Made by a program: the position numbers and the translations under genes
Shown here: positions 1 to 64,000 of the stretch, piece by piece
Numbering within the stretch: position 1 is the first letter of the stretch
How the letters are laid out: each line of letters starts with the position of its first letter
The notes under the pieces: model-generated
What the model saw: the letters and a program-made list of their open reading frames with translations, nothing else
Told to the model about the DNA's origin: nothing
Database searches by the model: none
Source of the DNA: Polytrichum commune
Taxonomy: Eukaryota; Streptophyta; Polytrichopsida; Polytrichales; Polytrichaceae
Assembly: GCA_950295325.1 (NCBI GenBank)
Contig: OX485804.1
Span: 12,898,001-12,962,000 of the forward strand
Length of the DNA: 64,000 bases
Direction: 5' to 3'

Positions 1-361
1 GTTTAAGCGACCTCGAATAATTGTCGAAGGATTTGATTGTCTTGGAAGCAAATTCTGAGAAGAGTTGTAACCTCCATGTTGAACGTTATTTGAAAACTTG
101 ATAAGGTCTTGCTGCTAGTATTTCACACTTAGGGGGGAGGGGAGATGTAAAAGATAAGACTGGAAAGAAAAATGAAAAATGAACAAGAAGAATGTAAAAG
201 AAGACATGAAAACAAAGGTCACAGAGAAGAAACGTTGACTCCTAGTGGAATCAACATTGTTGAAATGCCCGTTCGACCCACCCTTGATATTATGCCTGCT
301 GGACATAATTAAAGGTCACAGACACTAAGGTCCATGGGTGGCCCACGTTAACACTAAAAGC

Positions 362-780
362 ATGGGGTAAGGTAGACTCTCAAGGTGATGGTTGAGAAAT
401 TACAAATAAGGTAGATGGGTCTTAAGTGCTCGTTTCTTATATCGGACCCTATATTTGATTGGTACATTGTTCAGTGAGAATCAAAGAGCAAACCTCATGA
501 ATGGCACGTGTATAGAAGAAATTGGACTATGTTTTCAACTTTTGGTAACTACTCTACATTCAATAGTGAACATAATTGAGAGGACCTGTGTATCCAGTTA
601 AAAAATCAACAAACATGTATTTCTGATAACCATAGCTAAATTAGGGGAAGTCTAGTTTACAATATGGTTTTGGCAGATGTTTCATTGTAGATTTGCTAAT
701 GCAACACGAGTTTTGTTGCGTAAATCTAATTGGTGCAAGTTGGAGAACATGAAAAACAAACCAAATAACACACATATATC
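362..780 (+). repeat. dispersed repeat family A, copy 1
   Basis: This sequence is closely similar to 3603-3995 and 40490-41060 on the same strand and to about 46905-47310 and 61545-61860 on the opposite strand. Shared landmarks are a 'gatgggtcttaag' start, a 'caaagagcaaac' block, 'aaatcaacaaacatg' and an end near 'ttggagaacatgaaaaa'. No protein coding is visible, so it looks like a non-autonomous element of roughly 400 bp. Its ends are not defined precisely. Confidence 0.65.
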
Positions 781-1799
781 TTGTAGTGTCGTTGAGATCC
801 CTTAGTCCTCACCTTCCCAAAGCCCTTCATTGGTCCTAACTCCAATGCTCTTTCTTTTCCCTTCACCTCCCCTCCTTTAGCACCATTATATTGTGCAATT
901 TTTGTGCTAAGAAATACGTGACAATAATTTTTGGACAGTAAACAAAATTAACATCTTTACTTGGTAAAAAATTACATCAATAGTAAGAAGGTATAGCTTT
1001 ATGTAATTCCAAATAGTAAGTGACACTAAATACCATGTTTAGTGTGGTCACATATTCCACACCCTATATGTCATCCACTCTAAACCCTTTCCCCATCACA
1101 CTCATAATCCATTCCATTGGGAAATTATTGACCACTTTGCACTAACTTACACGGTTGTTGAGCAAGGGCGTCGCCATGCCTAGGCTTGGGTAGGCCTGGC
1201 TTACTGTGGGCCCGAAGGGCCCACTTAAAAACCTAGGTCATATACAAAAAATGACATTTGTCTTGAAAAAACATTGGATAAAATTTGATGTCCCAAGCGG
1301 GCCTACCCTGAAAATGAAGGTTAGCAACACCCATGTTGTTGAGGCTTGATTAAAAATGCCACTCACGGCCAATGAAGTAATCAAACATAAGCTAAATTAT
1401 TGATGAAGAAGCATATAAAAATATTGACATGGTTATCAAGCTTTAGTCCAACATATGAGAGTTCTACAATAACACATGTATAGCGGTATTTTATCCATCA
1501 AAAAAACCTGGTCAAATCAACAATTAATTAATTAATGTTATTTTAATAGTTTGCGATAAAAGTCAACCACCTCTCCTCCCCCCCCCCCCTCTCACAATTG
1601 TGTAAATGCCTGCATGTTATGTTGTCAATTTTCAATTTAGCATGTGTGTCACACATTAATATGCAACGAGTGGCAACGTGTTTATTGCCATAGATTAACT
1701 ACTTTTGACTACTTATGTAGATGTGGTTGATGACAAAAATCACAATATACTCTATATTTATATAGAGCGTTGTACGAGAACCTTTGTTTAAGGGTCACT

Positions 1800-2300
1800 T
1801 CATACAAGAGACCGAGAACCCGTGACCAATACACATCAAGCACTCTCATTGGTGGAAACGGTGGAGCCGGTCCAAGTTCGCTTCACACTATGCTTGAGGG
1901 ACCAACGGAGTATGTGAATGCAAGATGGATGTAAAGTCTACATGGATTCCTACATGGCATTGAATGGATCGTGTTTCATGGTCACTTGGACTATTTTCAA
2001 AATGACCTCTTGAAGGTAGGCCTAACATAAAAGCAGTAGACCATGGCACTCCGAATGCTCACAACCATTGATTTATTCTATTTTATCATATGTGAGGACT
2101 TGCATGTATAGAAATTCATTGAAATAGCATTTGGTTGAGGACCCAGTCACATATGGCTTCAAACTAGACTCGAGGATCCATGGTCACACTACATGATTTT
2201 GGAGGTGTATTGAGATGGCTTTTGGACACTTTCGTTTGGGCTCTCACAATTTCATGGTCACGGCTCTTGGCTCATGTGAGAAGTGGCCCTAATATCTTAA
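1800..2300 (+). repeat. dispersed repeat family B, copy 1
   Basis: It aligns along its length with about 55966-56490, also on the plus strand. Both start with 'gagaacccg', contain 'gtccaagttcgcttcacact' and 'gtatgtgaatgcaagatgg', and end near 'ttggctcatgtg'. It has no long open frame. The class is unknown. Confidence 0.6.
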
Positions 2301-3602
2301 ACTGATGTTTAAGTAAATTGGACTAAGTCCAAGTCAATAGTAGTTATAGCATGTTGAATTCTATCATATCATCCTCTTACATAACTATATGGATAGATCC
2401 TACGATAAAACGAAGTGTTCATTAAGATATTATTATAGAATTTGTTTTTAAATATTATTTAACATTTATTTATGTAGAATTAACATCAAAAAATAATTGT
2501 TTTCTTCATCATTATGTTTTGAGTAAGTAGTAAGGATTTACATATCTCCCATGGAGTTTAGGTATTTCAAAAGTGTATCAATGGATCCGCCCATAGAATC
2601 ATAGCAATGAAAAAGTCCAAATTTTGAATCTAGATGTACTTATATATGAGTTCTTTTAAGTGTTATAAACATTAAATTGGGAACTTGAAGACCATAATTT
2701 GGTTGAGATTCAATCCAGAAACTAGAGATGACATCTTCTTATTGGACCTTGAAATCAACTTGCTTGAAACAATTAAACAACAAATCCCCTAGATAATTGT
2801 ACAAGGATGTAAACCCCTCCCCCCTTTGTCACAAGGATCTAATCTTATACATTAAAAGGGAGAAGAATGTTTTTATTTGCACGTGATTGTGTGGATTTTA
2901 TGTGTGGAATCCTCTAACCCTTGAAAATGGACCATGTTGTGTTTACTTCTTGAAAATGGTGAAATAGTTTTACATCTAATGCTATTGTCCTTATGATGTG
3001 GCCATGGATGTCTTATGAACCCTGGAGGCCAAAGTTATAGTTCTTCTTCCTCTAACCCCTTTCATCCTTTCATCCTCACAAACTTTCGCTTTTCACTATG
3101 TCCCATTCATTGAAACAATTCACACACACATGTATAAATGACCACCAAATAATTTGATTCACACTCTTGACCTTTCATACACATCCTCCAAAAAAATACT
3201 CAAAAGTTACAAGCATCACGTATCAAAGATTTGTGAGGTTCTTGTGGCCCTTATTAACATGGTCCAATGGCCGGTCTCCAAAACATGTCAACATTATTTA
3301 TACTAAATTGAGTTACATTAATACACATGGCTGCAAATAAAAATATGAACATTGTAAGTTAAGGTAACATTTAACATCTTGAAAGCCAACATCACCAATG
3401 AGTTGGAGAATCTGAATGTCCAATTGTCCTAGATTGTGGATTATTATCAGCCCTTGTATTTCCTAACGTGTGTACTGGACTTTGGGTGGTCATACTTCTT
3501 AATTGGACACATAAATTTAAGTGATAGATGGTTTGTAATCAAGGATAATCATAAAACAAATGCATGTTACGATGAGAGTGGACTGTGATCACAGTACATA
3601 AG

Positions 3603-3995
3603 ACAAATGGGTCTTAAGTGGTTTGTTTTCTTAATCAAATCCCTACATTCGATTGGTATGTAGTTCGGTGAGGATCAAGAGCAAACATCATAAATTCACA
3701 TGATGTTCAAAAGAGATTGGACTACGTCTTCAAATATCAATAACTAATATGAAATCAATATTAAAAACAATTAGAAGGACCTATGCATTCAATTAAGAAA
3801 TCAACAAACAAGCACTTCCAATAACCGCAGCTAAATTAGGGGGGGGGGGGGGTCAGATTTTCAATATGCTTTTTGCAAATGTTTCATCGTAGATTTGCTA
3901 GTGCAATACAAGCTTTGTTGTGTAAATTCAATTGGTAGAAGTTGGAGAACATGAAAAATGAACTATATTACACTCACATACCTTATCATAGCATT
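3603..3995 (+). repeat. dispersed repeat family A, copy 2
   Basis: Second copy of family A, with the same order of blocks as 362-780. A run of 14 G (about 3839-3852) sits where the other copies have shorter G-rich sequence. It is followed at once by a single arm (about 3998-4065) of the foldback element found at 40625-40795. Confidence 0.65.
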
Positions 3996-4188
3996 ATAAT
4001 ATATGGGGAATATCCGGGAATACTACGTGGAATATTGTCAGTCCCGTAGAACACTGTTATGGAACTGAATAATGTTATATTTCACCATTTTTGGTTCAAT
4101 AGGTAATTTAAATGTTCTCATTGTGAACTCGTATGAGAACTTCTATAGCAGGGGTTGATGGATGAATAATTGTAGATGAAACACTTAT

Positions 4189-4374
4189 GTGATGGATGAC
4201 CATGTAAAAAGCCAGAAGCCGTTTTGGAGGGAACGGCCGGAGAAGGCCTCTCCGCTCAAGGCTTCCCGTCGACGTTCGATCCCAAAGCCCTCGAAGAAGA
4301 TCTTCACACCTGTTTCGAATTTGCTCACTAGATTCATCAGCTCGTTCAAACTCTGGAAACTTCAGAGATCATAA
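4189..4374 (+). other. short open frame upstream of RFC3, not recognised
   Basis: A 61-codon frame rich in Arg, Lys and Pro, ending just before an A-rich stretch (4372-4381). In another frame the same bases read as a fragment with 'FDPKALEEDL' followed by a stop. I cannot assign either reading to a family. It may be leftover coding sequence of a decayed gene or the distal promoter or 5' region of RFC3. It is not strong enough to call a gene. Confidence 0.15.
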
Positions 4375-4750
4375 AAAAAAAATGATGATCGTAATGATCA
4401 CGCAACTTCGAAGTGAATGTCGTTGGTTTTAGGCAGCTCCTTTACATTTGCGGCAGTGTCTTACATTCGGAGATATTGAGAATCTGGAAGTGTAATCTTG
4501 TTGCTGTACACAAAAGCATGGTGGATGCAGATGGAATTTCTTGGAATTGGGTCCACTGAAGACTTAGGGCTTATGCCCATCGTATGTGGTTTAGAATCCG
4601 CATTATCGGGGTAACATTTTTCGAGGAGGACAGAAATCCCAGCAACCCATTCTTTGCATTGGAAGTAGTATTTCGCATTTGTCTGTAAATTTCTACACTG
4701 GTGGAAGAGGGGAGGGTTTTGGGTTTTGGGTTGCTTGGCAGCTGGAAACA

Positions 4751-7700
4751 ATGTCAGAAGCTTCAGCTATGGAGATAGATGAGCCACAGCCCCGGAAACC
4801 GAGTGCAGTGCAGAAGGGGAAGGGTAAGAGTGGGCCGAGTGCTGGCCAAATGCTTAAGGGAGGGCCTTGGGTGGAGAAGTATAGACCTACTTCGCTCGCG
4901 GATGTGGCAGCTCACAAGGACATCATTGACACCAGTACACTCCTCTCCTTTCCCACCCCATGTTATTGTGGAGTACTCTGTTTCAGTAGCAGGATCATTG
5001 AAGAAAAAGAAAAAGAAAAAGGCCAATTTCAGGTTTTGTGATATGCGGAGAGGATTTGGTACACTACGAAGAATCTGTCACGGTGAAATTTAGACTTTAG
5101 TATGGAATTAGGGTATGTGTCACATTGTGTCTTATGTTCTTAAAGGAGTTCTTTCTCTGTATGGTGTCATTGTTGAATTAAGCAACATTGACACCAGTGC
5201 ACTCCTTTCTGAGGCTATGTATTTTTGGAGCACTCTGTCTCAGAATCAGGATCATTGCAGGGAACAAAAGAGAGGCCAATTTCGGGCTTTTCTGATATAA
5301 GGTTTCTGTACAATATGAGAATCTGTCACCTTGAATTTTAGATTGCAGTATGGAATTAGGGCATGTGTCACATTGTGCCTATATTCTTGAAGGAGTTCTT
5401 TATCTATCTGGTGTCATTGTTGACTTAAGGAACATTGACACCAGTGCACTCCTTTCCCAAGCTATGTATTTGTGGAGTGCTTTGTTCCAGAATCAAGCAA
5501 CATATATTTGCTGCTTTAAGCAACATTGACACCAGTACATTCCTTTCTCAGGCTATGTATTTGTGGGGTACTTTGTTTCAGAATCTGGATCATTGCAGAA
5601 AAATAAAATGGCAATAAACCTCGTCAAAATTCAGGTTTTTTGATATGAGGAGAGGATTTTGTGCAGTATGGGAATCTGTCACTGAGAAATTTAGACTTTT
5701 GTATGGAATTAGGGTATGTGTCTCATCATGTCTATGCTATTGAAGGAGTTCTTTATCTGGGTGCTCAATGGTAGTATATCTCATCATCTTTGTGCAAGAT
5801 GTTTGGAAATAATCACTTAACAATGTTGCATGCTTCTTTAGTTGCATGTCCATTCTATTCCTTGAGTTTTTGGAATTAAGGCGCTTGTGGTATGGTTGGG
5901 CTTGGTAAAGTTGACAGGCTCACAGGGGAGAATCGATTACCACACTTGCTGCTGTATGGTCCACCAGGCACAGGGAAAACCTCCACAATTTTGGCTGTAG
6001 CACGGAAGCTTTATGGAGCTCAGTTTCAAAATATGATATTGGAGCTCAATGCTTCAGACGATCGTGGTATTGATGTTGTGCGCCAGCAGGTGCAAGACTT
6101 TGCAAGTACACAGAGCATTTCTTTTGGGTAATTGCAATTCACTTTGTCTCGTCCAGTGATTTTTTCAAAAATTAGCCTCAGTGCACATGTTCAACACTTC
6201 AGCAGGATGCAAAGTCTTCGATAACTTTTGTCTCCGGACAAAAGACAGAGCTGCAGAGTACAGTGAAGGACTATGAATTTTAGACCAATTGGGTCTCAAC
6301 TCGGTCATAATGAATTGTGGGGCATGCAGACCCAAGGTGAATGTGAAGCTTGTCATTTTGGATGAAGCAGACGCCATGACAAAGGAAGCTCAATTTGCAC
6401 TGCGAAGAAGTAAACCTCTTCCTTAGTTGCTCTAGATCAAGCATGTGAAGTTACCGTCTGTTGGCATGTTCAATTGGTTGTCTTAGCATCACCTGGATGG
6501 TTTGTGAAACACAATACTATTCAAAAACCATCTTACAGTCACCAAACAGGGCCATCATTTCTCTTCCTTGCCTTATTCTAAAATTCTATGCACTTATTTT
6601 TTAGGTACATATGTAAGTACCCTTGAGGTCTTTATGGATGAAAGATTCTATACAGCAATACTTTGTACTTATAGAGGTTTCTTTGCAATGGCAGTTATTG
6701 AAAAATATACAAAGAAAACCAGGTTCTGTCTTATTTGCAATTATGTGAGTAAGATCATTCCAGCACTTCAGTCAAGATGCACCAGGTTCAGATTTGCACC
6801 GCTCGATGCTGCCAATGTTTCTGAGCGCCTCAATCATGTTATTCAGCAAGAAAGGTATGAGTTTGAGACCTCATGTGGCAGCATGTAAAGACACCATTTT
6901 GTGAACCTGATATTGTTCTAATATCTACATCTTGAAGTGGGGCATATGTAAATAACCTGTTGGTACTGGAGGACTTCGTATTATTGAGCTTCATAGTACA
7001 GGTTTCCTTGTATGTGCTGTGGACTTGTCTATTTATCATAGATGCTGACAGAACATGTGTTCAATGGTGGTAGTTTGGATGTTACAGAATCTGGTTTGGC
7101 TGCTATTGTGAGACTTGGTAATGGAGACATGCGGAAAGCTCTGAATATCCTTCAGGTTTAGACTCATTCTTCCATTATTCTGAGATGTCAACTTCTGTTG
7201 CTTTTATAGCAATTTGTATGCTATTCTCCTTTTCTTCTCACTCTGCGTTTTAACCCCAATAATGCACTTCTTTTGATCAACCATTATGACCATATGGTCA
7301 ACTTTATCTAGTATGTGTATTAGTTTCACAGCATTCCAAGCATACTGACCTTTAGCATTGTTGGAATCAATGGTCCTGGCTTGTGCTTTGATTTTTTGTC
7401 ATTATATCAAATCTAGGGGTTTAAAGTAAGTTCCATATAATCAGGGGTATTCCATGTGTAGTGCTGATGTATATTTTCTTGGTTGATCAGTCAGCACAAA
7501 TGGCAAGCCCCCATCTGACAGAAGAAGCAGTCTATTTATGCACAGGCAATCCGATGCCTAAAGATATTGAGCAGATCGCATATTGGCTCCTCAATGAGTC
7601 TTTCTCTACTTCACACCAACGTATCCACAATCATTCCAAACCTGAAGTTCACTTTTCTCTAGTGCACTTAGGGTTGCATTTTAAGGACATTTGCTTATAG

Positions 7701-8496
7701 TTACTCCCTTTCTGGTCAGTTGGAGAGAGTTGATTTTAATCATAAAAGTACATGTACTTCACTTGCTTCCTACAGATTGTTTTACCTTGACCAATTGTGC
7801 CACAGATATAACGCAAATGAAAACGCGCAAGGGACTGGCGTTGGTGGATGTTGTTAGAGAGCTCCAACCGTAAGCACAGTTTCCTTCATCTGAATAATTA
7901 GACATATTTTGGGCTTTCCCTTGCAGCTGAGAGGATGCTGGGTCATGTTATCTTGTAACTTTATAGAGTCGCACATGCAGTGTTGTCTATATCTCTTCTG
8001 GTTACAAATTCTTTTTCACATGTTATGTGATTGGTGTTTTGTCAAGCAGGTTTATTTTCAGTATAAATATGCCACCACCTGTACGAGTACAACTTATTGA
8101 TGCTCTTGCTGACATTGAGTAAGTCCCATTACTCTGCTTTGTCCATGGTCACATGAAGTCCCTGTATTCAACATTGAGACCAAGTTGTGGTAACCTACTC
8201 ATTGATATAGGTGGACTTGCATTGCGCTGGTTATTAAACGTTGAACTCCTGCAACATTTTCCTGCAGGAATGTTTATGGTGAATTATTCTGATAAGATAG
8301 AGAAGGTCTGAAGTCTAGTCCCAGCAATTCTCAAAGTGGTCATGGTTGCTTTGGGACTGTCTGGGGGTTCTCATCAAATTGTTATGTTGCTCACAGGTAC
8401 AGACTAGCTTTTGGGACAAACGAGAAACTACAGCTGGGAGCTTTGTTGAGTGCATTTACACATGCCCGCACAGCACTGGTTGCCGCAGCACAATAA
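4751..8496 (+). CDS. RFC3: replication factor C subunit 3 (RFC3/human RFC5 type), 9 exons
   Basis: Exons: 4751-4934, 5911-6127, 6330-6409, 6695-6854, 7074-7155, 7491-7620, 7806-7869, 8050-8118, 8397-8496. All introns are GT-AG and the total of 1,086 nt gives 361 aa, close to the plant RFC3 length. The product is an AAA+ subunit of the RFC clamp loader that opens PCNA on primed DNA in the nucleus. Visible motifs are the RFC box around 'PWVEKYRP', Walker [10 protein letters not shown] (about residues 78-86), Walker B with DEAD (145-148), sensor [14 protein letters not shown] with the SRC motif (187-189), and the conserved C-terminal collar ending '[10 protein letters not shown]'. The start is the first ATG before the conserved acidic N-terminus 'MEIDEP'. 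The order of domains is complete and no break was found. Intron 1 is unusual (see the repeat entry). Neighbours are functionally unrelated. Confidence 0.93.
4925..5790 (+). repeat. imperfect tandem repeat in RFC3 intron 1 that copies the exon 1 donor site
   Basis: The last bases of exon 1 plus its donor (attgacacca|gt, starting 4925) recur at 5187, 5434 and 5525. Each is followed by similar sequence ('ctatgtatttgtgg', 'tttcagaatc', 'atggaattagg'). Spacings are about 262, 247 and 91 bp, so the third unit is truncated. The intron has therefore grown by tandem duplication that included the 3' end of exon 1 and its splice donor. Confidence 0.8.
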
Positions 8497-9595
8497 TGTA
8501 CAGGGAATGCAAGACCTGCTTATTAGGTCAGGAAACACTCTCCAGTGGCAGTGTGCTCTATTCTGGTTTCTTCTTTTGCATATGGCAGGAAGTTCTTAGA
8601 GATCATTATATCATACTTGTGGCCAAGTCATTATAATCCTTGGATGCTGACTTTCTTTGACAGCAACCCAATGGCAGCTTTCCCCTTTGGTTCTGCACAA
8701 ACAACTTGTTGGAATGATGCATGTGCACCAAAAAAAGACAACTCTTCACTTTATTGAAGCCCTTCTTGTTTTTTGGAACTTTGATCGCCTTGTTTGGTTC
8801 TAGAATCTTTCAACCCTACAGATCATAAATGGAATATTGCTCTTGTATGTGAAAACATGCAGAATTGGCAGTAGACTTCTGCTGTCAAATTGCAAGTGGG
8901 GTTTGCTCCAGCAAGATTTCTCTTGGCTCTCAATGGTCATTTTTAGGTCTTATTCATGCAAGATTATAGGGTTCGTAGCTGTTGACATCCTGCAATGCAC
9001 ATGTGTGTTTTGTTCTACAATTGACAGCCCCCACAGCAATTAAGCAACAGCAAGTCTTATTAACAAAATTACCCATTCCAGACTTTTCTTGGAGTTGGTT
9101 CATTTGGAAGACAAGCTAGTATTTTAAAAGAAATTTGTCTTTTCACTCACTTTTTAGTAGCTACTGGGGTTTTAGTCTACAATCTACACCGCATCTAACA
9201 CATCCTTTACAAGACCTATTATGGTTACTTTCACGAGGTTTGACCCCTTCTAATGTGCAATAAATCCAGGAACATACTTCGGCCAATTACAAAATCCCGG
9301 ACGAATCTAATGCCATAAGCATAAGATCAAGGTGACTAATTCTCAAATTGTGATGATTTTTCTAAATTTATGAGCTCAAAGTAAGTTCTAAAAGTGCATA
9401 ATTATCTCTTTATTGAGAGCGTTGGTTTCCAGAGGTTGTAGCTCATGTTGGCTACTTAGTTAATACTTGGTGGTTGGAATATCTTACAAGAAAATGGGAG
9501 GCTGCCATGCAAGGAAGAAGCACCTATACTGGACACTTCATGCATCTGACAAATTTCACACAACATTGAAAATTCAGTGAATCCCATATGATATA
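8497..9595 (+). other. RFC3 3' flank and intergenic DNA
   Basis: The first few hundred bases after the stop are probably the RFC3 3' untranslated region, although I see no decisive polyadenylation signal. The rest is AT-rich and has no open frame that I recognise. Confidence 0.4.
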
Positions 9596-9599
9596 GCAC

Positions 9600-10240
9600 C
9601 GTTTAAATCTAAATAGTAAATCACACTAAATATCATATTTAGTGTACTTTTACTAGTAAGTACACTTGGGAAGACTTCCGGTGCAAGTAACTTAATGATG
9701 TGACAGGTGGATGAGGTCGCGTCACGATTTCATCCGTCCACTTCATCCATCCTCATGAATGAGAATGAGGGAATGAGATTAGGATTCCCACCAACCAGTG
9801 CTCTCACTTGGATTGCCATTCCTGGCCGCCAACGCGAACCTCATTACGGCGACTTCTGAACGCCGTCCATCAGACAGAACTGAAAGCATTGAGAGAACCA
9901 GCGGACAGAGCCTACATTCAGCGGGTATAAACTATACCCAACGGTCGGGAAACCCGGACTCTCCTTGTGTACTCTGCCTTTGTCGTGCTCGCCGATGTCT
10001 GCACTTTTCCTCACCCATCGCCGTTCCGCTTCACCCTGCGGCCACGGTGTGCTATTCCTCTGCCTGTTGGGCGATCCTGGAGTGACTGGGAACGAGTCCT
10101 TGTCGAAGGGTGCTCTCCTTGCCGGAGCTTGTCGCATTTGGGGAACCGTTGCGCTCTCGTTCCCAGCTTCGCAATTCGCCTCCGCTCGGTCTGGCCTCAC
10201 GTGTTTGGAGGGGAATTGAGAGAAACATTTCCCTGTAAGC
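9600..10240 (-). repeat. dispersed promoter-like repeat (family P), inverted copy
   Basis: On the minus strand this matches 25460-26035, and in part 20215-20640 and 27160-27560. Shared parts are a 'gaagtgctttaca'-side segment, a GC-rich core with CCGCAGGGTGAAGCGGAAC, a palindromic TATA-like block (GGGTATA-GTT-TATACCC, here 9923-9940), and a tail with 'gagcactggttggtggg'. The outer end at 9600-9650 carries the 'atatttagtgt' MITE terminus. Overlapping frames (for example 9798-10085) stay open in several copies, but their reading frames are not conserved well enough to call a gene. Confidence 0.6.
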
Positions 10241-10943
10241 AATTCAGTGGGGTCAATTCTGATTTGAAAAAAGGAAAAAGAAGTAGTAGGTTAATGACCT
10301 CGTCCGAGTCTCGCCTGCAGCTGATTGTCATTGTGGAAGAATGCATGGCTGTCCTTTTAAATGCATTGCAGAATCCATCACAAATTGGCATTACCTAATC
10401 ACGCCTTTATCTGGTGATGGCTTACCGTAGGAACGGTGAGCTGCTGCTTGCATGTGCTAATTTGGCAGCTTATACACAGCTCAGGTCGCAGTTTATTGAT
10501 GTCTCATGGTTGGCGGTTTACAATCACGTTGTTGCGTTGTTCTTGGTTATGTTGGATGCACGAGGCGCAGGAAATCTAAAAAATCTTAATTCACTCTTGA
10601 TTGAGAATTTTATGTTCGGCATACTTTGTTAACCCCTAAACGAGAGTCTTGGCAGTTCCATAGCAAGTGTGTAGACTCTCTTTATACGTGATGATACGAA
10701 ATCATCTTCGTCAATTTTTGCTAAGTTACTTTGTGTGGGTGCCAAGCAGTGTCACCTTGCTATACAACAAGATATTACTATCTACCGAAGAATCATATCC
10801 GGATGAATATTGAAGTTGTACAATTACAAAATATCGTATACATACGAGGAGCTCAAGCACCGCTCCAAAAACGATTCAAGGGGTTAAGTTGCTGGTACTA
10901 ATTTGGTTTCCATTGGTGTGTTTGGAATTGGCAATAGAGGAGC
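10241..10943 (+). other. upstream region of ABCG7-type gene
   Basis: About 700 bp between the family P repeat and the ABCG7 start. It should hold the promoter and 5' leader. A 72-codon frame (10414-10632) is present but not recognised and could be an upstream ORF or chance. I see no clear TATA box. Confidence 0.35.
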
Positions 10944-13900
10944 ATGGTGCCACCGAATGTGGCAACCGTGCTTGCCGCTGGCGTGGCAGCCCTTACGGTG
11001 AAGTTTGTAGCATTCAGAAGGAAACCCGATGCACAGAGAAATAATGGCGATCAAGTTGAGAACGAGGAGCTCGAGGATGGCGATGCCTCTGTTGCCCCCA
11101 TCGGTGTATATCCAGTTACACTTGCATGGGATAACATTCAATGCGTTGTGCGTGACAAGTCCGGTAATGTGGTATGTTTAAGTAAACCTTCTGTTCTCAA
11201 ATGATTTCTCATCTGTCTCTTCCAGTCAAAAGGGAAGAAATGTACACAAACTCCCTTCCTGAAATGGACTGTAGACTGCAAGATGGCAATTTCATTGCAT
11301 GGAAAATGTGTCGACCTTTAGCTGGTTGAAAGTGGCTGGAGTAATAGAAATAATCACAATTTTTTAAGTGGGATAGAAATGGCAAAGTTATTGGACGTTA
11401 GGAGACAGTGGGCTGGAAGTTATATCCCACTTTGAGTTCTTTGGAAGGACTTTTCCTTGATCATGTTCTTATGTGAGTTTGGGTTAAGAGCATACTAATA
11501 TGTATATTTTTCTGTTGGAATAGCGAGCTAGTAGGGTTCCTAAAAGACTATCATTCTACTCATAGAAAGTTTGTCCTTGAATTATCCTCCTTCAAATTTT
11601 ACATTAGAAATCAAACTTGAAGTCATATATTCAAAACCTGCTCGACCACATTCCAAGCTGATTGAATTTGGTGCTGCCCACTAAATACTCTCTTAGTAGT
11701 GGCATTGAGAAATTCTATTGCAGATTGCCATGCCACTCATTATGAGTCTATCATATATTGGCAAGCTCAAAGAAATTTGGAGGTTAATATCATCTCTGTT
11801 GACAGATCTGTTGGTGTAAGAGATGATGTTTGAGTTTTTAAAGAACATTGTTTTGATATTCTCTCATGGCCAATTGAAGCATTATTTGTGTCGAGGTGTT
11901 GGTTTACCAGTGTGCATTAATGGGCGCAGGTGAAAAGGTTGCTGCAAGGTGTTAGTGGCGAGGCAAAGGCAGGAAAACTTCTCGCTATTATGGGTCCATC
12001 TGGATCAGGAAAAACAACGCTGCTGAACATTTTGGCTGGCCAGCTATCTGCCTCTCCTCGCCTGCGTCTCACTGGATGTCTCACTACAAACGGCCATCCC
12101 GCTTCGAAATCCAAACAGAGGTCTGAATTTGAGTTATGTTTACCTGAATGTATTACTTAAATCTGCCATCATTTCCAAAAAATAGCAATTTCAGTGGATG
12201 ATGAATCTCAGTCCCAAATGTTAGTAGTACGTTTAGTGGCTTTCTAATCAGAAACGTGGTTCTACAACAGTCATGTAGGTTTGGATGAGGCTAACGGTTA
12301 GTTAACAGATCTCAAACGAACTGACCTCCAAGGAAAGTATTAATTGCTGGAAAGCTGTCCACCTGTAAGACATTTTGAAACAGAGTCGATTCTTACCATG
12401 GATGTTATCAGACAGAAGTTCTCGCATATTCTATTGGGATTATCAATATGAAAAGATGAGATTTTAGTTATATCTTTGCTTTTACCAGCAGCCAGCAAGG
12501 TGTGGCATATATCTTGATAAAGTTGATCAACAGGCTGGGTGCAATGTTCTATTTTAACAGGGTGGCGTATGTGAGACAAGAAGACCTTTTCTTCTCACAA
12601 CTTACAGTACGGGAGACATTGTCCCTTGCAGCCGAGCTCCAGTTACCCAAGACCTGGAAATCTAAAGCTAGGGAGCGCTACGTAGAGGAGTTGTTATATC
12701 GCCTCGGTCTGGTGTGTTTCCTCATGCAATTTCTCTGATCTGTTATTAGAAGCAATGAAACTCATTTTTGAAGATGCCCATTGCCACCACAATATCAGCC
12801 ACTTTCAAGCTTGTCAATACTACTCTTTGTGACTGGGACTAGTAGTTATTTCTTACCTTCTATTAAAGGTTCGCCCATGTCCTACAATTATATCCACAAT
12901 TTCAATTTTAACTCCATGGTTACACTTGCTCTGTTTTTAGATGCATTACTGTTTGGCTTGGAAATCCCACAAGACCTCTCCGAAGCCTCTCAAACATATT
13001 GGTCAAAGTTTCTGAAGGTAGGCAATCTACTTTGGAGCAGGTGACTTGTGCAGATACGATTGTTGGTGATGCCAAGGTACGGGGTATAAGTGGGGGTGAG
13101 AAGAAGCGGCTATCCATAGCTTGTGAGCTCATTGCAAGCCCATCTGTGATCTTTGCCGATGAGCCAACTACAGGTATATTCCTCACTATTATATACTTTT
13201 AGTCACTTAGCTTAACCTTGCATCTGGTTACTTTCTTGCACATCTTTGGTTTATGGTTGTTTTCTGTCAATCGTTTGAAAATAGGCTAGACCTTGACCAA
13301 TACTTCCTCTTTGGAGACAATTATGAGTATCGTGGAAATTCTTGAGCTGCAACCAACACTTTTTGCCAGTGTAGAGTTGGGCGAAGTTATGACCCTTATG
13401 ACCATTTCACATTCATGAAAGCTTTGTCCACAGGCTTGGATGCATTTCAGGCTGAGCGGGTGATGGAGACACTTCGGAAACTTGCTCAGGAGGGTCACAC
13501 AGTTGTATGTTCCATTCACCAGCCACGTGGATCTATCTATTCGAAGTTTGATGACCTCCTCCTCCTTTCAAGTGGGGCAGTCATCTATGCTGGTCCTGCT
13601 CATGAAAATGCACTAGCCTACTTCGCTAATTTGGGGTATTTTCTGGACCTATTTCCTAAACACTTCTAAACAAGTGTGGCATGCACTGGGATACTTGACT
13701 GCTGATTCTTGGCTGTGAAACTTCTGTAACCTACATAGCTCACATTCTTTCTTTGCATACAGGCACAAATGTCCGGAGCACACAAACCCTGCTGAATTTT
13801 TTGCAGATCTAATCTCTATAGATTACAGCTCTTCTGAAAATGAAGCAGCTTCTCACAAGAAGGTCTCTGATATGGTAGAGGCGTTTGCTAGAAGACAAAG

Positions 13901-16472
13901 AAAAGCAAGTGATTTGTTGTCCGAAATGACTAGTGATGACGATGAAAAGTATGAGAAGAATGAAAGTCTCTCTTCATCTGCCCTTGTTGCGCATAAGGGA
14001 GGGTGGTGGAGGCAATTTCAGCTGCTCTTCAGAAGAGCGTGGATGCAGGTGCTTTTTCTTTCACTTCCTTACATGGTGACATTGTAGCAGGGGAAATTTT
14101 CTGTTGTTGAGTATGGGCACTGGTGAACCACTATCAATGAGCTCTGTATTTCCTAGGTGGAACTAACTGAATTAATAATCAATTCCCTTTGAAATAGGAA
14201 AACTTTAGGAATGTTCATTTCTGCAAGTCTTATTCAAGATGTATGAGTTGAATTTGTTGTGAAGTGTAGGGAAACCAGTCTAGTAAGAGCTTCTACCTAG
14301 TTGAAGGTGGCACACATTGAGAATTCCAATGACGCAATTTTGTTTATGTCTGAGTTCTAAATTGATAGATGACCTTGTCATTGTCTTACGATATTTACTG
14401 CTGTGGTGTTGTTTACTGAGTACAAGTATCTCCACACCTTTCAATGCCAAGCCATCTTGCAAACGATTTAGATTATCTACATTTTAAGAGGTCACAATGC
14501 TTTGTTGCTTCTGAGTAGAATGTTGCTGCAAACTGCTAAAGTATGCTCTCTTTAGTAGGACGTACGTGATGTAGTTTACTAATAATCCTATGCCAAATTG
14601 CCCAACAGACAACAAGAGACAAAGCAACCAACAAAGTTCGAGGTACTATGTCGATTACATCTGCTCTCATCTTCGGATCAATTTTCTGGCGCATGGGCAA
14701 ATCTCAGACTTCTATTCAAGACCGAATGGGCTTACTCCAGGTGCAAACAAACAAATTGCCACAACTTTGTTATTGTCTGTGTCATGCCAAGGGATGTTTG
14801 CAATGTGATAAAGATAGCCTCACTTTGAGTGCATTAGCATTTCTTTCCTTCAAAAATGGTCTTAATTATGACTGGATTGCCAATTTCACCTGTTTACTAT
14901 GGTTGTGTAGTTTTTGTCAGTATATGTAGGTAAACAAGAGATTGTTGGGTTTAACTCTTGAGTCAGATTTGCTCAAACTTGGAAAGGTGGTTATCTAACT
15001 CAAGGTTTTCCACGTTAGTGAAGTCCAGATCTAAGTGTGCCTTCTGTTTATTTGTAGTGTATGCTGTGTTTTGTTCTTGTGGTGTCATGCTATTTAAGCG
15101 TTGCTATTCCAGGTGGCAGCTATCAACACAGCAATGGCAGCACTCACCAAGACTGTAAATGTATTTCCAAAGGAGAGGTCAATTCTTCAGAGAGAGCAAG
15201 CAAAAGGCAGCTACTCTTTGGCCCCATATTTGATTGCCAAGTTAGTGGCAGAAGCACCAGTTAGTGCTGCATTTCCTCTTGTATTTGGTGCAGTTGTTTA
15301 CCCTATGGCTCGGCTTCACCCATCACTTGAAAGGTAGAGAGGCATGACCTACCCTGGTGACTAATGAGCTTTGACGATTTAAAAAGATCACTCAAATTGA
15401 GTTGTAGTAAGTGTACATTTCTTGCATATTAGTTCTAGACATATTTTTCTATGTAAGCAAGTAGTGGTAGTAGCTATTGGTCTTCAAAAGTAAAGCTCCG
15501 ATGAGCTACCTGCCATTTCAAATAGTGAAGTTTCATGGGTAATTTAATCATGTAACCTAACCTTCATTATGCCTGTTTCAATTTTTTGTTGGTAGATTCG
15601 TGACGTTCTCAGGTGTGGTCACAGCTGAAGCTTTTGCAGCATCTGCCATGGGGTTGACCGTGGGTGCTCTTGCACCTACAACTGAGGCTGCCTTGGCTCT
15701 TGGGCCCTCGCTTATGACAGTGTTCATAGTTTTTGGGGGTTACTATGTGAACTCACAGAACACACCACCAATCTTCCGCTGGATTCCTCGTATCTCCCTT
15801 ATTCGATGGCAAGTATATTTAATGCTTTTTCTTCCCCAAATTACTGATTACCTCGATTTTATTTGTAAAGAGAGCTAGATTGCCACTTACACTTCCAAAC
15901 ATTTAGGTACTGGATCAAGTTTTGGAACATGTGTGTTCTGGTCATTGAATTTTCATGGCTAGTTGTCCTTTGAGGTTGAAAGTGTCTGTGGGTACTGCAG
16001 GGCATTTCAAGCCCTCTCCATCAATGAGTTCAAGGGGCTCAAATTTGAAGCAAAGAATTCGTTCGATCTGCAAGATGGGGATCAGGTTGGTGCCAAAAGT
16101 TCTTGATAATACTCTCATTCATATCAACTGCTCCAATTACATGGATTGTGGTGGAATGAACTCTGGATTTTCCTTTTTGTGAGGCAGCCGCAACATGGCA
16201 GGATGTTTGTGGACTTGACTAATATTTCACAAATATGTTGTCTGTAAAGAACTTACAGGAATGTGTGCTCGTTGCAATTACAGGTTCTGGAGAGGCTGTC
16301 GTTTGGAGAGAGCAGTGTGGGAGAGGCACTTTCGCAGGAAATACGTATTGCTCTTGTCTGGTACTGGCTCACATATGTGATTTTAAAGAGGAATAAGGCC
16401 AAATACCAGACTATGGAGGCACCGAGTTCAGTGAGCCCTCACAAATTGAAGATTGAAGAGGTTCATAGCTAG
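10944..16472 (+). CDS. ABCG7: ABC transporter G family member 7-type half-transporter, 11 exons
   Basis: Exons: 10944-11171, 11930-12120, 12561-12711, 13041-13173, 13434-13635, 13763-14048, 14609-14740, 15113-15333, 15596-15808, 16001-16085, 16284-16472. The total of 2,031 nt gives 676 aa. It is a WBC-type half-size ABC transporter with the nucleotide-binding domain before the membrane domain. Such proteins dimerise and export small molecules or lipids using ATP; the substrate of plant ABCG7 is not something I can state. Motifs: Walker [10 protein letters not shown] (about 98-106), Q-loop '[10 protein letters not shown]', signature ISGGEKKR (206-213), Walker B '[11 protein letters not shown]' (225-235), H-loop 'CSIHQPRG'. 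The membrane domain contains '[18 protein letters not shown]' and '[12 protein letters not shown]'. An N-terminal hydrophobic stretch '[18 protein letters not shown]' precedes the nucleotide-binding domain. The C-terminus is shorter than in Arabidopsis as I remember it. Intron 9 uses a GC donor. Confidence 0.93.
15809..16000 (+). other. GC-AG intron in the ABCG7-type gene
   Basis: Only a GC donor (gcaagt at 15809) joins exon 9 to exon 10 in frame. The join makes the conserved run 'LIRWAFQAL'. Using the nearby GT at 15813 would shift the frame. The acceptor is ctgcag ending at 16000. The donor context (ATG|GCAAGT) is typical of the known minor class of GC-AG introns. Confidence 0.85.
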
Positions 16473-18746
16473 ATACAAAAAGTTTTATTCAATAGTAGAT
16501 CATTTTTGGCAAAGAGCATGCATGAAGCCATGGCATGAAGATTCTATGAAGGTTCCCCTACCTGCATTTGGAAATTATATAGTGATTGACCCTTTGCAGG
16601 GGTCTCTCAGAGCAGTTAGGTTTGTATACCACAATCTGAGCATGGTTCATGTTCACTTTTAAATATAGTGAGATACGTACACTGTTGTCTGCTCTTGGTC
16701 TTGTTGACATGCTGGTCTGATTAATGATTCTTATTTTTGATGGGTCTTGGGGTTGAACAGTTGTGAATTAAAGCAAGATACTGTATTTAGGACTGACATA
16801 ACTTAAAGAATGTACAGTGGGCATATGAAGTTATTCGCAGTGTTGAACTTGCCTTTCAGAAAAATATAAACTTTGTAGTAGGATCAGTATATGCATCCAA
16901 TGATCCACTCTTGAAAAATATGCAACGCAGACCAAATCTGATGAATGTTGAACCATTCATATTATGATTATTGTGATAATCCTTTTCTTGCACACAAGTT
17001 TTTCCGGTTTGTCTCCAGTTTGCAAAGGCAGCCAACACATTTACTGTGGTACTAACAACATTACAGTAAACTTTTTTAATTTTTAATTTGTTCGAGACAG
17101 AAGGGCAACAGGCCGGCGCCAAAGCACAGGAGGCAATTGACCACCTGGCAAGTTTTTCCGTCAAGTAGAGAGGAGATTGCACAGTCGGGATTTGAAACCG
17201 CCAACCTCTTGAGATTTGGGTATCTCTCCACCATCATCCAGTAGTTTAAGGTCATCTCGGACCCTACAGTAAACTTCTGTTAACGTGCACTTCTTCTGAA
17301 CTAGGTCTGTTTGACATTCACTTGTCATGGGAGTTGTCCTAAGATTCTGCACTTTGCATGTTCCTTGTGTACCCTGCAGTACCCCTCACTTGGTTGGGGC
17401 ATCCACAATGCTATACCAGCTGATAAATTGCTTTGATCTCCATTGTTGTCTGCAAGGTCTGAAGTGCACATTCTTTTATTGTGTATGGAAGTAGTCAGTG
17501 TCATGATAGTCCAATAATAGTAATAACCCGCATGGGTTGGCACTGGATGAAGTGATAACGCAATCCAAGAATGACACGTGAATAATGTTCAGTTATGTAC
17601 CTGGGCAGGGTGAATCCATGGTCACCAAAGTGGATAGCCTAGACCAACTGTGTCCACTGTACTTGGGACAATGTAATCTTAGTATCTTCCCATAGGAGGT
17701 ATACATGTCATAATTCCATTAGCGCCATTATGCCGCGGCCCTTCTAATGTTAATGGAAACAGGACATTTGGGTTATGTAAACAGAGTTTGGGTAGTTCTC
17801 TACTTTTGGGCGATCACACAGTGTATTCGTGCTCTAGGAGTATTTTGGCGCCATGAACGGAGATTTGTCTTTGAGGAGGTCACTCTACATCCATTAGGTC
17901 GGTGTGATTCTAAGCAAGAGGATACAAGAACTGACAGAGGAGTATTCCATGGACTGCTTAAATGTGGATGATGCAGTTGCATGTCTTGTAATCAAGTTAG
18001 ACAAGGGATATCATGGAGTTGTAGCTATTCAACTAGTCAGTTGTTACCTGTAAGATGCTGGCAAAGTTCTTCGTGAGACCTTGAAGGTTGAATACCTCTA
18101 AGGCAGAACCTCATCCCTGCAAGCGACATAGTCAACATGTACCCACCATACTAGTTCCATCCAGCTCATGCCATTACCAAAACCGAAACATGTGCATATA
18201 TCTTCAGATTTTTCTACCAAAAGCCTAGAGTAAACAAAAGGCATTAAGTAGACATTGGCAGCAACAATACTGACTGACTAAGCTACAATCAGCCGCAATA
18301 AATAATGTGAAAATGGTGCAAATTGCAAAGTTTGATTTGTACACATGTTTGCTTAAGTATTTCGCAGAACTAGAGTCCTCATTAAAATTTAAACACTGAA
18401 AGACCACCATACAGAAAACATGGTAACTTTCTTACTCATGGTAACTTAAAGATGACTTTCTTACTCGTGGTGTTGCAAATGCATTAGAACAGATTGTATG
18501 ACATCACCACCTTGATACAAAGGTACATGTATTCATTTAAAATGTTCTTTTCATCAACCACATCAGTGCTAAACCCTAGACTTGCAACAGAGTGCTTGTT
18601 GACAATATGTTTCTAATTTTAGCAGATGTGCAGAACTGAATACCCTCAAATCCCAGATAGCCCACCAAAAAATCCTAAAAGCAACGTCCATGTAGGTACA
18701 AGATTCACATAAAGTCTAATGCTTCAAGTTCCTCTATTCTGGAAGG
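16473..18746. other. intergenic DNA between ABCG7 and DUF2256 genes
   Basis: About 2.3 kb with no supported gene. The first part should include the ABCG7 3' untranslated region. Near 17155-17260 the minus strand has GGTTTCAAATCCC, which resembles a degraded tRNA-type B box and may be a SINE remnant, but no good A box was found. The other open frames look random. Confidence 0.4.
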
Positions 18747-19178
18747 TCAAGCAGTCTGGAGATGGTTGGGAGACAGAAGGTAGGGTTGCGAGGAACTGAG
18801 CAACAAGTGCATCTGCCACGCAACGTTCAACATCCGATTCATCCCTCCCCCACAAGCTTCTACAACATTGTTCATCACCATCTTACTTGTGGTGCTGGAA
18901 CTGTTTCTGTCTAATGGATTCTTTGAAACTACCATTTCACTTGTGGTGCATGTCAAATTACTCTGAGTGTTTGTTGCTTCTACTGCATCATCCTCGCCCT
19001 TGGTCCTCGATTTCTTCTTCCGCTCGGCCTTGCACCGATCACTGCACGTCTTCACCTCATCCCAACAGCGCTCCCACACCTTGCGCCATACGAAGGGCCT
19101 CTTGCACACCTCGCACACCTTGCTTGGCAGATTCTCCTTCTTTACCCCGCGCGGCATTGGCAATTCAGTTTGCTTCAT
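18747..19178 (-). CDS. DUF2256 domain protein (small zinc-binding protein)
   Basis: A 143-aa frame with an N-terminal DUF2256 domain: '[37 protein letters not shown]'. The four cysteines (CxxC and CxxxC) are in the order expected for a small zinc-binding knuckle, followed by a basic run '[12 protein letters not shown]'. The C-terminal 80 residues are Ser/Thr/Asn-rich and not conserved in any family I know. DUF2256 proteins are short and widespread in plants and bacteria, and their function is unknown. Translation may start at 19178 or at the second Met (19157, 'MPRGVKKEN'), which fits the family better. An intact frame with all key residues supports a functional gene. Possible 5' untranslated exons were not resolved. 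Confidence 0.75.
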
Positions 19179-19363
19179 CTTGCAGATGATTTCACTGATC
19201 CAGAATATTACTGGAGAGAGTTAGATTTCAAAAGAAAAGTCCTAACTGCACATCACACAACACTAGCAAAACGCAAGGAAATTGATCTTGAGCTCCAGCA
19301 GTTATAGTACAACGAAGCTAAGTATTGCAGGACTAGCAATAATCACTCACTTAACCACTGAAC

Positions 19364-19482
19364 GCTCTTAGAAAGTTCATACTAATTGTGAATTCTCTCT
19401 TAGAAAGTTCATACTAATCGTGAATTCTCTTAGAAAGTTCATACTAATCGTGAATTCTCTCTTAGAAAGCTCATACTAATGT
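19364..19482. repeat. minisatellite, about four units of 29-33 bp
   Basis: The unit 'cttagaaagttcatactaat' plus 'cgtgaattctct' is repeated about four times in tandem with few changes. It lies upstream of the DUF2256 gene (minus strand), within or near its promoter. Confidence 0.85.
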
Positions 19483-19731
19483 ACTGGATATTAAATCTTC
19501 ATCAAACTCTTCCCAAGTTAATTTGTGTGGATTTCAAAAAGTATAACCTTGCAAGAATACCCTAAACCCTAAAACCCAAATTACATTCACGTTGTATAAA
19601 TTCAAAAGACTGTATGTAAGAGGCCCTAATTGCTTCATGGGGGTTAACCTACACACAATGGCCAACCTTGCACAGGGAAATTCAAAAGATAAGCTCTGTA
19701 ATTACTACATTCAACCAGGAAATGTACTAAG

Positions 19732-20520
19732 AAATTGATACCCTTGCCTCGAGCACTTAGAATGTACAACTACTGAGGCGCCAATTGCATACCGAAAAGA
19801 GAAGGGGAACAGAATGAGACCTCAAGATAATCTCTAAATAAACCGAACCCAACACTCCAAAAATGCATGGATATTGATTTTGAGCTCCAGAAAATATAGT
19901 AGCACGAAGCTAAGTCTTGCAGGTCTGGGAAAAAACTCTCACTGAGTTAAAGGAAGTTAGTCTATCCACAGGGCCAATACCTTACAAAGGAATTTTAGAA
20001 GATAAACTCTATACTAACAAGGTTCAACACTGAAATGTGCCAAGAAATTGACAGCCTTGCTTCGAGTACCGAAAAGTACAATCACCGAGGTGGAATATGA
20101 ATTCTCGATCAACAAGACAAGGGGAACACAATGACAGTGAGTTCTTGGTAGAATCAAGTTCAATCGCCTAACAGCAATTACAGCGTATCATCATACTCTC
20201 TTCCGATATTCGACGATGTCGATCTGGAATCTGAAGCCTCACAATGTAGGAAGTGCTTTACAAAAGGCAAAAAAATCCAACATAGTTCACAAAGAATGTA
20301 TGCCAGTCACTGCAAGATCACGCAAGTGGCAGAGGAACAGCACACCGTGGCCGCAGGGTGAAGCGGAACGGGGATGGGTGAGGAAAAGTGCAGACCTCGG
20401 CGAGCACGACAAAGGCAGAGTGCACAAGGAGAGTCCGGGTTTCCCCACCGTTGGGTATAGTTTATATCCGCTGAATGAAGGCTCTGTCCGCTGGTTCTCT
20501 CAACGCTTTCAGTTGGACGG
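19732..20520 (+). repeat. segmental duplicate block, copy 1 (matches 24961-25750)
   Basis: From 'aaattgatacccttgcctcg' onward this is nearly identical to 24961 onward, at an offset of 5,229 bp, continuing into the family P repeat. The two blocks bracket the first Dof-like gene and the eIF3d pseudogene. Only a handful of changes are visible over the first 480 bp, so the duplication is young. Confidence 0.9.
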
Positions 20521-20640
20521 AAAAGCAAAAGTAAAAGTAGAAATAAACTGCAGTCAGGATATCCTGAGCACTGGTTGGTGGAAATCCTACTTTCGCTCAC
20601 CCATTCTCGTTCATAAGAATGGATGAAGTAGACGGGTAAT
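20215..20640 (+). repeat. family P promoter-like repeat, upstream of Dof-like gene 1
   Basis: This is the same repeat as 27160-27560 and 25460-26035, and as 9600-10240 inverted. It contains the palindromic TATA-like block (about 20453-20470). Relative to the 25.5-kb copy, the segment after 'ttggacgg' is replaced by an AAAG-rich run, 'aaaagcaaaagtaaaag'. Confidence 0.7.
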
Positions 20641-20780
20641 GTGGACGGATGATATCGTGACGCAACCTCATCCTCCTGTCACACCATTAACTCACCTCAT
20701 CCCTCCACGTGTCCAAGTAACAGTAAAAGTAACAGTAAAAGTAGAAGTACACTGCAGTCAGGACATTATATAAACCATTT
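20521..20780 (+). promoter_or_regulatory. promoter of Dof-like gene 1: AAAG clusters and TATA box
   Basis: A TATA box (ttatataaa) lies at about 20767-20774, some 210 bp before the ATG. Two AAAG-rich clusters precede it, at 20521-20542 and 20717-20748, each followed by 'actgcagtcagga'. AAAG is the known core site of Dof proteins. The same arrangement is kept in the second copy (27424-27670). Confidence 0.55.
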
Positions 20781-20979
20781 CCGACACCGATTCTTATTTG
20801 TTTTCTTTTTATTCTTCACATTCTCTACAGTGTGCGCATCCTAGTTGCCGCTACAAGGTGAATATTGTTTGCGTGAAGCCCGTCAGAGGTATCTGATTTA
20901 CAAGTTCGTTGAAAATATTACAGGCTGGTGATAATAATTCCTCCATATTAAGTGACTCAAAAAGAAATTTAACGAGAAG

Positions 20980-22437
20980 ATGGATATTCAATTGCTGCCG
21001 GGGAATGTTTCGAACGGGCTTAATCCCTCGGAACAGTTTGAAAGAAGGGAAGACAAAGTGGTTGCACCAGGTCCATGCACCGCATTCTTCGTCGACTCAA
21101 TGCAAAGCAATGGCCAAGCTTACACAAACATCACTGATCAAAGTGAGCTACATGATCAAACATTCCTCGACGAGGAAGAAACAAAGTTGTTTCACGTGTT
21201 GTTTGACGACGCTCAAACAAGTGAAGCCGACTCTATTGGAAGCAATCGCCAAGCCTACACAAACATCGGTGATCAAAGTGAGCAATTCGACCAAACATTC
21301 TTCCACCTAGATCAATCGTCGATTGCCATGCTCCAAAATGAAAACGTTCAAACCAATGAAGCCGAGTTTATGGCAGGCAACGGGTTTAATCCCTTGGAAC
21401 AGTTTGAAAGAGCGGAGGACGAAGTGGTTGCACCAGGTCCATGCACCGCATTCTTCGTCCACTCTGTGCAAAGCAATGGCCAAGCTTACACAAACATCAC
21501 TGATCAAAGTGAGCTACATCATCAAACATTCCTCGACGAGGATGAAACAAAGTTGTTTCACATGTTGTTTGACGACGCTCAAACCAGTGAAGCCGAGTCT
21601 ATTGGAAGCAATCGCCAAGCCTACACAAACATCGGTGATCAAAGTGAGCAATTCAACCTAGATCAATCGTCGATTGCTATGCTCCAAAATGAAAACGTTC
21701 AAACCAATGAAGCCGAGTGTATAGCAGACAACGGCCATGCTTCCACGAATACCGGTGATCAAAGTGAGCACTATGATAGCAAAACGTTCCTGGATCTAGA
21801 TGAAACAAATCTAGACCAAGAGTTGTTTGCCATGCTTGAAAATGACGAGGCTCAAACCAATGAAGCTCATGTGCAAACAAATTGCACTCAAAAGAAGACG
21901 AGGAAGAGGACAGCAATAGAACCTGCCATCTACGTGGACGTCATCAAGACATGCACAGCATGCTCATCGAATGAGGTTCAATTCAAATACCTCAACAACA
22001 ATAAGTTGGCGCAACCACGATACAAATGCTTGGCATGTAAGAAGTTGTTCGTGCACAATCCCATTTCCAAAAGGCCAAAGCATCCGCAGGGTTACAAGAA
22101 ATTGCGTGAATCAGAGGCTCTCCAAAACGCCGTCAAAGTGTGTCCAAACCCAAAGTGCAGGAAAGTGGGGTTCGCCAAGTTCTTATATTATAACAATAAG
22201 AACTTGTCGCAACCACGATATAAATGTCGAGCATGTGGTGTAAGCTTCCAATATGAAGGCCAATTTGCCAATTGCGAAGAGTTACAAGAACATGCTCACA
22301 TGGTGGAACCCAAGGAAACGTCTACAGTTACCAACACAATTGTTGGCCAAGAGGCCTTTCCCACTAAAGTTTCTCAACATGACTTGAAGATGCAAGAGTT
22401 TATCCACTTTGTAGAACATGAACTCCTGGAAACTTAG
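20980..22437 (+). CDS. tandem Dof-like zinc-finger protein, copy 1 (485 aa)
   Basis: An intronless 485-aa frame. The N-terminal 300 residues are acidic and built of repeats ('AYTNIxDQSE', 'AQTxEA', 'LDEEETKLFHVLFDDAQ'). A module of about 117 residues is present twice in tandem, unlike in copy 2. A basic run 'KKTRKR' may be a nuclear signal. The C-terminus has two zinc fingers. Finger 1 is C325-x2-C328-x21-C350-x2-C353, the exact Dof spacing, with 'NNNKLAQPRYKC'. Finger 2 is C388-x4-C393-x22-C416-x2-C419 with 'YYNNKNLSQPRYKC'. Dof proteins are plant transcription factors with normally one N-terminal finger that binds AAAG. Two C-terminal fingers are unusual. The Dof assignment rests on cysteine spacing and the YNN/QPRY motif. 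The usual basic tail after the finger is not obvious, so DNA binding is inferred. Confidence 0.8.
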   Translation: MDIQLLPGNVSNGLNPSEQFERREDKVVAPGPCTAFFVDSMQSNGQAYTNITDQSELHDQTFLDEEETKLFHVLFDDAQTSEADSIGSNRQAYTNIGDQSEQFDQTFFHLDQSSIAMLQNENVQTNEAEFMAGNGFNPLEQFERAEDEVVAPGPCTAFFVHSVQSNGQAYTNITDQSELHHQTFLDEDETKLFHMLFDDAQTSEAESIGSNRQAYTNIGDQSEQFNLDQSSIAMLQNENVQTNEAECIADNGHASTNTGDQSEHYDSKTFLDLDETNLDQELFAMLENDEAQTNEAHVQTNCTQKKTRKRTAIEPAIYVDVIKTCTACSSNEVQFKYLNNNKLAQPRYKCLACKKLFVHNPISKRPKHPQGYKKLRESEALQNAVKVCPNPKCRKVGFAKFLYYNNKNLSQPRYKCRACGVSFQYEGQFANCEELQEHAHMVEPKETSTVTNTIVGQEAFPTKVSQHDLKMQEFIHFVEHELLET

Positions 22438-22768
22438 TTTTGATGGCACGAGCAAGTTAGTTTCATTTAGTATAATTTATGATAGCAATACATTATCGAT
22501 TGCAACGAATGGCACATCTCTGCCAAAATGCCAAAAGATCTATTTAATACTAAATGGCCATTGAAACGGCGCCAATATCACACAAATTGTCCACCTATTT
22601 GCATTCTAGAGCATGAACAACACGCAGATCTAGCAGTCACACATCCACCTCTTACTTAGTTATCTGAGCCATGCTTGAACTCGCACCAGATCTCAGACAG
22701 GTCTAGCACCATTGCACAATCTCTGTCAAGGCATCTGGGCAGCATTCTGACAAATACCAAATTCTCAC
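22438..22768 (+). other. 3' flank of Dof-like gene 1, end of duplicated segment
   Basis: Sequence stays similar to the flank of copy 2 up to about 22617 (29168 in copy 2), after 'tgcattctagagcatga', and then diverges. This marks the right edge of the duplicated gene unit. The eIF3d remnant starts just after. Confidence 0.7.
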
Positions 22769-24748
22769 CTGGTCAGCCCCTGAAAGAAGAGCCTGGGCTG
22801 TCCACTTTGCCAACTTGTTAGCATTGCTCTTCAATTCTGTGGCTAGGACCTGCAGATAACACACAAATTAGGAGGATACTTTCTTTTAAACTTTCCAAAG
22901 AAACTAGAACTGATTAGAGAAGCTATCAGAATGACATTTTCCCTTATCGAGTAAACAAGCATACACATAAACCAAACAGAGGACACAGTATTGAGAAAGC
23001 TGCAGAACTCACTGCTCCACGCTGATTTTCAATCTTTTGTCTCCAATCCACTCCTGTAATTCTTGAGTCAAACTCATTCAAAGCATTAATTGTCAACAAC
23101 ACCTCTGAGCCCTTGAGTTCTGCCACACTGTGAAGTTCACACCTTGCCACCAATGTGGTTTCCTGTACAATGAACACAAGCATAAGTGTGTATACATTTA
23201 TCACTTCCAACAGGCTCCAAGTTTTCAAAGTAATTGGAACAGAACAAGCTGCCTTTCCAGAGCGAGGAACAGATAAGAGAGATGTCATTTAAAACTCAAC
23301 TTTGTTCTGTAAATTAAGAACACAATTGCAACAGAATTCACTTTCTAAATACTTCAAGAATGCTGGCAATCTTTGAGGGACAGGTTCCTCACCTCATCCA
23401 ACTTCCACTTGCGGTACCGGTAGGCAACAGATGCAACTTCCTCGTTCTCTTAGGCAAATGGATTTGGCTCCTTGAATTCAAATTTCTTACCTTCCTGTAG
23501 TGGAACACATTAACCATACGGAAGTTAGCTCACATGCAGATGCAGGACAGAAGCTCCATCATAAATGACTGGATAAGGATAAAACCCAACCACCCACACG
23601 AAAATGTAAAAATCAACACAACATAACCTGCCCAATTGACCTGAACTGAAAATCTGGAAGAAGCCTGTCCTCTCACCATATTTGCAAAGATCTATGAATC
23701 TTTTGTCCTTCAGATAGTTCACTACAAACTTGAAAAGTGAGGGAAAACCTTTTGTAAAACTTGTTGAGTAAAACTTTGATTGATAAACGTTGCTTCCTAA
23801 CTCAAAGAGTGCATGGAGTTGATGCTGTCTTTCTCCTCAGGAATGGGCTCCTGTGCAGTCTCATATACCTACAGAGTAGAAGTTATAAGAATCATAAACC
23901 AATGAAACTTCACATCCTCAATTTTCAATGAAGAACTACTGTAAGAAGGTCAATTGACACATAATGCTTGCCAAAGAACAGCTCAACTTTAAATTTAAAA
24001 AATACCATGGGAGATGTCTTACTGTGAGAAGGTCAAATGAAGCATCACGCTTGTCAAAGAACAGCTTGTTGCCCACACGTTGAACAACAATATCCCATGA
24101 GTACATATATCGAGGTGAGCACATGAGAGTGGATAGAATAGCATCCGTAGCAAACACCGTACCAACATCCTCATTCTCCAACAACAATCGCCTGTCCCAT
24201 TCCATGACCACTCTGCAATTAGCATTTGGATCCACAAACAAAAACAAAAACAAAAAAACTGGCTAGATTCATTTCACAAAGACAACACTTCATAGAGTAA
24301 AAGCATTGTAGTAAAAAAATCATAAACAAATTGAGAACATTGATAAATGAGTCGCCTCCATTATAACACTTCAATTTATGCACAGATGTGAAATGTTGTA
24401 AATTCCTGGAGAAAGCCTAGTGAAAAACAAGTGACTCTGAATTGGTTCAGCAGGAGCACACCTAATAACAAGATCATCGGTGGTGGTGACCTTGTAGAAT
24501 TGCCGATTCTCAAACCTCTCCGAGGGTTTCTCTGTCTGTTAACAACAATCACCCAACCAGATCAGCATCTTTAATATTAACATCATTGAAACTTGTCACC
24601 TATAACTGAAACTAACTACAGTAAACCAGATGAAACATCAAAACCGCAGATGTATGAGCCAGTTTATGAAGGTTTGTATACCTTTGGTGTCATACGATCA
24701 TAAGCCTTATCATAGTACTCTAGTGTTCCACATGTTGTACGCAACCAT
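22769..24748 (-). pseudogene. eIF3 subunit D pseudogene (unprocessed, truncated at both ends)
   Basis: Seven exons in order on the minus strand: about 24748-24682 ('LEYYDKAYDRMTPK'), 24535-24462 ('FYKVTTTDDLVIR'), 24212-24023 ('[11 protein letters not shown]', '[20 protein letters not shown]'), 23868 to about 23745 ('YETAQEPIPEEKDSIN'), 23494-23393 ('VASVAYRYRKWKLDE'), 23162-23013 ('GVDWRQK') and 22849-22769 ('[20 protein letters not shown]'). These match the middle of eIF3d, the cap-binding subunit of initiation factor 3. Introns with GT-AG borders are kept, so this is a duplicated rather than a retrocopied gene. Two in-frame stops are seen: TAG at 23799-23797 and TAA at 23452-23450. The N-terminal and C-terminal exons are missing. 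It lies between the two large repeat blocks, which suggests it was cut by their duplication. Confidence 0.88.
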
Positions 24749-24960
24749 AAAATATCAAAAAGTAAGAAGGCTGTACATTGAAGAAACTATTACCCCATCA
24801 ACATTGTTGCATCATAATCCATAAAGACAAGTATTGCCATTGTAGCCCAACAAAACTACACCAACAAAATGCACAGATCTGCAGTTGCAAGAAACAACCA
24901 GCACATGCAGTATGAAACATGGATGACTTAAGTCACAGGTATCTCAGATGCATAATGCAT

Positions 24961-25750
24961 AAATTGATACCCTTGCCTCGAGCACTTAGAATGTACAACT
25001 ACTGAGGCGCCAATTGCATACCGAAAAGAGAAGGGGAACAGAATGAGACCTCAAGATAATCTCTAAATAAACCGAACCCAACACTCCAAAAATGCATGGA
25101 TATTGATTTTGAGCTCCAGAAAATATAGTAGCACGAAGCTAAGTCTTGCAGGTCTGGGAAAAAACTCTCACTGAGTTAAAGGAAGTTAGTCTATCCACAG
25201 GGCCAATACCTTACAAAGGAATTTTAGAAGATAAACTCTATACTAACAAGGTTCAACACTGAAATGTGCCAAGAAATTGACAGCCTTGCTTCGAGCACCG
25301 AAAAGTACAATCACCGAGGTGGAATATGAATTCTCGATCAACAAGACAAGGGGAACACAATGACAGAGAGTTCTTGTTAGAATCAAGTTCAATCACCTAA
25401 CATCAATTACAGCCTATCGTCGTACTCTCTTCCGATATTCGACGATGTCGATCCGGAAGCCTTAAAGTCTCACAATGTTGGAAGTGCTTTACATAAGAGA
25501 AAAAAATCCAACATAGTTCACAAAGAATATTTGCCAGTCACTCCAAGATCGCGCAAGAGGCAGAGGAATAGCACACCGTGGCCGCAGGGTGAAGCGGAAC
25601 GACGATGGGTGAGGGAAAAGTGCAGACATCGGCGAGCACGACAAAGGCAGAGTGCACAAGGAGAGTCCGGGTTTCCCCACAGTTGGGTATAGTTTATACC
25701 CGCTGAATGAAGGCTCTGTCCGCTGGTTCTCTCAACGCTTTCAGTTCTGT
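24961..25750 (+). repeat. segmental duplicate block, copy 2 (matches 19732-20520)
   Basis: Nearly identical to the block at 19732. It runs into a longer form of the family P repeat. It is not followed by a Dof-like gene; the third P copy with a gene is at 27160. Confidence 0.9.
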
Positions 25751-26035
25751 CTGATGGACGGCGTTCAGAAGTCGCCGTAATGAGGTTCGCGTTGGCGGCC
25801 AGGAATGGCAATCCAAGTACGAGCACTGGTTGGTGGGAATCCTAATCTCGTTCCCTCATTCTCATTCATGAGGACGGATGAAGTGGACGGATGAAATCGT
25901 GACGCGACCTCATCCACCTGTCACATCATTAAGTTACTTGTACCGGAAGTCTTCCCAAGTGTACTTACTAGTAAAAGTACACCAAATATGATATTTAGTG
26001 TGATTTACTATTTATATTTACACGGTGCTATATCT
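25460..26035 (+). repeat. family P promoter-like repeat, gene-less copy
   Basis: Its closest relative in the window is the inverted copy at 9600-10240. Both keep the segment with 'ccgtaatgaggttcgcg' that the gene-bearing copies have lost. The palindrome GGGTATA-GTT-TATACCC is perfect here (25684-25700). The right end merges into the MITE at 25975. Confidence 0.7.
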
Positions 26036-26198
26036 TTTTACTATTGAAAATTTTTGTACCAAGTGAAGTAGTCAATGTTCTATAATGTCCAAACTACCAA
26101 CTTAACATTTGTTGGTAAAATATGAGATTTACAATAAATAGATAAAGCATTGCGTAATTTCAAATAGTAAGTCACACTAAATATCTTATTTAGTGTAG
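25975..26198. mobile_element. short MITE with long inverted termini
   Basis: The ends are inverted copies of 'gatatttagtgtgatttact' (left) and its relative on the right, followed by AT-rich sequence with 'accaagtgaag' and 'aaagcattgcgtaattt'. Related elements lie at 56543-56763 and 58990-59212. It has no coding capacity. Confidence 0.7.
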
Positions 26199-27159
26199 TT
26201 AGGCCGCCCACACATACTAGTGGTGGGCAACACTGAACGGGTGAACCCCGTTCATTGCCTCCAATAAGTGTGGGCCTATGTCCGGGGAGAATCAGTGGTT
26301 AGTTGCAAATGAACTGGTTGACTTTGAGAAGTAACCAAGTTGAAGTTCAAAACTTCAAGATTTTTACCGATCATTTTTGAGGAATCTATAGTATATATCT
26401 CAAATAAAGTAAGAAACTTTGGAAGATGTCAACATGGCTTGTTAAGACCTGCTTATTTTAAGTACCTTATCTTAGGCACATGCGCTAGTGGAACAAAAAG
26501 GGAGGAACAGGAAATGATGAGGAATATAAGTTGTTTCATAATATTATTTCATGGAAATAGTTAGTTACATGACCCCAAAGAGATAAGCAAGTCAAACTCC
26601 TTACTTGTATGGTAAAGGCTCCTCAATTTGAGCATCAATATATCTTATTTTGCATACAAATGCACACACGAAACAATTAACTCAATGGCACCCAAAAATG
26701 ATAGTAAGTGGTGTGAGATAACACCTATCTGGCCAATCATTGCATCCCACATATCACTGCATCCTTTTCAGGCCACCACTTTTACAATTAGTCATTTTTG
26801 GTCCACAAAAGCATCATTCTACCCCTACTCTAGTGCATCAGCAGTGGTCATTCATCGTTTTTTATTTTTGAACCTTACGTTAGAATGATGAACAAGTTAA
26901 GTTTTGAGAAATAACTGGTTCAACAAGACCTCACGAAGCTTATTGATCATTCTAGAGGAATATAGAGAATATACCTCACATTAATAAAGAAAAAACTGAA
27001 AGCTCATGCAACATGTAACCAATCGGACTTGGAAAGAATAAGATTTTTACCAATCATGCCAATTTATAGAGGGATATATATTTTTGTGGCCTCTATGTAA
27101 ACCCACCCATTGCAAAGGTGACATTGTAGTAAATTGTCTCGCACAAAATCATCTAGTAG
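26199..27159. other. intergenic DNA between repeat copies
   Basis: About 960 bp, AT-rich, with no supported gene. Part of it ('taaccggttggacttgg'-like text near 27010) resembles sequence around 56930, so it is probably further repeat debris. The small frames (26340-26564 and 26628-26888) look random. Confidence 0.4.
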
Positions 27160-27560
27160 CTTTAAAGTCTCACAATGTAGGAAGTGCTTTACACAAGGGA
27201 AAAAAATCCAACATAGTTCACAAAGAATGTTTGCCAGTCATTCCAAGATTGCGCAAGAGGCAGAGGAATAGCACACTGTGGCCGCAGGGTGAAGCGGAAC
27301 GGCGATGGGTGAGGATAAAGGCAGAGAATCCAGGTTTCCCGACCGTTGGGTATAGTTTATATCCGCTAAACGAAGGCTCTGTCCGCTGGTTCTCTCAACG
27401 CTTTCAGTTCTGTCTAATGGACGGAAAAGCAAAAGTAAAAGTAGAAGTACACTGCAGTCAGGACATCCTGAGCACTGGTTGGTGGGAATCCTAATCTCGT
27501 TCCCCCATTCTCGTTCATAAGGATGGATGAAGTAGACGGATAAAGTGGACGGATGATATC
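27160..27560 (+). repeat. family P promoter-like repeat, upstream of Dof-like gene 2
   Basis: This is the left part of the second duplicated gene unit. It aligns with 20232-20640, lacks about 30 bp of the GC-rich core ('ggcgatgggtgaggataaag'), and keeps the AAAG-rich run and the TATA-like palindrome (27347-27363). Confidence 0.7.
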
Positions 27561-27680
27561 GTGACGCAACCTCATCCTCCTGTCACATCATTAACTCACC
27601 TCATCCCTCCACGTGTCCTTACAAGTAACAGTAAAAGTAGAAGTACACTGCAGTCAGGACATTATATAAACCATTCCCGA
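27424..27680 (+). promoter_or_regulatory. promoter of Dof-like gene 2: AAAG clusters and TATA box
   Basis: AAAG clusters lie at 27424-27446 and 27621-27646, and the TATA box (ttatataaa) at 27662-27670. Layout and sequence match the promoter of copy 1, and the TATA-to-ATG distance is again about 210 bp. Confidence 0.55.
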
Positions 27681-27875
27681 CACCGATTCTTATTTGTTTT
27701 CTTTTTATTCTCCACATTCTCTACAGTGTGCACATCCCAGTTGCCGCTACAAGGAGAATATTGTTTGCGTGAAGCCCGTCAGAGGTATCAGATTTACAAG
27801 TTCTTTGAAAATATTACAGGCTGGTGATAATAATTCTTCCATATTAAGTGACTCAAAAAGAAATTTGACGAGAAG

Positions 27876-28982
27876 ATGGATATTCAATTGTTGCCGGGGA
27901 ATGTTTCGAACGGGTTTAATCCCTCGGAACAGTTTGAAAGAGCGAAGGACGAAGTGGTTGCACCAGGTCCATGCACCGCATTCTTCGTCCACTCTGTGCA
28001 AAGCAATGGCCAAGCTTACACAAACATCACTGATCAAAGTGAGCTACATGATCAAACATTCCTCGACGAGGAAGAAACAAAGTTGTTTCACGTGTTGTTT
28101 GACGACGCTCAAACAAGTGAAGCCGACTCTATTGGAAGCAATCGCCAAGCCTACACAAACATCGGTGATCAAAGTGAGCAATTCGACCAAACATTCTTCC
28201 ACCTAGATCAATCGGCGATTGCCATGCTCCAAAATGGAAACGTTCAAACCAATGAAGCCGAGTTTATGGCAGGCAACGGCCATGCTTCCACGAATACCGG
28301 TGATCAAAGTGAGCACTATGACATCAAAACGTTCCAGGATCTAGATGAAACAAATCTAGACCAAGAGTTGTTTGCCATGCTTGACAATGACGAGGCTCAA
28401 ACCAATGAAGCTCATGTGCAAACAAATTGCACTCAAAAGAAGACGAGGAAGAGGACAGCAATAGAACCTGCCCTCTACGTGGACGTCATCAAGACATGCA
28501 CAGCATGCTCATCGAATGAGGTTCAATTCAAATACCTCAACAACAATAAGTTGACGCAACCACGATACAAATGCTTGGCGTGTAAGAAGTTGTTCGTGCA
28601 CAATCCCATTTCCAAAAGGCCAAAGCATCCGCAGGGTTACAAGAAATTGCGTGAATCAGAGGCTCTCCAAAACGCCGTCAAAGTGTGTCCAAACCCAAAG
28701 TGCAGGAAAGTGGGGTTCGCCAAGTTCTTATATTATAACAATAAGAACTTGTCGCAACCACGATATAAATGTCGAGCATGTGGTGTAAGCTTCCAATATG
28801 AAGGCCAATTTGCCAATTGCGAAGAGTTACAAGAACATGCTCACATGGTGGAGCCCAACGAAACGTCTACAGTTACCAACACAATTGTTGGCCAAGAGGC
28901 CTTTCCCACTAAAGTTTCTCAACATGACTTGAAGATGCAAGAGTTTATCCACTTTCTAGAACATGAACTCCTAGAAACTTAG
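27876..28982 (+). CDS. tandem Dof-like zinc-finger protein, copy 2 (368 aa)
   Basis: An intronless paralogue of the gene at 20980, nearly identical outside one difference: it has a single copy of the N-terminal module of about 117 residues (485 minus 368). Fingers are at C208/C211/C233/C236 and C271/C276/C299/C302, with all eight cysteines and both 'QPRYKC' motifs intact. The acidic N-terminus and the basic 'KKTRKR' run are also kept. Both copies stay open from end to end and most changes visible by eye are conservative, which argues that both code for protein. The single-module form is probably ancestral, with copy 1 expanded by an in-frame 351-bp duplication. The role is unknown; a nuclear DNA-binding or regulatory role is inferred from the fingers. 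Confidence 0.8.
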   Translation: MDIQLLPGNVSNGFNPSEQFERAKDEVVAPGPCTAFFVHSVQSNGQAYTNITDQSELHDQTFLDEEETKLFHVLFDDAQTSEADSIGSNRQAYTNIGDQSEQFDQTFFHLDQSAIAMLQNGNVQTNEAEFMAGNGHASTNTGDQSEHYDIKTFQDLDETNLDQELFAMLDNDEAQTNEAHVQTNCTQKKTRKRTAIEPALYVDVIKTCTACSSNEVQFKYLNNNKLTQPRYKCLACKKLFVHNPISKRPKHPQGYKKLRESEALQNAVKVCPNPKCRKVGFAKFLYYNNKNLSQPRYKCRACGVSFQYEGQFANCEELQEHAHMVEPNETSTVTNTIVGQEAFPTKVSQHDLKMQEFIHFLEHELLET

Positions 28983-30701
28983 TTTTGATGGCACGAGCAA
29001 GTTGGTTTCATTTAGTATAATTTATGATAGCAATACATTATCGATTGCAACGAATGGGTCGTCTCTGCCAAAATGGCATGTACTGATAAAGATCTATTTA
29101 ATATTAAATGGCCATTGAAACGGCGCCAATATCACACAAATTGTCCATCTATTTGCATTCTAGAGCATGAGGATAGTTTGCGTGCTTACATGCAAACAGA
29201 GATAACTAGTATGTTAATGTTTTTACTCTGTCGTGGTGCTTTAGTGACTTTGACAAGCGTAGGACGACCAAAATGCACTCTGGAAGTCACAGTTTCTGCA
29301 CAGTATACTTTGCCATTGAAGCTCCCTAGGTTGAGAAATAATGCAGAACAAGCTCCTCATTCCACACAGCCTCACAAAAATATCCGTCTGTAGCTAGGTT
29401 TGAGAGATGGTTGAAAATCAACCGACACCAAGTTGCACGCCTATTTCATCAATTAAAAGAGTCAAAAGGAAAATTGAGGAATGAGCCTCTTCTTTCTTAT
29501 TTCCAATAGGTTAAACAGTGGGCAAATTTGTTTCATGTAATCTTCGTGTGAAAAGCACACAGCAGGATTGTGGATCAGCTTCATTGATATGTTGCTGGAG
29601 CGAAATTGCAACAATAGAGTTTTATATCTATATATATCAAAAGTGCAACATCAGACCACTTTGCATTTGCTACGTTGAAATTTGGCCAACAGGTTAAATT
29701 AGTGCATGCATGCATATGTTACAATTATTAAAAATAGGAATCTGTCTTTCAATCTAGAGAAAAAGTGAACCTGAATTTGGGGTGCTTCTTTGCACAAATG
29801 CCCCTGTATTGAATACACTACAAGTTAACAAAAATGCAAGTATCTTTGATCACAAATTATCAAGCTATTCTGTTTGCATTATACAAATTCAACATTGTTG
29901 TGCTCAGATTCAATACTTTAAAGTAAAGGCCAGAACCTGGATGCAAATCCAATAGAAGAGCATTGAAGTGTAGCAAAATATGGGTGCTTAATGCACACAG
30001 AAAAAGTTGTAGAACGTCTTTGGATCCAACATCAGATGTTACCTGGCCCATTAAATATCCTTATAGGTAGTTATCATAACCACTTGAAACTCTATCTTCT
30101 TGGCCAAACAATCTACTTCTTTCGCAAATTCGGACATGCTGTAAGGACAACATCTAAACACTGGGATCACATTTCTGCTAAGTTGTAGGCTAGTGAACAA
30201 CAATGAATGTTGATGACTTCCCACCCAGAGCTTATCTCATTGCTCCCTGTACCACCAGCGCTATTACATGGTTTGAAGAGCTCAATACCTTGACCCTTAC
30301 AAATACCCAAGTCCTCACAGGAAGCTTTATGTATCTCAACAGGACCATCACGATTACTCTAATGAACTAACTTAGCTCATCGGCTCTTCTCTGGACATGA
30401 AAGTAATGAAGACCTGGTCCAGTATTCAGTTCCACTTGTTCGATGCACCCCAGATTGATGCATCTGAAAACAATAGATGCCTTGATGCCTTGTTAATCTT
30501 TATTCATGACCTCCAGCCTGTCGAATTCCTCTTTGAGTGGGATTGATGCAAAAGAAAGTTGGCTATAACTGATGTTTTCCATTACATCCACAATGAGAGC
30601 ATAAATTGCATTTATATGAGGTCCCTAAAAGAAATGGCCAGAGGACACAATCCTGTTGAGAAAATCATAAATTCGAAGGTCACAATGGTGAATATCTGAA
30701 G
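28983..30701. other. 3' flank of Dof-like gene 2 and spacer to NERD1
   Basis: Similarity to the copy 1 flank ends near 29168. The rest has no supported gene. At 30203-30370 a plus-strand frame opens with 'DDFPPRAYLIAPCTTSAITWFEELNTL' and then stops. I do not recognise it and it may be a decayed coding fragment. The sequence just above 30702 is probably the 3' untranslated region of the minus-strand NERD1 gene. Confidence 0.4.
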
Positions 30702-33700
30702 TTAGGTTCTTGACAATTGAGATAAATCTCCACTTCGACGGTCCTGTAGCCGCTGCTTGCCCTTTCCAGAACCTATATTCTGAGTAAGGAAAATTACTGC
30801 CATCACTACTATCAAAATCCCCAAAAGGGTACTGAACAATATCGCCCCTGGTTGCCGCGTCTGTACATAGCCAAAAACCGCGTGCTGCGTGAGAAGGATG
30901 AGGTCATTCAAACCGTCCCCAGAAAAGTCTGCAGACAAAAGGGGTGCAATTGGTGGGGAAGGGAGAGAAATGGTGGTCAGTCGGTCACCATTGGGAGAAA
31001 GAACAACGGCTTCAACTTCACCCGCTACAAGAATGGCTTCAAGAGGACCATATTTCCTCAAATGGATGGCTTCTAAAGTGGGAATAATTTTTTGGGAGGA
31101 AACGCCCATAAATGCTGGTGGATTGGACCAGCTTGCTCCAGTAATGAGTTGCCATCTCCTCCTTGCTTCCTGTCCTCCTGATTTTCCAGGTTCCCTCTTG
31201 AACGAGAACGAAGTGACCTACACAAGAAATGTTTTTGAGAAGATAAGTGACTATCAAGAAGTAAAACACATGATGCTTGTCTGATATGTCTCTTTAATAA
31301 AAGTAACATGACTCTCCTGACGATGGAGTTATCCCCCAAAGTCCCTCAAAGAGGGACCAAACTCCTTGACAGACTTTAGCTTACAAGTTTGTTAGAGTGT
31401 CTTCTGTCAGAAGACTTGGATGAAAATCTTGGGCCTCTTCTTTGTTTTAAAAAAAATTGAGAGAGCTTTAGGATCTAAATAGGGTCTGACCCATAAGTCC
31501 CCCACCCTAAATTCCAGCTCGGCTTATGCAAGGCTGGCTAACAGAACGTTGAGAAGATAAATGACTGCCAAGAAGTATAGCACAAGATGGTTATCTTAAA
31601 CCTCTCTTCAGTAAAACTAACATGACTTCCTGACGACAGAAATATCCACAAGGTCCTTCAAAGAGAGACCAAGCTCTTTAAGAGACTTTTTTTCTTCAGA
31701 GATTGTTAGAGCGTCCTGTGTTGGAGCCTACTTTTGAAGTATGGTGGAACTCTTGAACCTCCACTTTAAATCTGAAAAAGTTTGAGAGAACTTCAGGATC
31801 TTAAATAGGTCTGACCCATGGGACCTGCCTTTCATCCCGGCTCAGCCTGTGCAAGGCTTGCTTGGACCACTGAACCTTACATGACATGCTAGAAAGCTGG
31901 TTTCTTATGGCCCGGTCGCACTCTTTTAGCATATTAATATTAAGCCTTAAGACCACTTGGGTGACTTCACAGGTATGCTCTCAAACTCACCTTGTAGCCA
32001 ACTCGCCTGGAGTTTGATCCAAAGACTTTACAGATAGGTCAAATATCATAAGGAATCCTAGAGTTTCAAGGTTCTTACCTCGCCACGGCTATTGAAAAAT
32101 ACAACATCACTGCCACCGTTTTTTACTCGATGACGTTCACTTGGACGGGGTAGCAACACTGGGGTGGCGACTTCTAAAGGTGAAGCACTCTCGGCACTGC
32201 GACCAAAAGCCCGTGAACCAATAAATTCTGCCTGAGAAAATGACAAAAATGGCGAGTGACGGCATATTGTGGAATTGAACAGGAGCTCCTTCACGGGTAC
32301 ACCAGAGGTCACAACTGCCCAGCAGGGCTTTATAGCTTCTGTCATCCCTTTGGGTACTACTCTCTCTGCTCCGTGCCCACCAACAGCCTGCACAGTAAAC
32401 AGTACAACACGTCACATTACTAATCAACAAAGTAGAATTTATTCTATCTATCCACAAAATTCTAAAACAATTAAGCTTGCAAATTGATGGTAGTCATCCA
32501 TGTCCAATCATTGGAGCCCGTTACCAGACTTTAACCAGTTAAAATAAGAGACTGGTTTTACACGGTTAATAACCGGTTAACTGGTATTCTCCCTAAATGT
32601 GCTACCCCTGGTTAACTCTTCAATAGCTCCAGTTTGGTAATTCTTATGTGCGGCATGGCCCTAAGTAGGGTGCATTATCAATATCTTCCAGCAAGGTTCC
32701 ATGTGCTTCACAAGCAAATTAAAAATCATCTCAGATATATAATTTACCGACCAAGGTCGTATGTCATCAAAGTGCAACACCTTAGTAGATTGCATGACTT
32801 CCAAAGAGTACAGTAAAGCATCTTCAACTTTGTTTGACATGGTCCTACATAATGAACAATGACATATTCCAGTACTCTAGTAACGGGAGAAGAATGCTGC
32901 AGGAGGGCTTACCTGGACGTGATCTAATACACCGTCCCCATTAACATCTGCATGTAATCCTCCTTCCAAAAGTAAGAGCTACATGTACAAATGCCAAACA
33001 ATATTTCGTTCAGATGGTCAGCGGAAATGCTTGTTGCGCAAAAGGAAAGGAAAGGACTCCCATTATCCTCTGAGATGAAGCATAAACAATTTAACAACGC
33101 AGTCTTACCATGAAAATGTTGAAACCCCAACTGTGGCAACAAGACCTAAAACAAAATGTGCATTTCAACAAGCCAAATGACAATAGTTGCAGCAAGGCTG
33201 AGGAACTCAGTCACCTTGCAGACTGTGCGGCCAGTTGCCAAATGAACAGCTTCTATACCTTCCTTAAGATGCGCAACAACAACATTTGGCACCCACCAGT
33301 GGGAAGTGTAGTTTGTAATCATAGGCACATACTGCAACGCTTGCTGCAAGTTTTCAAATCAAGAACCATGTCAATGACTGCACTGCATTGCCTGTCATCA
33401 CAACATGATTATGATAGCCTTCACGGTTGCTCTCGGCAATGTGAGAACAGAAATGTAATGAGGATGCTGTACACTTGCCTTCTGGTAACAAAAGTAATGT
33501 ATTACCACATGCAATTTTCTGGTTTATTTTGGTCACAAAAAGGTGATGAATATTGTATGAAAGTGACATCACACACCCAAATTAAATGAGTTCAAAAGAA
33601 AGTCACTGATACCTTCCTAGGTTTTGAACCTACAGCAAGCTCAGCAGCCTTCCCAAGCACACCTGACACCTTGTTGCCTACATCTTTTCCAGGCACATGA

Positions 33701-36700
33701 TTCTCCTGTGGTTTCTGAGAAGGTACATTGTAATTCTTCCCAGGTTGTTTCTTTATCGGTTTCCGGCGGTGCTTGCGAAAATGTGCTAGCTCGAACCGTG
33801 TATTATCTCTTCGATCCTGGTCATGTACAAATTGCCATGATGACCAGATTTGAGTATACTCTTAACACTTCATCAAAATGGTAATAAAGTAATCTCTAGA
33901 GAGGGGAAAAATCTATTTTGAGCAGTTCAACAGTTACAAATATTAATAATCACTTTGAATACTTACTAGGAATTATCAGCAGACTTGATGCACTTGCTTA
34001 CAAGGGACTACCAATGATTAAAAAAAAAATGGACAGAACTTAGTTCTTTGCATCATCCAAACAAATATTCTTGTTTGATCTGAAAAATTACTAGTGGCAA
34101 TGTAATAAATAAAAAGCTGAAAGAGTGCTTTGACAGCTAGAAAGGGGAGTCCAGCCTGGTCACATACCCAGCGATGAGGCATCACACCAAGAACGGACTC
34201 TCGATACTCCCGGCACTCAACCTAGCGAAGAATATCCAAGAATATTTGTTAAGAAACATAAGCATTCCAACCCTGCCAACAAAGTCATTGAAAGGACAAT
34301 AAAACTTCTCTCTTCAAACTCTTAAAAGTCCAAGTGACCACCAAATATTTCCTGCGTGATGAGAGTCTAGTGAATTATTGAAGCTCTCACTTTCGATAAG
34401 GAGATACATGGAAAAGCCAAAGACCACTCACAGAGTTAAAAGTCACAAATAAACTTAGCATGAAACCTGATGCATTCGTACAACTGCAAACTTTCCCCAT
34501 CAGTCAAAAATTAAGCCTACTGATAATTCAACTAACAGGGAGCTCAAAATGAACCTAATCTGTATAAATTGTACAGACAAGTGTGCCCTCAATAGACAGG
34601 ACAGCTCATATATGCAAACCTCATTGATGTGCCGGTTGGTAAGAGAACTTGCGTCCAGCTTATAATTGTGTTGTGGTGTGAGGGATACAGCTTGTGAATC
34701 TCGGCGAAAGTCCTGCCCAACAATACACATTTGAGAACCAAATTTGAAACTAAATTTGGATCATTTTGTCAATGCAAGATTTAAAGTTTTCCTGCTTCTC
34801 AAGAAGATGCAAGAAAGCGTCAGCTTCCTTACCTATTATTAATACAAAGTCATTCTATATTGTAGTGATTGACTGCCCCTCAATCAGATCACTGATGCAC
34901 TCCAATTAGGAGATTATTAGTTGAAGTCAAATTAGGAATCTAATTAGTAAACTTAATTACTTCTATTGAGATGGAATACGCAGTTGATCTCACCTCACTT
35001 CTTTGACTCCAGCGCTTAGTACCAGTAAGGCCGGCATATGCATAGTATGAAAAGTGTCTCTCTTTCCCTCCACCTCCATGAGCACTAACATCTTCTGTCT
35101 GGAAATAAAATAAAATAAAATAAAATAAATTCACAAACACAGAGTTATTGGGCTGCCAGATACACATACCTTTCATGAATGTGGTTAATTCCACTGCTTG
35201 CAAGACAGAGAAGTTCAAGACAGCATGCATTGACTGTAAAGCAGTGGAATTTCTTATATTAAAAATGGAAACATGTTTAGATGGATGGCTTGATTTCAAC
35301 CTCATTAGCACCAGCTGACCGCCTGTGACGTTCTGCTTCCTTCTCAGCCAAAATCTCTTCTTCAAATGGGTCCAGAGACACCTATGTATTCCCCAACCAG
35401 TCAAACACTGATAAGAGGTACTGCAGTTAAAAACATCTTTTGTTTCCTTGCGGAACAATCAACACTAGCATGAAGTGCACTACAATGGGTGCTAAGTGTA
35501 AATAGGGACGATTTGGAATGTTCACTTAAAAAATAACACAATTTTTAAAATAGGACAAAAACTAGTGGGTTTCTCACCTGAGGTTGAACCTCCATACTGC
35601 CACCAACAATGATCAACCCAGTGTCACCATGCTTCAGAGTGTAGTTGCTTATGGATATTGCAACCTCTTTGTGGTGAGATCCATGAGGAAAGTCTTCCTG
35701 TTAATGAAACTTGTAGGTGTCAGCATAGGATAGCATGCTGATCAAAATGCAGCTTCTATAGAATGTTACATTTAATGCAGAATATTACATAGACAATATT
35801 ATTACATAGACAACATTGTAACAATTCATGTCATGTGATATTTCATTAGCTGGTCTTAATAAAATGGTGAGCCTAAATACAAACTAAACACTGCAATCTC
35901 CCATTAGGGTCCAATGTTTGGAACTAGTGAACTTGGAGCTTCTTAGTCTAGTAGTGTGAGGGAAGAGCTTTGCTTAATCCCAGAGAAATTTCATGTATAA
36001 CTGCACTGCAAAAAATTACTCACAAAATTAAGGGAGCCAGTCAAAGGCTACTAGAACTCTACACACCACCCAAGCTAACAATAAAGGCAAGAATAATCTC
36101 ATGTTCTATACTTCCAACCAAAATATGCCATCCTACTTTTCATTTCTGAAGAGCCACAGAATCCAGCACAGCTTTGTCATGAATAATATCTCATTACTTA
36201 GCTACACTAATTACAGTAAGTATTGTGGGTAGATGTAGAGTGTGACTGCTCATAGGCAGCCCTATAATGTGGCCTACATTATACACCATCACACAAAAAC
36301 AAAAAAATTGTGCGCAACCCTTGTTACACTTAAAATCTTCAACCACTCACTATGTTCTCATTCTTTCACTTCTAGTTGTGGGAAAGGTATCAAATGAAAG
36401 CTATTGAGAATATGAATCCAAAGGAGGTGTTAATATGTGGACCAACCTGGATATCATCTTCCCAAAGCTTCTTGAGATTATGGTCAAAGCACATTACAGC
36501 CCAGCCAGCAGTAACAACCACAATGACCTGCTTCCTCCTCTCTCCTGAGCTGTAGATTCTCTTCACCTCCCCAGCAGCTAACGCTACAGGACGTCGTCCA
36601 GCCCCCACACGCACATTGTTAGGTAAGAGCGATGCTTCTGCCAGGACCCGAGCTCCCGAGAAACCATCAGTGGCACTTGACACATAAGGCTCCACTATCT

Positions 36701-38640
36701 GTGCCACCAAACGCTTGCTTAGTCATAGAAGGAAGGATGAATCTGATGTTGCCACCAGCGTGAATTATAGTAGTGCTTTCACCTTCAAGTTGGTCAAAGT
36801 CTGAATGTAATCCCAAAAAGGGCATAACAAGAATTTAAAGGGCCCCCAAAAGGTACTGCCTCATTTCTAAGGTGAGCACCTTGAATGGGCGCGGACAAGC
36901 CGGTCTGCAACTATCTCCTTCAAGAGCTAGCCCCTAGGTTCCCACATGGTTGGTTGAAAATATTTGGTTCACCCAGATACCATGATAGGTAGGGTGCACC
37001 GGAACTCAAGTGCTAGGAAGGTCACCCATCTGAGCACTATACCGCCTTTAGGAGGCTTAACCTTCAAGTTCCCATGTGATCCAGATTTAGGCCTTGGGTT
37101 TAAGCCACCCTTGCTTATGCGCAGATACAATACGTACACAATGAATAGATGGCATGTAAACTTGACACTCAAAGACGAGTATCACCTTATTTAGCCATGA
37201 ACAAGTATGTTCAAGTCCCGTTTTCAACCCTTAACCTTAAACCAAACAGTGTATCAAGTACATTCTTGAAGTTATTGGGCAGGTCAGCCTCTATAGAAAG
37301 CCAAGTCATTCTTTATGAGTACTGCTGACGATGTACACAACTCTCTTTCGCACCAAAGCCACTTGGATAGAAACCCAGCAAGCTGGAGGTTGTGAATAAC
37401 ATAAACAAGCCACCAAGATATCTATTGTTTCAGATGTTGCAATCTGGTGTGCATTGAACACCTGACCTAAGTCTTAGTTCATTCTGATCAAGGTTGATAT
37501 CTACTGTTTTAGTTCTGGAGTTCTTTCTACACAGTGTGGTGTAAGTTGAAAAAAAAGGCACAACGCGGATCAGAGATTGATTAAAATTATCACCTGTATT
37601 TTATCATTCGTTGCTAAAAGAAGTTCGTTGACGCCATCACCATTCAAGTCTGTCACCACCGGAGGTGGGAGGCGCTGGGCTTCGTGAAGGATGGGATTCG
37701 AATCATCCAGCACATGGATCCAAGCCTCCCTGTACGAAAAACTCCCTTCATTCTGCTTCCCACAAAGATCTCACCGCATCAGCTCCCTTTCAGCAAAGCC
37801 CTAAACCTCCAATTCTGGTTCTACAGGAACTTGGAACTTCCCAAATTGAAGTGGCCAATTGCTACATTTCTTTACCGTTCAAAAGAATTGTAGGCATGTA
37901 CGGCACCAAGTGAACACTCAACTCTTTCGAAAACGAAAACAAAAACAAAACACATTGCAATATTTGGAGTTCAGGAATCCAAATTTTCCAGGACCATCTA
38001 CATGAAAGTTTCAGAAAGGAGGTGATTATCTGCTGCAGAATAATTTAAGTGGCTTAACAGCTGAATTAGCAGCTGATTTTCTTCTACACACACGTGCATA
38101 TAAATCACTTGAAGCCAATGTTACAAGCTCAAGCAACGAAAGTTGCTTGAATTCTCCTCCACCAGTTCAGGTTAGGATGACGCATTCAGATGGTATTTGC
38201 TCACTCGCTGGACTCAATTCCAGCTGAGATGAGGGATTACTGTTCCAATGAGTAGGATGCAATCTTATTGTTGCCATCACCTCTTTGTAACCAATCCAGA
38301 AACCAGGTACAATTCAATTGCCAAACTTTGACGCCCTCCCGAAAATTTCAAGAAAGACATAACATCATCTCCTTCACCTTCTCACCGCTAAGTATTTCAG
38401 CACAACTCTCTGCCCACCATTTCCTGAAGAATTAGGAGATGAAAAACACATATCCTCTGATGTGCGAACCATCAAACCTTCTTCAATACCACCCTTTCTC
38501 TAAATTACACCATATTGGCATCCACAAATTGCAATAAAGGCAGTACCAGATGGCAGAGGAGGGATGGAGACGAGTACCTGGAGGGAGAAGAAGATAGCAA
38601 AGGCCGATAACATCAGAATCCCCAAGTCGCGCTTCCTCAT
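30702..38640 (-). CDS. NERD1: FG-GAP repeat membrane protein, NERD1-type, 13 exons
   Basis: Exons in transcript order: 38640-38578, 37752-37594, 36698-36447, 35697-35578, 35381-35301, 35098-34994, 34712-34620, 34221-34168, 33816-33613, 33343-33215, 32978-32913, 32387-32079, 31217-30702. The total of 2,151 nt gives 716 aa, near the Arabidopsis NERD1 length (At3g51050 family). An N-terminal signal anchor 'LGILMLSAFAIFFSLQ' is followed by FG-GAP-like segments with DxNGDG calcium-type loops ('DLNGDGVNELLLATND', 'DVNGDGVLDHVQ', 'DFSGDGLNDLILL'). A single C-terminal membrane helix 'ILFSTLLGILIVVMAVIFL' and a short basic tail end the protein. The plant family is reported as a Golgi-linked protein acting with the exocyst in cell expansion. 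All splice phases are 0 and no stop interrupts the frame. Introns 2 and 12 carry repeats (separate entries). Confidence 0.93.
31231..31870. repeat. two-unit tandem duplication in NERD1 intron 12
   Basis: A unit of about 319 bp starting 'ttgagaagataagtgact' (31231) is repeated from 31550 with moderate divergence. Shared blocks are 'aaagtaacatgact/aactaacatgactt', 'tcctgacga' and 'gtctgacccat'. The unit begins just inside the acceptor side of exon 13. Confidence 0.8.
36991..37110 (-). repeat. 5S rRNA-derived sequence in NERD1 intron 2 (pseudogene, SINE3 or Cassandra-type LTR)
   Basis: Read on the minus strand, 120 nt start with GGGTG and end with GGTGCACCC, the length of 5S rRNA. Internal matches to the plant 5S gene are 'CTGGATCACAT', 'GGTTAAGC' (A-box region) and 'AGATGGGTGACCTTCCTAG' (C-box region). 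It is well diverged, so it is not a working 5S gene. Immediately after it comes 'TATCATGGTATCTGGGTG', which resembles a CA end followed by a Met-tRNA primer site. This would fit a Cassandra-type element, whose LTRs carry 5S sequence. A simple 5S pseudogene or a SINE remains possible. Confidence 0.6.
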
Positions 38641-39240
38641 AGCTGCCAATGGGTGATTGCAAATCCACTACCCAAGCATACTGTCAAAAAACCCCAAAAT
38701 CCACACCAATACTCATCACCCTGCCTTCTCCGACCTCACCTCCGTCATCAGAAACCCCACCATGTCAAAAAGAGACCCTAAATTTATTAGGTCACTCAAT
38801 GCCTCCCACCCTTCTTCCTTCTTTCTTCAGGGTCGCTCACTATAAAGGACAGGGTAGCCAATTCTTCACTGCGCTTTTACTTCCTCTCGCCCAATCTTGC
38901 TTCAATGTCGGGATGCTTTGGTAGACTAGATTGCAGAAACTCCGGCCATCGACAAGCGTTTGTTAGAATTGTGCTGTTGGAGCATTCGGAGAGGCGATGG
39001 ACGAGAGGAGAGGAAGAGGTATGCAAAATCCTCCACTTTGGTGCCGTGCCATGACGTCTCGGACGTCGGCTTTTTTCCTCAGGGCAATCGAGCAGGCTGC
39101 CAGGTCAAACGTGCCAGCTAGATCATTTCTCACGCCACGTAGGCCCCCGAGGTACACGTCGGCTCGGGAACTAATAACCCGCTCTCTCCATGGAACTTGA
39201 CCCCAAGACCTTGGATCTTCTATAAGGTTAAGGTAGGCGT
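38641..39240. promoter_or_regulatory. NERD1 upstream region
   Basis: About 600 bp before the NERD1 start (minus-strand gene). A short plus-strand frame at 38997-39200 is GC-richer than its surroundings but not recognised. No definite TATA or other element can be named. Confidence 0.3.
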
Positions 39241-41912
39241 GCCTACATTCAACAAAGTAATAATTTGGGCACCTATAGTTGATTGATATGTGGTTAGGTG
39301 TGGATCTAAAAATGGACATCCAAAAGATACGTGTTTAAAAAAAAAATTGGACTACACGCTTAAACCATGCTAAGCATTTTAGGTTTCACAATCAAAGTCA
39401 TGATTGAGAGGATGACCACTTAATGCGAAAGAGAATCTTTACAAACAAAAAAGATACTCATATGCACTTTGAAGATCATGAGACAAAATGGCTACATACA
39501 CGATTTGGATTTGCTAGTCATCTCGCATGTCTTGCGTGTTTCATGGCCTACAAGAAGTGGGTGCAAAGAGAATAAGTACTTCTTTAGGGAATGCGTTTAC
39601 CTTGTCATAAGAGAACTAGGGTCCAAAGGACACGTACGCACATGTTGTGCAAATGTTGTCTAGATCCGTTATGAGCATCAAGTATGGGAGCAATTGATGA
39701 TAGGAGGTGGGTGGGATTATGTGTTATTTTGTGAAACTTTTGTTCAATATTTTTTTTCAATTGGTTGTCCACCGGAGGGTTTTTAAAAAAAAATTGATTT
39801 GGCATATTGCTATCCCCACTAACTCAAATTATCTAACATTTTAGCTTGACTAAACCTCTAAAAGACCAAAAGGTCCTCACATGCACCGATCAGTTAAACC
39901 TAGACTTTCACCTAATGGAATAATTCCAATTTCAATTTTCCATTTGAGTTCAACTATAATACACATTTGAGGTTTTCCCAATGCAGATTTCATTGCATCT
40001 AAGAATTATTGAAATATAATCTCTTTAAATTCATTTTTTATATTGTTTTCAAAAGCTTCATAAATGAACAATCTAGTTGTTGTTTTTTCCTTCTATCGGA
40101 TTCACAACCTAGAACAATTTCATTCCTTAAACATGTCTATGATCGATAAAATCAAATAAAATAACTATTGAAATTGATTTGGAATTGTAATAGATTTACA
40201 TATGGAAAACAGAAAATCAAAATAAAAACTCATATCAATCCATTGTCTTGTTCCAAAAATCTGATTTTTATGACCCAAAGAAAATCAAGAACATCACATA
40301 GATGTAATAATTTTTTTGAAAATATGTGCAAAATAGATGTTATGTTAAATTTAAATTTAGCCCTTGGTCCTTTAAGGGTTAAATAACAACACACATGCCA
40401 CGGGAGAAGCTAAAAGTGAGTCGGTGTTTGGATGCCGTCCACAATAGTAACTCATAGTGTGGCAATGCCATAACTATGAGAAATACTAAAGGTAGATGGG
40501 AGTCTTAAACGGATCTTTTTTGAATCGGACCCCTATGTTTGATTGGTTTGTGGTTTGGTGGGGATCAAAGAGCAGACACCATAAAGATATGTCATGTGTA
40601 AAGGAGATCATAACATTATTTTAGATCCATAATAGTGTTATGTGGGACTGGCCATATTCCACGTAGTATTTTCGGATATTCCCCACATTTGTTTGTCCAA
40701 ACTCACACTAGATGTGGGGAATATCGATCCAGGAATACTACATGTAATATTCTCAGTCCAATAGAACATTGTTATGGATCTGAACAATGTTATGTTTGGA
40801 TTGTTTCTTCAAATATAAACAATTATTTTGCACTCAATAGTGCATACGATTGGGAGAACTTGTGCATCCAATTAAGAAATCAACAAACATGATGTACCTC
40901 CGATAATCATGATGGAATTAGAGAAGGACCGAATTTCATCCAGTTTTTGCATATGCTTCATCGTAGATTTGCTAATGCAACACGAGTGTTGTCATGTGAA
41001 TCTAATTGGTAGAAGTTGGAGAACATGAAAAAACGAACCAAATATCACCCATGTGCCTTATCCACATGTCGGGGGCAGGTCTGCAAGAGCTCTGGAGGGC
41101 AAACACCATGATCCAACAAGTTTGCAGTCATGTATGATTCAATATTGATTTTAATGTTGGGAGTGACCCCAAGGAATTACATAACATTCTTCAGCAACTA
41201 TCAACCATTCCATTCTAATAATATTTAGTGACAGTGCTTCACCTGAGTTTATCAAGCTGAAGCTGTTGGTAAGAGATTAGCCATGATACAAATTCCCAAC
41301 CCCACCCACCCTCCATACTCAGTTGGATAATGTTATGTATGTTGTTACATAGCACAAGTTATTCCCAGTCTCATAATACTTCTAAGAAGGTTTTGAGTCA
41401 AGTTATGCCACTTGAACTTGCAGGGTTAATAGTGCAAGGAGACTCATATGAAGGTTGGGACATCCCATGGTTATATTCTCAAGGCCCACATGAACGAACC
41501 ACACACTGTGATATGATAACCTCACACAAACGTTCCATTATATCAACCGAAATGACATCATCTTTTGCTCTTTTTCTCGTCCGATGCACTCACAGATCTC
41601 ATCAGACATAGGCAAGCTCAAGACATTCTGTGGATTTTTATTCTCTCTTCCATTGTTTCACCAACTTTATTGTCTACCCAAGTTTCTATGGTAAACTAAG
41701 AATTTTTTTATCAAATGAATTCTTAGTTTACCATAGATTCTCATTACAAGGTTCTATGGCATTAAGTGCCCAATTTTGAAATGGTATGATTTGTGGGTCT
41801 CCGGTAAAGTAAATCTTTAGCAAGGTCCAGTTTCTATATACCTACTTCTCCAAACAGAAATCTAGCAAAATACTCTTGGATTTATTTCATGGAGGACAAA
41901 AAATATTTCAAT
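39241..41912. other. repeat-rich intergenic region
   Basis: No gene is supported. It includes family A copy 3 (about 40490-41060), itself interrupted by the foldback element at 40625-40795. Around 41680-41735 there is an imperfect inverted repeat built on 'atggtaaactaagaatt' and its complement. The rest is AT-rich. Confidence 0.5.
40625..40795. mobile_element. foldback MITE nested in family A repeat
   Basis: Two arms of about 65 bp face each other ('atagtgttatgtgggact' ... 'gatattccccacat' and its reverse complement), with a loop of about 40 bp. Single arms occur at 3998-4065 and 46030-46105. It interrupts a family A copy between 'ttttagatcc' and 'ggattgtttcttc'. Confidence 0.8.
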
Positions 41913-41952
41913 CGCCACCCCAGGGGCTCGAACCCTAGACCACAAGGTTAAG
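41913..41952 (-). tRNA. 3' part (positions 34-73) of a split tRNA-Lys(CUU)
   Basis: On the minus strand this gives anticodon CTT, the 3' side of the anticodon stem (CCTTG), variable loop, T arm TAGGG-TTCGAGC-CCCTG, acceptor side GGGTGGC and discriminator G. The acceptor side pairs at all seven positions, with two G-U pairs, with GCCGTCC at 45116-45110. A six-T run (41903-41898) follows about 10 nt downstream and would serve as a Pol III terminator. Together with 45084-45116 it makes a complete 73-nt cloverleaf. Confidence 0.85.
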
Positions 41953-41959
41953 AGCCTTG
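41953..41959 (-). repeat. target-site duplication of the LINE (CAAGGCT)
   Basis: The seven bases CAAGGCT on the minus strand are repeated at 45090-45084, the other edge of the element, where they are tRNA positions 27-33. Confidence 0.8.
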
Positions 41960-42636
41960 TTGTAAAGACCTCACCGAGGTTAAAGTAAAAGAAAACCAAA
42001 TTACAACCCGCGAAGGGAGGACAGGGGCAGCCCTGACCGGGGGGGGGGACCCACAGAGGGCCCCGTGACGACCACCAAGGCGGTCACACAAACAAACCAA
42101 CCGGGCCACGAGGGCCATAACCACGAAAAACAAAGAAGGGAGGGGGGGGGGAGAGGCCCCCCAAACTCAGGAGGGTGGGACCCGGCCAAAGGGACGGGAC
42201 GGAGGGGGGAGAGCCGAGTTCACACCGCCCGCCCAAGCGAAAAGTCGAACGTTAGCTTGCTTTGACAGGCGACAACCGTGAGGACCCAGGGCGTCTCACG
42301 CTTCAGGGGATGGGAAGCCTGCAGCGCACGTGCGAGGAGAGCTGAAGCCGGACAGGCCAGGACCAGGGGCACTCGAAGGGACGCACGCCGAGAGGTGGAG
42401 CCTCCCAAACGAGTCCGAGGGCTGATGGGGGCACACCCGTAAGGCAGGGAGGGAGCTCAAGTGAGTGAGCGCCAAAACCCCAGCTTGTTCCAGGAGAGGC
42501 TTAGCTAGAGGGCGACTCTCAAGGCGGAAGAAAAAAGCGTGATGAAGCAGCCCAAGCTCAGGTGCGGCGAGGAGCTCGGCCGCAGATACCACTCTTTGCA
42601 GGGCGAAGTCCACGGACAGACTGACCTGGAGGAGTG

Positions 42637-43053
42637 TTAGTAGTCGTATGCGTCGAGCATGCTAATGCTCTCGGCGTCCCAGTTCATTTCGAAGTTGAAC
42701 CGGGCACTGCCAAGGTCAGCCGCCCATTTGAACATACCCAGCATTGACCCCGAGGTGAGCTCTTTGTCACAAAGCATGCGGTAGCATTCTTCCTTCGAAA
42801 GAGCGCGTTCTGAAGGACCGGCTTCTTGTTGAGTGTGGGAAGTGGAAGCTTGTTTCTCATCAGCCAGCTCCTGCAGGAGGTCTTCGACATCTTGTGTAAT
42901 TCGCTCTTCAAAGGTCTCGGCTGAAATCCCTAGCTTTCTCTGAATAAATTTGTAGGGGTCCTCGGTCGGGGCCGGTGCCGGCCCTGCTTTGACCTCGGGA
43001 TATATGAAGGTGGAGCAAGTGTGGTCCTTGCAGCCCCCTGGGGCAAGCCACAA
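42637..43053 (-). pseudogene. shifted-frame continuation of the LINE ORF
   Basis: 138 codons containing 'EDPYKFIQRKLGIS' and 'EERITQDVEDLLQELADEK', homologous to the two copies of the same module upstream but in a different frame. A one-base shift near 43045-43055 separates it from the main frame. It ends with an acidic-aromatic tail 'MNWDAESISMLDAYDY'. Confidence 0.75.
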
Positions 43054-45083
43054 GGATCATGGGGGTATCCGAGTCAGGATCTTCCGGCAGCCAGTTGGCA
43101 GAGACATCCCATCTGCGGCGGGGCATTCTGGTCCTGATCTGTGGCGTCTCCGACCGAGTCGTTGATCTACCCCTGCGCGCTTTCGGGCCGAAGTTGCATC
43201 GTCTTTTGGGTCTACTTGAAGGGTGTGGTCGTTTAGGGGCAGTAACCACAGTATCAACCCTCTGAGCAGGTGGCAAATTGATAGCAGGTTGGGTTTTTTC
43301 CCCAGTGCACTTCTTCTTTTTTCGGCTAGCGACCTTAATGCAGTTAGGACCTTGTTTAGCGCGTTTCTCCTCTGCAAGTTCTTGTAGAAGTTCCTCTATG
43401 TCCTGTGCAATTCGCTCTTCAAATTCTTGTGCTGAAATCCCTAATTTTTTATGTATAAATCTATATGGGTCTTCAACTGGAGCCGGTGGGGGCCCAACTT
43501 TATAACGATCGAGGGGTGTCCTCCTGGAGTGTGCAGGTGGAGCAAGGGTAGTTCTTGCAGCGAACCTGGTCGAGCCACAAGGTTCCTCAGCAGGATCTGA
43601 CTCCAGTTCATCAGGGAGTCGGTTTTCAGAGACGTCCCATCTACGACGTATCGTACTGGTCCTGGGTTGTTGCGCCTCAACCCTAGTCCTGGATCCGTCC
43701 CTACGTGTTCTCGGACCGAAGTTACAGCGTAGCTTAGGTCGGCTTCTAGGCCGAGGCCGATCCGGCGTAGCTCCCCAAATGGCAGCCCGTGGCGTGGGTA
43801 ACGAGTTGAGGGTTGGTTGAGCTTTTTTCCGGTGACACTTCCTCTTTTTGCGGCTAGTTACCTTGTTGGGGCAAGCCCCCAGGTGATTCAATTGCAATTC
43901 ATCCTTGTCGTTGTTGCCTTGAGAGGGAGTAGTGCTTTTGGATGGCGTTTGGTGTGGTGACGCTGGCACCTGGTATGACGACCCTTCCTCTGTCTCTCGT
44001 GTCTGTTCCCCGTCTAGTGGGTTGCCGCTTGGCACATCAGGGTCGATTTCCTGTTGACCAGATTGTGTTGCCTCCGGAGGAGGTGGTCTCCAGTTTGCGG
44101 CGATCCCTTGTAGAAAATCATCAATATGTTCCGCAATGTTAGGTTGTGCCATAAACTCTGCCTCGGGGTCCGGCGATGGTGATTGCCTGATGATCCTGAT
44201 TGGGGGAACCAACCATGCTTCCAGTTCCTTCGGTAGGAATTTTTGGTGTGGCGTCAGGTTCCATTTGATCTTGTCCCCATGTAGTCGGCCAAACACATTC
44301 GCCTTGGTCCAGGCTGTTTGGAAACATTCAATCGCTTCTCTTCTCTTTTCTTCGTTCCTTTGATGGCGGAACAACTCCTTATATGCCTCCATTGCACAAT
44401 ATATAGTGTTCCGCCAAGCGCTCCAAAGGACAACCCCCAAATGAAATGGTTCGTCCCTGAATGCAAGTTCTACCCTTTGGCACCATATGGCCCAGAGAGT
44501 GTTGGCTCGCAGGATGTCCCATGGGGTGTCTATGGTGAGTGTGAAGGCCGCTGCAGTGTCCCACTTGAGATCTTCTTCGACTCTTGGTCCGTCCGGTTCA
44601 GTCATAAGTCCGCGACTGATTTCTTTCCATGTGTGGAATGCAGGTGCAGACCCTGCACTTTGTCTGGTGTTCCGAAAGAGGTCCCATGCGCGGCTGACTT
44701 CAGGGCATTCTTGGAATGCGTGCTGGAGGGTTTCCTTGGCCCGATCTACACAAAGCTGACACTTATTCGGAAGGCCTATTTTCTCCCTCCAAGCGCCAAC
44801 TGGTAAGCCCTCTGTGAGAATTAACCACTGCATTGCCGAGACTTTTCGTGGGAGATAGGGATGCCAAATTCTGTTAAAGAACTTTGCTCTACTCTTGCTA
44901 TTGTATCCCTCCGCCTCCAATTCCACATCCACTCGCATAGTGTGATTGTTCTGTTTAAGAGCCACCCTGTACCCACGCTTTGTTGTGTAGTTAAGGATTG
45001 ATGTTTCAGCTAGTACCCCAATGCGTCTCCATTGCCACTCTTTGGGATCCCATTCCAGATTTCGAACCCACTCATTGCCCCAC
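42908..45083 (-). pseudogene. LINE ORF2 C-terminal part with zf-RVT domain and duplicated tail module
   Basis: An open frame of about 725 codons (first Met at 44965, 685 aa). The N-terminal part has the zf-RVT pattern: 'FFNRIWHPYLPRKVSAMQWLILTEGLP', then 'CQLC...ETLQHAFQEC'. This zinc-binding domain follows reverse transcriptase in plant LINE ORF2. The rest is Pro-, Arg- and Ser-rich and carries a repeated module: basic 'SRKKRKC', 'NFGPRTRR', 'RRRWDVS', then 'EDPYRFIHKKLGIS...EELLQELAEEK'. The module appears twice in frame. A third, partial copy continues in another frame after about 43050. It is a remnant, since the N-terminal catalytic parts are absent. Confidence 0.8.
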
Positions 45084-45116
45084 AGCCTTGCGCTCTACCA
45101 ACTGAGCTAGGACGGC
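45084..45116 (-). tRNA. 5' part (positions 1-33) of a split tRNA-Lys(CUU)
   Basis: On the minus strand: acceptor GCCGTCC, TA, D arm GCTC-AGTTGGTA-GAGC, G, anticodon stem CAAGG and loop bases CT. The internal A box (TAGCTCAGTTGG) fits the Pol III consensus exactly. The sequence stops at U33, directly before the anticodon, where the LINE begins. The missing half is at 41913-41952. Confidence 0.85.
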
Positions 45117-46478
45117 TTCCATGTCACCACCACATGACATGGCTTGTGACGTGGACCTGATTTATAATAAACAAATATCTGGAAAAAAAACTTGTTGCAA
45201 AATTAGAACGTGATTCATTAGCACTAGTATCTCACCCTCATGTCAAAAATATATTTTAAAAAATGGGAGTTTTAAATACAAAAAATTTAAGAAGCCCTAA
45301 GGGATCCATGACAATGTGACAAAAGTAAAGTATCACTCCTAGGTAATGTAATGGCTCAAGTGCAAACTTGTGATTATACTACTACAAAGGTGAAGTCCTC
45401 GTGAAGAAGGTCCCTTTGTTATATGTGAACACACAACCACACGCATTTCATTACTCAAGCGTCTAATAAGTGTTGTGGTGATTGGCCTAGGTGACCACCT
45501 TCCAATCTCAAGCATCTAAGTGTTGTGATGCTTGATGACCTACTTGGTGATCACCTTCCATCGTCAAGCATCTAATTAAGTTAAATTGGTGACTATCCAC
45601 TTGGGGATCATTTTTTTTTCTGCTCTCAAAGGATAAATACCCACATGTCAGTTCTAGTGCACTTACAAGTGGTGTTTCCTCCCCATGGTTCACATCAATC
45701 ATTACATAAATGACAACCACAAAGAGATGTACTTCTTTCTCCACTTCTATTGCCTGCATTTTCACCCCATTTTAACCCATAATCGCCTACCCGTTGGCCA
45801 CCCTGAAATGATCTTGGAAGCCCCACTGTGAATTTCAAGACTTTGCCAATTGTTATGCCAAATCCGAAGAGTTTATACCCAATCCAATTCTATAAATGTT
45901 TAGATAAATTTTGCTTACTGAAACCCTTAAGAAACACTCTCAAATGGGATGATTACGTCCTCCTAGGCATCTAGGGGTTAAGGTGAACCCTTATTGATTA
46001 ATGCATCTTGTTATAGCACAAAATATTTCAGACTGAATGTGAGAAATATATTGAGAATATTCCATGGAATACTGTCAGTCCCACATAACACTATTATAAT
46101 GGGACTAGAGAATAGGTTGACTCTTTAACCATGTGAATTACTTTGGGTCAAAACTAGATCACAAAAAACTTATAACTTTGCTTCTTCATCCCTATAACAA
46201 TCACAATAAAGAAAATCATGTGTTTTGTTACTGTGGTCAAAATTATTCTTACTAAAGTGTGGATGTCGATAAATTAGCACGGGTCAACCTAATCGCACAC
46301 ATCAGTGTAGCGATGTCATTTGATGAGTTCATGTCATGATCTCATTCATGCCACCAATGAAAACTGCACCACAACGACATATTTTGAGCCATAGAAAAAC
46401 ATACCAACATGTGTAGAAATGGTGGTAAAAATAATATACGTTGGAATGAATCATGTGGTGGGTTCCTTCAAGTACTTA
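45117..46478. other. intergenic DNA
   Basis: About 1.4 kb with no supported gene. The sequence upstream of the tRNA 5' end is AT-rich. A single arm of the foldback element lies near 46030-46105. Around 45470-45580 a segment of about 60 bp ('caagcatctaa...gtgat') is repeated in tandem. Confidence 0.45.
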
Positions 46479-46860
46479 GGGCATGTTTACACGAAAGCGT
46501 TAGGCCATGACTCTTGAGATACCTTGAATTCTCATTGGTTAAGAGTGTCACGGCCCCCGCTTTAGGTTTACATGAGGGTAGGTGTGGGCCACACATCTTC
46601 ATTGGATGAAAAGTCTACATGGAATCTCATATGGCAAGTATGGATAATGTTGGACGGGATTGTAGGGAAATTTTCCAAGATGGCTCTTGAAGGTAGGCCC
46701 ACATGAATTTGCAACGGGAATTTGGGTTTACACTGAGGGTTTGTGCCCTCCAAAAGACTTTGGGCTACAGTCCATGGACTTCTCTATGGTCTCATCCAAA
46801 ATACAGGGTACCATCATCATTTGAGAGCCATGGCCCAATGCCTTTGGTGTAAGCATGCCC
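46479..46860. mobile_element. Tourist-like (PIF/Harbinger) MITE, 382 bp
   Basis: Termini GGGCATGTTTACACGAAAGC (left) and the inverted GGGCATGCTTACACCAAAGG (right) are flanked by TTA on both sides (46476-46478 and 46861-46863). The trinucleotide TTA/TAA target and the GGGC-type ends are typical of PIF/Harbinger MITEs. It has no coding capacity. Confidence 0.85.
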
Positions 46861-46904
46861 TTAAATGTATATGACCCCTTGTGGAAATGCGATCGATTTG
46901 GAGT

Positions 46905-47310
46905 AGGCTCCTTTGCATCATTTGTGGAACACGACCCAACTGCACGGAGGACGACATTTTCTCTATTGGCTTAAGGTATGTGGGTGTCATTGAGTGTGTT
47001 CTTCATGTTCTCCAACTTCTAACGAAATCGTAAATTTACATGATGAAACTTGTGTTGCATTAGCTACTCTAAGATGAAGCACCATCAATAAATCAACTTG
47101 AAAATCATACTTCTCCTTATTTATGGTTATAGGAAGTGTGTATTAATTGATTCCTTAACTACAATACATAGGTTCTCCCAATTGAGTTCACACTATTGAG
47201 TATGAAGTAGTTAATATATGTAAAGTTGTAATAAAATATCTTTTAAACATGATGCATCAATATGGTGTTTTTTCTTTGATCCTCACCTAACCACACACCA
47301 ACCAAAGTAA
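46905..47310 (-). repeat. dispersed repeat family A, inverted copy
   Basis: On the minus strand it follows the family A order: 'ggttaggtgaggatcaaag', 'aaggaatcaattaataca', 'ttgatttattgatggtgc', 'gttagaagttggagaacatg'. It is moderately diverged from the copies at 362, 3603 and 40490. Confidence 0.6.
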
Positions 47311-47319
47311 GGTGCCTGA

Positions 47320-47640
47320 TTATGGGTGGGTTTCCATGTAGGCCACTCACCCACCAAATTTTAGTGGGAATAAGAACAAACCTACCCAAATGCAGATGGT
47401 GTTTGGTGGCGCAGGGTTCGTACGTACCAACTAGATACTCTAACCTTCTCAAATCCGGGCCCACTTACCAACCTCCTCCTCCTCCTAAAACCAGTCTTCA
47501 ATCCCTCGGTGATCAACACTTGTAAGTTAAAAAGTGCTTTGGTGGGCACATGGAAGTCTAGTGACCTATGTCCATGGCCTACCAGATTGTGATTGGTTGG
47601 CAACTTGTGCTTATCTACATGAGAACACCCCAACCCAATA
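47320..47640 (+). repeat. dispersed repeat family C
   Basis: It is similar to 58190-58450 on the same strand and in part to 57490-57790 on the opposite strand. Shared blocks are 'cctcctcctcct', 'gtgctttggtgggc/gtgctttagtgagc' and 'tctacatgagaacac'. No coding is supported; the frames here are repeat-derived. Confidence 0.55.
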
Positions 47641-48177
47641 CACCGTTTATGGTATTTAGTGTCACGTGCGCTATTTGCAGAGGGCCTAAACTAGATGCCT
47701 AGAGGCCACAAAATTGTCACGCCCACTAATCGCCAATATGATTCCATTCATCAACATAAGTGACTTCTTTAAGTGAAAAATATCTACATTATGACATATA
47801 GAGTAGCACATTGGGATACGTTGGATGATAGTCTCACATTTTAGCATACAAGGGGAAGATTAATTTGAGCGTGCTAATGGCAAGTGTCATATGTTTACAT
47901 TTTAGTACTCAAGAGGAAGATATTCCAGAGCATACTATTGGCAAGTGTCATTTGTATACACTCTTAGTCAACTTGCACACCATTGTGTAACATAGGCATG
48001 CATGGCACAACTACATTGAACATGCTCACACCAAGATATTAGTAAGCGCACTTGAATGTGAAGAGACATGAGGTGACGATTATGATGAAATTGTTAATCA
48101 TCGATGTAACCTAACACACGCCTCAAATAGGGTAAATGACATTACTATGCACGTGACACTAAGTACCATAAACGGTG
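47641..48177. mobile_element. MITE with CACCGTTTATGGTA termini (family D)
   Basis: The left end CACCGTTTATGGTATTTAG is the inverted match of the right end (CACCGTTTATGGTACTTAG on the minus strand), continuing with 'TGTCACGTGC' on both sides. It is about 537 bp long with no coding. Related elements are at 58925-59668 and from 63727 past the window end. Confidence 0.8.
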
Positions 48178-48386
48178 TGGGCAACAACCTACATGCAAAT
48201 TCACCCTAAGAAAAGTAACTGAATAACATCTGCATACCTTAATGCTGGTCAAAATCAGTCATGGGGCGGGAAATCGGCAACTCCTCGTCTTGGGCACTGT
48301 TAATCAAGCGAGTCTGCGATTTGCAGCGAATTGAGAGTGGAAAACCGATCAGGAAACACCAAGGAGGATAACCCAAAAATTAGAAA

Positions 48387-48488
48387 AAAAATTGGACCAT
48401 TTCTCGATTTGTGCGTGTCATCCTTGCGCAGGGGCCATGCTAATCTTCTCTGTATCGTTCCAATTTCATCAGATGTATCCGAAAAGAC
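48387..48488 (-). ncRNA. U6 spliceosomal snRNA, copy 1
   Basis: On the minus strand, from GTC at 48488 to the T run at 48391-48384. It contains the invariant U6 core with ACAGAGAAGATTAGCATGGC and the intramolecular stem region, identical to the plant U6 core, and ends GGTCCAATTTTTTTT. The 5' stem loop is weakened (GTCTTTTCGGATAC, one mismatch), so this copy may be slightly degraded. U6 pairs with U4 and U2 and forms the catalytic centre of the spliceosome. It is transcribed by Pol III. Confidence 0.9.
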
Positions 48489-48507
48489 AATTCTTGAGCG
48501 TGATTCT

Positions 48508-48553
48508 CCATACATATTGTCTCTTCTCCGTAAACTTCCAATCCATATGGGGT
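48508..48553 (-). promoter_or_regulatory. promoter of U6 copy 1
   Basis: A TATA-like element (TATGTATGG) lies about 21-30 bp upstream. A block CCCATATGGATTGGA lies about 50-65 bp upstream and is identical in copy 2. The spacing of about 20-25 bp between them fits a Pol III type plant U snRNA promoter. Confidence 0.65.
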
Positions 48554-50071
48554 CAAACACAGACATATCTTCAGTCATAATCTCTTTCCGCTTCTGTAGC
48601 CCTCCCACCGGTCTGGATGAACTTTGGGACACCGGTGACACCTGATTGCTGCTTCTGACAAACTCTGGCTAAAAGATATCGCCGAGTGTTAGCCTAATAT
48701 CTCAAATCCATTTCATATCTGACATGATCACATAACCTACAACTTGATCATCCACACCCAACCAGTCCATGGAGATCTCCTCGACGGTCACGTCAACTCT
48801 TATTTTCTGGAACGCAGACTAAAAGATCCACACTCTTCGTGCACAGAAAAACACTCCCAGAGCAAGTATCGCATGCCCATTCTGCACGCCACCAGAAATT
48901 AGGTTTGGTGCTCTCAAAGGAGGCCGTTCTCGCTAATGAGTGCAGCTCTTTCCACTTCACGGGAAAGGAATCAGATTACCTCCACCTCAAGCACACTCTC
49001 AACTATGAATGTGCACCACAACGGAAAATCATCATTGCTTACCGCACCTTGACTTCATAGACTTGTCTAGTGTATGTTGCTTTTGGTCTTATAGTGTAGT
49101 CGACAATGAGGCACGTACAGTTTGTGTTGGAGTGTCCCTTATAACTTCTAAGAGATGAGTTCCCTTCACTATTTGAGAATGTAGTGCTACGGAATCTCAA
49201 GCCTTTCTTTGCGATTAGACCATCCAGTTCATATTAACTTCTATCTCACTGAGGCTCCTGCACTCCGGTACTCTAGGGAATTAACTTGTTTGACACCTGC
49301 ATCTTGGTGTACAGTTTAGTCCCATAAGCCTTTTCGCTTCGCGGACTTTGAAATCAATTTCCCGTCCTTTCATGAATATCTCGTTACATCAATGCAACTG
49401 AAAGGCAAAGTTTGGGTACTAATTATCAGATATAGAGCGTCTCAGAGTGTCTGATTTTGCCACTTGATAAAAAGCCACAATTTCAGTACTATCATGTTGG
49501 ATTAGGTCATTGTGGCTTTAGTAGATTCTCTCTTTGAAGCAAAAAACTAGGGGAGTCCATGTCTACAGAAGAATCGGTGAGCTGATTGATTAGGAGATAT
49601 CTGTGAAACGATGCTTGGAATAAATATTCAAATACATAGAGCCCTCTGAGGACTTCAGTCTAATTCATAAGGGTGAAGATATTGATCTCTTCATCAAAGA
49701 ATAGAGTAGCGCCGGGGTTAAGTATTGTTGTCCTTATGAAAAAGCTTCAGTGGCGAAAGAAATGAGACTGTGTTGCCAAGAACGTGGAGTTTTTAGTGAC
49801 TCTGTTGGTGATTGTGTGGTTGTAAGAAAAGTCAGATTATGTTGATAGCCGGATAACATCTGGCGTTGGGTTGCAAAAAGATCCGACCAGTTTTAGTGTT
49901 GGCATTGCTACTCAGAGTGAGAAGTATCCATGGCCTGCTGCATTTCAATTCCTTTAATACTAGTGCAATTGGCACGGGACTTTAAAAAACTGCTCTGAAA
50001 AGAGATTAATGCTGGCCATTACATGTGTCCGTGAGTAGGAATTATGTGACAAGAGTGCGACCGAATGTAAA
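48554..50071. other. spacer between U6 units 1 and 2
   Basis: No gene is supported. Parts are homologous to the spacer between units 2 and 3 (for example 49840-49930 with 52240-52350, and 48700-48800 with 50370-50460 and 53215-53300). This shows that the whole unit, not only the U6 gene, was duplicated. Confidence 0.6.
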
Positions 50072-50121
50072 AAAATTTGGACCATTTCTCGATTTGTGCG
50101 TGTCATCCTTGCGCAGGGGCC

Positions 50122-50153
<32 letters not shown>

Positions 50154-50173
50154 TCAGATGTCTCCGAAGAGAC
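50072..50173 (-). ncRNA. U6 spliceosomal snRNA, copy 2 (most intact)
   Basis: 102 nt on the minus strand. The 5' stem loop GTCTC-TTCG-GAGAC is perfect. The ACAGAGA box, AGC triad and internal stem loop are present, and a seven-T terminator (50075-50069) follows. It looks fully functional. The promoter elements are at conventional distances. Confidence 0.93.
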
Positions 50174-50191
50174 AACAACTTGGTCTGCTTT

Positions 50192-50237
50192 CCTATACAT
50201 ATTCTGTCTTCTATCTGATCGTCCAATCCATATGGGC
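50192..50237 (-). promoter_or_regulatory. promoter of U6 copy 2
   Basis: TATA-like ATGTATAGG lies at about -19 to -30. CCCATATGGATTGGA lies at about -49 to -64, the same 15-mer as in copy 1. The flowering-plant upstream sequence element RTCCCACATCG is not seen at this place. Confidence 0.65.
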
Positions 50238-52530
50238 TGAAACACACATAGATATCGTCATTTTATTCCAATGATCTTGGTTACTAAAATTTGCCTTGCT
50301 TTTATGCTCGCAAAAAAATTCCCTTCCAGCGCCCAGGGCCTTCCTGCCTAAGATCCTATGATTTCCCTTTCGTGTCTGACATGTTCACATAACATCCAAC
50401 TTCATCATCCTGAGTCAACCAGCACAAGGAATAGTCCTTCATTATCAATTCTAACTTATCCTTCCTGCAGACTAAGATTCAAATTGACCCGATATCCGGT
50501 GAAATTATCCTAGATTTGAAACCTAGAATAAGTCTCTACAGTGCAGCCATCTACAAACCAAAATTATAGAATTTAAACCTGAAACAGTATTGAGTTTCCT
50601 GATTCCTTTAGATTGAGAGAGGGCCGCGCGAACGCGAGCCCCCGCTGTCACAAATTATGACGTGTATGCCTCCCGTAGGAAGATACTAAGGCTTCCGTGT
50701 CCCAAGTGCAATGGAGACAGTTGCCCTAGGCCATCCACCTTGCTGATCATGGATTCACCCCGCCCAGGTAAGTGATAAGTGCTTCTCCAACCGGCCTTGT
50801 TGTATACCTCTTTCACTTCTTCCGATGTCAAACCATACGGGATATGAACGATCCTCCATTCCTTCCATGGTTCAATCCAATCTTTCTGCAAGCTCATGGT
50901 CACGGAATAGTGTCTGTCCATTCCATCAGACTTCCAGGTCTTGAAGGAGGGATCAAATCAAACAGAGAAAGGAGGACAAAGTCTCAATTCTGTCAGATCT
51001 TGTAGACTCACAAATTTCCAAACTAGGAAGTGTACTCTCATGCTCCTCAGTTTCGAAGGATGTGTGCATATCCAGTTCGGGATTCAGGGGATGATCACCT
51101 TAATATACTGATAACATTCTTCTGTGGGACTTTCGTGATGCAAAAAGTTTCGTGAGCTTGAATATAAGTTGGATCTCAGCAGCTTAGATTTATTGAATGG
51201 AAGCACCTGCTGAGAGGTTACTTCCCATTTTTGTGGAATTGTAACTCTACATAGTGGCGATCTGTTTCATTGGAGGGCCTGGGCACTGACTACCTACTGC
51301 AATCAAAGGACCGACACCCAATGATATAAAAAATTAAAAACATCATTGAGGCCTGGTAGCAAACTCACTCATCATAAGACCACAAAAGCATCATCACATT
51401 ATGAATACTTTTATGAAGACAACCTCATAAATATAAAGTCCTCAACCTTCGTATTGATTGTCGTGCACCGACAGACATAGGTATATTAAATGTTGTCCCT
51501 CACCACCGACAATTAATCATAATGTTGACCTTGTCAGACTCTATTTGGAGCAGCTTTGCGACTTTGGAGGAGTTTATTTAGCTGATGAGTTTCATGTTGT
51601 GTGCTTAACTGACCTCTTCAGATCATGACTGAAGCATGGTTGACGAATGATGAACACTCCAATGACATTATCCGTGCCAAAAGGTAAGAGGGAATAATTG
51701 CAGACGAGCATATAATGTACCTCTCATTCATCCAACAAAAACGTCCTGAATTTGTATCTATCCCAGAGAAGATTACTTTCTCAAATAGTGTGTAGATCCT
51801 CAGACGTTACTTAAGATACTGATCAAGTAGATATGGAACATGCAAAATACATATTGTTAGGCTTCCTGGTGCAGCACTAAATTGTCTTCTGATTTTTAAC
51901 TTCAGTAACTTGACACAATTGGCATCTTGCTCAACTCCTGTCTGTCACACGGAGTGGGTGTTGATTGTCATGGTTTGATGCAAGTGCTGCGCGTCTTGTC
52001 AATCGGAAAGTAATCTCGGCCTTAGGTAGTTACACATCTGCAGTGGACTTCGGACTTAATCATAACTGTCAATAATGTTGAGCTCTTCGTCAAACAATGC
52101 CAATGTTGCCGGTGTTTTGACCCTATAACTTAGATTTCTCCTTGAAGAAAGAGCACTCAGTTGCGAAAGGAATCAGACTGTGTTGACAAGAAGGTAGAGA
52201 TTTTTGTAACTCTATCTGTTGATGATTGTGTGGTTGTGAGATTTACGAATAAATTATGCTGCTAGCCAAATGCTAGAATCTGATGTGGGGGTGCCAAAAG
52301 ATCTGACCACTTTTGATGAACTTTACATTGCATCTCAGACTGAGAACCCACTTCAATGCTCTTCATATACTAGTGCAGTTGGGGCTTCTAAGCTAAGTGG
52401 GTAACTTGGCTTTTGCGACTTGACCTAATCTTCAAGGATTTGACTCTGAACAGCACAAATGCTGGCCCATAAGATGTGTCCATAAGCAGTGTTGTGAGGA
52501 TTATGCGATTTGAGTACGATGGAATGAAGA
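50238..52530. other. spacer between U6 units 2 and 3
   Basis: No gene is supported. A minus-strand frame of 88 codons (50655-50921, 'EEVKEVYNKAGWRSTYHLPGRGE') lies in a stretch of higher GC. It may be a protein fragment, but I do not recognise it. The rest matches the other U6 spacer in parts and is otherwise unique. Confidence 0.5.
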
Positions 52531-52632
52531 AAACAATTTGGGCCAGTTGTGGATTTGTGCATGTCATCCTTGCACAAAGGCCATGTTAATCTTCTGTGTA
52601 TCGTTCCAATTTTATCACACATTTCCAAAGAC
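52531..52632 (-). pseudogene. U6 snRNA pseudogene, copy 3
   Basis: It aligns over the full length with copies 1 and 2 but has many changes: the 5' stem loop is lost (GTCTTTGGAAATG), ACAGAGA has become ACACAGA, AGCATGG has become AACATGG, and the terminal T run is broken (ATTGTTTTC). Its promoter is split by a 478-bp MITE. Confidence 0.9.
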
Positions 52633-52665
52633 AGAAGAATCTGAGCACCCCCTTCCTTATACTTA

Positions 52666-53143
52666 GGAGCGCTTCACACTATGGCCAAAGGTCGAGAGGC
52701 CGTCGATTTCCACCAATCATATTGCAAGAAACCAAGAGTTCGGCCTCCTGACCCTTCACACTAAGGCCAAAGTCCAAAGGCTATCGCAATTTAAAATGCT
52801 TACTTTTTGACGAAGGCGACAGACTCTCGAAGGAAATTTGGGTTGGGCAGGAATGGAAACCCAAACTATGGTCGAGAGGATGTCGGTTCTTTTCAAAAAA
52901 TAAAATAAAATCAATCATTGACAAGATCTTAGCCGTTAGATTGGAGGGGTTGTTTTGGACAAGGAATAAAGTGGGATGCTCCTTTAGGTTTGGCCTTTGG
53001 AGGCTTCACACATTGCCCAACCGAAGGCTCGGATTCCTATATTTTATTGGCCATTTTCAGCCCATTTCTTTGGACTCTCAACAAAGTTTGGCCATTCAAT
53101 CCCGTGGCCCCTCGACTTGGATGGCCATAGTGTGAAGCAACCC
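52666..53143. mobile_element. Harbinger-like MITE inside the U6 copy 3 promoter
   Basis: The termini GGAGCGCTTCACACTATGGCC (left) and GGGTTGCTTCACACTATGG (right, inverted) share GCTTCACACTATGGCC. TTA flanks both sides (52663-52665 and 53144-53146). Removing it restores the U6 promoter spacing seen in copy 2. Confidence 0.85.
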
Positions 53144-53166
53144 TTAATTGCTCTCCCATCTCATTG

Positions 53167-53181
53167 TCCAATACATATTGG
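53167..53181 (-). promoter_or_regulatory. displaced upstream element of U6 copy 3
   Basis: CCAATATGTATTGGA is the counterpart of CCCATATGGATTGGA in copies 1 and 2, now about 536 bp from the start. Its TATA partner (AAGTATAAGG, 52655-52664) stays next to the RNA. Confidence 0.7.
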
Positions 53182-54088
53182 TTGAACACACATATATTAT
53201 AAATACCCTTTTTGTGTAGGACATTGAGATCACATAACATCCAACTTCATCATCATCCACATTCAACCAACACATGGATTACTCCTACAAATTTCATCCT
53301 CCAAAGTAAGTTGATTCACATTGACCCTCCCAATATTGGATGTAAATACTAAAACCAATGTGCACCGGTGACTTGCGATTCTAAATGTAAAAAATGGATT
53401 ACTCTACGACTATTCCATGTTTGGATGGAATAGCCAAAAATATCCCAAACAATCATAAAAATTTGATGAAAATCATCAAGATTTAATAAATGTGTATGCG
53501 TTTAGATAGAATAATGTGTGATCGTCCATATGTGGCTTCGTCACTCCAATGGTTGTAGCCAATTTTCTTTTCTTGAAAACTTAAGAAAGTCCACATTAGC
53601 CTCATCTACCTAAACCATGAACCCCTAACACCCTAAACCCTTAAGCTAAGTCAGACCTCAAGTCGAAGTTGTTAGCTTAGTTTTAAACATTAGCAGGTGT
53701 CAAGGCAAAGGTGATCAAGTAATCATAGTGAATTCACCACACAATTCAAATGATCTACCAACTAATTGTAATTGAAGTTCTCAATTGTTGCATCGTCAAA
53801 ACTTGGGTTTGGTGTGAGATGATTGGAAAAACTCTTGGGAGAGGTGAAGCCCATGGTCCCCACCCTTTCATTTCGTATTCTCAAGAATGTAAGTTAATCC
53901 ACATTAACCGGCAGCTATGATGATATAAGGAAATTGAAATATTCATCATCACCTCGAATCCTCACCACACTCTCATGAAATTGCCTACGATTATGGAGGC
54001 AAGGAAAACTTTTTCTTTTGATCGATTGTAGAGCCTTAAGCCTCGTAAACAAATGCATCAAGTGCTAACACTCATGTTGATGAAGAGC

Positions 54089-54130
<42 letters not shown>

Positions 54131-55126
54131 GTGTTGTGCCACCTATTTAATGATGACATGGTTGCTCATAATTTAGTATTTGGGTGCAACATGGTAAAGT
54201 GAAAAACTCTTGAGCCATGGCTAGGGTTACGTGAAAGTGGTCCAAAATTGTACACTAACTTTGAGTTTTGTGAAGAAAATTTTCCCAAACATTTTAAAAA
54301 CATATTGATCTACAAAGCCATGCAATTTATGTTGACAATAATAATTTCAAGAAAAGTGTACACATTTTAGAAGACAGTGCAAGTGGTGTGCAAGTAGATG
54401 ATGTTGAACAAGTAAGTGTCTGAATTTTGTTTTAAATATGATAAATTTACATTAAAATAATGAATTTCTACAAAGTTTTGTGATGATGCCCTCAATTATA
54501 TAATGAATTCAAGGAATATGGAAGGAAAAAAATCTAACTTCAAAATATTGAAGGTCATGAACTTTATGCCCAATACAAGATTCAATAGTTGCTTCTGAGC
54601 ATCACTTTTAATGATAAGTTTTGAAGATCTCAACATGATGTTCTAATTTTAAGTATTTAACACAACAATAAAGGTCATTTTGGGTAAGAAAAAATCCAAT
54701 CTAAACAACACCTTGCTACTGCTTTAGGACCTTTCACCCAAAAAAAATATGACATTGGTATACAAGAGCACTATTTTGGTCCACTTTACCATGCTTACAC
54801 CCATTTGAAAATTAGTGAAGTTTCTTTTTGGCCTTGGTTTTATATCTCGTCCCTTAAAATTTAATTTGGGCTTCCCAAATTTGTGCAAATACTGTAGCTT
54901 AGGACTATTTGGCCAAACTATGTTGTAGACTTGGACCCAAAACGACCCTTCAAAGACACAATAAAAATATTTAAAAAATCTTCATAAAAATTGGAATATT
55001 TTCTAACACGTCATTTTGCTGTGATATGGGACATGGAAAAAAAATGAACATAAAATCCTAAAGACAATATTAACCCTTAGAGGTTCAAGAGATCCTTTCA
55101 TAGGCCTCAAGACCTCAAAAGGAGAG
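53182..55126. other. AT-rich intergenic region
   Basis: No gene is supported. The first 150 bp still match the flank of U6 units 1 and 2. A (TA)n microsatellite lies at about 54096-54128. The remainder shows neither long frames nor clear inverted repeats. Confidence 0.5.
54096..54128. repeat. (TA)n microsatellite
   Basis: About 16 TA units without interruption. Confidence 0.95.
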
Positions 55127-55300
55127 TGTTGATCTGGGGGGGTGGACTCTTCACACCACGTATGAATGAACATGAGTGTAAGAAGGGATATTATTCGAGG
55201 CATTAGCATACATACTAGTATAAACAAGGGAGAGGTATAAATTCTCTACAATTTTTACATTTAATAAGGCTATTAAGAATCTTGACGTAAAGGCTAGGTG
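55127..55300 (+). repeat. LTR-like fragment 1
   Basis: It starts TGTTGAT after a purine tract (aaaaggagag). The part 55140-55295 is homologous to 60110-60275 ('gagtgtaagaaggg', 'attattcgaggcatta', 'aagggagagg', 'ctattaagaat'). A TATA-like 'agtataaac' precedes. No matching primer site or internal genes were found, so the LTR assignment is tentative. Confidence 0.4.
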
Positions 55301-55965
55301 TCTTCAAGATTTAGAGAAAACATGGACAACATATGTGTTACTTTCATCCAATTCACATTTTCATCCATTATCATCACATAGTAATAGTGTCCTAGGACTA
55401 CCTTGATCATTCTTGTTAGGGTTTTACATTGGGTTTTAGGTTTTTACAAATTGGAGGCTCTTTGAGCGCTCATGGGCTCCCTTGTGTTTTGCTTCTAGAT
55501 TGTGAATAAGTGATTGTGTTTTTGTCTTTGTTTGTTTGATGAAATCATTAAATTATATGCTATGGAAAGAATAAGAAAATGTTCAATGAGTTTCTCATTG
55601 GAAAATGAAAGTCATTTTATATGTATCATATCAACATTTTTACACCACCAAAATAAAATTATGAAAATTATTTATTTATTTCAAAAAACACGCACAAACA
55701 TTCTCATTGTAGTGGTTTGTTATAAAACACATTTTCAAACTCATGATAGACCAAGCAGATTTTAACCTCATCTTTTGTGAAGAGCACATATAAACTATTG
55801 CTACATGTAATTAAGTTAGGCCATAGAGCGTATACTATATCATCATTTGGTGCCTTCAAGAAATTGAGTCATATTTATCTTTTTAGAATTCGATCGCTAA
55901 ATATTGGAATATCAAGAGCTGAGTCCACTGTCGGAATCCCTGTGTTGAAATCTGGTATAAGGGGG
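55301..55965. other. AT-rich intergenic region
   Basis: No supported gene or clear repeat structure. The frames at 55514-55765 and 55777-55977 are low-complexity and unrecognised. Confidence 0.4.
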
Positions 55966-56490
55966 ACACGAGACTGAGAACCCGTCTCCATTACACACGA
56001 GACTGAGAGCCCGTGACCATTACACTTCAAGCACTCTCATGGGTGGGAAAGGCGGAGCTGGTCCAAGTTCGCTTCACACTACGCTTGAGGGACCAACGGA
56101 GTATGTGAATGCAAGATGGATGTAAAGTTTACATGGATTCTTACATGACATCGAATGGATTATGTTTCATGGTCGCTTGGACTATTTTTAAACACCACTT
56201 CTTGGAGGTGGGCCTCACACAAAACTGTTGGGAGACCATGGCACTCCGAACGCTCACAACCGTTGATTTAGTCTATGTTATCATGTGTGAGGATTTGCGT
56301 GAATAAAATTCATTGAAATAGCATTTGGTTGAGGGTCTGGTCACATATGACTTCACACTACACTTGATGGTCCGTGACCACACTACATGATTTTGGAGGT
56401 GTCTTGGGACGGCCTTTGGACACTTTCTTTCGGGTTGTCAAAATTCCGTGGTCACGGCTTTTGGCTCATGTGTGAACTGGCTGTAAGCGA
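55966..56490 (+). repeat. dispersed repeat family B, copy 2
   Basis: Matches 1800-2300 along its length. The first block ('cgagactgagaacccgt' / 'cgagactgagagcccgt') is duplicated locally at 55968 and 55995. Confidence 0.65.
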
Positions 56491-56542
56491 TAACTTACAA
56501 GTGATGCACAACTTAAACAAATTTGGATTATCAAAATCACCA

Positions 56543-56763
56543 CACCGTTTATGGTATTTAGTCTCACTTACTATTTTTGGTGTTACGCAACACTATAACT
56601 TTTTGCTAAGAATATGATTTTTTACCAAGTAAAGTCATTTATGTTGTATAACATCCGTACAACCTATTCAATCTTTGTATGGTAAAAAATGAAACTCATA
56701 GTAACAAGTTATAGCATTACATAATTCCAAATAGTAAGTGACATTGAATGCCATAAACAGTGT
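56543..56763. mobile_element. short MITE with family D-like termini, about 221 bp
   Basis: The left end CACCGTTTATGGTATTTAG is the inverted match of the right end (CACTGTTTATGGCATTCAA on the minus strand). The termini continue inward as 'cttactatttttggtgttac' and its inverted partner. The inner part matches 25975-26198. Confidence 0.8.
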
Positions 56764-57317
56764 ACTACGTAGTTGAGCAAGGAGAACCGACCGCTAGTTA
56801 CAGATGAGACAATTGATTTTGAAAAATAACCAGTTGAAGTTCAAGACTTCAGCAAAAATACCCATCATTTTAAAGGAATCTATGAAATATACCTCAAAAA
56901 CTAGTGAAAGAAAACCAAAAGATCACAACATGTAACCGGTTGGACTTGGAATCACTAGGATTTTGACCAATTATGTCTAAGAAATCTCTTTGGAGACTAT
57001 ACTACATACTGTAGGTATTAGTTTTAGAGTTGACCTTGAACCACAAAAGTGCCGTGTGCACACGTATAATTTATCAAGTTGTATATGTCCATACTTCAAA
57101 TTCCAACGTACATGGCTTGAATTTATCTCTCAACCACACTTTGAACGTAGGCTAGTAGTGTAGAAGGGAGCTTTTTTATAAGAATCTTGGAAAAAGCCGT
57201 GTCATGTATAGTAGACTTGTGGATTTTGTTTGTTGTCCGGTTTCTTTTCCTTTCATGGGTCCCATCCCTTTGACTAATAAGCAAGCTTTGGACCAATTTC
57301 CGGCTACCATTTAAGAA
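56764..57317. other. intergenic DNA
   Basis: No supported gene. The part near 56790-56970 shares wording with 26280-27030 ('ccagttgaagttcaa', 'cggttggacttgga') and is probably an old repeat. Confidence 0.4.
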
Positions 57318-57487
57318 GGGTGGGTTTCCATGTACGCCACTTGCCCACGAGATTCTAGTGGGAACTAGGGTTAGATTTCATGTAGGCTACTCGTCTACCA
57401 GATTTTAGTAGAATGTGGATTTTATCTGGTGGAATCTACATTTTCAATATAATATGGTGGGCAAACGGCCTACACGGAAACCAACCC
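57318..57487. mobile_element. short inverted-repeat element, about 170 bp
   Basis: The left end GGGTGGGTTTCCATGTACGC and the inverted right end GGGTTGGTTTCCGTGTAGGC form termini of about 30 bp, both continuing to 'tGCCCAC'. A further arm (57491 onward, 'gggtgagtttccatgtagg') follows directly. The possible 3-bp target duplication is imperfect (GAA/TAA). Confidence 0.7.
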
Positions 57488-57800
57488 TAAGGGTGAGTTT
57501 CCATGTAGGTTGTTCACCCATTAGATTCTAGATAGTAGTGGGTCAGAGGTGTTCACATGTAGTTAAGCACAAGTCATCATACAACCACATTTTGGCAGAC
57601 TGTTAGAATGGGGAGGGTTGTGGACATGGCCCTCTAGACGTCCATGTGTCCACTAAAGAATTTTTAACCTACAAGTGTTGGGTCCAAAGGATTAAGACTG
57701 GTTGAAGAATCAAGAGGGCCAACTATGATCTATAGCTCCATCCTTGGTAACCAGGAAGAGGGGTTAGTAGGTGGGCCCGGATTTGAGAAGAGAGGAGTAA

Positions 57801-58163
57801 CTACACTAAATATGATATTTAGTGTCATGCAGTATTTAGTGTCAATATGGTAACTTTTCGGACGACACTTCTTATGAATAAGTAAACAAGTATTGTCATG
57901 GATAATGGATGAGTTCATCCATTGGCCAAAACCCTAAAACTTGTGATGAAATATTGTCATGGGTGATTGAAATTTGGATGAAAAATCACTTGGGTAAGTG
58001 AGAGTAATTGCAACATTGTAAATCTATAATTCCCTCAAAAATTACAACAAATGAAAAACAATGTTGGATTAACATGTAGTGTTGGTGAATTTTGCCACGG
58101 TTTACAATTAGTATTGAGCAAGACAATTAGAATCGGTGACACTAACTATCATGTTTAGTGTAG
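57801..58163. mobile_element. MITE with CTACACTAAATATGATA termini, 363 bp
   Basis: The left end CTACACTAAATATGATATT and the inverted right end CTACACTAAACATGATAGTT both continue into 'AGTGTCA'. The interior is AT-rich and non-coding. Confidence 0.75.
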
Positions 58164-58189
58164 CTACTATCATCTTCTCAAACCCAAGT

Positions 58190-58450
58190 CCGCCCTACTA
58201 ACTTCTTCCTCCTCCTCTAAGTTTCCTTAAGTGGAGTTCTAAAACATCGATCTTCAAATCCATCAATGACTAACACTCGTAGGATAAATAAGTGCTTTAG
58301 TGAGCGCATGAAAATCTTGCGGCACATGACTAGAGCCGTCCACATTCTAGTAGAACACCAAAATGTGGTTGGTTGGCAGCTTGCACTTATTCTACATGAG
58401 AACACCTCCAACCCACTATTCCCTAGAATCTAGTGGGCAAGCGACCCTAC
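58190..58450 (+). repeat. dispersed repeat family C, copy 2
   Basis: Parallels 47400-47640: 'tcctcctcctc', 'atcaatgactaacact', 'agtgctttagtgagcgcatg' and 'tctacatgagaacacc'. It follows the MITE at 57801 directly. Confidence 0.55.
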
Positions 58451-58924
58451 ATACAAAAAAACATGCTAAGTTACGTTTCGTCCACTATATTATATTCAAC
58501 ACCGACACAAATGTTGCGGTGAGTTCATATAATTATATTAAATTAGGTTATGTGGATGGACATTCACACCCAAGGGGTGGAGTTATATCGAGTTTCCTCT
58601 TGGTAGAGAATACAATAGAAGGAAATCGGAATGAATTGGAAGTCTTCGATTTGGAGAACAAAATATTGTATGATAGTATCACGGATTTGACCGCCACGGT
58701 CAACCGAAAGTTTATGTCTTCTTCTCTCCTCTTCCTTCTTTTTTAGATAGAAAGCCCAAAAAAACTCCCCACTTCGAGGGGAGGTGGAAGCTCTCGGACA
58801 CGCCATATCTTCTTGGAAACACGGAATTGTGCCATTTTGTTTTTTACACCTATCGAGGGGGTAATAGTCTACACGTGTCTTTTATAGTAGGTTATTTGTT
58901 GACTATTCTAGATTCATTCGAGGA
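58451..58924. other. intergenic DNA
   Basis: No supported gene. A 127-codon plus-strand frame (58363-58746) begins in repeat family C and shows no recognisable domain. Confidence 0.35.
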
Positions 58925-59668
58925 CACCATTTCTAGTACTTAGTGTCACATACAAGGCTATTTGCGAAGGGTCTAAACTACACAAAATATTACACAGTAA
59001 TATTTAGTGCTACTTACTATTTGGAGTTACACAATGCTATTTCTGGGTTTATTATTGATGTATTTGGTACCAAGTAAAGATGTTAATGTTTTAAAATGTC
59101 CAACAACCAATCTCACCTCTGTTGACTAAAAACAAGACATACAGTAAATAATTACAGCATCGCATAATTCCAAATAGTAAGTGATATTGAATGCAATGTT
59201 TATTGTAGATGTCTACATGTCTCAAAGTGTCATGTCCACTGATTATTAACATGGTACTATTCGTCAATGCAAGTAACTCTTTTAACTGGAAGATATTTAA
59301 ATTATGATGTTTAGTGTAGCACGTTGGGATGCTTGAGGTGATAGTTTTGTGTATTAGTATGCAAGGAAGTTGATAACATTAAGCATACTTATGGCAAGTG
59401 TCATGTGTATACATTTTAATGTGCAAAGAGGAAGATATTGTTGAGCATACTAATGCCAAGTTTTGTCATTTGTGTATACTTGAGTCAACTTGTAAACCAT
59501 TGTGTAACATAGGCATACACCTCATAACATTATTGAACATACTTGGTAAGCGCATATGAACACCAAGTGTCATGAGATAACATTAATGATGAAAGTGATG
59601 ATCATTAGTGTAACCCAACAAACACCTCAAAATAGAGAGTAAGTGACACTACATACCATAAATGGGTG
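58925..59668. mobile_element. family D MITE interrupted by a second MITE
   Basis: The outer ends CACCATTTCTAGTACTTAG and its inverted partner (CACCCATTTATGGTATG on the minus strand) match 47641-48177. An inner element of about 220 bp (about 58990-59212), with 'atttagtgctacttactatt' ends, belongs to the family of 25975-26198. Removing it restores continuity ('ctaaacta' to 'gatgtctac') with the 47.6-kb copy. Confidence 0.7.
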
Positions 59669-60041
59669 CACACCGTTAATGATGTTTAGTGTCACCTGAC
59701 TAATAATGCCACTTAAATAGCCCCTAAGTTAAGCTAAATTGCCCTCTTGTGGGGCTCATCCAACTTCACATACAATCTTGTTGGTTTGATTGACTCAATG
59801 ATTGTTTCAATATTCAAAAATAGATTATATAAATGCACATCTTACAAAACGTCAAAGAAAATATTATCATCCTCATTACAAGATCACATATGCCCTCCCA
59901 ATTGCTTAAAAGGCTATCTATGTGTTGAGTACATAGTCCAATCACATTGTCAACGTGTATCTTTGTACTATGTTGAAGTACATAGTCAAGTGTCGCCAAA
60001 ACATCCAAAGTATACGATATTAGGGGATTGAACCGGGAGAT
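59669..60041. other. intergenic DNA, possible retrotransposon 3' remnant
   Basis: Ends with a purine-rich tract (aaccgggagat, 60031-60041) directly before TGTTGAT. This is the usual order of polypurine tract and LTR start in Ty1/copia elements. No recognisable RNase H or integrase coding remains upstream. Confidence 0.35.
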
Positions 60042-60280
60042 TGTTGATAACATAATAGCCTCTTTAGAGCCAACCTCCCAAGCAACTAATTGCAATATGA
60101 ATACACCCCCGGGGGCAAGATTTTTGTACAACGTATGAATAGACGCGAGTGTAAGAAGGGGTATTATTTGAGGCATTAACGATGATGTAACAATTATATA
60201 TAAGGGAGAGGCATTCTTTGTCTCTAGTGTGTACATTTGAAAAAGGTTATTAAGAATTTTGAAGTAAGAGCCATTTTATA
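60042..60280 (+). repeat. LTR-like fragment 2
   Basis: It begins TGTTGATAAC after the polypurine-like tract. From about 60110 it is homologous to 55140-55295. It has a TATA-like 'tatataaggga'. The end and the flanking target duplication were not found. Confidence 0.45.
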
Positions 60281-61544
60281 CTTGTGGCCGGTCCAAACTC
60301 TAAATATTTGGGTCGATAGCAGTACTCATTTCCATCAAATCTGGCCAAAGGGCTTTATACTAGGGGCTGGCCTGAACACTCACTCATCCCATGTGGCGTC
60401 CTAGGTGGCACAATTATGGCGTCCAAATTTTGGGCCAATTGAAGAAATGAGGACGAGCTTTTCCTTGGATCAAACTCTCAACATGGGCTGGATTGGACTC
60501 ATTCGTTGGATAATGAACATGTATGTTCATAGTACAATGCACTAGTACAAGCCTTGCCATACTTAACTCAAATTTATGTGTCCCATGAAGATAAGTGACT
60601 GCATAAGGCCCACACACCTTATGTCGGTGACCACATTCGATCACCGAGTGATTGGCTTAATTGATCAACTCATATTGACTTAGTCCTGAAGCGTCCAAAA
60701 GGCCCGGATTGGACCTCTTTATGCACAAAAACCTTGTCTTTGAGCCACGTACTTTTATTTCTAGTTAATTCTGTCAAAAACAACCGCATCTAAATTAACC
60801 CATTCTTCTAGTGCACTTTTCAAAGCGGTTGAAGACCTCAACGTAATTGAAGATCTGGGTTAAAACACCCAACAAGGACACCCTTGGATGGAAATATATG
60901 CTTGAATTGTTGGTCATCAATCCCGGAAGTCAGCTTATTTTTATTTTCTCCTTACACTACAAACATATGAGTCATGGGCCATTGACCTATGTCACTAAAA
61001 AATGTCATCTATCATTGGGAATTCTACAAATCTACCAAACTGATAGTTTGCATATATAGTTTCCTCAGAGATGTAGGACAATTGCCTAGGACTCATACAA
61101 TGGTACCTAATGAGTAAAGATCGCGTGTTAAATAAAGTTCAAAAACCCAAAAGTATGAAAATGAAAGAAAAAGGTATTTAGACTTGATGAGGCTCGTAGA
61201 TATATACATGTTTATGTGCCCGTACATTGAGCCCCTTAGTCCTTCAAGCATTGATGCCGAGGGTAAAAATAATAAGTCCTATACATAGAAAAGGTGAAAG
61301 AAATATTTTTAAAACACATTTTAAAATCATTGACATCTAGAAATTATGGTTGACACATACATAATATACAGTGGACTCCGTGCTTGAGTGTGCATCATGT
61401 ACGATTTCGTAATGTTGGAGCAGCAAGTGGTACTCATACATTATTTAGGGCCATTGTAGCGACCTCAAAAGTTGGTGGTTGAGGGCATCCGGACATGTAC
61501 AAATATGAGGCACTAAACTATGCGGATGTTATTCAATTAGTTTT
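60281..61544. other. intergenic DNA
   Basis: No supported gene or repeat structure seen. The frames here are short and unrecognised. Confidence 0.4.
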
Positions 61545-61860
61545 TATTTATTTTATTACCCCCCCCCCCCATCTTCAATTGATAAAATGAACTAGTATGA
61601 TGAGACATTGTGAAAGTCATATTGAAAATCATACTTCCCATGATGTAGTTATGGTTATCAAAAGTGTTATTTTGTTGATTCCTTAGTTGAATACACATGT
61701 CTTCCCGGTTGTGTTCAATGTTCATTATTGAGTGTGGAGTATTGTGTTCAAAGTTCATTATTGAGTGTGGAGTATTTAGTATCTCTTTCATACACGTGTT
61801 TTTATGGTGGTTGTTCTTTGTTCCTCACCTAATCAGGCATCAATCAAATAGAGGGTGTCT
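61545..61860 (-). repeat. dispersed repeat family A, inverted copy 2
   Basis: On the minus strand it follows the family A order, with a local duplication of 'gttcattattgagtgtggag' (about 61717 and 61750) and a C run at about 61560-61570. Confidence 0.6.
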
Positions 61861-63726
61861 GATAGGGAAAAGTAATTGAATGACCTCTGCATACTTTAAG
61901 GTAGTTGCACACGTGCCCAATACGTTGGTGAGTTTGGGTATAATTTAGAGTGATTTGGTTCAAGTTATGCATGCCTTAATTGGACACTAGTCTCATGGAA
62001 TTGTCTATATTTGAGTGGTTTAATGACAAAGCTCGTAGTTCACAACAAATATCAAAAAGACATGTATTGTGATGATATTGGATTATGTGCTAAAAGTAAG
62101 GAAATTGTTCTAGGTTCGGTAGTTTTCACAATCGAGAGCGTCTATGTAATTGATTGCATAAAGAGAAAAGAAGAGTCTTCACTTTGACCTCTTATAGCTT
62201 TTGCATCTCAACTTTGTTTTTGATGCTTCACACAACGATCTTCATGATTCGCAATTGGCAACTAGATAAGACTATTGCCAATTCCATTTAACAACCAAAA
62301 TCACACAATGGACTTGAAAATGTTTGTTATAGGAATACACTCCCACGGTGTTGATTACCTCGTTGCATTAGCCTTTCAAAGTGCAGTCAAAAACCGTGCA
62401 ACTCAAAGCATTTGTATTGACATTCAACATCTTACAATTATATATACATATAACATAAACTATACATTACCCTTAAGAATTGTAGGTGTCAATAACATGT
62501 CACAAACTAGTTTAGGTTCACCTACCTTCTAGGAAAGTACCTAATGTAGTTGGCTTCCTCCAAGCAAGTAAGTTAGTATATGTACCAAGATATGTTAGCC
62601 AATTGACTTCCAAAGACATGATGCTTTTGGCATTTTATCCACCGTTCCACACACCTAACTTGGATTATGTACAACTACCAAATCACGCGGTAGGTGTTTA
62701 GTGCCATGAAGCTTGTATGTTTGGATTTCGAAGCACCTCACAAGATTTAATGGTTGTAGTGATGATGACTTTGAGGACTAAACATTAGTAATTCCAAGCA
62801 CACATGTCTTGGGCAATCAACAATGCATCATCAAGGAATTGTCTTGAGTTATTAAAAAATATGCAAATCTACGACAATGGTAAGTTTGCATGTTTCTCTT
62901 AGTAACGTCTGATGATTGTCTAGGACCCATATAGATAGAAATGCCAACCTTTCATGGAGGGAAGTGTAAATGGAGAGTCACTTCCACCAGTTGGTAGTGG
63001 ATTAGGACTTGTATGTTGGTGGTGAACACGATACACTTAAATTCCTAAAACTGGAGTTTACGCAAGTTTTGGCCAGTAAATTTGTTTTGCATTGTAGATC
63101 TAACAACAAATTTTGCTATGCGTTGGTATGTGTAGGCTTTGTTGGACCATGTGGGATCGTCAATCTGGGGAGCTTCACAAAACTCTAGATCTTCGATAGC
63201 AGCAACCAATGACGGCGTGGCAATAGGGATTATGGATGTTGAGGATAAGGCTAACCAAGAATCAAAATCATGTATCTATGTTTAATCACATGCGCATTCA
63301 TTTGATCATCACAAGTTACAACGATTGAAACTAGATTGAAGGATGACTTTGGATAATCCAAGGTCATCAAGGTCGCATCATTTGTGTAGAACTAATACTT
63401 GCATGTCTTTCAATTTTCCTCGATGGTTACTTCGTTGCACCTTGCATTCATTTGTTTCTTTTTTTTCCTAGGATCACAAAGTCAAATTCTCTTGGAACTT
63501 ACCGGAGGAGGTGGAGGAGGTGAGGAGTTGTGCTTGTGTATAAAGATTTGTAATTCATTTGCTTCTCACATCTACAAAATGGACTCTTTTTAATTGTCAA
63601 GTTTTGACCCAATATAACACATATGATGCTTAGGGACCCAGGTGCAAAACTTGATTGTCCAATATCCATATAATTGGCTACATCTGTTAGGGAAAACAAT
63701 GAGGCTGTCCTAAGGAACAAGGAGGA
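61861..63726. other. intergenic DNA
   Basis: No supported gene. The frames at 62275-62532 and 63399-63593 are not recognised and have no conserved motifs. Confidence 0.4.
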
Positions 63727-64000
63727 CACCGTTTATGGTAATTAGTGTCACATGTGTAATAGTGTCACTTACCCTATTTTGAGGCGTATGTTAGGTTAGA
63801 TTAATGATGAACAACTTCACCATAACTGTCATCTTGAGACATTTGGCGTTCGAGTGCGCTTACTAATATCTTGGCATGAGCATGTTCAATAATGTTGTGA
63901 GGCACATCCCCATGTTACACAATGGATACAATTTGACTAAAGTGTACACAATTGACATTTGCCATTAGTATACTCAAGAATATCTTCCTCTTGCATACTA
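63727..64000. mobile_element. family D MITE, cut by the window end
   Basis: It starts CACCGTTTATGGTAATTAG and continues as the reverse complement of 48177-47900 ('cctattttgaggcg', 'atgatgaacaa', 'cttactaatatcttgg', 'gagcatgttca'). The other end lies outside the window. Confidence 0.75.

Follow-up and report, generated by a model that had tools for sequence, protein, structure and literature searches.

A moss LINE, probably of L1 type, with an apparent but relaxed preference for one position in tRNA genes

What is a LINE doing inside a tRNA gene, and was that gene its target? In a 64,000-nucleotide stretch of the genome of the moss Polytrichum commune (contig OX485804.1; hereafter the window), one tRNA-Lys(CUU) is split by a LINE, and a preliminary description had placed the cut between U33 and the anticodon and raised the possibility of a site-specific plant LINE. 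Here we follow both the element and its target through the source genome (408 Mb).

Results

The two tRNA pieces lie on the reverse strand, nucleotides 1-33 at 45084-45116 and nucleotides 34-73, which begin with the anticodon CTT, at 41913-41952. Joined as the preliminary description had proposed, they are scored by ARAGORN as a 73-nt tRNA-Lys(CTT) whose acceptor stem forms 7 of 7 pairs, two of them G-U, and a T6 run that may serve as a Pol III terminator follows on the same strand (41898-41903). That description was thus exact in its coordinates, its acceptor stem (with the G-U pairs counted in), its T6 run and its LINE of about 3.1 kb between the halves, which is a 5'-truncated copy of 3124 bp with a zf-RVT domain and homologues among LINE proteins. 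The CAAGGCT duplications are also both present on the reverse strand, the 5' copy (tRNA nucleotides 27-33) at 45084-45090 and the 3' copy at 41953-41959, its first base being nucleotide 27 at the constant 3' junction; these 7 bp are not the full duplication, which measures 15 bp in the longest copy of the element. On the uncut window ARAGORN also calls a tRNA-Lys, at 41914-41983, in which LINE tail and tRNA 3' half are combined.

A 22-nt probe from the 3' half of the tRNA-Lys has 20 occurrences in the genome. Sixteen are uninterrupted genes, the same or almost the same in sequence as the window tRNA-Lys, which is therefore a genuine tRNA rather than, as the preliminary description had allowed for, a pair of unrelated tRNA-derived SINE pieces. 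The 33-mer of the 5' half is present in intact tRNA-Lys genes, and the 3' half differs from most genomic copies by one C-to-T change. Three of the 20 occurrences stand behind LINE tails with the junction at the same nucleotide: the window and two further loci on other contigs (L011/L020 and L019/L022). The outer flanks of the three differ, and because their LINEs share just 70-74% identity over the longest alignable blocks, they are separate insertions. All three loci surfaced through the tRNA pattern, not the LINE pattern.

What kind of element is this? The window copy (41960-45083, reverse strand, as are all its features) contains a 728-amino-acid open frame, read from stop to stop (42908-45094), that corresponds to the C-terminal part of the LINE protein and whose initial codons are supplied by the tRNA. 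Residues 67-137 form a zf-RVT zinc-binding domain (PF13966, E 5e-11; 44684-44896). The copy bears a frameshift, with the C-terminal end of the protein in another frame (42637-43056; by tblastn it resembles the end of P0005), and it holds two diverged copies of a C-terminal module, at 43358-43585 and 42847-43058, with 72% identity. The frame has 113 homologous proteins, some with a reverse transcriptase; P0113 alone was noted with both reverse transcriptase (PF00078) and AP-type endonuclease (PF03372). Copy L020 aligns to the first 419 residues of P0113 at 54%, L041 aligns to the reverse transcriptase at 75%, and zf-RVT is carried by the window copy and L022, so that the order AP-type endonuclease, reverse transcriptase, zinc-binding C-terminus is pieced together across copies rather than read from one intact element. 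Compared with solved structures, P0113 reaches 202 bits against human L1 ORF2p and 73 bits against R2. A frame of L020 weakly matches DUF4283, the plant L1-type ORF1 domain (E 0.0025, below the curated cut-off), and, as expected of the L1 clade, duplications of 14-19 bp flank six copies (L020, L035, L037, L039, L048, L059) and truncated copies occur. A restriction-like endonuclease is absent from the Pfam matches of the five proteins scanned, and a LINE protein stands where a Dada element would have a DDE transposase.

The element ends in a conserved tail, TTTAACCTCGGTGAGGTCTTTACAA (41960-41984), without poly(A), in which ACCTC and GAGGT are able to pair (41980-41968); in the window copy, the fold of the 101-nt 3' end does not exceed shuffled sequences in stability. 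The last 24 nt are kept in L020 and L022, both found by the tRNA pattern, and the preceding 3' UTR has diverged. Since copies in tRNA-Gly bear the same tail, we dropped the idea that the tail, which shares TTAACCT with tRNA-Lys, is a copy of that tRNA.

A search for this tail found 38 copies, with none for the reversed-pattern control; chosen by the 3' motif itself, they are a sample of well-conserved tails, narrower than the pattern AACCTCGGTGAGGTCTTYACA with 3 mismatches. Far from nearly all lying at one target, 10 occupy tRNA genes (three Lys, six Gly-GCC and one Glu; all sense to the tRNA), 8 are in tRNA-like sequence and 20 elsewhere (18 of 35 once likely duplicates are collapsed). The term site-specific therefore holds for the target nucleotide that copies share and fails for the 20 of 38 outside recognisable tRNA sequence, and the random, non-tRNA sites that would speak against targeting account for about half of the copies. 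A B box (at most 1 mismatch) lies within 70 nt of the tail on the sense strand in 15 of 38 copies, against 4 of 655 controls (Fisher p 2e-17), and on the antisense strand in 1 of 38 against 1 of 655; both strands pooled, 5 of 1310 control windows have one. Insertion into tRNA genes by chance is rejected by this enrichment and by the 9 tRNA matches observed where about 0.006 would be expected in 35 insertions under an assumed ceiling of 1000 tRNA genes. One copy classed as elsewhere, L033, has a B box in antisense.

The tRNA-like class is a weaker category, recognised by B boxes in 5 of 8 and by shared repeats. By the same mismatch test L031, L034 and L060 are without a B box, the score of L034 in the shared-repeat comparison falls inside the control range, and ARAGORN scored neither the L035 nor the L026 target as a tRNA. 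Repeats resembling tRNAs exist in this genome. Scans of plasmid, viral-contig and genome-contig collections gave no lead.

Where, then, is the target nucleotide? The constant point is the 3' junction, ahead of tRNA nucleotide 27 in 9 of the 10 tRNA-gene copies, comprising all three in tRNA-Lys(CUU) and all six in tRNA-Gly(GCC); in tRNA-Glu(CUC) the LINE ends 4-5 nt upstream of the corresponding position. Target preference, which the preliminary description had put forward as inference, is thus supported: tRNA-Lys was entered three separate times at a single nucleotide, and the corresponding nucleotide of tRNA-Gly holds six copies, which represent at least five events. Because the 5' junction varies among these copies, the boundary of U33 and anticodon is the joining point of the window copy and the anticodon loop is dropped as the target; the conserved cut lies between nucleotides 26 and 27, at the foot of the anticodon stem. 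The window copy was probably joined at that boundary through a GGCT microhomology.

Both tRNA halves were identified in five of the ten genes (window, L020, L022, L048, L058). The longest copy, L020, is a 7.2-kb insert with the 15-bp duplication CAAGGCTCTTAACCT, and its empty site scores as tRNA-Lys; in L048 a tRNA-Gly holds 91 nt of LINE end flanked by a 17-18-bp duplication, and the empty site is scored as a tRNA-Gly(GCC) that has an 11-nt intron; L058 is a 131-nt insert exactly at 26/27 of tRNA-Gly, and its empty site scores as tRNA-Gly. For L038, L041, L046, L047 and L030, the 3' half alone was found in the stretches examined; in L046 the LINE-like part seems to stop about 95 nt upstream, where a 5' half of the tRNA is absent. 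In the tRNA-Lys targets one base (A, T or G) is added between the shared LINE end and nucleotide 27. The bases at the nick vary by target (CAAGGC, GTACCC, GATACT), the D-arm side before it is alike in Lys (GGTAGAGCG), Gly (GGTAGAATA) and one tRNA-like target (GGTGGTTAG), and two non-tRNA insertions share the nick sequence, with CAAGG in L033 and CAAGGCT in L036. A tree of the tails does not sort cleanly by target.

Discussion

Very probably this is an L1-type LINE that has an AP-type endonuclease, integrates through target-primed reverse transcription and shows a strong preference for tRNA genes and tRNA-like sequences, in which it lies sense to the tRNA. Its preference looks strong yet incomplete, and directed to the border of D arm and anticodon stem. 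We envisage target-primed reverse transcription, sense to the tRNA, with a first nick that would fall just beyond the A box, where the D stem ends, on the strand complementary to the tRNA, and a second-strand cut some 15-17 nt further on, as L020 and L048 suggest. In shortened copies the 5' side may be joined with trimming, sometimes at short homologies, which would leave shorter or absent duplications. Given that the nick sequence differs while position and orientation are alike, the protein might recognise the gene by its A-box/D-arm side or by a Pol III factor that occupies this region. We tentatively suggest, as a reading that may well prove wrong, a plant L1 lineage that recognises tRNA genes as a class through either feature, cutting at or near 26/27 across tRNAs and tRNA-derived repeats and depending just loosely on the sequence of the nick site.

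Could sequence alone suffice? An endonuclease might read a longer word, for example around GGTAGAGCG and the CAAGGCT beyond the cut, that is multicopy in tRNA genes, as for R1, the Tx1-group and other site-specific LINEs. The similar D-arm sides of the Lys, Gly and tRNA-like targets favour this, as do the insertions at CAAGG and CAAGGCT outside tRNAs, and since those sites share the nick sequence, part of the effect may be plain sequence preference. Against it, Lys, Gly and Glu differ in the bases 3' of the cut, and a genome of 408 Mb should contain the CAAGGCT 7-mer about 25,000 times on each strand (by arithmetic, with equal base use), so that it alone is insufficient to explain three insertions among a small number of tRNA-Lys genes. 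We regard this as a serious contender that falls somewhat short of an even chance.

Alternatively, TFIIIC/TFIIIB or Pol III on tRNA genes might bring in the LINE complex and leave local sequence choice loose, as proposed for TRE5-A of Dictyostelium (precedent in the part of PMC5006619 cited here). Such tethering would fit the similar position and single orientation that the copies have both in different tRNA genes and in B-box-bearing tRNA-like repeats, but elements of that sort go beside tRNA genes, not inside, in the accounts excerpted from PMC5006619 and PMC3706591, and roughly half of the copies sit at sites other than tRNA sequence. We consider it slightly less probable than targeting by sequence alone. 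Ordinary L1 insertion followed by retention, with insertions in multicopy tRNA genes tolerated and surviving, is very improbable as a full account, though some retention bias may be at work: the copies at other sites, the L1-like duplications of 14-19 bp and the 5' truncation suit it, but it does not yield independent insertions at one nucleotide in one orientation (9 of 10 at nucleotide 27), nor a frequency about a thousand times expectation under the assumed tRNA-gene ceiling. That the split tRNA stems from a tRNA-derived SINE or from misassembly, an idea to which the genome's tRNA-like repeats lend some colour, can be dismissed on the empty sites, the match of both halves to 16 intact tRNA-Lys genes, the flanking duplications and the same junction at two more loci on other contigs.

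The NeSL clade is characterised by a restriction-like endonuclease, and Dewa, Mutsu and Keno belong to the Tx1 group, near L1. NeSL-clade and LIN elements, like the moss LINE, are non-LTR retrotransposons that insert in tRNA genes (NeSL-1_TV in tRNA-Pro, LIN15_SM in tRNA-Arg, LIN25_SM in tRNA-Glu; PMC4640811), and the abstract of that paper refers to elements of the restriction-like-endonuclease type, whereas a protein related to the moss LINE, P0113, combines an AP-type endonuclease with an L1-like reverse transcriptase. The zebrafish LINEs Dewa (tRNA-Leu spacer), Mutsu (5S) and Keno (U2) likewise target multicopy RNA genes, but Dewa occupies a spacer rather than the tRNA gene (PMC3706591, in part), and the moss LINE enters several tRNA genes in a relaxed manner. 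The dictyostelid TRE5/TRE3 and NLTR-A/B are also non-LTR elements seeking tRNA genes; their insertions fall beyond the gene, at distances of 2-6, about 50 or about 100 bp (PMC5006619, in part), whereas the moss LINE lies inside, at 26/27. Dada DNA transposons enter tRNA genes close to the anticodon or at nucleotides 8-13 and share tRNA-Lys and tRNA-Gly as targets, but they are DDE transposons with 6-7-bp duplications, oriented opposite to the tRNA around the anticodon (PMC8869645 and PMC3706591, both in part). Plant L1 lineages whose 3' end is of the stringent type have a conserved 3' end that can fold into a hairpin, as that of the moss LINE may; the sections of PMC3747384 cited here describe no tRNA-gene targeting for them. 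Most plant L1s end in poly(A), which the moss LINE does not.

In the literature consulted here, targeting of multicopy RNA genes is described from animals, amoebae and protists. Among the open-access papers that our searches listed we found no plant L1 inserting inside tRNA genes; such insertion is known there for other element types. The insertions also show tRNA genes being lost singly, as in 3 of the 20 tRNA-Lys 3' pieces in this genome. With its L1-type endonuclease, its relaxed targeting of several different tRNAs and its many insertions elsewhere, the element seems to stand midway between LINEs that insert at random and those that are site-specific, and the origin of target specificity therefore becomes directly testable.

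A tRNA-Lys gene split by a LINE

As the preliminary description proposed, a LINE splits a tRNA-Lys(CUU) gene on the minus strand of the window: the pieces at 45116-45084 and 41952-41913, once joined, are called by ARAGORN as a 73-nt tRNA. The 3131 bp between them comprise a 3124-bp LINE copy (41960-45083) and a second copy of CAAGGCT (41953-41959), bearing out the 7-bp duplication described earlier. Within the LINE copy, an open frame of 728 aa includes a zf-RVT domain, and a frameshift leads into an additional 139-aa frame; the C-terminal module is present twice, and the 3' end lacks poly(A). ARAGORN also reports a composite tRNA-Lys at 41914-41983, made partly of the LINE 3' end (the tail), which an annotation pipeline might mistake for a real gene. 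Elsewhere in the window, one U1 and three U6 snRNA genes cluster near the split tRNA, all on the minus strand (48386-50775 and 52532-52638), and a pair of mutually similar, apparently duplicated blocks (20141-22437 and 27042-28982) carries related open frames with Cys-rich, zinc-finger-like repeats.

A protein search (sources jgi, ena and lgn) returned 113 relatives; the LINE protein's anatomy is a composite assembled across several copies. One relative, P0113, combines an AP-type endonuclease with an RT, and its best relative of solved structure is human L1 ORF2p (202 bits, with R2 at 73 bits). Several relatives carry LWLWGN at the place that corresponds to the 5' joint of the window copy.

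Other tRNA-Lys sites

The source genome spans 407.8 Mb in 64 contigs, with 406 of 408 Mb in seven of them. A 22-nt pattern from the tRNA-Lys 3' half, free of any LINE sequence, occurs at 20 places, all of which we inspected: 16 are whole genes, one is degenerate (L014), and three stand behind a LINE tail at the identical base, namely the window copy, C5:31.589 Mb (L011/L020) and C7:34.287 Mb (L019/L022). The 7.2-kb insert at L020 is preceded by tRNA nucleotides 1-33 plus eight further, duplicated nucleotides. The 4.15-kb insert at L022 has nucleotides 1-25 on its left, with G26 lost unless it is the final G of the LINE tail, and a whole tRNA-Lys lies directly upstream. Across the longest blocks that can be aligned (985-1243 bp), the three elements share 70-74% identity; alignment is poor in the 3' UTRs, but the final 24 nt are almost identical. 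In two of the three split 3' halves (window 41913-41952 and L011/L020) the T stem has T in place of C (GGTCTAGGG), a change absent from the other 18 of the 20 matches; it perhaps reflects deamination at a methylated CAG following silencing.

LINE tails across the genome

Does the element enter tRNA genes elsewhere? The LINE 3'-end pattern, at two mismatches or fewer and thus in a sample favouring well-conserved copies, occurs at 38 places (none for the reversed-pattern control), and all 38 flanks were inspected. The earlier suggestion of tRNA targeting holds in part, for 10 tails lie in tRNA genes and eight in tRNA-like sequence, but 20 lie elsewhere. The tRNA genes are three tRNA-Lys (window, L020, L022), six tRNA-Gly-GCC (L038, L041, L046, L047, L048, L058) and one tRNA-Glu-CUC (L030), and all 10 insertions run in the sense direction, that of the tRNA. 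ARAGORN names the joined tRNA at the window, L020, L022, L048 and L058; the other Gly copies were assigned by 3'-half similarity to tRNA-Gly (scores 61-72), and L030 was called Glu by eye from its anticodon, with cmscan giving a tRNA at 32.6 bits. Among the tRNA-like targets, L029 and L034 resemble tRNA-Gly, L026, L027 and L060 share one repeat, L031 and L042 share another, and L035 stands alone. Against the tRNA-Gly 3' half, the L029 flank scores 46, with the best control at 38 leaving aside one at 72, which we read as the neighbouring tRNA-Gly at L048; the L034 flank scores 32, within the control range. A common flank marks L049-L051 as one insertion, and common flanks and similar tails suggest that L046 and L058 may be one event; collapsing both leaves 35 places (nine tRNA genes, eight tRNA-like, 18 other).

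With no more than one mismatch allowed, a sense B box follows 15 of the 38 tails at a distance of 24-38 nt (all 10 tRNA genes and, among the eight tRNA-like sites, five), compared with 4 of 655 control windows (p 2e-17); in antisense the counts are 1 of 38 (L033) and 1 of 655. The control windows were taken downstream in these loci, at a distance of 100-1300 nt, a range that at L048 includes another tRNA-Gly.

The tRNA-Gly(GCC) genes seem to have an 11-14-nt intron 3' of the anticodon, seen with ARAGORN at L048 (1389-1578 and 1792-1873) and L058 and by eye at L038, L041, L046 and L047; this would be unusual among land plants. Additional broken tRNA-Gly 5' halves lie near the LINE-split ones (L047:1851-1886, L048:885-906).

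Position of the cut

Counting tRNA nucleotides backward from the anticodon, the shared LINE end ...ACA abuts nucleotide 27 (the G of GTACCCTGCC) in the six Gly copies, and a single base (A, T or G) separates it from nucleotide 27 (the C of CAAGGCTCTT) in the three Lys copies; the Glu copy joins before nucleotide 22 or 23. Both tRNA halves were found at five of the 10 genes (window, L020, L022, L048, L058) and the 3' half only at the other five, in the stretches examined. The 5' side varies, with duplications of 7 bp in the window, 15 bp in L020 and 17-18 bp in L048, none or a 1-bp loss at L022, and at L058 a 131-bp insert without duplication exactly between nucleotides 26 and 27, the D-arm/anticodon-stem border. 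Duplications of 14-19 bp occur at L035, L037, L039 and L059; the inserts at the last three are almost only the final 21-25 nt of the LINE, and L059 holds two such short tails in tandem with the same duplication.

In the target-primed model, the 3' junction is the site of the first nick. On that model the constant feature is therefore a nick before nucleotide 27, and the second cut would fall about 15-17 nt further. The anticodon-loop joint, originally offered as a possible sign of target preference, is not conserved. The window's 5' joint at U33 would be a product of trimming, helped by a GGCT that tRNA and LINE likely share there.

Relation to known elements and recognition of the site

Passages in the literature describe NeSL-related elements inside the genes for tRNA-Pro, tRNA-Arg and tRNA-Glu (PMC4640811), Dewa, which occupies a tRNA-Leu spacer, and Dada, which enters tRNA genes (PMC3706591, PMC8869645), TRE and related elements adjoining tRNA genes (PMC5006619), and plant L1 3' ends (PMC3747384). 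A LINE targeting tRNA genes is not named in the portions consulted of a 2025 review on where plant elements are located (PMC12477314), and the word tRNA is absent from the main text of an article about retrotransposons of plants and oomycetes (PMC5348765). Among the openly accessible papers listed by literature searches, none showed a plant L1 that integrates within tRNA genes.

How might the site be found? Two insertions outside sense tRNA sequence, L033 at CAAGG and L036 at CAAGGCT, count against strict targeting, as does the half of the copies at sites without tRNA features. The present data would fit either sequence reading or guidance by a protein partner. The bases 3' of the nick are unlike among Lys, Gly and Glu, and the D-arm side is alike (GGTAGAGCG, GGTAGAATA, and GGTGGTTAG in the tRNA-like L026). 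Together with the all-sense orientation, these comparisons favour a mode of recognition in which the A-box/D-arm side would be read, either directly or via a bound Pol III factor.
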